Source: a virus. From it: a stretch of DNA of 48,969 nt. Every line of letters starts with the position of its first letter. Positions within the stretch are counted from its first letter, which is position 1. The DNA is taken from the IMG/VR virus record IMGVR_UViG_3300025154_000142, positions 1-48,969 of that record; one strand, given 5' to 3'. The position numbers were made by a program, and so were the translations under genes. Below are positions 1 to 48,969 of the stretch, in pieces. The notes beneath the pieces are model-generated. The model was not told the DNA's origin, searched no databases, and saw only the letters and a program-made list of their open reading frames with translations.

Positions 1-2
1 GG

Positions 3-158
3 GAGATGATCGCGTGGATCTCTTTAGTTCTCGTCATGATCCGTTTCGAGCAGCCGAATTCAGTTGAGGAGATGGCCAAGGTCTTTGTTTCTTGGGTCAT
101 TGTTTATGGGGGCTCTTCTATGGTTTGGTTCGTTGTTTCATCTTGCTACAAAAAATAG
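3..158 (+). CDS. Small membrane protein, possibly cut by the window edge
   Basis: An open frame enters from the window edge and stops with TAG at 156-158. If it starts at the ATG at 6 it is a 50-residue protein with two hydrophobic stretches (about residues 2-13 and 30-46) flanking a polar EQPNSVEEMAK segment, so a two-pass membrane peptide is likely. No ribosome site can be seen because the window begins there. It may instead be the C-terminal end of a longer protein. Function unknown; small membrane peptides of this kind are also found at the right end of the window. Confidence 0.5.
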   Translation, partial: EMIAWISLVLVMIRFEQPNSVEEMAKVFVSWVIVYGGSSMVWFVVSSCYKK

Positions 159-330
159 CGGTCCGGCATGGGCTAGGCTGGAGCTAGTGCATAAGTCCAG
201 CCAAAGCCCTCGGCCCTGAGTAGCCTAAAGGCAAGTCCAAGCTTGTACATGGCTGGAGGCGAAAGGGGCCGGGGGCGAGAGGAGGAAGACATGGGTTTAG
301 TCGAGGAGGCGAGGAGAAGAGGTAAGCGAC
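159..330 (+). other. Gap before the first full gene, with a stem-loop
   Basis: No convincing gene. A 7-bp perfect stem (GGCTGGA at 176-182, TCCAGCC at 196-202) has a 13-base loop and no T-run after it, so it is not a typical terminator. Two tiny frames (ATG at 249 or 291, both stopping near 338) sit behind purine-rich ribosome-like sites. The stretch GAGAGGAGGAAGAC occurs at 277-290 and again at 356-369, suggesting a local duplication of a ribosome site. Confidence 0.4.
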
Positions 331-639
331 ATGGATAGTTTGGCGCGTGAAGCACGAGAGGAGGAAGACGTGAGCGACTTCGAGAAGGTGGTGGAGATCG
401 GAAGTAAAGCTATCTTTAATACGCCTCACAAAATGGCGGGAACGTTTCCCTATATGGATACTGCGGACCAAGCACGTTCCTTTATTTGCGCCCTCCGCGC
501 CGCTGGCTGGGCCGTGGTGCCGATGGAGGCGACGGAGAAGATGCTTATTGCTGGCGGGGATAGGCAAGCATCCAGGACGTACTATCCATCGGACGTATGG
601 TCCGCCATGCTCGCCGCCGGGGAGGTCCACGATGAATAG
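331..639 (+). CDS. Conserved-looking small phage protein, unknown function
   Basis: Encodes 102 residues from ATG 331. A GTG at 370 follows a stronger ribosome site (GAGGAGGAAG) and would give 89 residues beginning MSDFEKVVEIG, so the true start is open. The body reads like small accessory proteins of other phages: an alanine-rich helix (QARSFICALRAAGW) and a C-terminal SDVWSAMLAAG segment. No catalytic motif is visible. It overlaps the next gene by 8 bases, as do most genes of this early block, which suggests one polycistronic message. Confidence 0.7.
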   Translation: MDSLAREAREEEDVSDFEKVVEIGSKAIFNTPHKMAGTFPYMDTADQARSFICALRAAGWAVVPMEATEKMLIAGGDRQASRTYYPSDVWSAMLAAGEVHDE

Positions 640-814
640 CGGGCGCCAGATTGATATTGACGCGATGGCCGCTATTCTCTCCGCTCTACGGATTGTGGTT
701 GATGCAATGGGCGCAGACGCCCTTGGGGGCATCCGTTCACGAAATGAAGTTTACCGGAGCATCGCGTTTGCGGAAGGGATGCTCAGGAACGCCAGGGAGA
801 TCCGTGATGACTAA
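632..814 (+). CDS. Small hypothetical protein
   Basis: Encodes 60 residues starting at ATG 632, inside the end of the previous gene and preceded by GGGGAGG at a normal distance. The protein is alanine- and isoleucine-rich and looks like two helices (AILSALRIVVDAM and VYRSIAFAEGMLRNARE). It has no known motif. The overlap and the ribosome site support translation coupled to the upstream gene. Longer frames covering this segment in other phases lack ribosome sites. Confidence 0.6.
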   Translation: MNSGRQIDIDAMAAILSALRIVVDAMGADALGGIRSRNEVYRSIAFAEGMLRNAREIRDD

Positions 815-875
815 GTACGAGCCCTATGACGGACAAGGGCCTGGGCCGAGTTTTTGGAGGAGAGGAAATGAATGA
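807..875 (+). CDS. Possible 22-residue peptide
   Basis: ATG at 807 overlaps the stop of the previous gene and lies behind AGGGAG. The frame runs 22 codons and ends inside the next gene. Its reading would bring ribosomes to the next start (868), so it could be a coupling peptide. The peptide is rich in glycine, proline and tryptophan and has no motif. Support is limited to position and the ribosome site. Confidence 0.35.
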   Translation: MTKYEPYDGQGPGPSFWRRGNE

Positions 876-1065
876 CGATTATCTTTTCTGGTGGAAATGG
901 TGGGCGGTAGCCGCTCCCTTGGCCTTATTTTTTGGGTGGATGGTGGGCGGGACCATCGTAAAAGCGGAGGACGATAAAACACGGGCGGCGGTGGAAAGGA
1001 TCCTTCAAGACCGGGTGGACCTGATGGAAGCCTGCGGACGGGTGCGGGGGAGGGGGAAAAAGTGA
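868..1065 (+). CDS. Small single-pass membrane protein
   Basis: ATG 868 follows GGAGGAGAGG, so I chose it over the in-frame ATG at 826. The 65-residue product has an aromatic N-terminus (YLFWWKWW), one membrane segment (about residues 12-30) and a charged, helical C-terminal half ending in a basic tail. Topology is probably N-in with a soluble C-terminal helix, but the charge pattern is not decisive. Function unknown. It ends in a GTGA overlap with the next gene. Confidence 0.65.
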   Translation: MNDDYLFWWKWWAVAAPLALFFGWMVGGTIVKAEDDKTRAAVERILQDRVDLMEACGRVRGRGKK

Positions 1066-1349
1066 GCGGACGGCCCGGCATCGTCACGGACGGCCCAGGC
1101 CATGGATGGATGAGGGTGCATGAGGACACGTACCTAAAGACGGTGACGGTGAAAATGAAGGGGTCGAAAAGGGTGATGGTTTTGTCCTGGGCGATAATCC
1201 GCGACGCCGGAGATAAAGAAATAGGGCGCACGGAGAGCGAGATGTTGGACTTCCAGAAGGAGGAGGTCTTGGAGATAACGTTCAAGTTGATATTTCCGAT
1301 TTGGATTAAGGCCGGGGCCCCGTTCCGGGTGGAATTGAGGAGAAAATAG
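1062..1349 (+). CDS. Hypothetical protein, 95 residues
   Basis: Starts with GTG at 1062, overlapping the previous stop (GTGA), and ends where the next gene's GTG begins. The sequence alternates charged and beta-branched residues (YLKTVTVKMKG, VLEITFKLIF), suggesting a small beta-rich domain. No recognised motif. The tight overlap on both sides supports expression from the same message as its neighbours. Confidence 0.6.
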   Translation: MSGRPGIVTDGPGHGWMRVHEDTYLKTVTVKMKGSKRVMVLSWAIIRDAGDKEIGRTESEMLDFQKEEVLEITFKLIFPIWIKAGAPFRVELRRK

Positions 1350-1630
1350 TGGAGGTGATAGGGACAGCGCTGGTCATGATGCCGGTGATGTTTATGGTGT
1401 CTGGGGGAGGAATGGTGAGGTGCGCGAGACGGGGCGACGTGACCGGGGTGATCATAATGGTCCCGTTCCTGGGAGCCAGCGTCTGCGGTTATCTAGCGTG
1501 TGGGATTGAGGCTCTATCGAGGGACCTGACGTGGGGGGCCATACTGGCCGTGGTCCCGGGGGCGGCTTTGGTGGGATTCAAGTGGTTGGCGGATATGGCC
1601 AGGGGAGAGGAAGATGGCGATCAAATATAG
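1349..1630 (+). CDS. Small multi-pass membrane protein
   Basis: Starts with GTG at 1349, which shares a base with the previous stop, behind GAGGAGAA. The 93-residue product has about three hydrophobic segments (residues 2-20, 30-52 and 60-80) separated by short arginine-containing loops. It resembles no family I can name. As an early-region membrane protein it could act on the host envelope, but that is conjecture. Confidence 0.6.
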   Translation: MEVIGTALVMMPVMFMVSGGGMVRCARRGDVTGVIIMVPFLGASVCGYLACGIEALSRDLTWGAILAVVPGAALVGFKWLADMARGEEDGDQI

Positions 1631-1856
1631 GCTCCCCGCTACTAGGGAAGAGGCGGTATCGAGTGGATGGGCAATGTTCTATGATGGTGTGGAGTGCCAG
1701 TCCGGGCACGTGGCCCCAAAGTATGCGATAGACGGGGTATGTTCAAGGTGCCGGGATGAACAGATGACGGGGAGCGAGGAAGAGGTTAGGCGGGCCTTAC
1801 ACAGCCGCCGCATTAAGATTTCTCGCATTAGGCGCAGGGACAAGGAGGGGAAATGA
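1614..1856 (+). CDS. Small protein with a zinc-ribbon-like motif
   Basis: ATG 1614 follows GGGGAGAGGAAG. The 80-residue protein carries C-x2-GH, then about 11 residues, then C-x2-C (from CQSGH to CSRC), a pattern that can bind one zinc and is seen at the N-terminus of phage endonuclease VII-like proteins. The rest of that nuclease is missing here. The C-terminal third is arginine-rich and helical, so nucleic-acid binding is plausible. Confidence 0.6.
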   Translation: MAIKYRLPATREEAVSSGWAMFYDGVECQSGHVAPKYAIDGVCSRCRDEQMTGSEEEVRRALHSRRIKISRIRRRDKEGK

Positions 1857-2140
1857 TTAATTGTTATACGCGGGGGACGTACATGGCGGAAGTGGCGGGG
1901 TTGATGGCAGTGCAGCAGATGGGGAGAGAAAAAGTCCGGAGCGACGAGGAGTTGGCGTCGGATTTATTTACGGCAGTCATGGCGGCGGAAGCCTTGGCTG
2001 TGGCGTTGGAGAAGCGCGGCATGGCTCCGTGGATTAAGGGGCCGGTGGCGGAGCGCGGTGGGAACGTCCAGATGGATGCGGGGAAGAGACCTTTCGAAAT
2101 GGGCCCGCCCTCGCCGAAACGGACTTACGCTGAGGGATAG
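1853..2140 (+). CDS. Hypothetical helical protein, 95 residues
   Basis: ATG 1853 overlaps the previous stop (ATGA). The protein is dominated by one alanine-rich amphipathic stretch (about residues 20-60) and a proline- and glycine-rich C-terminal tail that is probably unstructured. No motif found. Expression is supported by the overlap; function is unknown. Confidence 0.55.
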   Translation: MINCYTRGTYMAEVAGLMAVQQMGREKVRSDEELASDLFTAVMAAEALAVALEKRGMAPWIKGPVAERGGNVQMDAGKRPFEMGPPSPKRTYAEG

Positions 2141-2143
2141 AAT

Positions 2144-2599
2144 ATGAACCGCTCGACGGGCATGAGGGAGACGTGTAACAATTGTCACAAGGTGGTCCCG
2201 GAACGATGCGATGGCTTGATTTGGTATATAAAGGAGTGGGGGCCGGACCGTCCCATATGCGCCGGGACTGATGGGGGGAGCATACACGGGAGTCGCTTTC
2301 ATTTTGTAATGGGGCATGGCGCATCTTGGTACACGCCGTTGCTTAGCAGAGAGGAGTGTGAGGAGGCAAAAAAGCGAGAGTGGGTGGCCCGGTGTGAAAG
2401 ATGTGGGGCGGACCATGACTCCCGCACGTCGAAATGGGTACCGAAGGGCGGGAACGAGTGGGAACGAGTGTGCCTGGAGTGTTATAAGAAATTAAAGGAA
2501 ATACGTGAATCGGTTGAAAAAATGTGCGAACCGCTAGGGGGGCCATTGAATGAATCGCTCCATGGAGACGGGGGTGGGCCGCGAGGAAATCTTGTCTAA
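2144..2599 (+). CDS. Cysteine-rich zinc-binding protein
   Basis: The 151-residue product begins with CNNC (residues 11-14) and has a second four-cysteine set in its C-terminal half (CERC, then CLEC about 30 residues later), as in treble-clef or zinc-ribbon folds. A histidine- and glycine-rich middle (FHFVMGHGASWY) sits between them. This suggests two zinc sites and possibly a DNA- or protein-binding role. Its last 50 bases overlap the next gene. Confidence 0.6.
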   Translation: MNRSTGMRETCNNCHKVVPERCDGLIWYIKEWGPDRPICAGTDGGSIHGSRFHFVMGHGASWYTPLLSREECEEAKKREWVARCERCGADHDSRTSKWVPKGGNEWERVCLECYKKLKEIRESVEKMCEPLGGPLNESLHGDGGGPRGNLV

Positions 2600-2861
2600 G
2601 GCTGAGGCGGCCGTTAGGAATTTAAGGGAGAAGATTCTCAAGGAAGCCCCGCACCTCTTGGTGGTGGAAAAAGAGAGGTTACACTATTGGGTCATGGCGT
2701 CGGGAGGAAAGGCGTTCGTGCTGGAGTTTTGGCCGGTGTCACGGAGGTATAAGACCAGGACCGAGCCCACGGTGTTGAGGTACAGGATGTGGAATGATTT
2801 GTTCAAGACGGCCTTGGCGGTGGCTAGAGGCTTGCCGAAGCGGGGAGGGGAGCAGAGATGA
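2550..2861 (+). CDS. Hypothetical protein, 103 residues
   Basis: ATG 2550 lies 50 bases inside the previous gene, behind AGGGGGG; an in-frame ATG at 2565 is a possible alternative. After an N-terminal helix (EAAVRNLREKILKEA), strands follow (HYWVMASG, KAFVLEFWPV), then a basic helix, so it looks like a small alpha/beta protein. No motif identified. The stop overlaps the start of the next gene. Confidence 0.55.
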   Translation: MNRSMETGVGREEILSKAEAAVRNLREKILKEAPHLLVVEKERLHYWVMASGGKAFVLEFWPVSRRYKTRTEPTVLRYRMWNDLFKTALAVARGLPKRGGEQR

Positions 2862-3112
2862 AGCGAACAGTAAAATTTTCTTCCTTAGAGTGCGGGGCGC
2901 TGTTCGTGTTAAAATCAAACGTGCCGGGGTGCGTGGCTCACTTATATAAAAAGGCGGATTTTGAAAATGCATATTTATTGGGGTACCTGGACCCCCATAC
3001 CCTGGAACCGGTCCGTGAAGTAACCGGGCTGGTGGAGGGGGTGTCGCATGTGGACCCGAAAAAGGATGTTATAGTGGGCGGAGGATGGGAGCAGGCAGAC
3101 GGAGAGGTTTAA
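2858..3112 (+). CDS. Hypothetical protein, 84 residues
   Basis: ATG 2858 overlaps the previous stop. The product is a compact, probably beta-rich domain. I recognise no family. Its stop shares one base with the primase start at 3112 (TAATG), so it is translationally linked to the replication genes. Confidence 0.55.
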   Translation: MKRTVKFSSLECGALFVLKSNVPGCVAHLYKKADFENAYLLGYLDPHTLEPVREVTGLVEGVSHVDPKKDVIVGGGWEQADGEV

Positions 3113-5331
3113 TGCCTTCAAATAAGGAAATTTTAGAACAGGTTGACCGCGTAATTCAAAAAGGATGGTACCCGGTCCCTGTAACTTTTAAGGGAAAACT
3201 CCCGGTGGGGGATGATTGGAATAAGCCGGGGGACCCGGAAGAGGTTAGAAAGAGGTGGGAAAGGGACAATCTTAACCTTGGAATATTGCTGGGCTCCCCC
3301 TCCGGCGGGCTGGTGGACGTGGACCTCGACAGCCCCGAGGCGGCGAGACTGGCCCCCAGATTCATGCCACCGACCAAGGGAGTGTTTGGAAGGGAAGGAA
3401 ATCCCCGTTCCCACTATACATACATCACCCTTCCTTTCGCCCAGACCAGGAAATTTTCTGATCCCGTCTCGAAAAAGAGCGGCAAGCGCGCCATGCTGCT
3501 GGAATTAAGGTCCGATGGACACCAGACAGTGTTTCCTCCGTCGGTCCATGAAACGGGAGAAAGCATAAGGTTTGAGGACCACGGAGATGAGAACGGGCTG
3601 GATGTTCCGGAAATAGAAGTGGATGTACTATACGCCGCGGTATCGAAATTGGCTGCCGCGGCGCTGATAGGGAGATACTGGTCAGCGGGAGCGAGGCACG
3701 AATCCGCCATGGCTCTGGCCGGGATGCTTTGCCGGATAAAATGGACGGAGGAGCAGATATTATTTTTTATTGAGGCGGTATGTGACGTTTCGGGAGATGA
3801 GGAGAAGGGGGACCGGCTGAGGGCAGTGAAAGACACTCTCCGGCGGGCAGCTAGGGGAATGAAATTCACTGGGGCGGCGAAGCTGGCAGAGTATCTTCCG
3901 GAAGAGGTGGTCCTGCAGGTCAAATCCTTCCTCGGAACGGCTGAGGAGGACCATATATCTGAACTTAATGAGGAGTTTGCGGTAGTATTGATAGGAAATA
4001 AAGCTGCCGTGTTGAAAAGGGCGTTTGACCCTACTTATGACCGGGAAAGGTATGACTTCCTTTCCGTGGCGGATTTCAAGACGTGGATGTGCAATAAATT
4101 TGTACAAATACCCGGTAAGAAGGAAGGAGAAGTAAAATGGGTGCCGGTAGCGGAAGCGTGGCTAACGTCGCGTAACAGAACGACGTATGATCAAGTGATT
4201 TTCTCCCCGGACAGAGACGTTTCTGGGGCGTTAAATTTATGGCAGGGATTCAGTACTAAGCCTCGAGAGGGGGATTGCACTAAATTTCTGCATCACGTTA
4301 AAGAGAACGTGTGTGGGGGCGTTGAAGAGCATTATGAGTGGGTATTGTCTTTTATAGCAGATTTGTTTCAAAATCCGGGGCGGAGACCGGGTGTCGCATT
4401 GGTGCTGAGAGGAAAGCGCGGGACCGGAAAGGGGGTGTTCGCAAACCAAATTGGAAAGATGTGCCAGCCGCATTATATACAAGTGTCCCATCCCCGGCAC
4501 CTGACGGGCAATTTTAACTCCCATCTTAGAGACGCTCTGCTGGTGTTCGCGGACGAGGCGTTTTACGCGGGAGACAAGGCCCACGCGGGCGTGTTAAAGG
4601 CAATGATAACGGAGCCCGACATAAACGTGGAGATGAAGGGAAAAGATGTTTTCTCCGTATCAAATTACATACGGTTGATAATCGCGAGCAACGAGGCGTG
4701 GGTCATACCGGCGGGCATGGATGAACGGCGGTTTGCTGTGTTTGACGTGCAAGAAAAATTCATGCAAAACCATGATTATTTTGGGGCCATTCTGGAGGAA
4801 ATGGACGGCGGCGGCAGGGAGGCGCTTATGGACTTATTGTTAAAACGCGACTTGTCGGAGGTAAACTTAAGAAAGATACCGGATACGGCTGCGCTCGTGG
4901 AGCAGAAGATAACGACGGCCTCTCCGGTAGAACAATGGTACCTAGCGAGGTTAATGGAAGGGAACATAGTCCCTAGAGCTCAATCCTGGGGCCGCATACC
5001 CGAGGATGAGCCGTGGCCAGAGTGGGTGGCCAAGGACGCAGTTTACGAAGATTATAGGGGGGTGGCCCAGGACGCGGGAGTGTTCCGTAGAGGGCAGGTG
5101 GTCCAATTTTGGATGGAGTTAGCGAAAATAATGCCGCCTGGGAGGGTAAAGGAACAGGCGAGGATGGTGTATGCCGTTCTTGGGAAGGGGGAGGATGCCG
5201 CCCCTGTCAAGATAAGAAAAGTATTTATAAAGTTGTTGCCGCTGGAGGCGTGTAGAGATAAATTCGCGGAACTTATGCGGACGGAAATTGAATGGCCGGA
5301 AGTTCAACCGGAAGGAGAGGAGAAATACTGA
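3112..5331 (+). CDS. PrimPol-type primase fused to a D5-like helicase
   Basis: The start is ATG 3112 behind GGAGAGG, giving 739 residues. The N-terminal part is an archaeo-eukaryotic primase (bifunctional primase/polymerase) domain: a K-x-P motif near residue 28, the metal-binding D69-V-D71 in LVDVDLD, and S100-H101. Next comes a linker region. The C-terminal part is an SF3/D5-like ATPase with Walker A GKRGTGKG (434-441), an acidic Walker B in LLVFADEAF and a sensor-like IIASNE. Such proteins open and prime the phage replication fork. In Z-phage S-2L a PrimPol serves as polymerase; here a separate family A polymerase is present, so priming and unwinding are the likelier roles. Confidence 0.9.
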   Translation: MPSNKEILEQVDRVIQKGWYPVPVTFKGKLPVGDDWNKPGDPEEVRKRWERDNLNLGILLGSPSGGLVDVDLDSPEAARLAPRFMPPTKGVFGREGNPRSHYTYITLPFAQTRKFSDPVSKKSGKRAMLLELRSDGHQTVFPPSVHETGESIRFEDHGDENGLDVPEIEVDVLYAAVSKLAAAALIGRYWSAGARHESAMALAGMLCRIKWTEEQILFFIEAVCDVSGDEEKGDRLRAVKDTLRRAARGMKFTGAAKLAEYLPEEVVLQVKSFLGTAEEDHISELNEEFAVVLIGNKAAVLKRAFDPTYDRERYDFLSVADFKTWMCNKFVQIPGKKEGEVKWVPVAEAWLTSRNRTTYDQVIFSPDRDVSGALNLWQGFSTKPREGDCTKFLHHVKENVCGGVEEHYEWVLSFIADLFQNPGRRPGVALVLRGKRGTGKGVFANQIGKMCQPHYIQVSHPRHLTGNFNSHLRDALLVFADEAFYAGDKAHAGVLKAMITEPDINVEMKGKDVFSVSNYIRLIIASNEAWVIPAGMDERRFAVFDVQEKFMQNHDYFGAILEEMDGGGREALMDLLLKRDLSEVNLRKIPDTAALVEQKITTASPVEQWYLARLMEGNIVPRAQSWGRIPEDEPWPEWVAKDAVYEDYRGVAQDAGVFRRGQVVQFWMELAKIMPPGRVKEQARMVYAVLGKGEDAAPVKIRKVFIKLLPLEACRDKFAELMRTEIEWPEVQPEGEEKY

Positions 5332-5552
5332 TGGGGATAAAATGGACGAGGCTGGACGGGGCTGGCAGAAGTTTAAGAAAGCCACGTAGGTATAAGAAGG
5401 CAACGTTCCCAAAGGAGATGGATATGTATTTTATTTATGATGACGAGACCGGTATAGACCCCAATGGAACGAACATGAAAGGAGCTATGGAGGGGATACA
5501 AAAATTTAGGGGTGGACAGGTCGTGATGGCCAAATATAGGCTGGTCAAGTGA
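5331..5552 (+). CDS. Small hypothetical protein
   Basis: ATG 5331 shares a base with the primase stop and follows AAGGAGAGG. The 73-residue product is basic at its N-terminus and ends in a strand-like VVMAKYRLVK. No motif found. It closes the primase transcript segment: a TTGACG promoter begins 9 bases after its stop. Confidence 0.6.
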   Translation: MGIKWTRLDGAGRSLRKPRRYKKATFPKEMDMYFIYDDETGIDPNGTNMKGAMEGIQKFRGGQVVMAKYRLVK

Positions 5553-5560
5553 AGGCGTCC

Positions 5561-5590
5561 TTGACGTGGTGGCGCGGCCCGTGATAAGAT
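5561..5590 (+). promoter_or_regulatory. Sigma-70-type promoter, TTGACG class
   Basis: TTGACG (5561-5566), an 18-base spacer, TAAGAT (5585-5590), with TGA just before the -10. The same -35 and spacing recur at 8901, and the same -35 at 9453. It would start transcription near 5597 and read the gene at 5610. Confidence 0.5.
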
Positions 5591-5609
5591 GTCAGTAGAG
5601 GATGAGACC

Positions 5610-5837
5610 ATGATGCGGCGGTGGGTGGTGCGGATAGCTTACAAGAGGACGTGGGGTGGAAGAGCATGCAAGACGAGGGAGATGGTGGGAGAGGTGTTAG
5701 TAGAAGGAAAGTACACTGAGGAACAGGCAAAGCTTATGGTGTTGGGTATTGCTAGTGCACAGGGGCGTAAGGGATGCCGGGTGATCGATCTTGAAATGGA
5801 GAAAAGAGAATGGCGAAACGGGCTAAGAAGAACGTAG
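5610..5837 (+). CDS. Small hypothetical protein
   Basis: I chose ATG 5610 (75 residues) because the in-frame ATG at 5589 lies on the -10 box of the promoter just upstream, while AGAGGA at 5597-5602 is well placed for 5610. The product has a strand-helix pattern (WVVRIAYKRTW, then TEEQAKLMVLGIA). Function unknown. It overlaps the next gene by 28 bases. Confidence 0.55.
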   Translation: MMRRWVVRIAYKRTWGGRACKTREMVGEVLVEGKYTEEQAKLMVLGIASAQGRKGCRVIDLEMEKREWRNGLRRT

Positions 5838-6442
5838 CGGACGAACAGTCTCCAGCGGAAAAGGAAATTGAGGACCGGAAGGAGCGGGCGGGGAGAGACG
5901 TTTTGTTGCGGGGAGAGATAGTGGCTGAAATGAATACGATGCAGCCTGGGTACGTGTGCAAGGATAACGGAAACTCTGCTACCGTGATTACGTTCGTTAA
6001 CGCGGTAGGGTGGCAGAGAGAGGAGTGGCGTAAACAGGGAATGGTGTGGAGCAATAGCGATGGCCGAATCCGAAGAAGCTCTCTATCCGTTCTTGACCCG
6101 GGGAGGATGGACCGTTTGGAGGAGGAGGCAGATAAGAACGCAGGAAAGGAGGGGGCTGTTAGGAAAGCCTCATCCAGGGCCGTGGGTGTAAGCAAACCGG
6201 CTAGAACGAAGGTTAAGAATGAGGATGGCTTAGCAGAGGCCATGGACGGGGCGACCAGGACGGGCGGGGCCCTGGATTTAGAGAAGTTGTCGAAGGTGGC
6301 TAAAGAAAACGGTATAGACTTGGCCGCAAGGTGGGGGCAATTAAACAATGGACAGAAGTCCATGAATTTAAGGAACGCTCTCCGGGGAAAAATGAAGAAG
6401 GGGGAAAAGGTGAGGGTCGGGGGGAAGGAGGTCTCGGCATGA
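5810..6442 (+). CDS. Protein with a C-terminal MN-x-x-N-x-LRGK domain
   Basis: 210 residues from ATG 5810. The N-terminal 120 residues are charged with a central folded part (ATVITFVNAVGW). Residues 155-208 match residues 55-107 of the protein at 9092: both read LD/ID-x2-KL-x2-VAK-x-N-x-[IV]D, then MNL-x-N-x-LRGK, then GEK. The module looks like a small helical DNA- or protein-binding domain that occurs in other phage and plasmid proteins. The middle is low-complexity and probably flexible. The gene overlaps the helicase start by 4 bases. Confidence 0.65.
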   Translation: MAKRAKKNVADEQSPAEKEIEDRKERAGRDVLLRGEIVAEMNTMQPGYVCKDNGNSATVITFVNAVGWQREEWRKQGMVWSNSDGRIRRSSLSVLDPGRMDRLEEEADKNAGKEGAVRKASSRAVGVSKPARTKVKNEDGLAEAMDGATRTGGALDLEKLSKVAKENGIDLAARWGQLNNGQKSMNLRNALRGKMKKGEKVRVGGKEVSA

Positions 6443-7938
6443 TTTTCGTGCCTAGTGAGCATCAAAAAGCGGTTTTCAAGTTTGTGGAATCTGGTAATGG
6501 GTCGGCGGTCGTGAAGGCTGTGGCCGGGAGCGGGAAGACCACTACCGTGGTGCAGTCCCTTAAGGGTGTGCCGGTGGATAAGAAGGCGCAAATAATCGCA
6601 TTTAATAAGAACATAGCCCAGGAACTGCAGCGGAGGGTTCCTCCCCACATATACGCTTCCACGTTCCATTCCGTGGGGTATAGGGCCATTGGAAATAAGT
6701 TCAAGAATGGAGGAACCGGGATAAAGGTGGAGGGGGACAAAGTACGCTCCTTATTTAAGGCGTCAACCTCCAACGAGGATTTCAAGTCCTATGCAGGATT
6801 CGTACCAAGTTTGGTGTCTTTGGCCAAGAACTATGGCTTGGGAACCCCGGATGGTCCATCGGCAAAGGAACACGAGACGTGGGGGGAATTAGTTGATCAT
6901 TTTGATCTCTCCACGTCCGGGTATAGGGGGTATGAAAGCGAGGAGGAGGGCATACGAATGGCTATGGGCCTCCTCGTACATTCAAATAAGAGATCGGAAA
7001 GGGGGGAGATTGATTTTGATGATATGATATATCTCCCATCCTTATGGGACCTGAACATGTATTGGAATGACTTCGTGTTCGTGGATGAGGCCCAGGACAC
7101 GAACCCCATGCGGAGGAACATCATACGGAAGGTGTTGGGACGGAATGGAAGGTTAATCGCTGTCGGAGACCCCAGACAAGCGATTTATGGATTTCAGGGG
7201 GCGTCCCATGACTCCATTAATCAAATAATGCGGCAATTCAATTGCCGGGAGCTGCCCCTTACGGTGTCCTTCCGTTGCCCCCAGGCCGTGGTACGGCTGG
7301 CTCAGACGTTGGTGCCGTATATTGAGGCCCATAAGGACGCCCCGGAGGGAGAAGTATTGAGGCCAGACGAGTGGAGGAGAAAGGATTACGCCCCCACGGA
7401 CGCGATACTCTGTAGGTTAAACGCTCCCTTGATGAAGGAGGCCATGAGGTTAATGGCCGAGGGCATCGGGTGTCAAATCTTGGGGGCGGACATCGGGAAG
7501 GGAATGGTGGACCTGATAAATAAAATGCGAGCCTCTAATCTAACGGAACTGGAAGTAAGATTACATTCATGGTCAAGGAGTGAGTATGATAGGCTCATCA
7601 TGAGGGACAAGAAAGCCAAGGCTCAACGAATCTTAGATAAGGTAGAGGCCATAGGCTCCGTCGTGGAGGGTTTAGAGGCCGGTGAGCATACGGTGGAAGG
7701 CGTAATGAATAGAATAAAACGTATGTTCACGGACAATGCGCAAAAGGGATTATTGACCTTATCCACGGTCCACAAGGCCAAGGGTAGAGAATGGAAGAGG
7801 GTGTTTATCCTAAAACCGGAACTCATGCCGTTCGGCAAGGGTTTGAAGGAATGGCAATTGGAGCAGGAGTTTAATTTAATGTACGTCGCGTACACCAGGG
7901 CCATGGAAACGTTGGTATTCTTACCGAGGGAAGAATGA
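6439..7938 (+). CDS. UvrD/Rep-like SF1A helicase
   Basis: ATG 6439 overlaps the previous stop (ATGA), giving 499 residues. All SF1A motifs are visible in order: Walker A AGSGKT (residues 29-34), motif Ia region IIAFNKN, DEAQD (motif II), GDPRQAIYGFQGA (motif III), SFRCP (motif IV), STVHKAKGREW (motif V) and YVAYTRAMETL (motif VI). It should move 3' to 5' on single-stranded DNA using ATP. It is shorter than cellular UvrD (about 720 residues), with small 1B and 2B insertions. Likely used at the replication fork or in recombination. Phage relatives are common. Confidence 0.92.
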   Translation: MIFVPSEHQKAVFKFVESGNGSAVVKAVAGSGKTTTVVQSLKGVPVDKKAQIIAFNKNIAQELQRRVPPHIYASTFHSVGYRAIGNKFKNGGTGIKVEGDKVRSLFKASTSNEDFKSYAGFVPSLVSLAKNYGLGTPDGPSAKEHETWGELVDHFDLSTSGYRGYESEEEGIRMAMGLLVHSNKRSERGEIDFDDMIYLPSLWDLNMYWNDFVFVDEAQDTNPMRRNIIRKVLGRNGRLIAVGDPRQAIYGFQGASHDSINQIMRQFNCRELPLTVSFRCPQAVVRLAQTLVPYIEAHKDAPEGEVLRPDEWRRKDYAPTDAILCRLNAPLMKEAMRLMAEGIGCQILGADIGKGMVDLINKMRASNLTELEVRLHSWSRSEYDRLIMRDKKAKAQRILDKVEAIGSVVEGLEAGEHTVEGVMNRIKRMFTDNAQKGLLTLSTVHKAKGREWKRVFILKPELMPFGKGLKEWQLEQEFNLMYVAYTRAMETLVFLPREE

Positions 7939-8150
7939 TGGAAGGCGAGGAAATATTGAAGGTGCTTCAACACGTAAGGCGGTCTCTATGTTCCGAACCC
8001 GAGGAGGGCCGCCCCGCGTTTGGAGAAATGTTTCACTGTAATCAGGTCTCTGAGCGGTCTTTCGATTTGGAAAGTGTCCAAACCGGTAAACATTACATCA
8101 TCAGCGTAAGAAATAGGGGGGCGGAAAGATCGAATGGGAAGGGGGGCTAA
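7935..8150 (+). CDS. Small hypothetical protein
   Basis: 71 residues from ATG 7935, overlapping the helicase stop; a second ATG follows directly. Helix-strand composition, no motif. It overlaps the HNH gene by 17 bases, so its reality rests on the unbroken chain of overlaps in this transcript. Confidence 0.5.
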   Translation: MMEGEEILKVLQHVRRSLCSEPEEGRPAFGEMFHCNQVSERSFDLESVQTGKHYIISVRNRGAERSNGKGG

Positions 8151-8508
8151 TAAGAAATATAAAGGAGGTAGGGCAAATCGTAAGGCGGTACGAGAGAAAC
8201 TTTGGAAGCATGGACATAGAAATTGCTTCCACTGTGGGAGGCAATTGGTGTTAGAGGTAGGGGAGGAAAACACCTTGACGGCAGACCATTTGGTGCCGTT
8301 GTCTACCTCAGGAACCAACCTTTATATCAATTTCGTGTCCGCGTGTGCAAAGTGTAATAACGATAGAATGTCAAGCATGACCGAAAAGGTTTTAAAAGAA
8401 ATAGAGAAAAGGGACCTGTGGAGTAGAATATCGAGGCATAAATTACGGCTAGAAAGGAAAAGGAGGGAAGAGCGTGGTGGAGGAGAAGCGCAGAAATCTG
8501 CCCAATAA
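8134..8508 (+). CDS. HNH endonuclease
   Basis: 124 residues. A zinc-binding CFHC (residues 31-34) is paired with CAKC later. The nuclease core is [10 protein letters not shown], an Asn in NLYINFV, then CAKCNNDR, matching the DH...N...H/N layout of the HNH family. Both ends are lysine- and arginine-rich. It could be a homing-type nuclease or a replication or packaging nuclease. It sits in the middle of the replication transcript rather than beside the terminase, which favours a free-standing homing or recombination role. Confidence 0.85.
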
Positions 8509-8896
8509 GAGAAAAGGATACATACAGAAGGCCGTAATAGGGGGGCATACCCTCTACATACAAACCGGAGAGTATGAGGACGGCACCCTTGGAGAGATAT
8601 TTATTACCACTTCTAAACAAGGGGCTACGTTTAGAGGGATAATGGCCAGCTTTGCCATGGCCATATCGGTAGGATTACAACACGGAGTGCCGTTGGAAAC
8701 CTTTGCAAAGTTGTTTGTAAACACTAGATTTGAACCCAATGGGCCAGTGGACGGCAACGACAAAATAAAAATGTCCACTTCCATTGTGGACTACATCTTT
8801 AGGGAATTGTCGGCCACTTATCTTGGGAAGAAAACCTTATCTACACTGACGGAGGAAGACATTCGTGGTGACGCCCTTGGGGGCCCCGAAGAATAG
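8474..8896 (+). CDS. Free-standing NrdJ C-terminal (TSCPD-type) domain
   Basis: GTG 8474 follows AAGGAGGG with 7-base spacing; 140 residues. The body closely follows the C-terminal part of B12-dependent (class II) ribonucleotide reductase NrdJ as I recall it: [39 protein letters not shown] and [16 protein letters not shown]. Full NrdJ has 700 or more residues with the radical barrel; only the tail piece is here, and no catalytic NrdJ part lies in the window. Separate tail-domain proteins (NrdJb) exist in some bacteria. It may assist or redirect the host reductase towards deoxynucleotide supply. It overlaps the HNH gene by 35 bases. Confidence 0.75.
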
Positions 8897-8900
8897 CCTC

Positions 8901-8930
8901 TTGACGGGATGAGTCGGGCTATGATATACT
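8901..8930 (+). promoter_or_regulatory. Strong sigma-70-type promoter, TTGACG class
   Basis: TTGACG (8901-8906), 18-base spacer, TATACT (8925-8930), preceded by TGA as at 5561. It starts 5 bases after the reductase-domain stop and is followed by a leader of about 155 bases before the gene at 9092. Confidence 0.75.
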
Positions 8931-9003
8931 GCAGAGCGTAAGGTGGGGGGAGGCCCGCCGCCTTTGAGAGGAAGCACCGAGTAGAGGAAATGTAACAAAC
9001 ATC

Positions 9004-9049
9004 CGAGACAAAGATGGACCGAAAATGGGTTCGATCTATCTTTGTCTCG
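9004..9049 (+). promoter_or_regulatory. 12-bp perfect hairpin in the leader of the 9092 gene
   Basis: CGAGACAAAGAT (9004-9015) pairs exactly with ATCTTTGTCTCG (9038-9049) around a 22-base loop that can itself fold (GACC with GGTTC). No T-run follows, so it is not a terminator. It lies between the promoter at 8901 and the ribosome site AAGGAG before 9092. It may stabilise the 5' end of the transcript or bind a regulator. Confidence 0.7.
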
Positions 9050-9091
9050 ACAAGGGCACCGGTGAAGAACCGGGCCGAAAAGGAGAAAGCG

Positions 9092-9436
9092 ATGGCGACG
9101 GCAACGAAGTCCAAGAAGTCCAAGAAGTCCAAGAAGTCCAAGGTGAAAGGTCCGAGCGACGGGAGCGTAATCAAGCGGGAGTACCCCGAGGGCAACTGCG
9201 GGGACCGTTTGGCCGACGTTCTCGGCAAGTTCCTCAAGGGCGAGGACGGCAAGATCGACCCCAAGAAGCTGGCGCAGGTGGCGAAGGACAACAACGTCGA
9301 TATGGGGCCCTTCGCCGAGCGGAACCTCGGCATGCAGCGGATGAACCTGGGGAACATCCTCCGGGGCAAGAACCGCAACGGCGAGAAGATCGTCGTGGGG
9401 AGCACCACGGTCGCCGGGCAGAAGGCGAAGGAGTAG
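9092..9436 (+). CDS. Abundant-looking basic protein with a K/S tail and MN-x-x-N-x-LRGK domain
   Basis: ATG 9092 follows AAAAGGAG; 114 residues. Residues 6-17 are a lysine-serine repeat made of a 9-base unit (AAGAAGTCC-like) repeated about four times, like histone tails. Residues 55-107 share the domain of the 5810 protein (VAK-x-N, MNLGN, LRGK). Codon use switches to GGC, AAG, ATC, GAC and CTC, unlike the neighbours, which together with the promoter and stable leader hairpin suggests very high expression. A DNA-binding or nucleoid-like role fits but is inferred. Confidence 0.75.
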   Translation: MATATKSKKSKKSKKSKVKGPSDGSVIKREYPEGNCGDRLADVLGKFLKGEDGKIDPKKLAQVAKDNNVDMGPFAERNLGMQRMNLGNILRGKNRNGEKIVVGSTTVAGQKAKE

Positions 9437-9452
9437 CGGGGAGAACGGCCCC

Positions 9453-9481
9453 TTGACGGGCCCCCAGGGCTGTGGTACCCT
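9453..9481 (+). promoter_or_regulatory. TTGACG-class promoter with GC-rich spacer
   Basis: TTGACG (9453-9458), 17-base spacer, TACCCT (9476-9481). The -10 is weak, so an activator may help. It is followed by a leader of roughly 120 bases with a small palindrome (CCTAG-TAAAC-CTAGG near 9540-9555) before the gene at 9610. Confidence 0.45.
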
Positions 9482-9609
9482 GGGGGTGGGATGAGAGGGG
9501 TGGGCCCCCTCCAACCTTGCAGTGGACCGGACCTGCCCCTAGTAAACCTAGGTGTGGCGGTCTTGGGGCCGAGTCAGGGGGGGAGGGGGCCTTTCTAAAC
9601 GAGGAAGAT

Positions 9610-9945
9610 ATGCCGGTCTTCATAACGGATTTTAACAAGAAGAACAGCAAGAATTTTTCAAGAGCCCGGAGATACGGTGTCCTGGTGCCCGTGACGAATA
9701 AACAATGTTATCCAGATGACTGGGAAGAGAAGGTGCAGGATATGGCGGCGGAAGCTGCCTCCGTTTTAAAAGACTTTAATTTCAAGGAAGACTATTTGTT
9801 GTTGGCGGGAGACCCGGCGGCAATAGCGGTGTGTGTGGCCACCGTATCAGCTATGGCGGCCACGAGAGACGAACCGGTAGCATTTAAATGTTTGAAATGG
9901 GACAGAAAGGAGGAAGGCTACTACATCATAGAAATAGAAGTATAG
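9610..9945 (+). CDS. Hypothetical protein of the replication region
   Basis: ATG 9610 behind GAGGAAG; in-frame upstream codons run through the promoter and leader and are unlikely to be used. 111 residues with an alpha/beta pattern: YGVLVPVTNK, a helix (EEKVQDMAAEAASVLKDF), LLLAGDPAAIAVCVATV and a beta C-terminus (YYIIEIEV). I recognise the layout from phage replication regions, where it has no assigned function. Confidence 0.65.
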   Translation: MPVFITDFNKKNSKNFSRARRYGVLVPVTNKQCYPDDWEEKVQDMAAEAASVLKDFNFKEDYLLLAGDPAAIAVCVATVSAMAATRDEPVAFKCLKWDRKEEGYYIIEIEV

Positions 9946-9973
9946 CGATCGCCGCTAGATAGGAGGAAGTGGA

Positions 9974-10519
9974 ATGGCCAAAAAGGTAGCAGGAAACGAC
10001 CCCACCCCGATCATTAGAGAACAATATCCGGAGATGCTGGAGGCGGTCAAAGCCGTATCCAAGGCGGCGTCCAATGCCGTAAATATACATAAGCGGGCCG
10101 TGAAGGGAAACCTTCTCGACACCGTGAAGGCGTATGTGGAGATACGCCGGGTGTCGGAAGCCATATCCGACGGGGTGAAAGTCATCAACGGAATCCTGGC
10201 ACAGTTGAAGGAGACGGAGATACCGGAGGGCATGGAGAAGGAGGGGGTGTCTTCGCTGACGCTGGACGACCCCAGCTACATGTGCCGGGTAGGGGTTTCC
10301 GTCACATTGCGGGCCAGCGTAAGAGAGAACATGAAGGAGGAGGCAATTCGGTGGCTCCGGGAAGGAAAGCTGGAGGATTACATTCAGCCCACCATCAACG
10401 CCTCGTCCCTCTCCGCTCTCGCCAGGGAGATGGCCGAGGAGAACAGAGAGCTACCGGATAACATCTTCAACGTGTTCCAACAGCACAGCACCAGCGTAAC
10501 GGCAATAAAGGGAAAATAG
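9974..10519 (+). CDS. Conserved phage protein next to the SSB-like gene
   Basis: ATG 9974 follows AGGAGGAAG; 181 residues. Long helices (about residues 18-85) precede a small beta part and a C-terminal INASSLSALAREM...ELPDNIFNV...TSVT segment that I have seen in uncharacterised phage proteins. Codon use is intermediate between its neighbours and the highly expressed set. The coiled N-terminal half suggests an oligomer. Role unknown; replication or recombination is suggested only by position. Confidence 0.65.
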   Translation: MAKKVAGNDPTPIIREQYPEMLEAVKAVSKAASNAVNIHKRAVKGNLLDTVKAYVEIRRVSEAISDGVKVINGILAQLKETEIPEGMEKEGVSSLTLDDPSYMCRVGVSVTLRASVRENMKEEAIRWLREGKLEDYIQPTINASSLSALAREMAEENRELPDNIFNVFQQHSTSVTAIKGK

Positions 10520-10548
10520 GGCCGCCTATCTTTTAAGGAGAGGAAGAA

Positions 10549-11430
10549 ATGGCAAAAGCCTCAGAAGGGAAGATAGCGAGGAAGGAAGAAGAGGGAATCC
10601 AAACCGCCGATTCGATGCCGGAGTTCATGAAGGGAGAGCAGGGCCGGGGGACGGAGATGGTAGACCCACGGGACCTGGAGCTCCCAAGACTCAAGCTGCT
10701 GCAAGACCTGTCAGATGAGCCCAAGACCTTCGATGGTGCGAAGCCGGGCATGCTGTGGCACACGGTTCTCGAGAGGGCCGTGCAACTCCCGGTGCACATC
10801 ACTCCGGTGTTCGTGGATACCCGGTACATCCTCTGGAGGCCCCGGCACATGGGGGGTGGAATCCTCGCCCGTTCCGACGATGGGCGGAGATGGTCTCCGG
10901 AGAAGGGAGAGTTCAGAATCAAGCCGACGAAGGGAAGCGAAGACGAAGTGGTCTGGCGTCTGGCTTCGACGGTGGACGCCTCCGGCCTCGCGAATTGGGG
11001 GTCTTACGACCCCCGGAATCCGAACAGCCCCCCGGCCGCTACGAAGATCATCGCGGTGGTGGCGGTAATTCTTGAGCCGGAGTACCGGGAGATGTCCCCG
11101 GTGGTCATCGCCCATCAGCGTTCTCAGATCAAAGTGGCCAGGAGGCTGGTGACGAAGATTCGAATGTCCAGAGCGCCCGCATATGGGCAGGTGCACCGGG
11201 TAGAGTCAGTTCAGGACCAGAACAACGAAGGGCAGAAATTCTTCAATTTCCGGTACACGGCCTCCGGCATCCTGCAAAGCAAGGAGGACTTCGACGCCAT
11301 GAAGGAGTTCTACGAGAAGTTCCTCAAGAGCGGGATTCAGATCCGTGACGTGGAAGGCATGCAGGGAGATGTGCCGGACGTGGCGGGGGCGGAGGACCCC
11401 GAGGCGAGCGACCCGAAGGCGAAGTACTAG
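10549..11430 (+). CDS. Putative single-stranded-DNA-binding-type phage protein
   Basis: ATG 10549 behind AAGGAGAGGAAG; 293 residues. The charged N-terminus leads to ELPRLKLLQDLSDEP, then a beta-rich core with RYILWRPRHMGGGILARSDDG and RSQIKVARRLVTKI, and an acidic C-terminus (AGAEDPEASDP), as expected of proteins that recruit partners through an acidic tail. The pattern resembles phage proteins often labelled ssDNA-binding. Codons are strongly GC-ending, so expression is probably high, as needed for coating single strands. The assignment is by resemblance and context, not by a diagnostic motif. Confidence 0.5.
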   Translation: MAKASEGKIARKEEEGIQTADSMPEFMKGEQGRGTEMVDPRDLELPRLKLLQDLSDEPKTFDGAKPGMLWHTVLERAVQLPVHITPVFVDTRYILWRPRHMGGGILARSDDGRRWSPEKGEFRIKPTKGSEDEVVWRLASTVDASGLANWGSYDPRNPNSPPAATKIIAVVAVILEPEYREMSPVVIAHQRSQIKVARRLVTKIRMSRAPAYGQVHRVESVQDQNNEGQKFFNFRYTASGILQSKEDFDAMKEFYEKFLKSGIQIRDVEGMQGDVPDVAGAEDPEASDPKAKY

Positions 11431-11470
11431 GAGGCAGGGCCCACTAGGGCGATGCGGAAGGACGCATGAG

Positions 11471-11584
11471 ATGGGTAGGGGGCGACGTACTCAAACGAGC
11501 CATGGTCGTAAAAGCAGGGTTCCTAGGGCAGGGTATGCCCGTCCGGTGATGACCTCCGGAGAGAGTTTGAGAAGCTACGCCTAA
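11471..11584 (+). CDS. Possible 37-residue basic peptide in the intergenic region
   Basis: ATG 11471 lies 8 bases after GGAAGGA; the peptide is arginine- and serine-rich (MGRGRRTQTSHGRKSRVPRA at its start). It stops just before the terminator at 11587. An alternative reading is a small untranslated RNA for 11431-11630: ATGCG at 11451-11455 can pair with CGCAT at 11462-11466. Weak evidence either way. Confidence 0.3.
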   Translation: MGRGRRTQTSHGRKSRVPRAGYARPVMTSGESLRSYA

Positions 11585-11586
11585 GC

Positions 11587-11630
11587 CCAGGCCCCGAGCC
11601 GGTATCAAGCCCGGCCCCTGGTGGTTTTTT
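11587..11630 (+). terminator. Rho-independent terminator
   Basis: CCAGG (11587-11591) pairs with CCTGG (11617-11621), with an inner GCCGG/CCGGC stem and loop, followed by TGG and six T (11625-11630). It ends the SSB-like transcript just before the ribosome site AAGGAGG of the next gene at 11631. Confidence 0.75.
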
Positions 11631-11646
11631 AAGGAGGAGATATGTG

Positions 11647-11898
11647 ATGGGTGACAAAGACGGGGCGGCTAAGCTTTTTCTGCCGATGGGTCCCGAGGAG
11701 AAGTTCCGGTTATACCTCGACCATTTCTGTGAGGCGATGGACGATTTTCTCGACCCTGAGGGTAGTACGTCTGCGGAAGAGTTGATTAAGCGGTGGTTTG
11801 AGTTCCGGGCCGTCAGAGCGGAGCTGGCGGTCGAGGCTTTGAAAGAGTTTGTGCTGTCTCATCCTCAATACGGAGGGTCCCAAGTTGTCGTTAACTGA
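11647..11898 (+). CDS. Hypothetical helical protein
   Basis: ATG 11647 (GTG 11644 also possible) follows AAGGAGG directly after the terminator; 83 residues. Mostly helical: KFRLYLDHFCEAMDDFL and EELIKRWFEFRAVRAELAVEALKEFV. No motif. First gene of the Z-DNA transcript; no promoter is obvious in the few bases between terminator and start, so read-through or the -35-like CCTTGACGGGG further down (11957) would have to serve. Confidence 0.6.
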   Translation: MGDKDGAAKLFLPMGPEEKFRLYLDHFCEAMDDFLDPEGSTSAEELIKRWFEFRAVRAELAVEALKEFVLSHPQYGGSQVVVN

Positions 11899-12085
11899 TG
11901 GTGAGCAGGAACGAATGATGAAGTTTCAGGAACTGTATGAGGAAAACGGGGAATCCTTGACGGGGTGGGACAAGGGATTCGCTGATGACATTGTGGGGAA
12001 ATTTGTGGAATATGGGGCCGAGATGTTCTTATCTCCCAACCAATGGAAGCAGGTGAACCGCATCCTAGAGAGGATGGGAGGATGA
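11885..12085 (+). CDS. Hypothetical protein before the polymerase
   Basis: The best start is TTG 11885, 7 bases after GGAGGG (11872-11877), giving 66 residues; it overlaps the upstream gene by 14 bases. The product is a helical, acidic protein with a C-terminal PNQWKQVNRILERM helix. Its stop overlaps the polymerase start (ATGA at 12082). Function unknown. Confidence 0.55.
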   Translation: MSLTDGEQERMMKFQELYEENGESLTGWDKGFADDIVGKFVEYGAEMFLSPNQWKQVNRILERMGG

Positions 12086-13929
12086 GGGCCGCCGATTCGA
12101 TGTCCATAGATAGGATGTTTAAGGCCGTCAAGGCGTCGAAAGAATTGGTTTTTGACATTGAGACGACGGGGGTGGATTGGAAACGGCATTTCGCGGTGGG
12201 GTACGTCATAACGGTCGGACTCAGGCCGGAGGACACTTACTACGTCCCTGTACGGCATGGAGGAGGCAGAAATATTTCGAAAGGGCACACTCCGGACGGG
12301 CCGGAGGACGTGGGTCCAAGGGTGCTTCCCTTTGAGAAGAGGTTTAACGCAGAGATCGCCTCGCGGACCGATCTATTGGTAGTGGGGCACCACTTAAAAT
12401 TTGATCTCCATATGGCCGCGAACCACGGCATCATCTTTAACGGTCCTCTCGAATGCACCATGGTGAATGCGGCCCTGATAGATGAGAACGTCGGGAAATA
12501 CTCTTTAGCGGATTGTGCCAAACGGGCGGGCGTGACCGCTAAATTAAAGGAAGAAATTAACCAGCACATAGCCGAAAAATTTAAGCTCGATCCGAAGGAC
12601 CGAGGCTTGATGGCGCATTATTGGAGGCTATCTGGGGACGATAAAATGGCGATAGACTACGCCTCCGGGGATGGGGTGACGACGTGGGAGCTTCATAAAT
12701 GGCAGCAGATTCAACTTGACTCCCAGGACCTTAGGCGGGTATGGGCTGTGGAATGCCGAGTCTTGCGCACATTGTTCCGCATGGAGCGGCACGGGGTGAG
12801 AGTGGATGAATCTAGGCTTCTGCAGTTGAAGGAGGAGATGGAAAAGAAGCTTGAGAAGGCACTGACCGCGCTTCCGGAGAACATGAACGTTCGGTCTGCG
12901 CCAGAGGTTAGGAAGTTTGTGCGGGACAAACTCGGCCGCACGGACTTTCCACTCACCCCGAAAGGGAACCCCAGTTTTCCCGAGCAATATCTTCTTACCT
13001 TCGAGGAAGGGCGGCGCGTGATAGCCGCCAGGAAAATTACCACCATCATAAACAGCTTTATTACTCCTACTTTGGATAGGCATTTATGGAAGGGAAGAGT
13101 ACACTGTAATTTTAATCAGCTTAAGGGAGACGAATACGGTACGGTAACAGGAAGGTTGTCTAGCGATAGCCCAAACATGCAGCAAGTACCGAAACGGGAT
13201 AAGGAACTGGCCCCCTTATTTAGATCAGTATTTGTGCCAGATGAAGGGACAAAATGGTCTACAAACGATTTTAAGCAGCAAGAGCCGGTGGTGTTTACGG
13301 AATACACTCAATGCAAGGCCCTAGTGAAGGGGTATAACTCCGACCCCCCTGTGGACATTCACTCCGTGGTGGCCAAGATGATAGGGGTGGAGCGGGACCC
13401 CACAGCTAAACGTATGAACATGGGCATGCTAAATGGGATGGGGAAGAAGCTCCTCGCAAAACATTTGGGCGTAGACATAGACGTGGCCACGGAGTATAGG
13501 GACCAATATGACCGCGCATTTCCTGAGGCAATGGCGTTCATGAAAAGCGCCGAGAGGCGGGCGGTGGCAAGGGGCTACGTTAAGACTTTCCTGGGGCGTA
13601 GGAGAAGATTCCCTCGGGGGGAATTCGCGTATAAGGCTGGTAATTCGGTGGTACAGGGATCCTCAGCGGACATCACGAAAGTAAAAATGGTGGAGATAGA
13701 TGATTATCTTAAATCCGTGGGGCGGCCATATCAGATGCTCCTGCAGGTCCATGATTCCCTCGATTGGCTGGTGGAGGAGGGGGCCAGGGGACAAACGATA
13801 AATGGTGAGTGCCTTAAAATAATGCAGGACTTCGGTCCAGACCAATTGGTGCACCTCGTACTGGTCCCTCTCCGGGTGGATGGACACGTTGGAGATAGCT
13901 GGGGTGATGCTATCTTCGGTGAGGATTGA
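12082..13929 (+). CDS. dpoZ: Family A DNA polymerase, DpoZ type
   Basis: ATG 12082; 615 residues. The N-terminal half is a 3'-5' exonuclease: D25-I-E27 (Exo I), GHHLKFD (Exo II) and YASGD (Exo III). The C-terminal half is a polymerase: motif A with D396 in NDFKQQEP (usual DYSQIELR), motif B around K443 in AKRMNMGMLNGMG, YVKTFLGRRRRFP, and motif C H557-D558-S559. Motif B has Met and Asn where Pol I has Phe762 and Tyr766, and motif C has Ser for Glu883. No 5' nuclease domain. Placed at the head of a purZ-mazZ-datZ cluster, it is very likely the polymerase that copies 2-aminoadenine DNA. Confidence 0.88.
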   Translation: MRAADSMSIDRMFKAVKASKELVFDIETTGVDWKRHFAVGYVITVGLRPEDTYYVPVRHGGGRNISKGHTPDGPEDVGPRVLPFEKRFNAEIASRTDLLVVGHHLKFDLHMAANHGIIFNGPLECTMVNAALIDENVGKYSLADCAKRAGVTAKLKEEINQHIAEKFKLDPKDRGLMAHYWRLSGDDKMAIDYASGDGVTTWELHKWQQIQLDSQDLRRVWAVECRVLRTLFRMERHGVRVDESRLLQLKEEMEKKLEKALTALPENMNVRSAPEVRKFVRDKLGRTDFPLTPKGNPSFPEQYLLTFEEGRRVIAARKITTIINSFITPTLDRHLWKGRVHCNFNQLKGDEYGTVTGRLSSDSPNMQQVPKRDKELAPLFRSVFVPDEGTKWSTNDFKQQEPVVFTEYTQCKALVKGYNSDPPVDIHSVVAKMIGVERDPTAKRMNMGMLNGMGKKLLAKHLGVDIDVATEYRDQYDRAFPEAMAFMKSAERRAVARGYVKTFLGRRRRFPRGEFAYKAGNSVVQGSSADITKVKMVEIDDYLKSVGRPYQMLLQVHDSLDWLVEEGARGQTINGECLKIMQDFGPDQLVHLVLVPLRVDGHVGDSWGDAIFGED

Positions 13930-13931
13930 GG

Positions 13932-14387
13932 GTGGCCAATAACGAATTACAGTTCCAGGGAGAGCTTATACGGGACATAAACCGCGCTGGGGGGCATGCG
14001 TTCAAAATGTCCAGTACGTATAAGGTGGGGGTAGCGGATTTGTACGTGCGCCTTCCTGCTGCCCTAAAGTGGGAGGGGTTGGAAGACTATGTGGGGTTTA
14101 TAGAGACGAAATTTACGAGAAACTTCTCAAAGTTATTAATAGTGGGGATAACCGAACTACAGAAAAAGTTCCTTAAGAGAGAACAGGACGCTGGCGGAAT
14201 GTCAGCGTGGCTCCTGTGTGTAAAGGTGGATGAAAGGGGTAGAGCGCCTTACTGGATAGCCTATGGAAGCCGGGACCTTGAGGTTAAAACGGCCTCTATA
14301 TTCGAGATAAAAGAGTTGGGCGTGATTAGGGAAGTAGGGAAACCGTGGGACGTATATAAAATAATTGAGCTCTTGGAGAGACCGTAA
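13932..14387 (+). CDS. PD-(D/E)XK-type nuclease, VRR-NUC-like
   Basis: GTG 13932 is 7 bases after GAGG; a TTG at 13926 is also possible. 151 residues. An early Gln-Gly-Glu helix (QFQGELIRDINRAGG) is followed by KVGVADLYV, VGFIETKF and a helix with a conserved Gln (ITELQKKFLKREQ), fitting the E...D...E-x-K...Q layout of small VRR-NUC and Holliday-junction-resolving nucleases. It probably cuts branched or recombining DNA during replication. It overlaps the kinase start by one base. Confidence 0.75.
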   Translation: MANNELQFQGELIRDINRAGGHAFKMSSTYKVGVADLYVRLPAALKWEGLEDYVGFIETKFTRNFSKLLIVGITELQKKFLKREQDAGGMSAWLLCVKVDERGRAPYWIAYGSRDLEVKTASIFEIKELGVIREVGKPWDVYKIIELLERP

Positions 14388-15022
14388 TGGACATAGGGCC
14401 TTATAGGACTGCCTTTGCAGCCAGTTTCAGAGGACTGACTAAGCGTACGCTGGTGGTTGCGTTTGGGGCCACGAACTCCGGAAAGACTGTATTGTGCAAT
14501 CAGTTGGAGAATGAGGGGTGGGGGGTGTATCGTACGTCAAAGATGGTGGAGAGTGGTATGAGAGTCCTCCACGCAAAGGCGGGCGGGGCGGGAAAAATGG
14601 AAAACCCCGATGCCCCAAAGGAACTTACTGTAATCTTGAGGGCCGGAGTTGAAGAAGCCATGGCTGCATGGAGGAGGTTTGATGGGGGCCACGGCATAGT
14701 GCTGGAAGGGTTCCCAAGAAATTCGATGCAAATGAATATGATAACGGATTATGTATGGGAGCGCTTTGTCGTTGGAGTCCACGTGAGAGCCCCCCTTGAG
14801 GAAATAAAGCTCCGGGCCGAGATGGAACAGGACCCATATCGGCGGGACATAGAGATGGCAAGGGCTACACAGGAAAACATCGACCTCTATGGTACGGTGG
14901 AAGAGCATTTAATAAGATTAGGAGTGGAAATGTGGCGGTATGATTGGATTCCGGACACAGGTCCGGATGAAGACTACTACATCGGGCATCGAGGGGAGTA
15001 CTTGTATTACAGGGTATCATAA
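14387..15022 (+). CDS. Adenylate-kinase-like nucleoside monophosphate kinase
   Basis: ATG 14387 follows TTGGAGAG and shares a base with the previous stop; 211 residues. The P-loop is GATNSGKT (about residues 26-33), and IVLEGFPRNSMQMNM matches the DGFPRT segment of adenylate kinases, with Arg available for the NMP site. A lid-like insertion with YRRD follows. It lies 10 bases before purZ, between polymerase and precursor genes, so it may phosphorylate the deoxynucleotide made by that pathway (dZMP) or another dNMP. The substrate is inferred from context only; it could equally be a general dNMP kinase. Confidence 0.75.
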   Translation: MDIGPYRTAFAASFRGLTKRTLVVAFGATNSGKTVLCNQLENEGWGVYRTSKMVESGMRVLHAKAGGAGKMENPDAPKELTVILRAGVEEAMAAWRRFDGGHGIVLEGFPRNSMQMNMITDYVWERFVVGVHVRAPLEEIKLRAEMEQDPYRRDIEMARATQENIDLYGTVEEHLIRLGVEMWRYDWIPDTGPDEDYYIGHRGEYLYYRVS

Positions 15023-15032
15023 AGGAGAAGGT

Positions 15033-16112
15033 ATGAGTAAATACGAAGGATTCGTGGAGAAGGGCGGGGCGTCGGTACTAATCGATGGGCAATGGGGTTC
15101 CACGGGGAAGGGGCTGGCTGCGGCAGCCATAGCCGTGGACAATGCCGGAAAAATCAGGGTGGCTACCACCAATGCCAGTTCCAACGCCGGGCACACGACG
15201 GTGAAGGAGAACAAAAAGTTCGTGTGCTTCCACTTGCCCACCAGCGGGGTGATGGACGCAAAAGCGATAATTTATCTTAACGCGGGGTCCATCATCGATC
15301 CAAAGGTCTTAATGGACGAGATGAAGACATTGGGAGTGGACAAGGAGCGGGTGGTGGTGCACCCTCGGGCAGCGGTGATTACGCAGGAATGCAAGGAAGA
15401 AGAAGCAGACATAAACTCTTCTGCCACGAAATTGGCCTCCACCCAAAAGGGTGTCGGGGCCGCACTCTCAAGGAAAGTCAAGCGCATGCCGGGAGCCACC
15501 GTGGGGGAAAACGAACGCATGCGGGATGAGTTTGGTGGCAGGATAAGGACCATGAATCTAAACACCATGATGGCGGCGGGGGCCTCCGTAATGGTAGAGA
15601 TTCCCCAGGGCTTCGGCCTGGGCCTGAACAGTGGGACGGCGTACCCCTACTGCACTTCGAGAGAGGTCAGCGTTCAGCAAGGACTCTCTGACGCGGGCAT
15701 CCACCCGAAATTCCTCCTCAATACTCTGATGGTTCTCAGAACCTACCCCATCAGAGTAGGAAACATCATGAACGATAAGGAGATGGTGGGATTCAGTGGC
15801 CCCCACTACCCGGACCAAAAGGAAATCCGGTGGGAGGAAATAGGGGTTAGCCCCGAGATGACCACCGTAACAGGCCGCGTTAGAAGAGTATTCACTTTCT
15901 CGTTGAGGCAATATTTGGATGCATACTATCACAACTACCCTACACACGTCTTTCTCAACTTCGTGAATTATCTAAAATCACGCGAAGAATTTCTAAGCCT
16001 TCTAGGGCTGATACAGTCCATAAGAGTTCTCCCTATTTCATACGGCCTGGGACCGCAGGTGAAGGACATCGAACATGATACGGCGGCTGTGGTAAGAAAG
16101 ATGGGGTGGTAA
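15033..16112 (+). CDS. purZ: PurZ, deoxy-succinyladenylate-type synthetase for 2-aminoadenine
   Basis: ATG 15033 follows AAAGGAGAAGG; 359 residues, shorter than PurA (about 430). The P-loop-like G-Q-W-G-S23-T-G-K-G keeps the PurA frame but has Ser23 where PurA has its catalytic Asp (Asp13 in E. coli), the hallmark of PurZ. His54 in NAGHTTV matches catalytic His41. Later matches are KGVGAALSRK, EIPQGFGLGL and TYPIRVGN. The C-terminal region is shorter than PurA. PurZ joins dGMP to aspartate to give dSMP, which host PurB converts to dZMP. Neighbours (MazG, HD phosphohydrolase, DpoZ) confirm it. A host-type PurA is unlikely given Ser23. Confidence 0.93.
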   Translation: MSKYEGFVEKGGASVLIDGQWGSTGKGLAAAAIAVDNAGKIRVATTNASSNAGHTTVKENKKFVCFHLPTSGVMDAKAIIYLNAGSIIDPKVLMDEMKTLGVDKERVVVHPRAAVITQECKEEEADINSSATKLASTQKGVGAALSRKVKRMPGATVGENERMRDEFGGRIRTMNLNTMMAAGASVMVEIPQGFGLGLNSGTAYPYCTSREVSVQQGLSDAGIHPKFLLNTLMVLRTYPIRVGNIMNDKEMVGFSGPHYPDQKEIRWEEIGVSPEMTTVTGRVRRVFTFSLRQYLDAYYHNYPTHVFLNFVNYLKSREEFLSLLGLIQSIRVLPISYGLGPQVKDIEHDTAAVVRKMGW

Positions 16113-16481
16113 ATGATGCCTGATCATCTCGCTCCTCCCAATCTCCCGCCGCACCACCGCCTCCCGCCGCGCCACCGCCTCCACTCCTCTAATAGGGGAG
16201 AGCTAGCCAAGGAGTATAACGCTGAGATACGGGTATTTGTAGATGCTATGCGGTATAAGCTTCACGTGAACCGGCATAAGGGGAAGTGGATAGATAAGCC
16301 CTTAGTTCCGGCGGTAGAGGCGCTCCATAAGGAGGTACAGGAGCTACATGACGCTTTGGGCCGGGACAACGTGTTTGAGATATTGCAGGAGGCCGCTGAC
16401 GTAGCAAATATGGCCATGATCGTTTTCAACATACGGATGTATCTCGCGGCGAAGGAGTCTCTAGGTGAGCCTATTCAATAG
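16113..16481 (+). CDS. mazZ: MazG-like nucleotide pyrophosphohydrolase, MazZ type
   Basis: The frame begins at ATG 16113 (or 16116), directly after the purZ stop; no other start lies before the fold. 122 residues. Helix 1 is AEIRVFVDAMRYKL; metal ligands are E74-x2-E77 (EVQEL) and E93-x2-D96 (EAADVAN), as in all-alpha NTP pyrophosphatases. In Z-phages MazZ turns (d)GTP into (d)GMP to feed PurZ. Odd: residues 11-24 are a His/Pro/Arg run (PPHHRLPPRHRLH) encoded by a 40-base block identical to part of the tape-measure gene. The core fold starts near residue 30. Confidence 0.85.
   Translation: MMPDHLAPPNLPPHHRLPPRHRLHSSNRGELAKEYNAEIRVFVDAMRYKLHVNRHKGKWIDKPLVPAVEALHKEVQELHDALGRDNVFEILQEAADVANMAMIVFNIRMYLAAKESLGEPIQ
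16143..16182 (+). repeat. 40-bp exact repeat, copy 1 (mazZ 5' end)
   Basis: Identical over 40 bases to 27922-27961 and in the same orientation on this strand. It holds two near-copies of an 18-base unit (CTCCCGCCGCRCCACCGC). Here it is read as His/Arg/Pro; in the tape-measure gene the other strand is read as Gly/Ala. Confidence 0.95.
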
Positions 16482-17064
16482 GGCGGTACGGGACCAGCGG
16501 TGGGTGAACCGTTGGGGGACCATTAGGAGGTTGAAGGAACAGAGCATAGCCGAGCATCAGTACTTCGTAGCACTCTACTTCCTACAGATATGCCGTGATC
16601 TCGAAATTTCTTATGTGCAGGACGCCTGGGGTGTGGCCATGTGGAAGGTGTTGACCCACGACCTCCCTGAAATAATTACGTCCGATACCCCTGGACCGGT
16701 AAAGAGGGCCCTAAACGCGGAGGGAATAAGTGCCTGGGTGGAGGATCAGTTATCAAACCGTATACCGAATTGGAAGCCCCCCTCAAACGTGACCGTTAGG
16801 GAAGATGAGGAGATGGACGCCATAATGAAGGTGGCGGATGATTTTGAGGCTGCGATGTATATAATGGATGAGGCGTCTATGGGAAACAAAAACGTCAAGG
16901 ACGTTCAGGAGTACGTCCGCAGAAAATTGAGTAAGTCCCTAAGGGCCTTAATTAGGGTGCTCCCGGACAGGGAAGAAAAAATCCTTTCCATGGAGAGCCA
17001 CATGAATGGGCAGTTGGGGTCCAACCTCAGTGGTGAGTACCCGGCGATGGATGAAGACAGATGA
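16465..17064 (+). CDS. datZ: HD-domain phosphohydrolase, DatZ type dATPase
   Basis: GTG 16465 is 7 bases after AAGGAG, inside the end of mazZ; 199 residues. It has the YfbR-like HD fold: W17 near the base site, H31 in AEHQYF, H65-D66 in THDLPEIITSDTPGPVK and D125 in VADDFEA, the four usual metal ligands. YfbR cleaves dNMPs; the Z-phage relative DatZ removes triphosphate from dATP so that adenine is kept out of the genome. Position directly after purZ and mazZ favours DatZ. Motifs alone do not separate a 5'-nucleotidase from a triphosphohydrolase. Confidence 0.87.
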   Translation: MSLFNRAVRDQRWVNRWGTIRRLKEQSIAEHQYFVALYFLQICRDLEISYVQDAWGVAMWKVLTHDLPEIITSDTPGPVKRALNAEGISAWVEDQLSNRIPNWKPPSNVTVREDEEMDAIMKVADDFEAAMYIMDEASMGNKNVKDVQEYVRRKLSKSLRALIRVLPDREEKILSMESHMNGQLGSNLSGEYPAMDEDR

Positions 17065-18494
17065 ACGCAGATGAACGCAGTTGGTTTCTAAAGGGCAAAC
17101 CCCACGCCGTACAGATGAGAGCACTGGAACTGTCGAATCGGCGAAAAGGTTTCTTACATTTCGAAGAACAAGGGTTAGGAAAGACAGCCATAGTCTTGGC
17201 AGAATATGCGGATTTCGTTAACGAAGGGCTGATAGATGGTATGGTAGTTGTGTGCCCTAATTCTCTCAAAATTAATTGGTTTAAGGAGGCGGATAAATGG
17301 GGTGCGAAATATAAAACTAGAATCGTGCTTCCAGAGGACATAAAAAGTCTTGACCTGAACAAAATGAAACCGCCTTTCATCATAACAATAAACTATGAAT
17401 CAATACGAAAGGGGACGCGGGGGCTGGAGGCCCTAAACGCTATAATGAAGGGGCGGAGGAGTATGGTGGCGGCTGACGAGAGTATAAATATAAAAAATCC
17501 CCACTCTAATCAGACCTTCGAGGCCCTGCAACTTTCAAAGGGGGCCGCGTTTACAAGGTCCATGAGCGGGGCCCCCATAAGCCAAGGTCCCCACGATTTG
17601 TGGGCGCAAGGAAGGTTCGTAGGTCTATATAATGGAATCAGAGCCACGCAATTTAAATTGCGGTATTGTAGAATGGGGGGGTTTCAAGGTAGGCAAGTGG
17701 TAGGAGTCAAAGAAGATTTGGTGGAGGAGTTGTGGCGCACCGTCGACGAAAATGGGTTCCGAGCCCTTAAGGAAGAATGGACGGACCTGCCCGAAAAGAT
17801 ATACGCCCTTCCTAGAATGATCACCATGACGAAGGAACAGAGAAGGATGTATCTAGAAATGAAGGAGGAGTTTATAACTTATTTAGACGAGACCGATGAA
17901 GGCTCCTTCGTGGAAGCGCAAATGACCATGACGAAGCTCATGAAACTTCACCAAATATCCTCCGGCATAATAATTGACAATGAAGGACTGGAGCACTTTA
18001 TCATACCCACGGAAGAGAATCCTAAGATGCAAGAAGTGTTGCGCGCTTTGCAGGAAACCAGGGGTAAGGTATTGATTTTTACGCACTTTAGGCTGTCCAC
18101 CAAGGCCGTGTTCGAATATTTGGGGAAGAGAGGATATGAACCCGTCCTCCTAGAAGGCGGCATGAAGGTTCAGGAGGTGGAGAATAGAAAGGAAATATTT
18201 AACGACGACTCCAAATGCCGCGTAGCGGTGCTCCAGGCGCAATCGCACATGTATGGGCATACTCTCCTAGGGGGGAAAGGAGAGGATAGATGCTCCACGT
18301 CCTTCTATTATGAGGTTGATTATAATCTAAATACTCGGGTGCAGACGGAGGACCGGAACCACCGGTACGGTCAAGATAAGGCCGTGGTTTATGTGGATTT
18401 CATAGCATCAGAGATAGAAGAGATCGCTGTGACGGCCCTGCAACGCAAGAAGAACGTCGCTAAGCTGATATTAGACACGTTTAAAGGCCGTTGA
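17061..18494 (+). CDS. SNF2-like SF2 helicase/translocase
   Basis: ATG 17061 overlaps the datZ stop; 477 residues. Motif I EEQGLGKT, motif II DESI (where SNF2 proteins have DEAH), motif III region SGAPIS, and C-terminal LIFTHF and QTEDRNHRYGQ (motif VI, as in SNF2). It probably moves on duplex DNA, for replication or recombination. A 10-base direct repeat (ATGAACGCAG at 17061-17080) covers the start; only the first ATG is in frame. Its end overlaps the opposed lysozyme gene by 14 bases, with no terminator between them. Confidence 0.88.
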   Translation: MNADERSWFLKGKPHAVQMRALELSNRRKGFLHFEEQGLGKTAIVLAEYADFVNEGLIDGMVVVCPNSLKINWFKEADKWGAKYKTRIVLPEDIKSLDLNKMKPPFIITINYESIRKGTRGLEALNAIMKGRRSMVAADESINIKNPHSNQTFEALQLSKGAAFTRSMSGAPISQGPHDLWAQGRFVGLYNGIRATQFKLRYCRMGGFQGRQVVGVKEDLVEELWRTVDENGFRALKEEWTDLPEKIYALPRMITMTKEQRRMYLEMKEEFITYLDETDEGSFVEAQMTMTKLMKLHQISSGIIIDNEGLEHFIIPTEENPKMQEVLRALQETRGKVLIFTHFRLSTKAVFEYLGKRGYEPVLLEGGMKVQEVENRKEIFNDDSKCRVAVLQAQSHMYGHTLLGGKGEDRCSTSFYYEVDYNLNTRVQTEDRNHRYGQDKAVVYVDFIASEIEEIAVTALQRKKNVAKLILDTFKGR

Positions 18495-18930
18495 CATACA
18501 TTCTCCTTTCGTCCTCTCGGCGTATTACCAGACCGCGAAGCTTTACGCCCCCGCTAAATACCCACTTTCCAAATTCCTCAGCCGCCCCTCCATGATCTCC
18601 GGCGTTTACCTTTCGTCGAAGGGTAGAGGCTTGAAGTTTTCCACCCCCTAGATTAAACGTAAATGACACCAATGCCGCATACTGTCCATCCGTTAAAGGG
18701 ACGAGGATGAGATTGAGCACGGAGCGAGCGGCCACCGAGACGTTCCTAAGGAATAGTTCCTCTGCTTCCTTCGTGGATATGAGGGGAGGCTGAGGGGCCG
18801 AGCGGTCCCTGGTGATGAGATTGCCCGTATCGTTGGTCCAAAACCCGGCCGGGCACCGGTATGCCTCAAGAGAGAACCCCTCGTGGTGGCGTATGAGGCG
18901 GAGTCCCTCTGGATGCACTTCTCGGATCAT
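18481..18930 (-). CDS. Endolysin, GH24 lysozyme family
   Basis: 149 residues, the size of T4-type lysozymes. The catalytic spacing E17-x8-C26-x5-T32 matches Glu11, Asp20 and Thr26 of T4 lysozyme, with Cys at the Asp position. The following segment reads NDTGNLI where most members have IGYGHT. DGQYAALVSFTFNLGGG and the C-terminal VKLRGLVIRREDERRMY are typical. No signal peptide or N-terminal anchor, so release probably depends on a holin from the genes just upstream. It cleaves peptidoglycan at the end of infection. Confidence 0.87.
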   Translation of the reverse strand: MIREVHPEGLRLIRHHEGFSLEAYRCPAGFWTNDTGNLITRDRSAPQPPLISTKEAEELFLRNVSVAARSVLNLILVPLTDGQYAALVSFTFNLGGGKLQASTLRRKVNAGDHGGAAEEFGKWVFSGGVKLRGLVIRREDERRMYVNGL

Positions 18931-19487
18931 TTGCTGTTCTCGCGCTTCTTAACCCTCCATCCGAACCAATACCCTAGGATACCGTCCAGAAGTATCCAGT
19001 CATGCTCATTCCATAGTTGTACAAACACCCCTGCGGAGGTGATCCCACCACCGGCCACGAGCACTTTGAAAAGGGCAACCTTATAACCGATGTAGAAAAT
19101 CACCAGGGCGTAGGTAACGCCGGGACGGACGAAGGCCACAAGGAAGTCTAAGAGCCCGAAGAGGTAGATCAAAGGGGCCATGGCCCACGATGGAAATCCC
19201 GAGTCTTTCAGGCCGTCTAGCAAGGTGACCCCCATCGTGGGCTGTTTTTCCCCCGCCCGCTGCGCCGCGACGAATGCTGCTGTGTCGCCCTTTTCACGGA
19301 TTTCCTGTGCTTTCCACGTAGTGGCTTCCTTGGCCCACTTTACTTGGGCATCGAGCATGGCGATCTCGTGGGCGTTGTCTTGCCTCTTCTTGAAGAACCC
19401 GATTATGTCGGGGACGAAGTTTGCCCCGAACCCGAGCAGGGTGCTGGCAAGTTGCGCAATAATTCCGATAAGCGATACTGCGCCCAT
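18927..19487 (-). CDS. Multi-pass membrane protein of the lysis region
   Basis: 186 residues, overlapping the lysozyme start by 4 bases. Hydrophobic segment near residues 5-25, a charged helical stretch (QDNAHEIAMLDAQVKWAKEATTWKAQEIREKG is split over residues 36-66), then two or three membrane segments (about 100-118, 125-142, 143-160). I recall similar proteins of unknown role beside phage lysis genes. It may be a holin partner or envelope protein. Confidence 0.65.
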   Translation of the reverse strand: MGAVSLIGIIAQLASTLLGFGANFVPDIIGFFKKRQDNAHEIAMLDAQVKWAKEATTWKAQEIREKGDTAAFVAAQRAGEKQPTMGVTLLDGLKDSGFPSWAMAPLIYLFGLLDFLVAFVRPGVTYALVIFYIGYKVALFKVLVAGGGITSAGVFVQLWNEHDWILLDGILGYWFGWRVKKRENSK

Positions 19488-19508
19488 GGCCTACCTCCAG
19501 TTAGCGTC

Positions 19509-19823
19509 TTAGCGGCGTCGAAAGGACCACAATACCACCCCCCCGCCTGCGAACAGCATCAACCGGAAGAAAGTAGCAGCGGTCCTAATGGTTCCCCCTC
19601 CGCTATATAGAAGATATAGGTCGGAAACCGTGAGAAGCAACATCCCCAGGAAGAACAACGTGAAGAATTGGGACGTGCTGGCGAAAACCCTAGCTAGCCA
19701 GGTAGACCCATTGGCCATGGTCCTTAGCTTGTGATATTCCCAGGCCAAGAGGGCGAAGACCAGAGTACCTCCTATGGCCATGAACATTCTAAAAGCTATT
19801 ATCCAGAAGTCTTTATTTCTCAC
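19509..19823 (-). CDS. Holin candidate
   Basis: 104 residues with three hydrophobic segments (about 8-26, 48-68, 82-99) and a basic C-terminus (WSFRRR), the size and layout of class I holins. It lies two genes upstream of the endolysin in the same transcript. Holins form membrane holes that let endolysin reach the wall. No sequence motif proves it; the neighbouring membrane genes are alternatives. Confidence 0.5.
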   Translation of the reverse strand: MRNKDFWIIAFRMFMAIGGTLVFALLAWEYHKLRTMANGSTWLARVFASTSQFFTLFFLGMLLLTVSDLYLLYSGGGTIRTAATFFRLMLFAGGGVVLWSFRRR

Positions 19824-20175
19824 GCCTAGTCACCTCCATTAAGACGGCGGTGAGCGCCTTCTGCCTCTCCACCTCCGCCGCCGTCAGACGGTCATGAATG
19901 TCGTTTAATCCTTGGAGCATGGTCCGGGTACTCTCTTCCATGTAAGACCTTTGCGACTCAAGGCACGTAACCAACTTACCGTTCGTATTGGAGTTTTCTT
20001 TAACTATCTGTACCCAATCGCCAACTCGGTCCTGCGACGACCGGCGCTCCTTTAGAAATAATTTATACAGCGCATATCCGGCTCCGAGCACCATAAACCC
20101 AGAGAGAATGGAAAAGGCGAACCAAGGCCCCTGGTTTATGAAAGCTGCCAGTACCTTAGAGAAGAAATCCCACAT
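19813..20175 (-). CDS. Single-pass membrane protein with coiled coil, spanin-like layout
   Basis: 120 residues: an N-terminal membrane segment (about residues 17-38), basic residues after it, then a long helical region with heptad-like spacing (MLQGLNDIHDRLTAAEVE). This fits an inner-membrane spanin or a membrane-bound accessory to the tail or holin. No lipoprotein partner with a lipobox was seen nearby, which weakens the spanin reading. Overlaps the holin candidate by 11 bases. Confidence 0.5.
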   Translation of the reverse strand: MWDFFSKVLAAFINQGPWFAFSILSGFMVLGAGYALYKLFLKERRSSQDRVGDWVQIVKENSNTNGKLVTCLESQRSYMEESTRTMLQGLNDIHDRLTAAEVERQKALTAVLMEVTRREK

Positions 20176-20187
20176 GGCTGCCCTCTG

Positions 20188-20499
20188 TTAAAGAGTCTTC
20201 CAAATAGCCTTCGCGCGAGATGCTAATTTCACTACATCCAAAACCGGAAACTGCTCTTTTAGAGCCAACGCAAACGAGGTCAGGGCCTTTGTATTAACTT
20301 CTTGGCCTGCTGTCGCGTCAAGTTTTTCCTCCGCCGTAGGCTCCGGATCGGCGCCCTCCACAACAAGCCCTTCCGCGATGGCCTTCTGAAGATACGGCCA
20401 ATGCGGAGAGCCTTCGGGAACGCTCATCGTCACACCGTCCACCACGGCTCGGCAGAGGGTGTGGTTCGCGTCCTGCCACTTCGCCTGGGTAATTTTCAT
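20188..20499 (-). CDS. Small protein after the tail fibre, possible fibre chaperone
   Basis: 103 residues, overlapping the fibre gene's end by 4 bases. The first 45 residues look like the short N-terminal module common to small proteins after fibre genes (MKITQAKWQDANHTLC, then VPEGSPHWPYLQKAIAEG). The rest is alanine-rich and helical. Fibre-assembly chaperones often sit in this place, but the assignment is by position only. Confidence 0.5.
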   Translation of the reverse strand: MKITQAKWQDANHTLCRAVVDGVTMSVPEGSPHWPYLQKAIAEGLVVEGADPEPTAEEKLDATAGQEVNTKALTSFALALKEQFPVLDVVKLASRAKAIWKTL

Positions 20500-22196
20500 A
20501 GGAGCCTCGCGTCGGCGGTGTAGTGGAAGGACTTTGTTTCATCCGCAGCCCCCGACGTAGCAAACTGATTAACGAATCCATTCTGCCCTATTCGCGCTGG
20601 CGTAGCATCAAAGTCAGCACTACTAGATTCATCGCGATATTTTCCGCTAGCCCCTGTTCGACTGTAAGATATAACCGTCGGTGTAGTTCTCATCGGAATG
20701 CCAAATCGAACAAAGAATTCTCCACTCATTATCGGGTCAACCATTTCCACAACACCAACCTGCGTAGAAGTCCCTGCCGCCGTTGCATCGTTGTAGCTCT
20801 GCTGCCAGTACCGCTGGCACATTACCCGGGTCAGTGCCACCGGCATTCGTTCGAAATCCGTCCGCTCGGAGCCCTTCTCAAGCTGGACTTCACCAATGTA
20901 GACGTTTTTCGTGGTAACAGCTCCAACCTCAGCCTTGATCTCAAGTTCAACGCCGTTTGAAGCGTTGCCCATCGCCACAGTAAAAGTAAGCCGAGTACTG
21001 GTTGCCGTGACAACCGCCGTGGCTCCACTGTTTCCAATTTCAGTTACTGCCGAAAAGTTGTTGCTTACATTTGCCTTACGGACGTAGAGGGTGAAGTTGA
21101 CATTCGAGCCCACGTCATGTTTAACTAGGCAAGAGAAAGTACATGTAGCGTTTTTGAGACTGTAACAATCCTGAGCTTCGATTCTTCCCCTAAGATAAAT
21201 GATGCCAGAGCCAGTAAGCGTAATGCTTGAAAAGTGAAAAGCGTACTGGTCCGTTGTCCCAACTACGCCAGTAGTTCTGGAAAACGTGCCTGCACTTACC
21301 GCCGTCCCGGTAGCCATTCCCATGAACATGTCGGGGCCTTGGCCATACACATCCTTAACAAGGGTATAGGCCCCCACCTGCATCACGTCGGCGGCGCCGT
21401 TGATGACGAAGTTCTTGCGGGCGAGACCAAGGGAAGCTATTGTTTCTGTGGGCTTGTGAGTACCAGCAGCATTGTGCTCCTTAAGTATGTTTGATTCGCG
21501 CCATCCGCACATCACAACGCCAACTTGATTCGTTAGGCCAGCCGTCTTGACAACGTAACCAATTACAAAATCTCCAGTAACTGCTGTCTTAACTTTCCCG
21601 GCCGTCCCTGAGGCCGATACGCCTTCACCGATGACCGGGGTGCCCACGCAGTTCACTACAACATACCCCAATGAGACGAGAAGGTCATATGCGGCGTTGT
21701 CCGACCCCCAGGCCGAGACGCTGTATTTATTGTGGGTGCCTTCGTCCCCCGCCACGGTCTTCATGAAACTGTTCTCAGGAGAGTCCACCTTCACCAATTC
21801 CCCAGCTGCCACCGCCGATCCATTATCGTTCAGGGCCAAACGGGGGCTGACGCCGGACATTAACCTCATCCATTGTGCCGGGGGGAACCCGAGGATTACG
21901 GTCTTTACCGTTGACAGCCAGCTGACGGCGTTGTTGCTGTTGGAGGACTCGACTATCCTTTCCCGGGTCAAGGTATCCACCACGTCATCCGTGAGGGTGC
22001 CGTATCCGATTTCATAGTCGATTCCATCGGTAACGTGATATGGTACCATCAACCATGGGCCGCTTCCACCCATGGTGGCGATGAGGGCTGAGGCCAGAGT
22101 GATGTAGGAAGTACTGACGATTCCATCCAAACTATACGTACCGGGCCCGGACGTGGAGGTCTTTTCCCGGGCCTTGTTCCCTACGGATAAGTACAT
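20496..22196 (-). CDS. Tail fibre or receptor-binding protein
   Basis: 566 residues, rich in Thr, Ser, Val and Gly. Residues 15-105 (YSLDGIVST ... YEIGYGTLTDD ... RERIVESSNSNNAVSW ... ILGFPPA) match the N-terminus of the protein at 24749, so it is probably the tail-attachment module. A beta-rich centre includes a carbohydrate-binding-like stretch (ITLTGSGIIYLRGRIEAQD to YIGEVQLEKGS, then DFERMPVALTRVMCQRYW), typical of fibre tips. It likely recognises the host receptor. Confidence 0.78.
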   Translation of the reverse strand: MYLSVGNKAREKTSTSGPGTYSLDGIVSTSYITLASALIATMGGSGPWLMVPYHVTDGIDYEIGYGTLTDDVVDTLTRERIVESSNSNNAVSWLSTVKTVILGFPPAQWMRLMSGVSPRLALNDNGSAVAAGELVKVDSPENSFMKTVAGDEGTHNKYSVSAWGSDNAAYDLLVSLGYVVVNCVGTPVIGEGVSASGTAGKVKTAVTGDFVIGYVVKTAGLTNQVGVVMCGWRESNILKEHNAAGTHKPTETIASLGLARKNFVINGAADVMQVGAYTLVKDVYGQGPDMFMGMATGTAVSAGTFSRTTGVVGTTDQYAFHFSSITLTGSGIIYLRGRIEAQDCYSLKNATCTFSCLVKHDVGSNVNFTLYVRKANVSNNFSAVTEIGNSGATAVVTATSTRLTFTVAMGNASNGVELEIKAEVGAVTTKNVYIGEVQLEKGSERTDFERMPVALTRVMCQRYWQQSYNDATAAGTSTQVGVVEMVDPIMSGEFFVRFGIPMRTTPTVISYSRTGASGKYRDESSSADFDATPARIGQNGFVNQFATSGAADETKSFHYTADARLL

Positions 22197-22208
22197 TTTG
22201 AACCCCTC

Positions 22209-23015
22209 CTACAAGATTTCCTCTATTTCAAATTTTTTTTCATACTGTTCGAATACGGGGTTATTGATTTCCCCCTTTATGTTCATAAGCCCGTAATAAG
22301 CCCAATCCATGATCCTGTCGCCGTTCTCAACGTCAAAGTGCACCAACACGTCCCTAGAGTTTCCCCTGAGCCTCTCTATCTTGTGCACGTTACCGTACAT
22401 TTCATCTTCCGACAGGAAGGGTAGGGTAAAATTATGGACCCTGGAAACCTTCCTTGAGGCGCTAAACGTGTTGGACCCCGAAGTCTGGGACCTGGAGGAG
22501 TTCTCCCTGATCCCAGTCCCCCAACCGTATGCGGCGTTTATGGTGGGAACGAAGGCGTTGGAAAGGTAAAGCCTACCGGCTTGGAAATACCCTGCGGGGT
22601 TAGAGAGGTCGGAAACGTCTATTCTCCACCATTGGTACGTCTTAGGGAGGTTACCAAACCACATGAACGAGTGATACTTCTCCCACCCGTCGTCGTCTAA
22701 CCCTGACTTCCCCCACATGTCAACCAGTCCACTGTCGTATCCTGGGGCGGCGGTGAGGTTCGCTTCGGAGGTCGCAGCCCTCACCCTCCATTGGGAGGCG
22801 CTGGTGCCGTTATGAAACATGAGGGCTGCCAGATTTATAGTCTTTGCAGCCAAGAGATCCTCGACCACGTAAACGTTGTTCAGATCCACCGCCCTGAGAA
22901 CATCCGTGGGTTGTATCTTTAGCAAGTTTTCCGCATTCATATCGGCGGTCTGGGACCCGGCGGTGATTACTCCCAAATCCGAGAATATAGGGGTCGCTAT
23001 CAGAATGTTGCTCAT
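22209..23015 (-). CDS. Distal tail protein
   Basis: 268 residues, overlapping the hub gene by 4 bases. The sequence is rich in aromatics and beta strands, with NLAALMFHNGTSASQWRVRA early and a C-terminal part resembling siphophage tail proteins that follow the hub (VHKIERLRG, DRIMDWAYYGLM). Likely part of the tail tip between the hub and the fibre. Exact family not identified. Confidence 0.6.
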   Translation of the reverse strand: MSNILIATPIFSDLGVITAGSQTADMNAENLLKIQPTDVLRAVDLNNVYVVEDLLAAKTINLAALMFHNGTSASQWRVRAATSEANLTAAPGYDSGLVDMWGKSGLDDDGWEKYHSFMWFGNLPKTYQWWRIDVSDLSNPAGYFQAGRLYLSNAFVPTINAAYGWGTGIRENSSRSQTSGSNTFSASRKVSRVHNFTLPFLSEDEMYGNVHKIERLRGNSRDVLVHFDVENGDRIMDWAYYGLMNIKGEINNPVFEQYEKKFEIEEIL

Positions 23016-24748
23016 CCCAGTATCTCCAATTCCGTTATCCTAGTGACCGCGTTCTCAACTACGGCTGTTACGAAAAAGTTCTTTCCATTCTCTAGCCCGA
23101 ACCTATCATACACCAAAGTTATCACCTGACCTACCCGGTATTGGAATAAGTCTCTGGACAACCTCAACTTATACTTTCTCCTCTTTCCAGAGTCTCTGGC
23201 CCCCCTCTGGTTAACCTGGGTCTGAGCCTCCGTCTGGTCATATAGCAAGCTCCCCACCTTAACATCCTTAGCTTCGGTGTATATGCTCCTGAGAGAGGAC
23301 TTTGAGAAGGAGACGTACCGATACTCCTCTGAGTATAATTCTCTATTGGAGGCCGTAACGGTGTCAGCAAGCTCATCTCTGGTCTGGGGAGACCAGTTCC
23401 TCTTATATCCCAAAGCGTATCTCCATGCGGGCTGCCCAGCCTCCTCCTTCGCTAAGGAGAAGTTTTCTATGACGGTATCCGTTACGGTTCTTGTGGCAAC
23501 CTCTCCATCCGGGTCCCTAAATATGCCTACGGTGAGGGTACCCTCTCTGGTGAACGACCACCAGCCATCCGCACTAAACATTAATTCGTCCAGAACGTCA
23601 GAAATGTCTCTAGGCTCCGTTCCTACGAATAGTCCGGCCTCGGAAGATTCTCTCAGCAGGGCAAGGGTGAAGGCATTGACATCTATTTCATCCGGGTCCG
23701 ATACCGCTCCAAACGTAACCGCGACCCTCCTAAATATTTCAATCAATGTGTCTATATAAGACCCTTCATTGTCCCCATGCCCATCAAAAGTAACCTTTCC
23801 GGCTGCGGCGTTCCCGAGGCGTATTAGCCCTAAGTTGAGGTCGGTTATATAGTGGGCCGCAACGGGGGTCCAATCTAAGACGCTGGAGAGTCCTAGGCTC
23901 GAATCAGTGATATCTCCGTCCGATACTAAAGGCAATCCCTGGTCCCTGATTTCGTCCACGGATTGCATGGACCTGTAATGGGCTTGAAACACGTTGTTAA
24001 CTTTATTCACCAACGCGGGGGAGGCATTAAACACTCGGCCAAAAGACATAGGCTTGTTCTTACCCGCGAGGTCCGCGTCTCCCTCAAAATCTCCAGACCC
24101 AGAATAGACCAAGGATTGGATGGGTTTATTCAACCGGGAGGAGGAATCCCGGATGCCAAGAGTTATCTTAGACTCGTCCCAGGATACGGTTTCTACCGTC
24201 CCTTTAAATATCGTCTCCATTTCCGAGTACGTCAAAGTCCTTTCGTTCCATTTTCCTACGTTCGTGGTTCCACCGACCTTAATCCTGACCGTCCTGCCTA
24301 CCCACACTACGTCCATTAAGCTATCGATCCCCCCGTCATCATTCATTATGTCAACGTTACCTATGGCAGACCTTCCTCTAGATTCTCCAGAATTAAATAA
24401 GGGTACATCAATCCTAAAATTGAAAGGTTGAATCAACCGGGGGCTAGCCGTTTTATTGGCAGGGTCATCTTCCGGCTCCGTATGAAACTCCTTATCGGCT
24501 ATCAGGACTATGCTACCTTCTACGGAGTACTCCTCGTCCTCTAGCGACATGCCTGGGACCGACATGCCAGAGAGGGGAAGGCCTCCGTGGACCGTGGATC
24601 CTAGGGCCAAGGGTTCCCCCACCAATAAAAACAATAAATCCGCATCCCGGTCAGCCAATATAAGGGACAGGGAGCTAGGTATAGATAGATCATCCTCGTC
24701 CGGAAGTACCGAGAAAGGAAGTACCGAGAAGGCTACTCTACTAAACAT
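23012..24748 (-). CDS. Tail-tip hub-like protein
   Basis: 578 residues downstream of the tape-measure and fibre-module genes. The middle (FNFRIDVPLFNSGESRGRSA to GTVETVSWDESKITLGIRD) and the C-terminal SRDLFQYRVGQVITLVYDRF resemble hub proteins of siphophages, which build the central tail-tip structure. The N-terminus contains a tandem FSVLP-FSVLP made by a 15-base repeat (GGAAGTACCGAGAA twice near 24709-24740 on the + strand), which may be a recent duplication. Confidence 0.65.
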   Translation of the reverse strand: MFSRVAFSVLPFSVLPDEDDLSIPSSLSLILADRDADLLFLLVGEPLALGSTVHGGLPLSGMSVPGMSLEDEEYSVEGSIVLIADKEFHTEPEDDPANKTASPRLIQPFNFRIDVPLFNSGESRGRSAIGNVDIMNDDGGIDSLMDVVWVGRTVRIKVGGTTNVGKWNERTLTYSEMETIFKGTVETVSWDESKITLGIRDSSSRLNKPIQSLVYSGSGDFEGDADLAGKNKPMSFGRVFNASPALVNKVNNVFQAHYRSMQSVDEIRDQGLPLVSDGDITDSSLGLSSVLDWTPVAAHYITDLNLGLIRLGNAAAGKVTFDGHGDNEGSYIDTLIEIFRRVAVTFGAVSDPDEIDVNAFTLALLRESSEAGLFVGTEPRDISDVLDELMFSADGWWSFTREGTLTVGIFRDPDGEVATRTVTDTVIENFSLAKEEAGQPAWRYALGYKRNWSPQTRDELADTVTASNRELYSEEYRYVSFSKSSLRSIYTEAKDVKVGSLLYDQTEAQTQVNQRGARDSGKRRKYKLRLSRDLFQYRVGQVITLVYDRFGLENGKNFFVTAVVENAVTRITELEILG

Positions 24749-25702
24749 TTACACTAGCTCCAGGATGGCACCGCTCGAAATGAATTCAATGCTGGGGTCG
24801 GCGGTGTCGTGCTGCACCGTAACCTCAAGGGTTTTGGATAAGGCACTGTCCTCGGCCATATCGGTCTTTATCGTGTGGCCCACGGCTCCGAACCCTGTGG
24901 CGGAGCCTCCGAATCCCCCATTTGCTCCTACGTTAAGCTCTCCTACACCGATCTGAGCATTAGCGGAGTTAAACGCCGCTATCTCAAAGACCATCTTTAT
25001 GGCTCTGCCCGTCGCTTCAACGGCGTTGCTAAGGGAGGAGAACGTACTGAACGTAGTGGCCCCATATTTCCCCCTTACCGCGAACGTTGCCGCGCCAAAG
25101 GAGTTTCTTATCTCACCGAATACGGTCAACCTCAATTTTTTATCCGTCCCTAGGGTGCTGGCGGGGACCGAAAAGGAGTATATAGACGTTTCAGTCACCG
25201 TGTTATCTACTGATCTTGCGGTAACGTCGCGGTTCAAGACCCTCGAGGTGGAGGTGATGGTGGGGCTCCCGCTCTGACCGTCTCCGTTCACCACCCCTAT
25301 ACCGTCTCCAGCCGCGATAGACCTCCTGGTGAACGTCCTACCGTTGGGGGAGGAAAGGTTCACCACAAATCCCACAACTTCACTAAAAATGGAGTTGGCG
25401 ACATCCGCTGGAAGCCCTAAAAATATGTTTCTGGTTCCAACCCCCCAGTTTACTGAAGAATCACTCTGACTGGACTTAAGTATTGTCGTTCTTTCAACGG
25501 TGTTGGGGGTCCCAGCATGTATCGTCCCTAGGCCCACTTCCCAATTATCTCCATCCTCCACGGTATAATAAAAAGTGTTTCCGTCCCCTACGGCGGCAAG
25601 GATAGACTGTTTCCCGTCAGGAATGGTGGCGTCCAATGAATATGTAATAGTCCCTTCGGTCTGAGTCGTCTGTTGAACCCTGTCCGCGTATACTAGGGTC
25701 AT
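24749..25702 (-). CDS. Tail-tip protein with the fibre attachment module
   Basis: 317 residues, ending exactly where the hub gene begins. Residues 18-100 (ITYSLDATIPDGK ... NWEVGLGTIHAG ... SSQSDSSVNW ... FLGLPAD) are related to the N-terminal module of the fibre at 20496. The remainder is a beta-rich, glycine- and serine-rich domain (FGAATFAVRGKYG, then NVGANGGFGGS). It may be a second, shorter fibre or a tail-tip adaptor. Confidence 0.65.
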   Translation of the reverse strand: MTLVYADRVQQTTQTEGTITYSLDATIPDGKQSILAAVGDGNTFYYTVEDGDNWEVGLGTIHAGTPNTVERTTILKSSQSDSSVNWGVGTRNIFLGLPADVANSIFSEVVGFVVNLSSPNGRTFTRRSIAAGDGIGVVNGDGQSGSPTITSTSRVLNRDVTARSVDNTVTETSIYSFSVPASTLGTDKKLRLTVFGEIRNSFGAATFAVRGKYGATTFSTFSSLSNAVEATGRAIKMVFEIAAFNSANAQIGVGELNVGANGGFGGSATGFGAVGHTIKTDMAEDSALSKTLEVTVQHDTADPSIEFISSGAILELV

Positions 25703-25714
25703 GTTTTCCGTCCC

Positions 25715-28700
25715 CTATACTTTGGTTATAAGTCTATCCAAGGAATTCTGCTGCCTTCTCACTACTTCTCTCAATTCTCGAATCTCTTTTCTAAGAATGG
25801 CCTCCCGCTCCTCCGCGTCGTTATTTCCCCTCTCGATAGCCTTACCTATCGCCCTAAGCATCTCAACGGTCTCACCGTCCTCCGGCCCGTGCGTTACAGA
25901 TACTCTCTCCCCCGGCGTGGCCCAAAATGGAACGAACTGGCTATCGGGGCCACCATATCCCCCTACTCTGAATGATCCCTCATCCTTGAACGCGGGTACC
26001 CTTATATTTCCTAAGTTGACCAACCATTGCAGCCCCAAGGCGGGCGAGGTCATCTGGAAAAGGGAGTTGGACAAGAAGGGGAAGAAAGTATTAAGAGCGG
26101 TGGTAATGGACACTAGGGCATTCAAAATGGTGTTACTGGTGGCCCCACCGGAGGAGGCGGCCAGAAGAGCTATTGAAGTGGACATGGCGGATATCGCTCC
26201 CGCCAGAGGAGATATGGCCTTCTCAACGTCTTCTATCTTGACGGGAAGGAGACCCGTGTTGCGTTCGATGGGGAGCAACCCTTGGCTAACGTCCGTGGAC
26301 ACCCTCCGCAATCCAGCGGAATTGTTTTGGGCAGAAATCAGAACGTTCCCGGAAACGTCCTTAATGGCCCCCGTCTGCTTGAGAGCCTCATCAAATTGCT
26401 TCTTGGCGCTGTTCTCAATTATTCCGGTCTGCCCTCCTATGGCCGAGAGAAGCCCCTGCGTTTGCAATTCTATCTGGGTTATCAGCTTCTGGGCGGGGTC
26501 CTCCGGCATCACGGCTTCGGTAGCGGTGATCGCTTCTCTAAGGGTACTTATTACGTAGTTAAAATCCTCGAAAAATCTTGGGGTTGAAGAGAAAGCTTGC
26601 CTGCTTAATGAAAGAAGATTCTCCCCCGCCGCACCCAACTCCCCCATAGCCTCGGGGTCGCCAGCAAATGCCCTGGCCCTTACCTTAAGAAACTCTCCCT
26701 GGGCCACGGCGAGAGCAGGTAGCGTTCCGAGGGGAGATTCCGCGCTTCCCGTAAGCTTTATGAGGGAGGATTGAACGGAGTCTCTAGCTCCATTAATAGA
26801 TTTAATAAGATCGTCTACCAGCTTCTGCCTCTCCTCCGACGCCTTACGCTCCTCCTCAAGGATTTTGTCGTTACTTTCCTTCATTATGTTAAGGCGTTCT
26901 AATTCATTGAGCCTTGTTACGTCCAGGAGATCGATCCCCAAATCTTCCGCATTCCGGAGCCTCTCCTTGGCCACCTTTTCCTGCTCCTCCAAGGCCAGGG
27001 CCAAAGGGTCCTCTAGAGCCAGGATTTGAAGTCTAACGGCCTCATTGAAATCCTCTTGCAGCTTCGATATGGCCTTTGACTGTGCGTCAGTGAGTTTTTG
27101 GAGGCTCAGCCCCAGGCGTTCTACGACGGGCCTAGCTTCCTCAAACGCCCCGTTTATTGCGTCCAGGGCCTTCTTGGCATCTGATATCTCTTCCTTCCCT
27201 AGGGCGAAGTCCTCCGCCATGAAAGCCATAGCGAATTGTACATCTTTAATGGTCTGTTCCACGTCTATGAAGTTGATGCGGTTTATCACTTCGCCTAGGG
27301 ACTTAAACTCCTCGGATGCCCGAAGAATCTGCTGGAAACCGAAATTAAAAGCCCCTTGTACGGACCCCGGTATGTTCCCCTCCCCCATGTTACGGGCGAG
27401 ATTGCCTATCCACGTCGATGATCCGAAAGTTTCGCGGCCTCCGGCGGAGGGAAGGCCAAGGGATTGCAAGAGTCCGGTAGCGAGTTCCACCACCTGGGCT
27501 TCGGTAGAGGCGTCTACTTTGGCCCCCGTCACCTTGCGCCTGTCGGGACCGAACAGAGAGCCCACCGCGCTTCCCAGGAAGCTGCCACCGATCGCCCCCA
27601 ACGGCCCCAGGAAGGCTCCGCCCAACAATCCTCCTATACCGCCTCCGATCCCCCCGCTTAAGGTATTTCGTTTCGTTAAACCCAAAAGATTCGCCCCTAA
27701 CGACCCTGCGATGGCCCAAGGAGCATTGAGGCCCGCGTTGCCTAAAGCCCCGGGCAGGAAACTTGCCAATCCAGAGGCCCCCTCGCCCGCCGCCACGTCA
27801 AAGGCTCCAGCCCCACCCGACAACCAAACGCCCAAATCGGTCCCCAGACCCTGTAAAATAGTGCTTTGTCCGAGAGAAAGGATCCCGCCCAGAGAGCTTA
27901 AGGAAGATAAAAGGCCACCGCCTCCCGCCGCACCACCGCCTCCCGCCGCGCCACCGCCTCCGCCACCTAGCGGAGTAGGAAACCCGAGGGCCGTGGCTAG
28001 GCCCGGAACCCCTATGGCCCCTACCACTCCCCCCAGGACGGGACGGAGTACCAGCGCCGCCGCAATCTGCGCGGCCATACCCTTAAATATGTCAAACATC
28101 CGCCTAGAAAAGTCCTTAGCGGAATTAATGCCGCCGTCAAAGATGCTCTTAAACATATCGGCAAAGGCGTCCTGAATTGACCTTATGGCTTGTAAAAAGG
28201 GCTCCATCAAAGCTTGACGGGCTTCTTCCTCCGCCTTCTTAAATTCCGCGAGACGCTTTCTAGCATCAAACAACCCACCCGCCGCCTCACCTACCTTCCG
28301 TATCGCGTCTATCTCCTCGAGATAAGCCAGGGTGCCGTCCTTGGTGGCCTTCTCGAGAAGCTTATTGGTGGCCACCGCCATGAATTTAGCACGCTCTGAT
28401 TCGTTAAGCCCCGCCACTTCCGCATTTATGGCCGCAATTTCCGCATTCATCATGAGGACCAGATCGTTCTGATCCTTGTTTAGCTTCCTTACAGCCTCAG
28501 TCTGATCCTTAAGGTGCTGCGTTCCTTTCTTGATGCTCTCCTCGTTCATACGGCGGGCCTGAATCAAGGCCGCGAGGTTCCTTTTGACTTCCTCAGCATC
28601 GATAGGGAACCCCAGGCCGAAGGGGTCCCGTTCCTCTGCCCTGGCCCCTAAACCCGTCCGATTAACGAATCCCTCCAACACGTCTTGACGTATTGACCGC

Positions 28701-31700
28701 CCCCTGCCGCCAGCCAATTTCTCAATTATCTCACTAGCCTCACGAAGGTCATCCACTTCCTCCTTCAAGGCTAGTCCACCGAAAGTTATTACTCCGGCCT
28801 GTTCCCCAAAATAGACCATTTCTCGCTTTAATTTCTCCACGGTCTCCACGGCGCTTTCTAATTCCTTGGTGGAAACCGTAATTTCCCGCGCCCCCTCAAC
28901 GAAGCCCCCAGACATTCTATGTTCCATTTGAACTCGCATCTGGGCCAATAAAACATCTAGCTCGTCTGCTTCACCCCGAAGAGATTTAATTTCGCTTTGT
29001 ATTTTAGCCCTCTCGGCCCCCACCATGAGGCCGCCTCCAGCCGTGACTCCGAAGGAAGACCCTATCTTCGGTGTCTCCATCTTCTTTTGCAGTACAGATA
29101 TTACACCCTCTATCTTGTCGCGGTAGGCTACGGCCACCTCAAGGTTCTTCTGGATGGATGCGAGGTTTTGCTCAGTGGCGACCCCGATTTGCTGTTGCTG
29201 TATTTTTAATTCATCAATGATCGCTTTACCGCCCTCAAGAGACCCCTTCCCCCCTAATTCCTTCATTAAGCGGGCTAACACCGGTATGGAGGAGATTATC
29301 GCCGCGCCGATGCTCACGGCCCGTAGGAAAGGATTTGCATTAGCGGCGGCTGCCCATGCCGCAAAAGCCGTGGCTATAGTTAATATAGCCGTCTCTATAG
29401 CCAATTGATGGTCTAGGACCCAGTTTAATGATCCAGTGAGAGCCCTCATCACGGGCAGCAGGTCCCTACCTATTTCTACGGCGATTACATTAAGCTTCCT
29501 CCCTACAAAGTCCACCGACGCGCCGAATGACTTATTTGCGATTTCCAATTCCGTGAGGTGCTTCTTGCCGTCCCTGAAAGCGGTACTGGCGTCCCTCTGC
29601 GCCTGTGCCGCGACCTGATACCCCTTAGCCAAGGGAAGAAGGGACTTAATCTCTCTAAATCCCCCGATTTCAAGGTCCTTTAACACCTGGGCCGTAGAAG
29701 CCCCCTGCTTTTGTAAAAGGTTAAGGCCCTTTATGAATTCAAGGACCGCTCCCATGGCATCCTTCCTGAACAACTCAGTAAATTGAAGGGTACTGCGGTC
29801 CGTTATTTCGGCGAACTGTTGCAGCCTTATGCCTCCCTCGTCTATGGCCTCATTCATCTTAGCGAAGAGCCTACCCACGGCGGTGGAGCCTGATTCCGCA
29901 TTAGCTCCCAATTGCGCCAGAGCCGTACCCATGGCCAATGACTGCGTAGCCGTGACCCCGAAAGCTGCCCCGACCCGCGCCACGTCTACACCGAACTCAA
30001 CGATACGGGACTCATTTGCCGCGAATTTATTGCCCAAATCCACTATGACGGAGGCTAGACGAGGGGCGGTATTGGCCGCCTCATTCGTGATGGATAAGAG
30101 CTGCGCGATCTTCGTGGCTGCGTCTGGACCGGTGAGGGAGGTGGTTTTGGTAAGGATTGCTATGGCTTCCGTAAAGGACGCAATGTCCTCCACTCCCCTA
30201 ATTCCCATCTGTCCTGCTATTTGTGCGATCCCCGATAATTCCGACGCCCCAATGTTTACGCGAGTGGACATCCTGAGAAAATTGTCACTGAGGACCTCCA
30301 TACCCGCCGCCGACAAATCAGTGGTTTTGCGGACGCCCACCAGCCCCTTCTCAAATTCTATATACGCTTTCGCGGCTTTCACCGCACCGAAAGCCATTAA
30401 AAGGAATCCGCCAACGGCGACCGCCATCTTAATGGACGTACTTTCGATCAAGATGCCGAAGTTGGTAACCGCCGAAGCTGCCCGGGAAAGGGGACCCAAA
30501 GCGATCCTCATGACCCGGCCAACCTCGTTTAATTCTCCACGGAGGCCCTGGAGCCTCCTCTGCGTGGCTCCTACCGCCTCCGCTCCACCGAAGAACACCT
30601 TCCTGGCCCGCACCATTCTATCATTTGCTGCGTCCTGCGTCAAGAGACCGGCGTGAACGTCCTTATTCAAGTCTCTTTGAACCTGCGCAAATTTTAATTG
30701 CGCCGCCGATCCTTGTCCTAAAAGTATAGCCCGCCGGGCCTCCCGTACATTAAACTCATCAATAGCTGTTGATTGGTCCTTAACGGCGCGGACCATCTTT
30801 TTGCCCGACGCGTTCTGGGCATCGCCTACTGATAGAAGCCTAGTCTTGGTTAGTTCATATTGCTTATTGGCCTCTTCCTGAGTGATCTTTTCATTAGCGA
30901 CTAACTCCGTGAGCCTGATCTTTTGGCGCGCAAGGGACGTGTGCGCTTTGTCAAGCTCTCCCGAGGCTACCTTGGCGGTAACAAGTTGCGCCTCTTCCTT
31001 AGCCGTCTCCACGTTAAGTTCGTTCTGCGCCTTCGCGACCTCTTTAAGACGCTCTATCCGCGCCCTATCGACTCTTTCCAACTCCGCAGAACGGCCAGCC
31101 TCAATGTTACTCTTAGACAAGGCTAATTTTTGTTTCTCAGCCTCTACGTTCTTCTCAGTTATTATCCTATTGGATTCAATAGCTCTTTTAAGGTCTTCCT
31201 CCCTGAGAGAAGCCTTGAGCTTAAATTCCGCATCAGTAAATCTCTTATTAATCTTTGCTATTTCGCCCCGGGTGATGTGTTCCTGTCTAACCAGAGCCTC
31301 GTCCTTGGCCGCATTGATCCTAACCTTTTTCCTAGCGGTTTCCTCCTCCAATTCCAAGGACATGCGTTGAACGTCCGCAGCCGTCGTACCGGGCTGACCC
31401 TTGCGGCGCAGGGGGTCTCCGCCCAAAGACTCCTTTTCCCGCACCTTCTCGAGAGCGTCAAAGGTCTTAACAGCAGTCTGGTTTATCTGCCTAGCGACCT
31501 CGGTTATTTGGTTAAGCTGGCCCTTGAACATCACATCAAGGTTCCGTAGCATGTCTACTCTAGACCGCTCTAGGGCTCTACTTATATTTTCAATCTTACC
31601 ATGAGTGTGTACCGCGTCCGCGAGGATCTTGTTAAAGAACGTCCCCGCCCCAGTATTCTTAAGTTCTTGCGCCGCCAGTTTCAACTCCCGGAACGAAGCG

Positions 31701-31885
31701 GCGGCGAACACAGCCGCCTCCGCGACTCTCGTTATGGGGTCAGACATACCCACGGCGGATTTACGCAGGGAGTTGGCGGTGGTTTGGGCCTCGCGGGCTA
31801 TTAACCTAAGCTGATCCCGTGCTAGTTTAGAATCAGCGGAAATCCCCGCCGTAGGAAGCCGTATGCCTATCTTAATCGTCGGCAC
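25715..31885 (-). CDS. Tail tape-measure protein
   Basis: 2056 residues, by far the longest gene. N-terminal 450 residues are coiled-coil and charge-rich. A TP901-type core follows (about 500-690, with ASELSGIAQIAGQMGIRG and VARVGAAFGVTATQSLAMG). Hydrophobic segments lie in the middle (ILTIATAFAAWAAAA), a Gly/Ala run near 1300-1325 holds the 40-bp repeat, and the C-terminus is again helical. The tape measure sets tail length and enters the host membrane. At about 0.15 nm per residue the tail would be roughly 300 nm, long for a 49-kb phage. Confidence 0.93.
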   Translation of the reverse strand: MPTIKIGIRLPTAGISADSKLARDQLRLIAREAQTTANSLRKSAVGMSDPITRVAEAAVFAAASFRELKLAAQELKNTGAGTFFNKILADAVHTHGKIENISRALERSRVDMLRNLDVMFKGQLNQITEVARQINQTAVKTFDALEKVREKESLGGDPLRRKGQPGTTAADVQRMSLELEEETARKKVRINAAKDEALVRQEHITRGEIAKINKRFTDAEFKLKASLREEDLKRAIESNRIITEKNVEAEKQKLALSKSNIEAGRSAELERVDRARIERLKEVAKAQNELNVETAKEEAQLVTAKVASGELDKAHTSLARQKIRLTELVANEKITQEEANKQYELTKTRLLSVGDAQNASGKKMVRAVKDQSTAIDEFNVREARRAILLGQGSAAQLKFAQVQRDLNKDVHAGLLTQDAANDRMVRARKVFFGGAEAVGATQRRLQGLRGELNEVGRVMRIALGPLSRAASAVTNFGILIESTSIKMAVAVGGFLLMAFGAVKAAKAYIEFEKGLVGVRKTTDLSAAGMEVLSDNFLRMSTRVNIGASELSGIAQIAGQMGIRGVEDIASFTEAIAILTKTTSLTGPDAATKIAQLLSITNEAANTAPRLASVIVDLGNKFAANESRIVEFGVDVARVGAAFGVTATQSLAMGTALAQLGANAESGSTAVGRLFAKMNEAIDEGGIRLQQFAEITDRSTLQFTELFRKDAMGAVLEFIKGLNLLQKQGASTAQVLKDLEIGGFREIKSLLPLAKGYQVAAQAQRDASTAFRDGKKHLTELEIANKSFGASVDFVGRKLNVIAVEIGRDLLPVMRALTGSLNWVLDHQLAIETAILTIATAFAAWAAAANANPFLRAVSIGAAIISSIPVLARLMKELGGKGSLEGGKAIIDELKIQQQQIGVATEQNLASIQKNLEVAVAYRDKIEGVISVLQKKMETPKIGSSFGVTAGGGLMVGAERAKIQSEIKSLRGEADELDVLLAQMRVQMEHRMSGGFVEGAREITVSTKELESAVETVEKLKREMVYFGEQAGVITFGGLALKEEVDDLREASEIIEKLAGGRGRSIRQDVLEGFVNRTGLGARAEERDPFGLGFPIDAEEVKRNLAALIQARRMNEESIKKGTQHLKDQTEAVRKLNKDQNDLVLMMNAEIAAINAEVAGLNESERAKFMAVATNKLLEKATKDGTLAYLEEIDAIRKVGEAAGGLFDARKRLAEFKKAEEEARQALMEPFLQAIRSIQDAFADMFKSIFDGGINSAKDFSRRMFDIFKGMAAQIAAALVLRPVLGGVVGAIGVPGLATALGFPTPLGGGGGGAAGGGGAAGGGGLLSSLSSLGGILSLGQSTILQGLGTDLGVWLSGGAGAFDVAAGEGASGLASFLPGALGNAGLNAPWAIAGSLGANLLGLTKRNTLSGGIGGGIGGLLGGAFLGPLGAIGGSFLGSAVGSLFGPDRRKVTGAKVDASTEAQVVELATGLLQSLGLPSAGGRETFGSSTWIGNLARNMGEGNIPGSVQGAFNFGFQQILRASEEFKSLGEVINRINFIDVEQTIKDVQFAMAFMAEDFALGKEEISDAKKALDAINGAFEEARPVVERLGLSLQKLTDAQSKAISKLQEDFNEAVRLQILALEDPLALALEEQEKVAKERLRNAEDLGIDLLDVTRLNELERLNIMKESNDKILEEERKASEERQKLVDDLIKSINGARDSVQSSLIKLTGSAESPLGTLPALAVAQGEFLKVRARAFAGDPEAMGELGAAGENLLSLSRQAFSSTPRFFEDFNYVISTLREAITATEAVMPEDPAQKLITQIELQTQGLLSAIGGQTGIIENSAKKQFDEALKQTGAIKDVSGNVLISAQNNSAGLRRVSTDVSQGLLPIERNTGLLPVKIEDVEKAISPLAGAISAMSTSIALLAASSGGATSNTILNALVSITTALNTFFPFLSNSLFQMTSPALGLQWLVNLGNIRVPAFKDEGSFRVGGYGGPDSQFVPFWATPGERVSVTHGPEDGETVEMLRAIGKAIERGNNDAEEREAILRKEIRELREVVRRQQNSLDRLITKV
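27922..27961 (-). repeat. 40-bp exact repeat, copy 2 (tape-measure gene)
   Basis: Same 40 bases as 16143-16182. In this gene it encodes part of the Gly/Ala run at about residues 1308-1321, and the surrounding sequence continues the same composition, so this copy is probably the original. Confidence 0.95.
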
Positions 31886-31895
31886 TAGAAGCCCC

Positions 31896-32240
31896 CTATT
31901 TCCTCGTCCGGCTCTTAGCCCTTTCGTTCATCTTTTTAAGATACACGGCGTCTAATTCCGAGATGTACCTCATAAACCTTCTTACTTCATCGGAATCAGT
32001 TTCGCCCATGATCTCAAGGTAATCCTTCATTTCACTGACCGGTATGGGCCCCACCCCAAACCCCATTCTCCGGCTACCTTGCAAGGACCAGAATGCCTCC
32101 CAATAAAACTGTAGGTGGGGAAAGAGTACCGGCATATTCTCAAGGGCCGGTACTCTTTCCCCCCTGTCCTCCTTCTTGAGCAGCGTCTCCATCACCTCGC
32201 CATAAGTTAATTGAAAGGCGAGGCACTCTTTCAGTTTCCC
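31896..32240 (-). CDS. Tail assembly chaperone, frameshifted C-terminal part (GT-like)
   Basis: This frame has no ribosome site of its own and is open upstream into the end of the previous gene. A -1 shift on GGGAAAC at 32240-32234 links them: the product continues LKECLAFQLTYGEVMETLL and ends after 112 residues in this frame, for about 277 in all. The part contains FYWEAFWSLQGSRR and GPIPVSEMKDYLEIMG, usual in the T domain of tail assembly chaperones. It acts with the tape measure and tail-tube proteins during tail assembly. Confidence 0.85.
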   Translation of the reverse strand, partial: GKLKECLAFQLTYGEVMETLLKKEDRGERVPALENMPVLFPHLQFYWEAFWSLQGSRRMGFGVGPIPVSEMKDYLEIMGETDSDEVRRFMRYISELDAVYLKKMNERAKSRTRK

Positions 32241-32728
32241 AAGTTGTTCTCGTCCTGCTCTTCCTGATAGTGCGCGGCTTTCGCCGCCTCCAGGATGAGG
32301 TCCACCTGCATATCAGGAAGATCCATCAAAATTTGACGGACCTTGGCCTTATTCTCCTTAGAACAGGGAACCTCTTTTCCTTCTCGGTCCGTAACACCTT
32401 TCCATTCCTGCACGATCCCATTCATGATCCAATTGATGTTGATCTGATCCTGAATCTCCGTGGGAACCTGTCCCCCGCGCCGATCTGCCCTCTGGGTGAT
32501 ATTTTGGAAAGGCTGCTGCGCCTTCCGAAGAGCTTCCTGCGCCCGCTTAGAGCTTGTTCTTGACAGCTTCCATTCAGATCCGTCCATCAAGGTGACCCAC
32601 GCCCCCTCCTCCTCCTTCTCCTTGGAAGTGTAATAGGCCGCATAGGTCCCTTTCCTTTCCACCTTTTCTGGAATCACGGGCGTTTCCGTTCCCACGGGTA
32701 TCTCCGTCTCTTTTCGTTCTTCGTTCAT
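32231..32728 (-). CDS. Tail assembly chaperone, short form (G-like)
   Basis: 165 residues from ATG 32728 behind AAGGAGG. Acidic and helical. Begins with a proline-rich segment and contains TYAAYYTSKEKEEEGAWVTL and KAKVRQILMDLPDMQVDLIL. It stops with TGA immediately after the slippery site. Placement between the major tail protein and the tape measure is that of lambda gene G and its relatives in siphophages. Most ribosomes should make this form and a few the longer one. Confidence 0.85.
   Translation of the reverse strand: MNEERKETEIPVGTETPVIPEKVERKGTYAAYYTSKEKEEEGAWVTLMDGSEWKLSRTSSKRAQEALRKAQQPFQNITQRADRRGGQVPTEIQDQININWIMNGIVQEWKGVTDREGKEVPCSKENKAKVRQILMDLPDMQVDLILEAAKAAHYQEEQDENNLGN
32234..32240 (-). 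promoter_or_regulatory. Programmed -1 frameshift site GGGAAAC
   Basis: Read on the - strand the zero frame is TTG-GGA-AAC-TGA, so the heptamer fits X-XXY-YYZ exactly and the stop follows at once. Lambda uses GGGAAAG for the same purpose in its G-GT genes. Confidence 0.9.
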
Positions 32729-32763
32729 CCCAATTCCTCCTTAAGTTAATCCCGACTTACTTT

Positions 32764-32779
32764 CCGGCCACTAGGCCGG
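32764..32779 (-). promoter_or_regulatory. Hairpin over the major tail protein stop codon
   Basis: CCGGCC-TAGT-GGCCGG on the - strand is a perfect 6-bp stem with the stop codon TAG in its loop. No T-run follows. It may protect the upstream message from 3' decay or partly attenuate transcription after the highly used tail-tube gene. Confidence 0.6.
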
Positions 32780-33934
32780 GAACCGCGTGATGCTGAGCAT
32801 CTTGCTCGCCACGGTGTCCATCTTCGCCACGAAGGACAGGTCCACCATCACGTCTTGGTCCTGGCCAGGGATCACCACGGGGCCCCCCGAGAACTTGATG
32901 GCAGGGAGATTGAACATGTAAGCGTTCCCGTCCCCATCGATGACCCGGAAGGCTAGGCTCGTTTCGGTGAACCCACGGTACTTATCGAGGAAAGAACGGT
33001 CCTCGAAATAGGCATTGAACGTGCCTGACACGTTGAACGATCCGATTCCGATTCCCGCCGCCCCAAGAGTCGCAACGGCGGGTTGGGCGCGGAGGTTGTT
33101 GGTAATGGCCAGAGTGATCGCCGTGATGTCCTGCGTGACCAATGTCCCACCCTCACGGATCGCCGCCACGTGATCGATCGCATTCATCACGTCGTTCGTG
33201 GGTGCCGCTACGTTCGCCCCCGTCCCGATGGTAGCCACTTGAGTTGCGGCTCCACGGAGACCTGTGAGGGAGAGGGACCCCGTGATGATGGCATTCGCCG
33301 CGATGTTGAGAGACATGGCCCCAACCCTGCAGCCCACGAAGGAATCGAACTTGCTCACGTCCTGGAAGTGCTTCTCGATCGAGTAGCTCTTGGCCGTGGT
33401 TCCGTTGAAGATGCAAGTTCCCTTGATGGTGACGGTATCTCCCGCCGCCTCGTCCACCAGGGTGCCACCGGTGACCTGAATCCAGTCGCCCGATGAATCC
33501 GACTGCTTATCTGTCACCAGAAAGTATCCGTTGTTCGCCCCGGTATCGAACCCCGCCACCAGGACCCATTGCCCGATCTGAATGCCCGAGAAATCTCCAG
33601 CCACCGTGGAGAACACGTTGTTTGGGGCGATGGCCTGTATGTCCGTCCTGGAAATGCTCACCGTTGCGGGCCAATCCGCCCCTAGAAGGCCCTCGAGGAA
33701 GTCGTCCAAGGCCGAGTAGGACAGTTCGAAGTTCAGATCTCCCGATGCTCCGACGTTTGTGCGGATATGGTCCGGAATCTGGCGGTCCGCCCGCACCTCC
33801 GCGCTCTGCGAAGATTCCGTGGTGTGGTCCAGGCTTTCCCCCGTGAACCGGAAATTTTTCAGCGCAGATACAGGAGTCGTCCCGAAGACGGACTCTTCTA
33901 CATACGACAGCAAAGTCCTATTGGCATCAGACAT
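32771..33934 (-). CDS. Major tail (tube) protein
   Basis: 387 residues. Begins with NRTLLSYVEESVFGTTP and FRFTGESLDH, as in siphophage tail-tube proteins, with beta-rich repeats and a central Thr/Ala/Gly-rich insertion that may be a surface domain (IGTGANVAAPTNDVMNAID region). The C-terminal MVDLSFVAKMDTVASKML is typical. Codons are more GC-ending than in neighbours, in keeping with high expression. Placement before the assembly chaperone supports this. Confidence 0.88.
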   Translation of the reverse strand: MSDANRTLLSYVEESVFGTTPVSALKNFRFTGESLDHTTESSQSAEVRADRQIPDHIRTNVGASGDLNFELSYSALDDFLEGLLGADWPATVSISRTDIQAIAPNNVFSTVAGDFSGIQIGQWVLVAGFDTGANNGYFLVTDKQSDSSGDWIQVTGGTLVDEAAGDTVTIKGTCIFNGTTAKSYSIEKHFQDVSKFDSFVGCRVGAMSLNIAANAIITGSLSLTGLRGAATQVATIGTGANVAAPTNDVMNAIDHVAAIREGGTLVTQDITAITLAITNNLRAQPAVATLGAAGIGIGSFNVSGTFNAYFEDRSFLDKYRGFTETSLAFRVIDGDGNAYMFNLPAIKFSGGPVVIPGQDQDVMVDLSFVAKMDTVASKMLSITRFPA

Positions 33935-33948
33935 TTCCGTAGTCTCCT

Positions 33949-34368
33949 CTAGGTGCGGAACACGTCAAAATAGAAATCCGTGACCACGTTTAGCTTCCAA
34001 GCGCTTTTCACGGACCCTACGTTTACTTTTCTCGACGTTCCCATCTGAACTCCGCCAAAGTTCTTCGTTTCGAGTATCGTCTCTACATCGTCCGCTAATT
34101 CAAGGGCGCGCCCCTCCCCTTCTCCAGCGGGCACCAGGATCTCCACTACTATCTGCCCATCTTTCCGTACCCTCTTATCGTTGGCCATGGACACCTGCCT
34201 GGACAATGCCTGTTGAATCTGTACCCTCAGGAACGGGGGCTCCGGAGCGTCCGCATCCGGGTCCTGCTGAAAGTTATCATACAGCACAGGTACATTTGAA
34301 TCCAACCATCCGGAGTCAAAGGCCGCCCGAATTAGGTTGTTAGCTTCCTCGTACCCGGCGATGACCAT
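33949..34368 (-). CDS. Tail terminator protein
   Basis: 139 residues just upstream of the tail-tube gene, the usual place. Contains NNLIRAAFDSGW, then PFLRVQIQQALSRQVSM, GQIVVEILVPAGEGEGRALELAD split over the core, and a C-terminal WKLNVVTDFYFDVFRT strand set, as in the DUF4128/terminator family. It caps the finished tail tube and joins it to the head. Shares one base with the upstream gene. Confidence 0.75.
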   Translation of the reverse strand: MVIAGYEEANNLIRAAFDSGWLDSNVPVLYDNFQQDPDADAPEPPFLRVQIQQALSRQVSMANDKRVRKDGQIVVEILVPAGEGEGRALELADDVETILETKNFGGVQMGTSRKVNVGSVKSAWKLNVVTDFYFDVFRT

Positions 34369-35081
34369 TATTCAAACATCTCCCTTAACACCACCGTGGC
34401 CGCTAAGGCTGCTAGGCTGTACACGTTGTGTGACCGAGTGTTCTTACCTCCCCCTTCTACAAAATCCGAGTAAGGGACAGCTGTCCCTAAAACTATTTCC
34501 TCCCCTAACTCCGCCCCTTCGATGGCCCCCATCTCTCGCGCAATCAACTCGGAACTCGAAGGAACCGGAATTTTCTTATCCGGTTTTTGGGACGGGTCCA
34601 GTCCCACATCAGTATTGTTCAATGCCGCACGATGATTGTATTTATAGTACCCCGTGTTCATAGGGGAAGTTTCAAACACCACCTTAAGTGCGGTCTGGGT
34701 GGCGTACAGAACTCGATCCATGACATCTTGCTCAATTCTTTTCATCATTTTTTCGAGGAGTCCTTGCCAATCGGAAGCCAGAAATCCTGGCACGTCTCCC
34801 GACATCAACACCTGCTGACCCGGGCGGGGCTGAATACCCACGGATGTTCCTATAAATACTCTGTTTATGGAGGTATGGGCACCTCCCCCCGGAAATTTAT
34901 TTTTAACCAGCGTCCGTATCACCGGGGTCTCAGTGTGTCCGGGGATAAATCTTCGGCCTAGAGAAGTTACCTCTCCCGCCGTACCTGATATAGGGTCAAT
35001 AATCATACCGGTGGTTTTCCCCACGAAATCCCACCCATAAACTTCATTACCACCAATGGCTCCACGCGGCTTAATCATCAC
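34368..35081 (-). CDS. Head-tail joining / tail completion protein, HK97 gp10-like
   Basis: 237 residues with a helix (WQGLLEKMMKRIEQDVMDRVL), SPMNTGYYKYNHRAA and the C-terminal VPYSDFVEGGGKNTRSHNVY region, the pattern of gp10-type neck proteins (helix, then a 'Tyr-x-x-Phe/Val-x-x-Gly' edge). Longer than the usual 130-160 residues owing to an N-terminal extension of about 90. Located between head closure and tail terminator genes, as expected. Confidence 0.7.
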   Translation of the reverse strand: MMIKPRGAIGGNEVYGWDFVGKTTGMIIDPISGTAGEVTSLGRRFIPGHTETPVIRTLVKNKFPGGGAHTSINRVFIGTSVGIQPRPGQQVLMSGDVPGFLASDWQGLLEKMMKRIEQDVMDRVLYATQTALKVVFETSPMNTGYYKYNHRAALNNTDVGLDPSQKPDKKIPVPSSSELIAREMGAIEGAELGEEIVLGTAVPYSDFVEGGGKNTRSHNVYSLAALAATVVLREMFE

Positions 35082-35455
35082 ACGTTACCACAGAGGATGA
35101 GGAAACCGTAATTGTCCTCTCCTACGTTCTTGGGGATGGACCTCACGATCCGATAAAAAGGCCCCACGGACATGTCCGTCCCAATAACCACAATATCTCC
35201 AACCGCCGGATCGAAGGTGATGGACGTGTGCTTGGGAAGAAAGAACCGAAGAGTCTCCTCCGGATTCATTCCAGAAGGGTTACTTTTGGATTTCGTGGTT
35301 ATCATCGCCTTACCAGAAATATCCGTCGTACTGACCACCGAGGTCTTCCCCGTAGCGACTACATAGTTCTGCACCACTCTGCGAATGGTAACGGTTTTCC
35401 CTATTTTTTGAGAGCGGGCAGAAATCCTTGAGGCTATCCTGCTGGCTATGGACAC
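35078..35455 (-). CDS. Head closure / head-tail connector protein
   Basis: GTG 35455 lies 6 bases after GGGAGG, giving 125 residues; GTG 35479 is in frame but would sit at or beyond the transcription start of the promoter at 35488. Basic N-terminus, then beta strands (VQNYVVATGKTSVVSTTD, DIVVIGTDMSVGPFYRIV), as in small connector proteins. Overlaps the next gene by 4 bases. Confidence 0.65.
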   Translation of the reverse strand: MSIASRIASRISARSQKIGKTVTIRRVVQNYVVATGKTSVVSTTDISGKAMITTKSKSNPSGMNPEETLRFFLPKHTSITFDPAVGDIVVIGTDMSVGPFYRIVRSIPKNVGEDNYGFLILCGNV

Positions 35456-35487
35456 CTTAAGCCTCCCGCTATGGGGCACTACCCTCC

Positions 35488-35516
35488 ATTATAACACAGA
35501 AGGAGCCACGGCACAA
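35488..35516 (-). promoter_or_regulatory. TTGTGC/TATAAT promoter for the tail transcript
   Basis: On the - strand: TTGTGC (35516-35511), 17-base spacer ending TGTGT, then TATAAT (35493-35488). The spacer length, the TTGTGCC block and TGTGTTATA are shared with the promoter at 47101-47129. It overlaps the 3' end of the sugar-nucleotide gene and would restart transcription of head-tail and tail genes. Confidence 0.8.
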
Positions 35517-36685
35517 GGGTCCTCCCAGCCTTTTTCTCTCCACTTCACGGAAGGACGTATAGCCTTCGTGTCTATTCTACCTTTGTTTTCCACCGTTACG
35601 CGTAGCATTTCCTTTACCATGTCGATAGTCAGTCTAGTCGGACGGTGGCCAAGAGCCTTTAGACCACTGTTCACGGCGTCGTAGTAATGGGATTCCGCCT
35701 CCACCCTCGGATTTTCAATGTTTTCTCTCTTAACTTCCATTCCGAGAGCGGTAGCGGCTTTCTCCACCACCCCTGCGAGAGCCGATACAGAATACGTTTC
35801 TGTAAATTGATTAAACACCCTAAACTCTCCAGGATCGGCAGGATTGAGAGCCGCTATTTCTACACACTTCATGGTGTCGATTATGTTTATAAAACCTCTC
35901 GTCTGGCCTCCTCTCCCATACACCGTCAAGGGGTGGCCAACAGCCGCTTGGTGGATAAACCGGTTCAACACTGTCCCAAAAATGTCGTCATAATACAACA
36001 TTGTCCCTAAATAAGAGTGTTTTTCAGTCTCGGGGGTACTAAACCCATACACCACCCCCTGATTCAAATCAGACACCCTTAGGCCCCACGCCCTACATCC
36101 AAATTCTAAATTCGTAGAGTCGTGTATCTTTGACGCATGGTAAAAACTGCCTGGACTCTTAGGGTATAAAACCCTTGCGGTCTTCCCTCTGTGGGTTATG
36201 TTTAACCACCCCTCCTCAATTACTATACCTGGGGTTCCATATTCCCCCATGGTCCCCAATTTTATGATGTGAGCCTCCGGACATTCTTCCTTAACCGCGA
36301 ACATTAAGTTCAGTGTCCCCAAAACGTTGTTCTCCTGAGTGTACACGGCGGAAGCCGCATTCATCATAGAGAAGGGAGCAGAAGGTTGTTCAGCGTAGTG
36401 AACTATTACGTCCGGACGTATGGTATGAAGAATCTTGGACAACCGAGCATAGCTTCCTATCAAACTACATTCCCATCCCTCGATTTTCTTTTTCGTCATA
36501 CTGGTCCATGCCGATATACGGTCCTGAAACCCATGCACGTGTACTAAGGTATTCCTACCCAAATCAAATAGAAGCCTACGCTTCACGCAACTATCTAGAG
36601 CGTGGACTTCATGTCCTCTTATAGAAAAATGAAGGCACGTAGGCCAGCCAAGATATCCATCGGCTCCGAGGACAAGGATTTTCAT
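35489..36685 (-). CDS. UDP-sulfoquinovose-synthase-like (SQD1/SqdB) SDR enzyme
   Basis: ATG 36685 follows GGAG with 7-base spacing; 398 residues, the family's length. Rossmann motif G7-A-D-G10-Y-L-G13-W. The catalytic set T145 (KLGTMGEYGTP), Y182 and K186 (SFYHASK) matches the residues I recall for plant SQD1, as do EQPSAPFSM, GTLNLMFAVKE, DLNQGVVYG, AVGHPLTVYGRGGQTRG and EFRVFNQFTE. SQD1 makes UDP-sulfoquinovose from UDP-glucose and sulfite. Other nearby SDRs lack this run of matches. It is the last gene of a cassette with three glycosyltransferase-like genes and a methyltransferase. Confidence 0.82.
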   Translation of the reverse strand: MKILVLGADGYLGWPTCLHFSIRGHEVHALDSCVKRRLLFDLGRNTLVHVHGFQDRISAWTSMTKKKIEGWECSLIGSYARLSKILHTIRPDVIVHYAEQPSAPFSMMNAASAVYTQENNVLGTLNLMFAVKEECPEAHIIKLGTMGEYGTPGIVIEEGWLNITHRGKTARVLYPKSPGSFYHASKIHDSTNLEFGCRAWGLRVSDLNQGVVYGFSTPETEKHSYLGTMLYYDDIFGTVLNRFIHQAAVGHPLTVYGRGGQTRGFINIIDTMKCVEIAALNPADPGEFRVFNQFTETYSVSALAGVVEKAATALGMEVKRENIENPRVEAESHYYDAVNSGLKALGHRPTRLTIDMVKEMLRVTVENKGRIDTKAIRPSVKWREKGWEDPCAVAPSVL

Positions 36686-37353
36686 GTGGGGGCTCCAAGA
36701 GAAAATGGGACAACGGTTTTCAGATGCGCGATAAGCGCAGGGAATTCTTCTGTCTTCCATGCCGCGTACCGGGCGCGATCATGAGCGATAGTCGAGACCC
36801 CATTTAACTCCCGCTTATACGTGGCGTCTCTCGGTGCGAGCCCTCTGCTCCAATGTTCATGACGGAGACGAATATCTTTGCGGAATTTCAACCTTCCTAG
36901 GGCGGCCCCTATATCCATCCACGCCCGGTCCACCATGGTGTGCATGAAGCCAAGTGAAAAAGACCCCACGGCGTGGCATAACTTCCCACCTACCAGAAAT
37001 TGGGTCGCCATTTCACTCAACGTGTCCCAAGGATAAGCTACGTTCCAATCTCCGGCCTCTAGAGCCAGTTCCACGTCCCATTTAGGGGTTTCTGGTACCA
37101 CGTCATCATTCACGATGCTGTAGAACTTAGCGTCGGGGTAAGACCTAAAATAGCACTCTTGCCTTCCTCCCGCGTCAATCCGTACGGAAGCTGTTTCAAT
37201 TTTCCAATTAAGCGGCAATTTAACGCTCGAGTAATCGCCGCCGTCCTCGCCGTCCACTACTATGAGACCGGGCATGATCATTCCGGTGGCGATGCAACCG
37301 TCGAGGAACCTCTGCAGCCTTTCCGGCCTGTTACGCGTAGGTACGAACCACAT
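36682..37353 (-). CDS. Glycosyltransferase-like protein
   Basis: ATG 37353 with AGAGG 6 bases before it; the in-frame ATG at 37476 would overlap the previous gene by about 146 bases and lacks a good site. 223 residues. WFVPTRNRPERLQRFLD begins the fold as in GT-A enzymes, with VNDDVVPETPKWD giving an acidic metal site, and RLRHEHW near the C-terminus. It probably adds a sugar to a glycan or protein. The acceptor is unknown. Confidence 0.65.
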   Translation of the reverse strand: MWFVPTRNRPERLQRFLDGCIATGMIMPGLIVVDGEDGGDYSSVKLPLNWKIETASVRIDAGGRQECYFRSYPDAKFYSIVNDDVVPETPKWDVELALEAGDWNVAYPWDTLSEMATQFLVGGKLCHAVGSFSLGFMHTMVDRAWMDIGAALGRLKFRKDIRLRHEHWSRGLAPRDATYKRELNGVSTIAHDRARYAAWKTEEFPALIAHLKTVVPFSLGAPT

Positions 37354-37909
37354 CGGAAACCTCTTTCCTCTTCGCCCATACCGAATATGGAAGAACTTGA
37401 TAATCGACGTCCGGAAATCCACCAAACGCTTTATTAACCGCCTCGTTAATCCCAAAGCGGTTATAGTCATGTCCAAGAATCCACCCGCCTATTTTTACTT
37501 TTGGGGCCCACAGTCCAATATCTTCTAGGCACCCCTCCGTGGAATGGTCCGCATCTATGAAAACGAAATCGGCGCTCTCCTCTTCCACCCGGAAGGAGGC
37601 CTCCCGAGAAGTCATTTCGAGAACCCTGAACCTCTCGGAAAAGGCCTTTTCCAGGGTACGCAAACGCTTTCTGTTTCCCTCGTGGTTCATGGCCCTATAA
37701 GCTTCCTCCCCGGGAGCCTCTGGCATGTGTCTAAACACGTCTACCCCTATCATGTGAAGGTGTGGACATGTGGACATGAGGTGCGACATGTTCTGTCCCC
37801 GCCCCAAGCCCACCTCCACCCCTCTGATCCACCCATTCGCTTCTACGCAGAACTGTATCACTTGCGGGTGGTTGTTGGGAACACGGCCATGAGGGTATAG
37901 ATGCATCAT
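37331..37909 (-). CDS. Class I SAM-dependent methyltransferase
   Basis: 192 residues, overlapping the upstream gene by 4 bases. GVEVGLGRGQNMSHLM is SAM motif I, GVDVF the second acidic strand, and DFVFIDADHSTEGCLEDIGL with GGWILGHDY matches the Methyltransf_24 group, which methylates sugars and small molecules. In this cassette a sugar O-methyltransferase is the simplest guess. It overlaps the next gene by 23 bases. Confidence 0.75.
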   Translation of the reverse strand: MMHLYPHGRVPNNHPQVIQFCVEANGWIRGVEVGLGRGQNMSHLMSTCPHLHMIGVDVFRHMPEAPGEEAYRAMNHEGNRKRLRTLEKAFSERFRVLEMTSREASFRVEEESADFVFIDADHSTEGCLEDIGLWAPKVKIGGWILGHDYNRFGINEAVNKAFGGFPDVDYQVLPYSVWAKRKEVSDVVRTYA

Positions 37910-38892
37910 TCCTCCTCCCTATAGGGCCAAACAGACTTGATTTCCTCATCTAACTCACAATATTCCTTAAGCCATGGCTCAAATATGTTACGATACTGTT
38001 TATACTTCATGGCCGCTTCAAAAGGCTTCGGCCTCCCATGAAAATATACCATCGAGAGGGGCATATCCGGTGGGGCGTCCTCTCCTCGGAAATGCTTCTT
38101 GAAGGAAACCGCCCCCGAGAAAAAATCCTGTATGTAATGGGGTGCGTACGGGGTGTGATTGCGTATGAACAACTGGTCACCACGCCCGCCCCCGATGGGG
38201 TATTTTCTTATTTGCTCCCCAGGAGGCATCCGTAAAAAGTCATAATATATTTCTGACATCCTGCGATCCGGGCCCCATAACATCACACCGGAGCCGGGGT
38301 TGTCGGGGAAGTTTACGTCTATCAACATCGCGAACCTACCGGCATACGACACCAATGGGTTTAAATCTCCGCACAGTATCGTATCCAAATCCATGTACAA
38401 CACTCGGCCCCAATCCTCCAACAATTCGGGGCGAAAAAGTTCGAGTTTAGAATGTTTTGTGGCCCACTCAGGGTGTAGAAGAGGCACCACTTCTATACCA
38501 GGGCTAAACATCATCTCGGATTCTTCCGTAAGACAAACGAACCTACCCATTCTTGACAGCCACCGTCTACACTGACGGTACAGTAATTCCACCACATTCA
38601 CTGAAAAATCCTTAGACGGCCTAAGCACGCACGCCACCGTGACGGGCCCCGTCCATTCCAAACTTATTAGTCCTTGAATTTCGGGCCCTTCCTTTGTGCG
38701 AGGTTCGAATCGAGACATTGGAGGATTATTCCTCAATATCGGAAGGGGGGGAGGGTCTTTCACGATCTCAAGAGCGTCCCTAAAATTCTTATATTGATGA
38801 AGGGTTACCTCAATTACTTCCCCCTCTGGAACCCTCCCGCCTCCCGGAAGGTTCATCTTTCCCCTAACTACGCACCTAATTAAGTCTGCCAC
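37906..38892 (-). CDS. GT8-like glycosyltransferase with an N-terminal virion-type domain
   Basis: GTG 38892 follows GGAGG; 328 residues. Residues 4-45 (LIRCVVRGKMNLPGGG ... GEVIEVTLHQ) align with residues 6-48 of the head-region protein at 39861. The catalytic part runs from about 80 to 310: KLELFRPELLEDWGRVLYMD with D168-L-D170, SGVMLWG, GRGDQLF and a histidine in MVYFHGRPKPFE, as in GT8 retaining transferases. The added domain could hold the enzyme on the capsid or tail. Confidence 0.75.
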   Translation of the reverse strand: MADLIRCVVRGKMNLPGGGRVPEGEVIEVTLHQYKNFRDALEIVKDPPPLPILRNNPPMSRFEPRTKEGPEIQGLISLEWTGPVTVACVLRPSKDFSVNVVELLYRQCRRWLSRMGRFVCLTEESEMMFSPGIEVVPLLHPEWATKHSKLELFRPELLEDWGRVLYMDLDTILCGDLNPLVSYAGRFAMLIDVNFPDNPGSGVMLWGPDRRMSEIYYDFLRMPPGEQIRKYPIGGGRGDQLFIRNHTPYAPHYIQDFFSGAVSFKKHFRGEDAPPDMPLSMVYFHGRPKPFEAAMKYKQYRNIFEPWLKEYCELDEEIKSVWPYREEE

Positions 38893-39493
38893 GACGAAGG
38901 GCCTCCTCCATGGAAATTATTGGGAAATAAGGAAGAGCGCTACCCGGTGTAGCATTGAGGACTTCTATACCCTCGTCGCGCAATTCCGATGCCATCACAG
39001 CCATGTTTCTTATGAACCTACTATAATTTTCTTCCTTGACGGGCCTCTTATGTGGTTCACACCCATGATCCAAATCGTTCACCTTCCGCATATCAAAACC
39101 TATCAGAATTATAGTGCCCGCCCCCTTTAGGAATACGACGTTCATGGCCATTTGGCCGCAGTTTAACCCGTAGACGGTGTACCTGTCCCGGCTGAGGCCA
39201 TCACTTCCCCCATAATTCAAAAACGTGAGATTTTTATGGAAATGATTAGGGACTACCGTGATGACCTCACCCTCGAAACTTTGAAACTCAGGGCGGCCTT
39301 GGTACTCCTTCCACCACAATTTGTCACGGACGCATAAAATCGGGGCCCAAGGCGTTTTAAACACCATGTTGTTCGTAATCACCACCTTACGTCCACGTAA
39401 CAAATCTAAATCTATGAGACCATGAGAGGGCCCAGAAGCCAGCACATATGCTACGTCATTACGGCCCCAGACCCTCTCAACGGTACGATTCAT
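38876..39493 (-). CDS. DUF115/MptE-like (Maf-type) Rossmann protein
   Basis: 205 residues; ATG 39493 overlaps the previous stop by one base. AYVLASGPSHGLIDLDLL with KVVITNN, then GLNCGQMAMNVVFLKGAG and IILIGFDMRK, is the layout of DUF115/MAF_flag10 proteins, whose best-known members attach nonulosonic sugars to flagellin. Phage relatives occur near glycosyltransferases. It probably transfers or handles a nucleotide sugar. First gene of the cassette after the head-tail adaptor. Confidence 0.68.
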   Translation of the reverse strand: MNRTVERVWGRNDVAYVLASGPSHGLIDLDLLRGRKVVITNNMVFKTPWAPILCVRDKLWWKEYQGRPEFQSFEGEVITVVPNHFHKNLTFLNYGGSDGLSRDRYTVYGLNCGQMAMNVVFLKGAGTIILIGFDMRKVNDLDHGCEPHKRPVKEENYSRFIRNMAVMASELRDEGIEVLNATPGSALPYFPIISMEEALRRGRLN

Positions 39494-39852
39494 TACATCA
39501 TCCTGAATACGGCGGGCTTGACGGTCCCTTGAGAGACCATTCTGCCCGTCGTGTCAAGGATGGCCACTTGTTGGCCATACCTGGAGCCCGACAATCCGAA
39601 GCCAAACTTCCCCCCGTATCTCGCCGCGTACGCCTCAAAGATGCGTTCCTCTTCAATCCGCGCCCCTTCCTCCCCGCCGCTGGCGATGAGGTGGGCGGAG
39701 AGCCAACGCTCTATCTCTTTGAGGAGAGCATCCGAAAGGAGGCCTCCCAGCACCTCCGTCACCAACAGATTCGCCGCCGTTATGTACGCGGTAAGGTCCG
39801 CGATGTCCGTGGAGATGATTTCCTTGACTTCGATGGAAGTGACCCTAGCCAT
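39493..39852 (-). CDS. Head-tail adaptor, HK97 gp6-like
   Basis: 119 residues. EVKEIISTDIADLTAYITAA, then LLKEIERWLSAHLIA, and a C-terminal GLSGSRYGQQVAILDTTG match small helical adaptor proteins that bind under the portal. Placement after the capsid genes is standard. In most phages the head closure gene follows at once; here five sugar genes intervene. Confidence 0.8.
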   Translation of the reverse strand: MARVTSIEVKEIISTDIADLTAYITAANLLVTEVLGGLLSDALLKEIERWLSAHLIASGGEEGARIEEERIFEAYAARYGGKFGFGLSGSRYGQQVAILDTTGRMVSQGTVKPAVFRMM

Positions 39853-39860
39853 GGCACCCC

Positions 39861-40376
39861 CTAGGAATCAACTACTTCCAACCTGAACCCGGCCTCATTG
39901 GCCTTTCTGGTCTGGGTCTTTATGACGGCTTCTTCCTCTTGCTTCGTTCCCAGACGCCCGATGTGGGCGGGGCTTCCATCCTCCTTGATGTACCTCACCC
40001 CCCGCCCCTCTACGGATTCCCTTCTTAACAACACGGTAGGTCTGAGGTCCTCCTCCACAGAAGTCTCCGGCAAAGGAGGCGGAGAACCTGGAATTTCAGA
40101 GGATTTGAGATGAGATTCGTCCTCCCGTTCCTCTCCCTGTTCCTCTCCCCGTTCCTCTTTTTTGGCCTTGGGGGGGAAGAACTTTTCATACCTCTGCGTC
40201 TCCTTGGGCGGGGAAGCGGGAATAGGCTCATTCTCCTCGATCAACACCCCCTGCCCCGCCTGAGCTTGCTTTCTGGTGACGACGAGGATCTCCCCCAAAG
40301 AATATAGCCCCGCCCCACGCCCTGGACGGTGGTACTTTCCAATCACCTTAACTCTGACCAAATCCTCTGGTAACAT
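39861..40376 (-). CDS. Head-region protein with a small beta domain and charged linker
   Basis: 171 residues. Residues 6-48 (LVRVKVIGKYHRPGRG ... GEILVVTRKQ) resemble the N-terminal domain of the glycosyltransferase at 37906. A long Glu/Lys/Pro-rich, probably disordered stretch (about 55-115) follows, then a C-terminal part with GVRYIKEDGSPAHIGRLG. It sits between the capsid and adaptor genes, so it is probably a minor head protein. Function not known. Confidence 0.6.
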   Translation of the reverse strand: MLPEDLVRVKVIGKYHRPGRGAGLYSLGEILVVTRKQAQAGQGVLIEENEPIPASPPKETQRYEKFFPPKAKKEERGEEQGEEREDESHLKSSEIPGSPPPLPETSVEEDLRPTVLLRRESVEGRGVRYIKEDGSPAHIGRLGTKQEEEAVIKTQTRKANEAGFRLEVVDS

Positions 40377-40402
40377 CGTCTCTCCCCTACGATGTAAAGG
40401 GG

Positions 40403-40428
40403 AAGAGAGGTGGGATTAGGCCTCTCTT
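40403..40428 (-). promoter_or_regulatory. Stem-loop after the major capsid gene
   Basis: AAGAGAGG and CCTCTCTT (8-bp stem, 10-base loop), followed on the - strand by CCCCTTTAC. Too few T for a strong terminator; it may lower expression of downstream genes relative to the capsid. The rest of 40377-40502 has no gene. CCTTTACATCG occurs just before the ribosome sites of both the gene at 40376 and the capsid gene. Confidence 0.55.
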
Positions 40429-40502
40429 ATCGGGCCAGGGGCGTCCCCCGCGACCCTATCCCCAAAATTATCCCTATCGTTACGATCCCCTTACCGCACC
40501 CC

Positions 40503-41495
40503 TTACTCGGAGTAGTGGACCACCCCGCAACGGTTCTGGGCGTCCGTCTTGATCCTGGGGATGAGAATGTCCAGAACCTTGAAGCACAGGATGAACCCGC
40601 CCTCGATGTCCCAGGTGACGACCCGGGGCTGCTCCCCGGAGATCAAGTCCACCACGTCGCTGGTCATCTGCACCAGGACCATGTTCCCGGCGGCCAACTG
40701 ATCGGACACCTTCACGTCGAGGATGCCCGGCAGTTCCTTGATCCGCTGGAGGATGGTCTTGTCGGAACTGGCCTTGTAGTCATCCATCGTGGCCGTCATG
40801 TACCCCGACGGAAGGTACAGCATGAACGGACCGAACATCCGGTCGCCGTGCGCCGACGTGATCATCTGAATCACGTCATCCAGCATATCCTCGCCGGTAG
40901 TTGCCGAATCCGTCCACGGCTCCGCGATGGTGCCCAGATTCCGGTTCGGATGGGTGGTGTATCCGTAGGCGGTGTTCCCGTCTACCGTGATTCCCGGCCC
41001 GTTGAACAAAGCATCCTCGTTGCTCTCAACGATCAGCCGAGTAGCCGTTTGGATCTGCGTCACATCGATCGGCTGGCCCAGGGTCCGCGACCCTTCCAGC
41101 ATGCGCAGGTTGAGGTTGAAGTCCTTGTGCGTGATGTACACGGGGATGTTGTTCAGGGTGAAGTCCTGGCGGTCCCTGTCGCCCCGCCGCGCCCCGTCCA
41201 TGCTCCGGACCGCCGGGTCCATGTCGGAGATCTTTTCCCACTGAACGATCGTCTTCCCGAGGGCGTTGGGCAAATTGTAAATCAGCCCTCTCGCCACGAG
41301 ATCAGCGATTCCGTTCAGCCGGATCATCGCTTCATGGACCAACGCCGTATCGAACTGAATCCATTCATCCTTCCGCAGGAGATCGTTCGTGCGGAGGGCG
41401 TTGAGATTCAGTCCGTGTTTCAGAAACATGGCACCGGCATACGCCCCCGCAGAGGGAACGAACTGATCGGGGGTCGAAACCAACTTCTTATTCAT
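40503..41495 (-). CDS. Major capsid protein, HK97-fold, encapsulin-like group
   Basis: 330 residues behind AAGGAGAGG. WEKISDMDPAVRSMDGARRG, PVYITHKDFNLNLRMLEGSR and PIDVTQIQTATRLIVESNED are as in encapsulin-like phage capsid proteins; the C-terminal VVDLISGEQPRVVTWDIEGG forms the usual A-domain strands. Codons are strongly biased to GC-ending forms, as expected of the most abundant virion protein. Assembles the icosahedral shell. Confidence 0.92.
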   Translation of the reverse strand: MNKKLVSTPDQFVPSAGAYAGAMFLKHGLNLNALRTNDLLRKDEWIQFDTALVHEAMIRLNGIADLVARGLIYNLPNALGKTIVQWEKISDMDPAVRSMDGARRGDRDRQDFTLNNIPVYITHKDFNLNLRMLEGSRTLGQPIDVTQIQTATRLIVESNEDALFNGPGITVDGNTAYGYTTHPNRNLGTIAEPWTDSATTGEDMLDDVIQMITSAHGDRMFGPFMLYLPSGYMTATMDDYKASSDKTILQRIKELPGILDVKVSDQLAAGNMVLVQMTSDVVDLISGEQPRVVTWDIEGGFILCFKVLDILIPRIKTDAQNRCGVVHYSE

Positions 41496-41545
41496 TTTCC
41501 TCTCCTTCGATGTAAAGGTTTTGGTCCCCTGGTCTCAGGGCCCCC

Positions 41546-42019
41546 TTAAACCACTTGCACCTTGATGCGGGCTACCGCCGCCGTCGTGGTCACGGCTTCA
41601 AGAGCCTGGGCCACGATCCCCTTGCTGTACAAAGTGCTTCCCCCACCCGGAGTGGCCGGGTCCGGGGTTGAATCCATCACCGGGGGAGTGTGCTTTCTGA
41701 GCCGCCCATTCCCCGCCGACTCCAAAAAGTCCCCCTGCACGACGGTCTGACTCGTGGTGAGGATCGCCTGCCATTCCGCCCCCGGAGGAAGATGCTCGTA
41801 CATGACGAGATCACCGGAGGAATAGTCATCGTCGATGTCGTGTCCGATGTGGTCCTCCTCGATCGCGACCATCACCGCCGCGTTGCCTCCCGCCGTGGCG
41901 TGAACCACCACCCTGCTGGAGCCGTTCAACGCGATCAAGTGGCCGGGGGTGATGGTCCCCGCCGCCAGATGCTCCTTCCGAACCCCCTGCCCTTTCAGAA
42001 CGATCGTCTTGCTGGCCAT
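41546..42019 (-). CDS. Head decoration protein
   Basis: 157 residues between the protease and capsid genes. Mostly beta: TIVLKGQGVRKEHLAAGTIT, GHLIALNGSSRVVVHATAGG, SGDLVMYEHLPPGAEWQAIL and a C-terminal VARIKVQVV. This is the composition and place of decoration proteins that bind the outer capsid. Codon bias as for the capsid gene. The 50 bases before the capsid gene contain a small hairpin (CCCTG-AGAC-CAGGG). Confidence 0.78.
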   Translation of the reverse strand: MASKTIVLKGQGVRKEHLAAGTITPGHLIALNGSSRVVVHATAGGNAAVMVAIEEDHIGHDIDDDYSSGDLVMYEHLPPGAEWQAILTTSQTVVQGDFLESAGNGRLRKHTPPVMDSTPDPATPGGGSTLYSKGIVAQALEAVTTTAAVARIKVQVV

Positions 42020-42068
42020 TTCTAGCTCCTTTTAGTGAATGTGTTTCCCTTATTCGTTGGCCGCACCT

Positions 42069-43787
42069 CTACTTGGCCGCGGCAGCGGCTCCGTTTGCCT
42101 TCTCTTGCAGGAGCTTGAACACGCTCGGAGGCTCAGGAATGGCCTCTTCCGAGACGTTCAGGGCCGGAACCCGGTGAATCCCCCGCCCGCTGTAGTTCAC
42201 TTCCGGCACAGCGTCTCCCAGGAGTGCGGAAATCTTCTCCAGGTCATCCGTGCCCATTTTCTTGAGCTCGGCCTCGGTGAACTTGTTCGCGCTGTTCGAG
42301 GTGATGGCCTTCACCATCGCTTCCCGGTGCCGCTTAAGCATTTCTAGCCCGCCCGCGAGGAAATCGCGCACCCCTTCCGGGGCCGCCTTGACGTATTCCT
42401 CAGCGGTCTGAGGGCCCTTGTTCGCAATGACCGGAGGCTCCTCCTTCTTCTCCGGCGCAGCGGGGTCACTGGGCGCGGGGCCTCCCACCGTCTCCGGCGC
42501 AGCGGGGGACGCCTCCTCGATCTTCTGGAGCACTTCCTCGTTCAGAGACATGAGGACCGCCCTGTCCTTTTCTTCGAACTTGTTCACCTTGCTGGCGATG
42601 ATCTTGCTGACCACACCGGCCTTATCCATCTCTTTCCTCTCCTCTGCGCTCGGGGACGCGGCTTGATTGACCGCGATAAAATTGGTTTCTGGCCTCACCT
42701 CCTGGACCTCTTTGCCCAGGACCACCTTCCCGTCCTTCCCCATCTTGAACCCGCGCTTCATCAGCTTTCGGAAGTCCTCCTCATAGACGACGAATTCACC
42801 CTCCACGGCGATGATGAACCTGAACGCCCTCGTCTGATTCTCGCCGCTCTCGGCCTCCTTATCCAAAGCGATCTGCAGAGCCGTCCGGAGGTCCATGTCG
42901 TTGATGTTCCCCGTGAACAGCCCCTTCACCATGCGGTACGCCTTCATCAGCGCCCCATCCTCCTCGTCCCGCAGCGACCCTGCAGGTTTGTCTTTTCCCC
43001 ACTTCCCTTCTTTCGCGGCGTTCACCCGCACACCGCACCCCATCTCCCAGGAGCAAGCGCCTTTCTCCCCGTCGCCCAGGACGGCCAAATGGTCTGGGAC
43101 GAAGTTTCGTTGAATCCCTTCGTACTTCGCGCCCCGAAACTCCCCTTGGGCGGACTCGAGGTCCATGAAGTAGCCCGTGGAAATTTCCACGCGCTCCCCC
43201 GCCTCCATGCGCCGGAGGATCTCCAGGCCGCCGTCCGACTTTTTCGCCTTGTCCACGTCTATCCACATCTCGGAGCGTAGCTTGTCTCCATCCATGCGGC
43301 TGTTGAACACGAAGCCCATCTGTTCCCTGTTGAACACGTCCGGCCTTCCCGCCGAAACGAAGTCGTCGTCCCTCTGAGGATGCCCCGCCGTGATGGGCCG
43401 TCCATTCCACCCTTCCACGACCTTTCCGAACTCCTCCGAGAGGACCAGTTCCGGCCCGGGCGAGGAGACGCTCCGGAGGACCCCCTCGTTCAGCATGACG
43501 GCGGGGAACACCTTGAACTCCCTGCCGTCGATCTTGTCCACGCGCAGTTCCGCCGCGTTCACCTGCACCGAAAAGGCGAATTCTCGCCTCTGCCGGGATT
43601 CCCTCATCATGCGGACCTTGGCCGTGACGTTCACCACCGGAGGCGCGGCGTTTCCGCGGAACTGCTTATGGCAGACCGCCGCCCGCTGGTCCGATTCTGG
43701 AAACTCCTCCACCATGCCATCCGCCCCCATGCACCTGTCCATGAAAGCGTCCTCGCTTTCCCCGTCCTTAGGAACCGGCATCGGCAT
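42069..43787 (-). CDS. Prohead protease (DUF2213-type) fused to a scaffold domain
   Basis: 572 residues. The first 50 residues hold the conserved phage start module (ESEDAFMDRCMGADGMVEEF to AAVCHKQFR). The protease part (about 90-260) includes GWNGRPITAGHPQRDDDF, ERVEISTGYFMD with the likely catalytic Ser, and FVPDHLAVLGDGEKGACSW. The rest is charged, helical and proline-rich, as in internal scaffolds, and ends NGAAAAAK. It shapes the prohead and then cuts scaffold and itself. Confidence 0.85.
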   Translation of the reverse strand: MPMPVPKDGESEDAFMDRCMGADGMVEEFPESDQRAAVCHKQFRGNAAPPVVNVTAKVRMMRESRQRREFAFSVQVNAAELRVDKIDGREFKVFPAVMLNEGVLRSVSSPGPELVLSEEFGKVVEGWNGRPITAGHPQRDDDFVSAGRPDVFNREQMGFVFNSRMDGDKLRSEMWIDVDKAKKSDGGLEILRRMEAGERVEISTGYFMDLESAQGEFRGAKYEGIQRNFVPDHLAVLGDGEKGACSWEMGCGVRVNAAKEGKWGKDKPAGSLRDEEDGALMKAYRMVKGLFTGNINDMDLRTALQIALDKEAESGENQTRAFRFIIAVEGEFVVYEEDFRKLMKRGFKMGKDGKVVLGKEVQEVRPETNFIAVNQAASPSAEERKEMDKAGVVSKIIASKVNKFEEKDRAVLMSLNEEVLQKIEEASPAAPETVGGPAPSDPAAPEKKEEPPVIANKGPQTAEEYVKAAPEGVRDFLAGGLEMLKRHREAMVKAITSNSANKFTEAELKKMGTDDLEKISALLGDAVPEVNYSGRGIHRVPALNVSEEAIPEPPSVFKLLQEKANGAAAAAK

Positions 43788-44007
43788 GTAGCATCTCCTT
43801 ATATTCGGCGTATTCCCAACTGACCCTCTCCCCAGTATCGAGACGGTCCCAATTCACTGTCTTGTGCCACCCGCACCGGCAAATGATGGAGGTCCGTCCA
43901 TGGAATTGGTCCCCATCCATGACCCCAGACTTCCGGCAGGACGGGCACCGGAACAGGGGGAATGACTCCCTCGTCGCCCCTACCGTTCTCGCGCCTAGGA
44001 AGCCCAT
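43768..44007 (-). CDS. Small zinc-ribbon protein
   Basis: 79 residues with CPSC (residues 21-24) and C-R-C (43-45 region, IICRCGWHK), enough for one zinc site. It ends one base before the portal stop side and overlaps the protease gene by 20 bases. Role unknown; small zinc proteins next to portal genes may help packaging or assembly. Confidence 0.6.
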   Translation of the reverse strand: MGFLGARTVGATRESFPLFRCPSCRKSGVMDGDQFHGRTSIICRCGWHKTVNWDRLDTGERVSWEYAEYKEMLHADAGS

Positions 44008-45471
44008 CTATCCCGCCGCCTCCCCTCCACCCTGCTCCGGAACCTCCCCCACCTTACCCGGCTTGGCCTTCTCCGGCTTGGTCTTCCCGGGCCCCAGGGG
44101 GGCCAGTCCTAGCATCTTTTCCCGGAACTCCTCATCCGTGACCGGAAAATGTGTTCCTGCCTTCGCGGCCACGGCCTTTGCCTCCTCGAATTGCTTGATC
44201 GCGTTCGAGGATCTCTGTGCGATGAGGGAGATCTGGTCCTCTCCCAGGGCCGTCATATCCGACCACTTCACCACGTACTGCCCGCCCTTCGGTTCTGGGA
44301 GAACCCCCTGAACGATGCACCGGTCCACGAACGGGCGCAGGACCATGGGCTCTCCGAAGGTGACTTGCCGTTCCGCCACGCGCTCATTCCAGTTCCGCTT
44401 ATCCTGTATCGAGGCCAACTGGCCCCGCTCGCTTCCTATGAGAATCCTTTGCGGTATCCCGGTGGCCCCGGATACGAGAGATACGATGGCAGTAAACACC
44501 CCGCGAGGGTCTACGTTCTTGCCGCCCAACTCCTTGATCGTCGCCCCACGCGTCCTTATCCACCGCCTGAGGCCGTGGATGTATTCATCTACCTCCGTCT
44601 CCAGGTTGTCCTCATCGTCGGAAGTCAACTCCGCCTCCGGATCGATGTCCATCTGCATTCCCTTGGAGGCGGCTTGCCAAAACATTTCCGCCGACCCGCC
44701 CACAGTCTTAGCGAGGTCCTCCATGAGGTTCGCGACCCTCTGCAGCCGAGGCATTCCGTACACCTCGTCCTCCACGAGGCCGTCCGCGATGTGTATCACC
44801 CGGGTCCAATGGACCTTCTGCTCCCTCATCCCGGTCCCCCTGAGAAGGACCCCCTTGCCGGAGCCCGACAGGAGTTGGTTCTTCTCCGGGTTCGAGAAGT
44901 CTACTGTGTACATCTCGGGCAGCCCGAACCGGGGGTCCGCCGTATCGGACACGAATTTGGACACCGAGGCCGCCCGCTGGGAATATACGGACAGGTACAT
45001 CAGGCCCTCCGGCCCGTTCACACGGGCGGCGGGGGACTCCAGGGGCCCCGGAAGGCCCAGAAAGAGGACCCCATACTGTCCTATTCCCGCCACCTGATCC
45101 GCCCGCCTGAAATAGTGCCATACCCTCAGTTTCCTTACGAGGGACTCCCAGGCCATCTCAAATTCCGTCTCCACGTCCGGATTGTCCGTGTCGCGCACTT
45201 CCGGGCCCTTCTTCCAAGTGGACTGAGCCGGAAGGTCCACGATGCGCCCCGCTATGTCCTGGCGGGTGTAAAGCGCGTCGAAGTAGTCATAATCCAACAC
45301 CTTCTTGTACCCCAGGACCGTGTACATGTCCCGGTCGCCGCCGAAAGTCTGTCCCAGAGCGGCAGCGAGCTTCGCCCTCCCCAGGAGCATGGAGTTGGAC
45401 ATGTGCCGCAATGCCGCCAACATGAAAGTCGGCCTGGTTTTCGCGGGAACCCCGTTCTGCTTCTTAGGCAT
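44008..45471 (-). CDS. Portal protein, DUF1073-type
   Basis: 487 residues. YKKVLDYDYFDALYTRQDIA, then RIVDLPAQSTWKKGPEV, QVAGIGQYGVLFLG and the C-terminal GERGQLASIQDKRNWNERVA-like stretch with IGSERGQLAS are as in DUF1073 portals. Twelve copies form the DNA entry ring at one capsid vertex. Pro- and Lys-rich C-terminal tail. Overlaps the terminase gene by 8 bases. Confidence 0.9.
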   Translation of the reverse strand: MPKKQNGVPAKTRPTFMLAALRHMSNSMLLGRAKLAAALGQTFGGDRDMYTVLGYKKVLDYDYFDALYTRQDIAGRIVDLPAQSTWKKGPEVRDTDNPDVETEFEMAWESLVRKLRVWHYFRRADQVAGIGQYGVLFLGLPGPLESPAARVNGPEGLMYLSVYSQRAASVSKFVSDTADPRFGLPEMYTVDFSNPEKNQLLSGSGKGVLLRGTGMREQKVHWTRVIHIADGLVEDEVYGMPRLQRVANLMEDLAKTVGGSAEMFWQAASKGMQMDIDPEAELTSDDEDNLETEVDEYIHGLRRWIRTRGATIKELGGKNVDPRGVFTAIVSLVSGATGIPQRILIGSERGQLASIQDKRNWNERVAERQVTFGEPMVLRPFVDRCIVQGVLPEPKGGQYVVKWSDMTALGEDQISLIAQRSSNAIKQFEEAKAVAAKAGTHFPVTDEEFREKMLGLAPLGPGKTKPEKAKPGKVGEVPEQGGGEAAG

Positions 45472-47041
45472 TTACGGCCCCTCTCGCGGTCTTTTTACCC
45501 CACGTTCCGGCCGTCTTTTTACGGATCAGCTTTGAGACCGCTCCAGATGCGGCGTCCACCTGATCGTCGTGGTCGCCTTTATTGAACACCTCCATCTCGT
45601 CCAGGAACGCTTCGTTCCACGGCGCGGCCAACACGTCCACGTTCCCGTTCTCCGCTGCCGAGGCCAACACGTCCGCCCGGGCCACCTTGGAACCCGTCGC
45701 CCTCTGCCCCCCGGCGGAGAGGCCCTGCAGGACCGTCCGCACGTAATGTTCCACCACCGTCTTTCCAGAAGATCCCGGTTCCTGCTCCAACCATTGCTTG
45801 ATTTCCCGCCCGTCCTTCCAGGCGGTAGACTTCACCCGGTCCTCCACCGTGGCGGGGGACCCACGGAACCTCACCACGTCCAAGACCGTGTAACGGCCCT
45901 TCAACACACCCATCTTACATCCCACCGTCCAATCGGGGTCCTCGTTCCGAACAGACTGCTCCGTAGAGGCGAAATCCCAATACCGCACCACCCTGTCAAA
46001 CTTCTCTGGCGGCTTGCGCACCACGTTAAACCAGTCCCTCTTCATTATCGTGCCACCCGCCACCATGGGGCGCTGCTGGTAGAGGGAGGCCCAATTGTAC
46101 GGCCCCTGATCTATCTTCTTAACCTTGACGTACGCCTCCGAGAACCACCCCGGCCACAGCCTCTCTCCCGGCTTCCGCCCCACGGGATCGTCGAACCGCT
46201 CCGCCAGCATCGGGAAATTCAAGACATACCACCACTCGGAACCGTCCGCCGACCGGACCCATCCCGACCGTCCGTCGTACTTAGCGGGAAGGATGCAGCC
46301 CGGGAGGTCCGACACGTGCCAGCGCGTGTGAATCATGGCGATCCACGACTCCGGCATCATGCGGTTCTTCATGTCTGACCTGTACCATTCAAAGACGCCC
46401 TGGCGGACCGTAGGGCTCTGAGAATCCCGGAAGGATTTAATCGTATCGTCGAAGATGAGGCCGTTCGCCCGGCGCCCTGAAACGGCTTGTCCGACTCCCA
46501 CGCCGCGCCACTCCCCCCCGTTGGTAAGCTGCCAGCGGATCATGGCCCTCGAGGCCGGAGAAACGCGGCACTTGAAAATCTCCTCATACTGGTCCGAGGA
46601 GACTACATCCCGCACCTTCCCACCTATCTCCTCCGCAAACTCCGACGTGTGGGTCCCGAAGATGATGGAATGCCCGGGGTGCCGCCCGAGATAAAAGGCC
46701 GGATAACGGACCGAAACGTAGGTCGTCTTAGCCGCGCCGGGGGGCGCAAACACCATGAGGCGCTTAATTTCCCCCCGGTCCAGGGCCTCCAGGGCGCAAT
46801 TCATCGCCCGGTGATGTTCAGCTGGAGGATAATGGGGGTCGAGATAAGAAGAGAAGGGGTTCAAGCTTTCCTGGGCCAGCCTTGACGTTTCCTCACGTTG
46901 TATATAATCTAAAGCCACCGCCTCATGCGCGGAAAGGGACTGCACGAATTCAACTTGCTCCTCGGGACCCATGGTGCGGAACAGATCCGTCCAGGTGGTG
47001 AAGCCGGAGGGGAGAGTGGGGGATTCCATCATTTGCGGCAT
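45464..47041 (-). CDS. terL: Terminase large subunit
   Basis: 525 residues. ATPase: APPGAAKT (Walker A), GLIFDDTIKSFRD (Walker B region), and a coupling motif after it. Nuclease: VVRYWDFAST (first Asp), RYTVLDVVRFRG, and the C-terminal DHDDQVDAAS with the last acidic residues. It cuts concatemers and drives DNA into proheads. ATG 47041 has a weak site (GAAAGGG 11 bases before); ATGs at 47032 and 47029 are alternatives. No small terminase was recognised beside it. Confidence 0.92.
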   Translation of the reverse strand: MPQMMESPTLPSGFTTWTDLFRTMGPEEQVEFVQSLSAHEAVALDYIQREETSRLAQESLNPFSSYLDPHYPPAEHHRAMNCALEALDRGEIKRLMVFAPPGAAKTTYVSVRYPAFYLGRHPGHSIIFGTHTSEFAEEIGGKVRDVVSSDQYEEIFKCRVSPASRAMIRWQLTNGGEWRGVGVGQAVSGRRANGLIFDDTIKSFRDSQSPTVRQGVFEWYRSDMKNRMMPESWIAMIHTRWHVSDLPGCILPAKYDGRSGWVRSADGSEWWYVLNFPMLAERFDDPVGRKPGERLWPGWFSEAYVKVKKIDQGPYNWASLYQQRPMVAGGTIMKRDWFNVVRKPPEKFDRVVRYWDFASTEQSVRNEDPDWTVGCKMGVLKGRYTVLDVVRFRGSPATVEDRVKSTAWKDGREIKQWLEQEPGSSGKTVVEHYVRTVLQGLSAGGQRATGSKVARADVLASAAENGNVDVLAAPWNEAFLDEMEVFNKGDHDDQVDAASGAVSKLIRKKTAGTWGKKTARGAVNA

Positions 47042-47100
47042 GAGGAGCGAACCCTTTCAGCGGGAAGGAAAGGAAGCAAGCTAGAACCCTCCTTCCAAAA

Positions 47101-47129
47101 AGTATAACACAGGAAGAGGCGGGGCACAA
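47101..47129 (-). promoter_or_regulatory. TTGTGC/TATACT promoter for the head transcript
   Basis: On the - strand: TTGTGC (47129-47124), 17-base spacer ending TGTGT, TATACT (47106-47101). Same arrangement as the promoter at 35488. It would start about 50 bases before terL. Confidence 0.78.
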
Positions 47130-47257
47130 GTATAGGGGGTAGGGCGAAAAGGCTACGAAAGGGCACTTAAAGTCAGAAAAGGATGCGCGGGGGATGCGAA
47201 GTTAGTGGCGGTGGGACGGCGCGGGGCGAGGGGCCCCTTAGCCGGGACCCACCAAAC

Positions 47258-47283
47258 GGGCCTGTAAAGCCCAGAGAGGAGGC
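47258..47283 (+). promoter_or_regulatory. Hairpin plus ribosome site before the 47287 gene
   Basis: GGGC (47258-47261) and GCCC (47269-47272) form a short stem whose end touches AGAGAGGAGG. The same block (GGGCCTRTAAAGCCC then AGAGAGGAGGCA) precedes the gene at 47498. Confidence 0.7.
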
Positions 47284-47286
47284 AGT

Positions 47287-47421
47287 ATGAAGCCCTGCGA
47301 TATGAAGAACGTAGAAATGACGGATCTCCACAAGCTGCAGGTCGAGGTTGCGCTGCGCATCGCTGCTACCCGCGCCGCTTCTTATGTGGGATGGATTCCC
47401 GGCCCCATCAAGAAAATTTAA
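47287..47421 (+). CDS. Tiny protein, 44 residues
   Basis: ATG 47287 after AGAGAGGAGG. Amphipathic helix (NVEMTDLHKLQVEVALRIA) with a C-terminal GWIPGPIKKI. No motif. First of the right-end run of small genes, each with a strong ribosome site, so probably translated well and early. Confidence 0.6.
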   Translation: MKPCDMKNVEMTDLHKLQVEVALRIAATRAASYVGWIPGPIKKI

Positions 47422-47440
47422 TGCCCACAGCCGTCTTACG

Positions 47441-47461
47441 GGGGCAGAATGTCTCTGCCCC
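47441..47461 (+). terminator. Intergenic 8-bp hairpin
   Basis: GGGGCAGA (47441-47448) pairs with TCTGCCCC (47454-47461), loop ATGTC. No T-run, so termination would be weak; it may instead be an RNA processing or stability element. TCTCTGCCCC occurs again at 48349-48358. Confidence 0.5.
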
Positions 47462-47468
47462 ACTTACC

Positions 47469-47494
47469 GGGCCTATAAAGCCCAGAGAGGAGGC
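47469..47494 (+). promoter_or_regulatory. Hairpin plus ribosome site before the 47498 gene
   Basis: Near-identical to 47258-47283: GGGC (47469-47472), GCCC (47480-47483), then AGAGAGGAGG. Confidence 0.7.
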
Positions 47495-47497
47495 AAC

Positions 47498-47587
47498 ATG
47501 AACATAGTTCAGTACTGGATCATCGTGGCAATGACGCTTCTGTTCACCTACATGTGGGTAACTGGCTGGTCAAACTTCCCACACTAG
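47498..47587 (+). CDS. 29-residue single-pass membrane peptide
   Basis: ATG 47498. Almost the whole peptide is one membrane segment (YWIIVAMTLLFTYMWVTGW). Could be a small toxin-like, superinfection-exclusion or host-takeover peptide; nothing in the sequence decides. Length and ribosome site support a real gene. Confidence 0.6.
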   Translation: MNIVQYWIIVAMTLLFTYMWVTGWSNFPH

Positions 47588-47588
47588 C

Positions 47589-47613
47589 TGGGCCGCAGGG
47601 CCCAGGGAGGAGG
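47589..47613 (+). promoter_or_regulatory. Hairpin plus ribosome site before the 47620 gene
   Basis: TGGGCC (47589-47594), loop GCAG, GGCCCA (47599-47604), then GGGAGGAGGA. Different bases from the two upstream copies but the same stem-then-site arrangement, so the structure seems conserved. Confidence 0.68.
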
Positions 47614-47619
47614 ACGCGT

Positions 47620-48030
47620 ATGTTCAACATGAAGGACCTAGCGCCAGAATTGGAGGAGATAGCCGCCCAGATCAGAGCGAAGTGGCTAGCGCCGCCAATG
47701 GAGGAGGACGAGCCCATCGAGGAACAGATCGTAGACGCACTGAACATGAAGGCGCAGCACGGTAAGTGGTTAGTGCCCAAGCCCAAGAAGCAAGCGCCTC
47801 GATGCCGGGCATGGGGGTGGGAACTAGCTAAGCGCATCCGTCCATGGGGATGGGCCATGGAACGCACGTTCGCACCCAATATCACCAAGAGAAAACCGGA
47901 TAGCAGGGAACAATATTTGACCAAGGTGAGGCTCGGACACAACGCCGCCAAGTGGAGGAAGAGTATAGACGATACGTACGACGAGAATCAAGCCAAGGTT
48001 CAAGAAAGGCTCAAGAAATATGGGGTGTGA
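47620..48030 (+). CDS. Hypothetical basic protein, 136 residues
   Basis: ATG 47620. Acidic N-terminal half (ELEEIAAQIRAKW, MEEDEPIEEQIVD) and strongly basic, tryptophan-containing C-terminal half (CRAWGWELAKRIRPWGWAM, KVQERLKKYG). The charge split suggests nucleic-acid or protein binding. No family recognised. Confidence 0.6.
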   Translation: MFNMKDLAPELEEIAAQIRAKWLAPPMEEDEPIEEQIVDALNMKAQHGKWLVPKPKKQAPRCRAWGWELAKRIRPWGWAMERTFAPNITKRKPDSREQYLTKVRLGHNAAKWRKSIDDTYDENQAKVQERLKKYGV

Positions 48031-48033
48031 TAG

Positions 48034-48049
48034 CTTCCTGAGGAGGAAG
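48034..48049 (+). promoter_or_regulatory. Hairpin that contains the ribosome site of the 48053 gene
   Basis: CTTCCT (48034-48039), loop GAGG, AGGAAG (48044-48049). The pairing arm AGGAAG and loop GAGG are the ribosome site itself, so folding should block starts at ATG 48053 unless a ribosome arrives from the gene upstream. Confidence 0.6.
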
Positions 48050-48052
48050 GTG

Positions 48053-48136
48053 ATGAACGATTTTGTGAAGTGGTGCGTACTTGTGATGGCCGGGACGCTG
48101 GTGCTGCATGGGCTGGCGTTTCTCCTTTTCCAGTAA
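48053..48136 (+). CDS. 27-residue single-pass membrane peptide
   Basis: ATG 48053. MNDFVKW is followed by one membrane segment (CVLVMAGTLVLHGLAFLLF). Same type as the 47498 peptide but not similar in sequence. Function unknown. Confidence 0.55.
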   Translation: MNDFVKWCVLVMAGTLVLHGLAFLLFQ

Positions 48137-48146
48137 GGGGGACGAC

Positions 48147-48308
48147 ATGACCAAGACCGAATGGTCCAAAAGATATAGCCGGGGCCGGAGCTTAATCCGG
48201 GCCGGTCTCAACGCCGTCACAGTGACGGCTATCCTTTCACACAACATCAGCCTAGAGGAGACGTTATTGCTGCACACGCTGTTCAAGGCCGTTGAGATCA
48301 AGCTCTAG
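48147..48308 (+). CDS. Small protein, 53 residues
   Basis: ATG 48147 behind AAGGGGGA. Basic N-terminus (KRYSRGRSLIRAG), then two hydrophobic helices. It may sit at a membrane or form a small helical bundle. No known motif. GGGCC (48314-48318) and GGCCC (48323-48327) form a stem just after its stop. Confidence 0.5.
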   Translation: MTKTEWSKRYSRGRSLIRAGLNAVTVTAILSHNISLEETLLLHTLFKAVEIKL

Positions 48309-48387
48309 TACCAGGGCCCGCTGGCCCCTAGCCAGTACAAGAGGGTAAAGTATCTCTGCCCCCAAAGCCGCCTAAAGGAGAAGCCAG

Positions 48388-48591
48388 ATGAATTATACCA
48401 TTTCAGAGGACAGGGACGGAAGGACGGTCGCATTTTGTATGGGATTCAAGCCGCCCTTCACTCCTACGGGGTGCTTCTACCCCACACCAACGCGAAAGAG
48501 ATCCTCCACCCCCAATCAAGACGGGCCCTATCCTTTCATCATACACAACAAAAAAGAATGGGACAATTTCATCAACGAATGGGAGTACTGA
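48388..48591 (+). CDS. Hypothetical protein, 67 residues
   Basis: ATG 48388 after AAAGGAGAAG. Aromatic- and proline-rich (FKPPFTPTGCFYPTP), with a C-terminal KEWDNFINEWEY. No motif. The 18 bases before its start region (AGCCGCCTAAAGGAGAAG, 48366-48383) recur before the next gene (48605-48622). Confidence 0.5.
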   Translation: MNYTISEDRDGRTVAFCMGFKPPFTPTGCFYPTPTRKRSSTPNQDGPYPFIIHNKKEWDNFINEWEY

Positions 48592-48626
48592 GACAGTCCA
48601 ACTTAAGCCGCCTAAAGGAGAAGAAA

Positions 48627-48969
48627 ATGAGACGAATGCTGACTCAAAGAAGAAACCCCGCCTCACCGCCGGGCGTATGGGGCAGCCTCTCGGGCGTTCA
48701 AGGCGACCTCACGGGCGTTCGAGGCGACCTCACGGGCGTATGGGGCGACCTCTCGGGCGTTCAAGGCGACCTCTCGGGCGTTCAAGGCGACCTCACGGAC
48801 GTATGGGGCAACCTCTCGGGCGTATGGGGCAGCCTCTCGGGCGTTCGAGGCGACCTCTCGGGCGTTCGAGGCGACCTCACGGGCGTTCGAGGCGACCTCT
48901 CGGGCGTTCGAGGCGACCTCTCGGACGTATGGGGCAGCCTCTTGGGCGTATGGGGCGACCTCACGGACG
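48627..48969 (+). CDS. Heptapeptide-repeat protein, cut by the window end
   Basis: ATG 48627 after AAAGGAGAAG. After 15 residues it consists of at least 14 seven-residue repeats of the form G-V-x-G-D-L-[ST] (x is Trp, Gln or Arg) with no stop before the end. Similar repeat proteins of unknown function occur in other phages and bacteria. Regular Val and Leu spacing could give a beta-solenoid-like fold. The N-terminus is basic (MRRMLTQRR). Confidence 0.75.
   Translation, partial: MRRMLTQRRNPASPPGVWGSLSGVQGDLTGVRGDLTGVWGDLSGVQGDLSGVQGDLTDVWGNLSGVWGSLSGVRGDLSGVRGDLTGVRGDLSGVRGDLSDVWGSLLGVWGDLTD
48672..48965 (+). repeat. 21-bp tandem repeat array, 14 units
   Basis: In-frame 21-base units such as GGCGTTCAAGGCGACCTCTC plus G. 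Differences cluster at the x codon (TGG, CAA, CGA), the last codon (TCG or ACG), and GGC/GAC at the first, so the array has both near-identical and diverged units, consistent with repeated slippage or unequal exchange. Confidence 0.93.

Follow-up and report, generated by a model that had tools for sequence, protein, structure and literature searches.

A candidate nucleoside-monophosphate kinase encoded directly upstream of purZ in a probable viral Z-DNA operon

Our analysis of the window, a 48,969-nucleotide stretch of viral DNA (IMG/VR record IMGVR_UViG_3300025154_000142), indicates that the gene directly upstream of purZ is best read as an accessory, convergently recruited nucleoside-monophosphate (NMP) kinase of the pathway to 2-aminoadenine (Z). 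In the reading we favour, to which we give a rough probability of 0.45, the product would be a diverged adenylate-kinase-type P-loop NMP kinase, expressed with purZ and serving 2-aminoadenine DNA synthesis with dZMP as its main substrate; we infer its catalysis, its substrate and its benefit to the phage alike. The gene lies in a tight run in the order polA, VRR-NUC-like gene, kinase candidate, purZ, probable mazZ, datZ and helicase, as follows.

12043-13929, + strand: polA, family A DNA polymerase, DpoZ candidate (Pfam DNA_pol_A, E=4.9e-56)
13926-14387, + strand: putative VRR-NUC-like small nuclease, conserved just upstream of purZ in relatives (homologues at the corresponding site of many purZ loci; no Pfam match)
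14387-15022, + strand: candidate nucleoside-monophosphate kinase (P0001), an ORF of 211 aa (AAA_18, E=2.2e-5; motifs GATNSGKT and IVLEGFPRNSMQ)
15033-16112, + strand: purZ, 2-amino-2'-deoxyadenylosuccinate synthetase (phrog_1211, E=3.8e-63; Adenylsucc_synt, E=2.2e-30; QWGSTGKG)
16113-16481, + strand: probable MazZ/MazG-like pyrophosphohydrolase, assigned by position (weak matches to phrog_9860, 2e-4; PRA-PH, 0.02; MazG, 0.09)
16465-17064, + strand: datZ, dATP triphosphohydrolase with an HD domain (phrog_7076, E=2e-20; YfbR-like, E=1.5e-16)
17061-18494, + strand: SNF2-type helicase, the last gene of the run

The PurZ of the window matches a family labelled '2-aminooxy adenylosuccinate synthetase' (phrog_1211), and its QWGSTGKG carries Ser at the Asp13 position, the residue that separates PurZ from PurA, which makes it Z type. 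The sequence-only reading had named this neighbour purZ, and both the profile match (E of about 4e-63) and the diagnostic Ser bear this out. Beside purZ, the datZ match is strong and the MazZ-type match weak. The DNA of this virus is probably built with Z in place of adenine. No pyrimidine gene (thyX, dCMP deaminase or others) was found in the purZ operon by ORF list, Pfam or PHROGs. Further upstream (window 9974-11430, + strand), two ORFs match the Pam3 gp33-like (PF23984) and gp34-like (PF23977) families, which are named after a cyanophage.

The kinase ORF runs from an ATG at 14387 to a stop at 15020-15022. The start codon shares 1 nt with the stop codon of the VRR-NUC-like gene (TAATG), and the 10-nt gap between the kinase stop and the purZ ATG at 15033 contains AAGGAG. 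GC content by codon position is similar to that of the neighbours, and an equally long stop-free run would arise by chance at the same base composition with a probability of about 8e-6. The earlier description of an ORF at 14387-15022 with GATNSGKT and EGFPRN, 10 bases 5' of purZ, was exact in coordinates, motifs and gap. Three segments of the protein (all + strand) were mapped, as follows.

14465-14488, + strand: Walker A motif GATNSGKT, residues 27-34 (G27, G32 and K33 invariant relative to phage adenylate kinases)
14696-14731, + strand: adenylate-kinase-type NMP-binding motif IVLEGFPRNSMQ, residues 104-115 (G108, P110, R111 and Q115 invariant in the alignment)
14840-14890, + strand: short LID-type segment RRDIEMARATQENIDLY, residues 152-168 (R152 and D154 kept; second LID Arg replaced by N164)

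The Walker A pattern GxxxxGK[ST] follows a hydrophobic strand (VVAFGATNSGKT, residues 23-34), and EGFPRN occupies residues 107-112. Compared with the adenylate kinase signature [LIVMFYWCA]3-D-G-[FY]-P-R-x3-[NQ], IVLEGFPRNSMQ has a single change, D to E at E107, and among six kinases searched with a regular expression for the NMP motif only the candidate and E. coli Adk (FLLDGFPRTIPQ) matched. Ten residues (G27, G32, K33, G108, P110, R111, Q115, R143, R152 and D154) are common to the candidate and all 15 of the 15 aligned viral adenylate kinases. Across the 17,641 ORFs of purZ loci, the candidate is the sole case of a P-loop combined with an intact [DE]GFPR. Of the LID arginines, R143 and R152 are kept and the third conserved position, Arg in the other kinases aligned, is N164. 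The D to E change in the NMP motif, the loss of one LID Arg and the lack of homologues could point to a protein of kinase fold that has decayed or does not catalyse, such as a PurZ scaffold, but the Walker A Lys, the GFPR Arg, Q115, R143 and R152 are all intact and the ORF is undisturbed, so that we regard decay as very improbable.

Family profiles place the protein less sharply than its motifs do. Pfam AAA_18 covers residues 27-150 (E=2.2e-5) at 25.3 bits against a family cut-off of 29.4, AAA_17 is likewise under its cut-off (E=0.014), and PHROGs and NCBIfam profiles gave no significant match. The adenylate kinase cut-off was missed (TIGR01351, 13.6 bits against 168, E=0.039; no PF00406 match at E<=1), and neither guanylate kinase (no PF00625 match; z=-0.7 against E. 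coli Gmk) nor phage dNMP kinase (no phrog_139 or DNMK (PF21448) match at E<=1) was matched. In local alignment, the candidate scored z=4.3 against E. coli Adk and at most 0.8 against Cmk, Gmk, Tmk and a purZ-adjacent dNMK, whereas our own phage adenylate kinase profile, run against the purZ-locus ORFs, gave it E=0.13 with no separation from background ORFs. AlphaFold models are of low confidence, with a pLDDT of 33 from the sequence alone and 52 with a phage adenylate kinase alignment, which biases the fold; Foldseek searches with the models returned nothing at E<=0.001, and the top list for the biased model (pLDDT 52, all E>0.001) holds adenylate kinases, APS kinases and a Pnkp. We give the modelled fold no weight in favour of the assignment.

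Because the profile scores are below cut-off and the alignment and motifs are Adk-like, we label the candidate as a P-loop protein that resembles NMP kinases and is of adenylate-kinase type, and not as a member of PF00406. Judged from these sequence features, it is probably an NMP-kinase-type enzyme, and we hold the fold assignment with moderate confidence. The earlier term "adenylate-kinase-like" therefore stands at the level of motifs, but no adenylate kinase family model is matched significantly. The low, generic AAA_18 and AAA_17 scores and the APS kinases and Pnkp in the list of a low-confidence model would suit a P-loop phosphotransferase whose substrate is not an NMP (but a nucleoside, a sulfonucleotide, a nucleic acid end or a small molecule); this is improbable, however, in view of [DE]GFPR...Q at the right spacing, which is characteristic of adenylate/UMP-CMP kinases, and of the R.D segment with a short LID that follows the NMP motif. 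A genuine ATP-dependent adenylate kinase, which would act on AMP/dAMP to supply ADP/ATP for replication or energy charge with no special role for Z, is more improbable again: Adk is indeed the closest cellular resemblance and true adk genes occur in some IMG/VR viruses, but these are themselves 27-53% identical to Adk over most of their length and the candidate lies far from them, activity on dAMP would oppose DatZ, and family profiles run over the purZ records detected no viral adk in the vicinity of purZ.

The kinase candidate is an orphan within the databases scanned. No homologue was detected in 50,697 phage records (E<=10) or in 72,556 plasmids. Targeted scans of IMG/VR and GTDB, which depend on exact matches to short peptides and are therefore blind to diverged relatives, returned only an identical IMG/VR copy, a protein 100% identical to the candidate on contig L001/L003. 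The seeds for these scans were motif-directed, with two motifs fixed and the remaining residues varied conservatively, and served as queries only. A further hit, L002, was rejected as a chance match to a short peptide of a TPR-like protein.

Kinases of other stocks do occur at purZ loci. Our survey covered 233 loci (172 PurZ clusters at 95%) and counted kinase-type P-loop ORFs of 130-330 aa within 8-10 kb on each side of purZ, or less at contig ends, with AAA, PhoH, RecA-like and clamp-loader ATPases set aside from the NMP-kinase-like count. Most of the 233 loci have no NMP-type kinase within this distance, which suggests that host enzymes suffice in most phages; the NMP-kinase-like cases are the window, L034, L043, L017, L182, L209 and L062. 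The idea that the gene could be an undescribed part of the Z system is supported in part: it is a kinase-like gene of a purZ operon, but not a general component.

In L034 and L043, a phrog_139 dNMP kinase overlaps or abuts the purZ start (E of 1e-20 and 9e-23), with a second kinase beyond thyX. The order there (L034:7899-9960 and L043:4163-6158, both + strand) is kinase, thyX, kinase, purZ, datZ, one phrog_139 kinase abutting thyX and the other overlapping the purZ start, and no mazZ lies between purZ and datZ. In L017, a phrog_139 kinase is upstream, separated from purZ by one ORF that is HNH-like by inspection. L182 and L209 encode, directly downstream of purZ and before datZ, a kinase-like domain (GHGRHGKD) and a dATP/dGTP pyrophosphohydrolase in one protein; this fusion (L182:9050-9841 and L209:7643-8401, both + strand), with PF04447 at its C-terminus, stands in place of a plain mazZ. 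This kinase-like domain is not purZ-specific, since it also adjoins thyX, dCMP deaminase and DHFR in phages of Rhodobacter and Roseobacter in which we saw no purZ. In L062, a thymidylate kinase on the opposite strand, 2.8 kb from purZ, was counted as non-adjacent.

Family profiles over whole purZ records agreed with the survey, extra kinase-type matches being found only far from purZ in long records (G037 and G030, for example). The P-loop ORF of L195 was rejected as a kinase, being PhoH, as was the 'phosphofructokinase' beside datZ in Burkholderia phage Bm1 as a second kinase, since it has no P-loop and is DUF6378-like. The latter name (L010:22389-23075, + strand; also the label of phrog_474) is likely a mis-annotation and could mislead kinase surveys. 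On the IMG/VR contig of L046 (G020), a full-length AAA_18 match (E=3e-7) lies at 45680-46027 (+ strand), some 19 kb away from purZ and inside an open frame of 1154 aa.

The kinase-positive loci fall on separate branches of the PurZ tree, which requires 5 changes, at least 3 of them forced by supported branches. When the kinase was placed at random among the locus genes, the chance of finding 3 of 4 kinase lineages purZ-adjacent was about 0.003, a rough figure that overstates the case because nucleotide-metabolism genes cluster regardless of substrate. In relatives, purZ comes after the VRR-NUC gene either directly or behind a DUF5664-like pool enzyme (7 clusters) or other ORFs, and it is this slot that the kinase candidate occupies in the window; L034, L043 and L017 have their VRR-NUC gene on the other strand, with a kinase upstream of purZ. 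Unrelated NMP-kinase-type genes abutting purZ in separate PurZ lineages fit a recurrent role. It is conceivable, if doubtful, that some Z-DNA phages encode a dZMP kinase themselves, taken up on three or more occasions from unrelated P-loop stocks (adenylate-kinase-like, phrog_139 and MazZ-fused); parts of the route from dGTP to dZDP would then be phage-encoded, with less dependence on host guanylate kinase.

PurZ converts dGMP and Asp to dSMP (PMC12884076), and enzymes for the steps from dSMP through dZMP to dZTP have not been found on phage genomes (PMC8342488, PMC12884076), in agreement with the earlier statement that the described pathway leaves dZMP to host kinases. In the proposed scheme, PurZ would make dSMP from dGMP, a lyase, presumably host PurB, would free dZMP, the kinase candidate would move the gamma-phosphate of ATP onto dZMP to give dZDP, and host NDK would complete dZTP. 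The lyase step, likewise assigned to the host, may also have a phage counterpart: in Streptomyces phage Spocter (PQ114745), a PurZ0-type gene is followed after about 4.4 kb by one for a PurB-like adenylosuccinate lyase (L015:25550-26923, + strand), a candidate phage-encoded dSMP lyase.

Why dZMP should be preferred is suggested by the neighbouring genes. A dADP product would oppose DatZ and a dGDP product would drain the substrate of PurZ, so that dZMP fits all neighbours; the same argument applies where a kinase is fused with MazZ, the maker of PurZ's dGMP. Gln at Q115 occupies the position that we take to contact adenine N1/N6 in adenylate kinases, a face common to 2-aminoadenine and absent from guanine, which hints at a 6-aminopurine substrate. 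We therefore see dZMP as the likeliest single substrate, with somewhat less than an even chance of being the main physiological one, and dTMP or dCMP as the main alternatives. The latter would belong to a broad or pyrimidine/purine dNMP kinase (for dTMP, dCMP or dGMP, for example) that reuses dNMPs set free by host DNA breakdown or by pyrophosphohydrolases of the phage itself, and sits beside purZ through the clustering of nucleotide genes. In favour of it, many phages have dNMP kinases, the fusion's kinase domain adjoins thyX, dCMP deaminase and DHFR in the Rhodobacter and Roseobacter phages, and thyX lies between the two kinases of L034 and L043. The absence of thyX, dCMP deaminase or any other pyrimidine gene from the window's operon, the drain on PurZ substrate by a dGMP kinase, the return of dATP to DatZ by a dAMP kinase and the base-contact Gln all argue against such recycling, which we consider unlikely, though the most serious of the alternatives.

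If the candidate does act on dZMP, it would fill a host-assigned gap in the published Z-DNA pathway. It would also explain how Z phages could work where the host's kinases do not accept dZMP, and the protein would be a tool enzyme for dZTP production in cells. Together with the kinase::MazZ fusion, the purZ-abutting dNMP kinases offer several clonable candidates. Among host kinases, it is guanylate kinase to which the phosphorylation of dZMP is often ascribed. The type of solution is familiar from other modified-base phages, since T4 gp1 phosphorylates hydroxymethyl-dCMP; the Z-DNA case would be new.

Compared with known kinases, the candidate shares with the adenylate/UMP-CMP kinases of PF00406 the P-loop, GFPR, a Gln four residues beyond it, the R.D segment and a short LID, and differs in the D to E change, the replaced second LID Arg, a 20-residue N-terminal extension and an altered C-terminus. 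Phage dNMP kinases (phrog_139, PF21448; T4 gp1 type, PDB 1DEK) are likely of the same reaction class, but the candidate is unlike those of phrog_139 in sequence, with a pairwise z of 0.8 and a weak hhalign match over 105 columns. The Z-DNA papers examined (PMC8342488 and PMC12884076 among them) describe no kinase as part of Z-DNA operons, the word 'kinase' is absent from the main text of PMC12884076, and in ten named purZ phages neither annotation nor profiles show an NMP kinase close to purZ. The known Z-genome operons (PurZ, MazZ/DUF550-DUF5664, DatZ, DpoZ; S-2L, phiVC8, SH-Ab 15497) contain purZ, a MazG-like gene and datZ, as does the window, and most also have polA nearby; the window differs by the extra kinase-like gene directly before purZ. 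DutZ and DmtZ of PurZ0 phages (PMC12884076) are, unlike the kinase candidate, hydrolases or a transferase, but like it they are nucleotide enzymes that particular lineages have acquired by convergence around a purZ of single origin.
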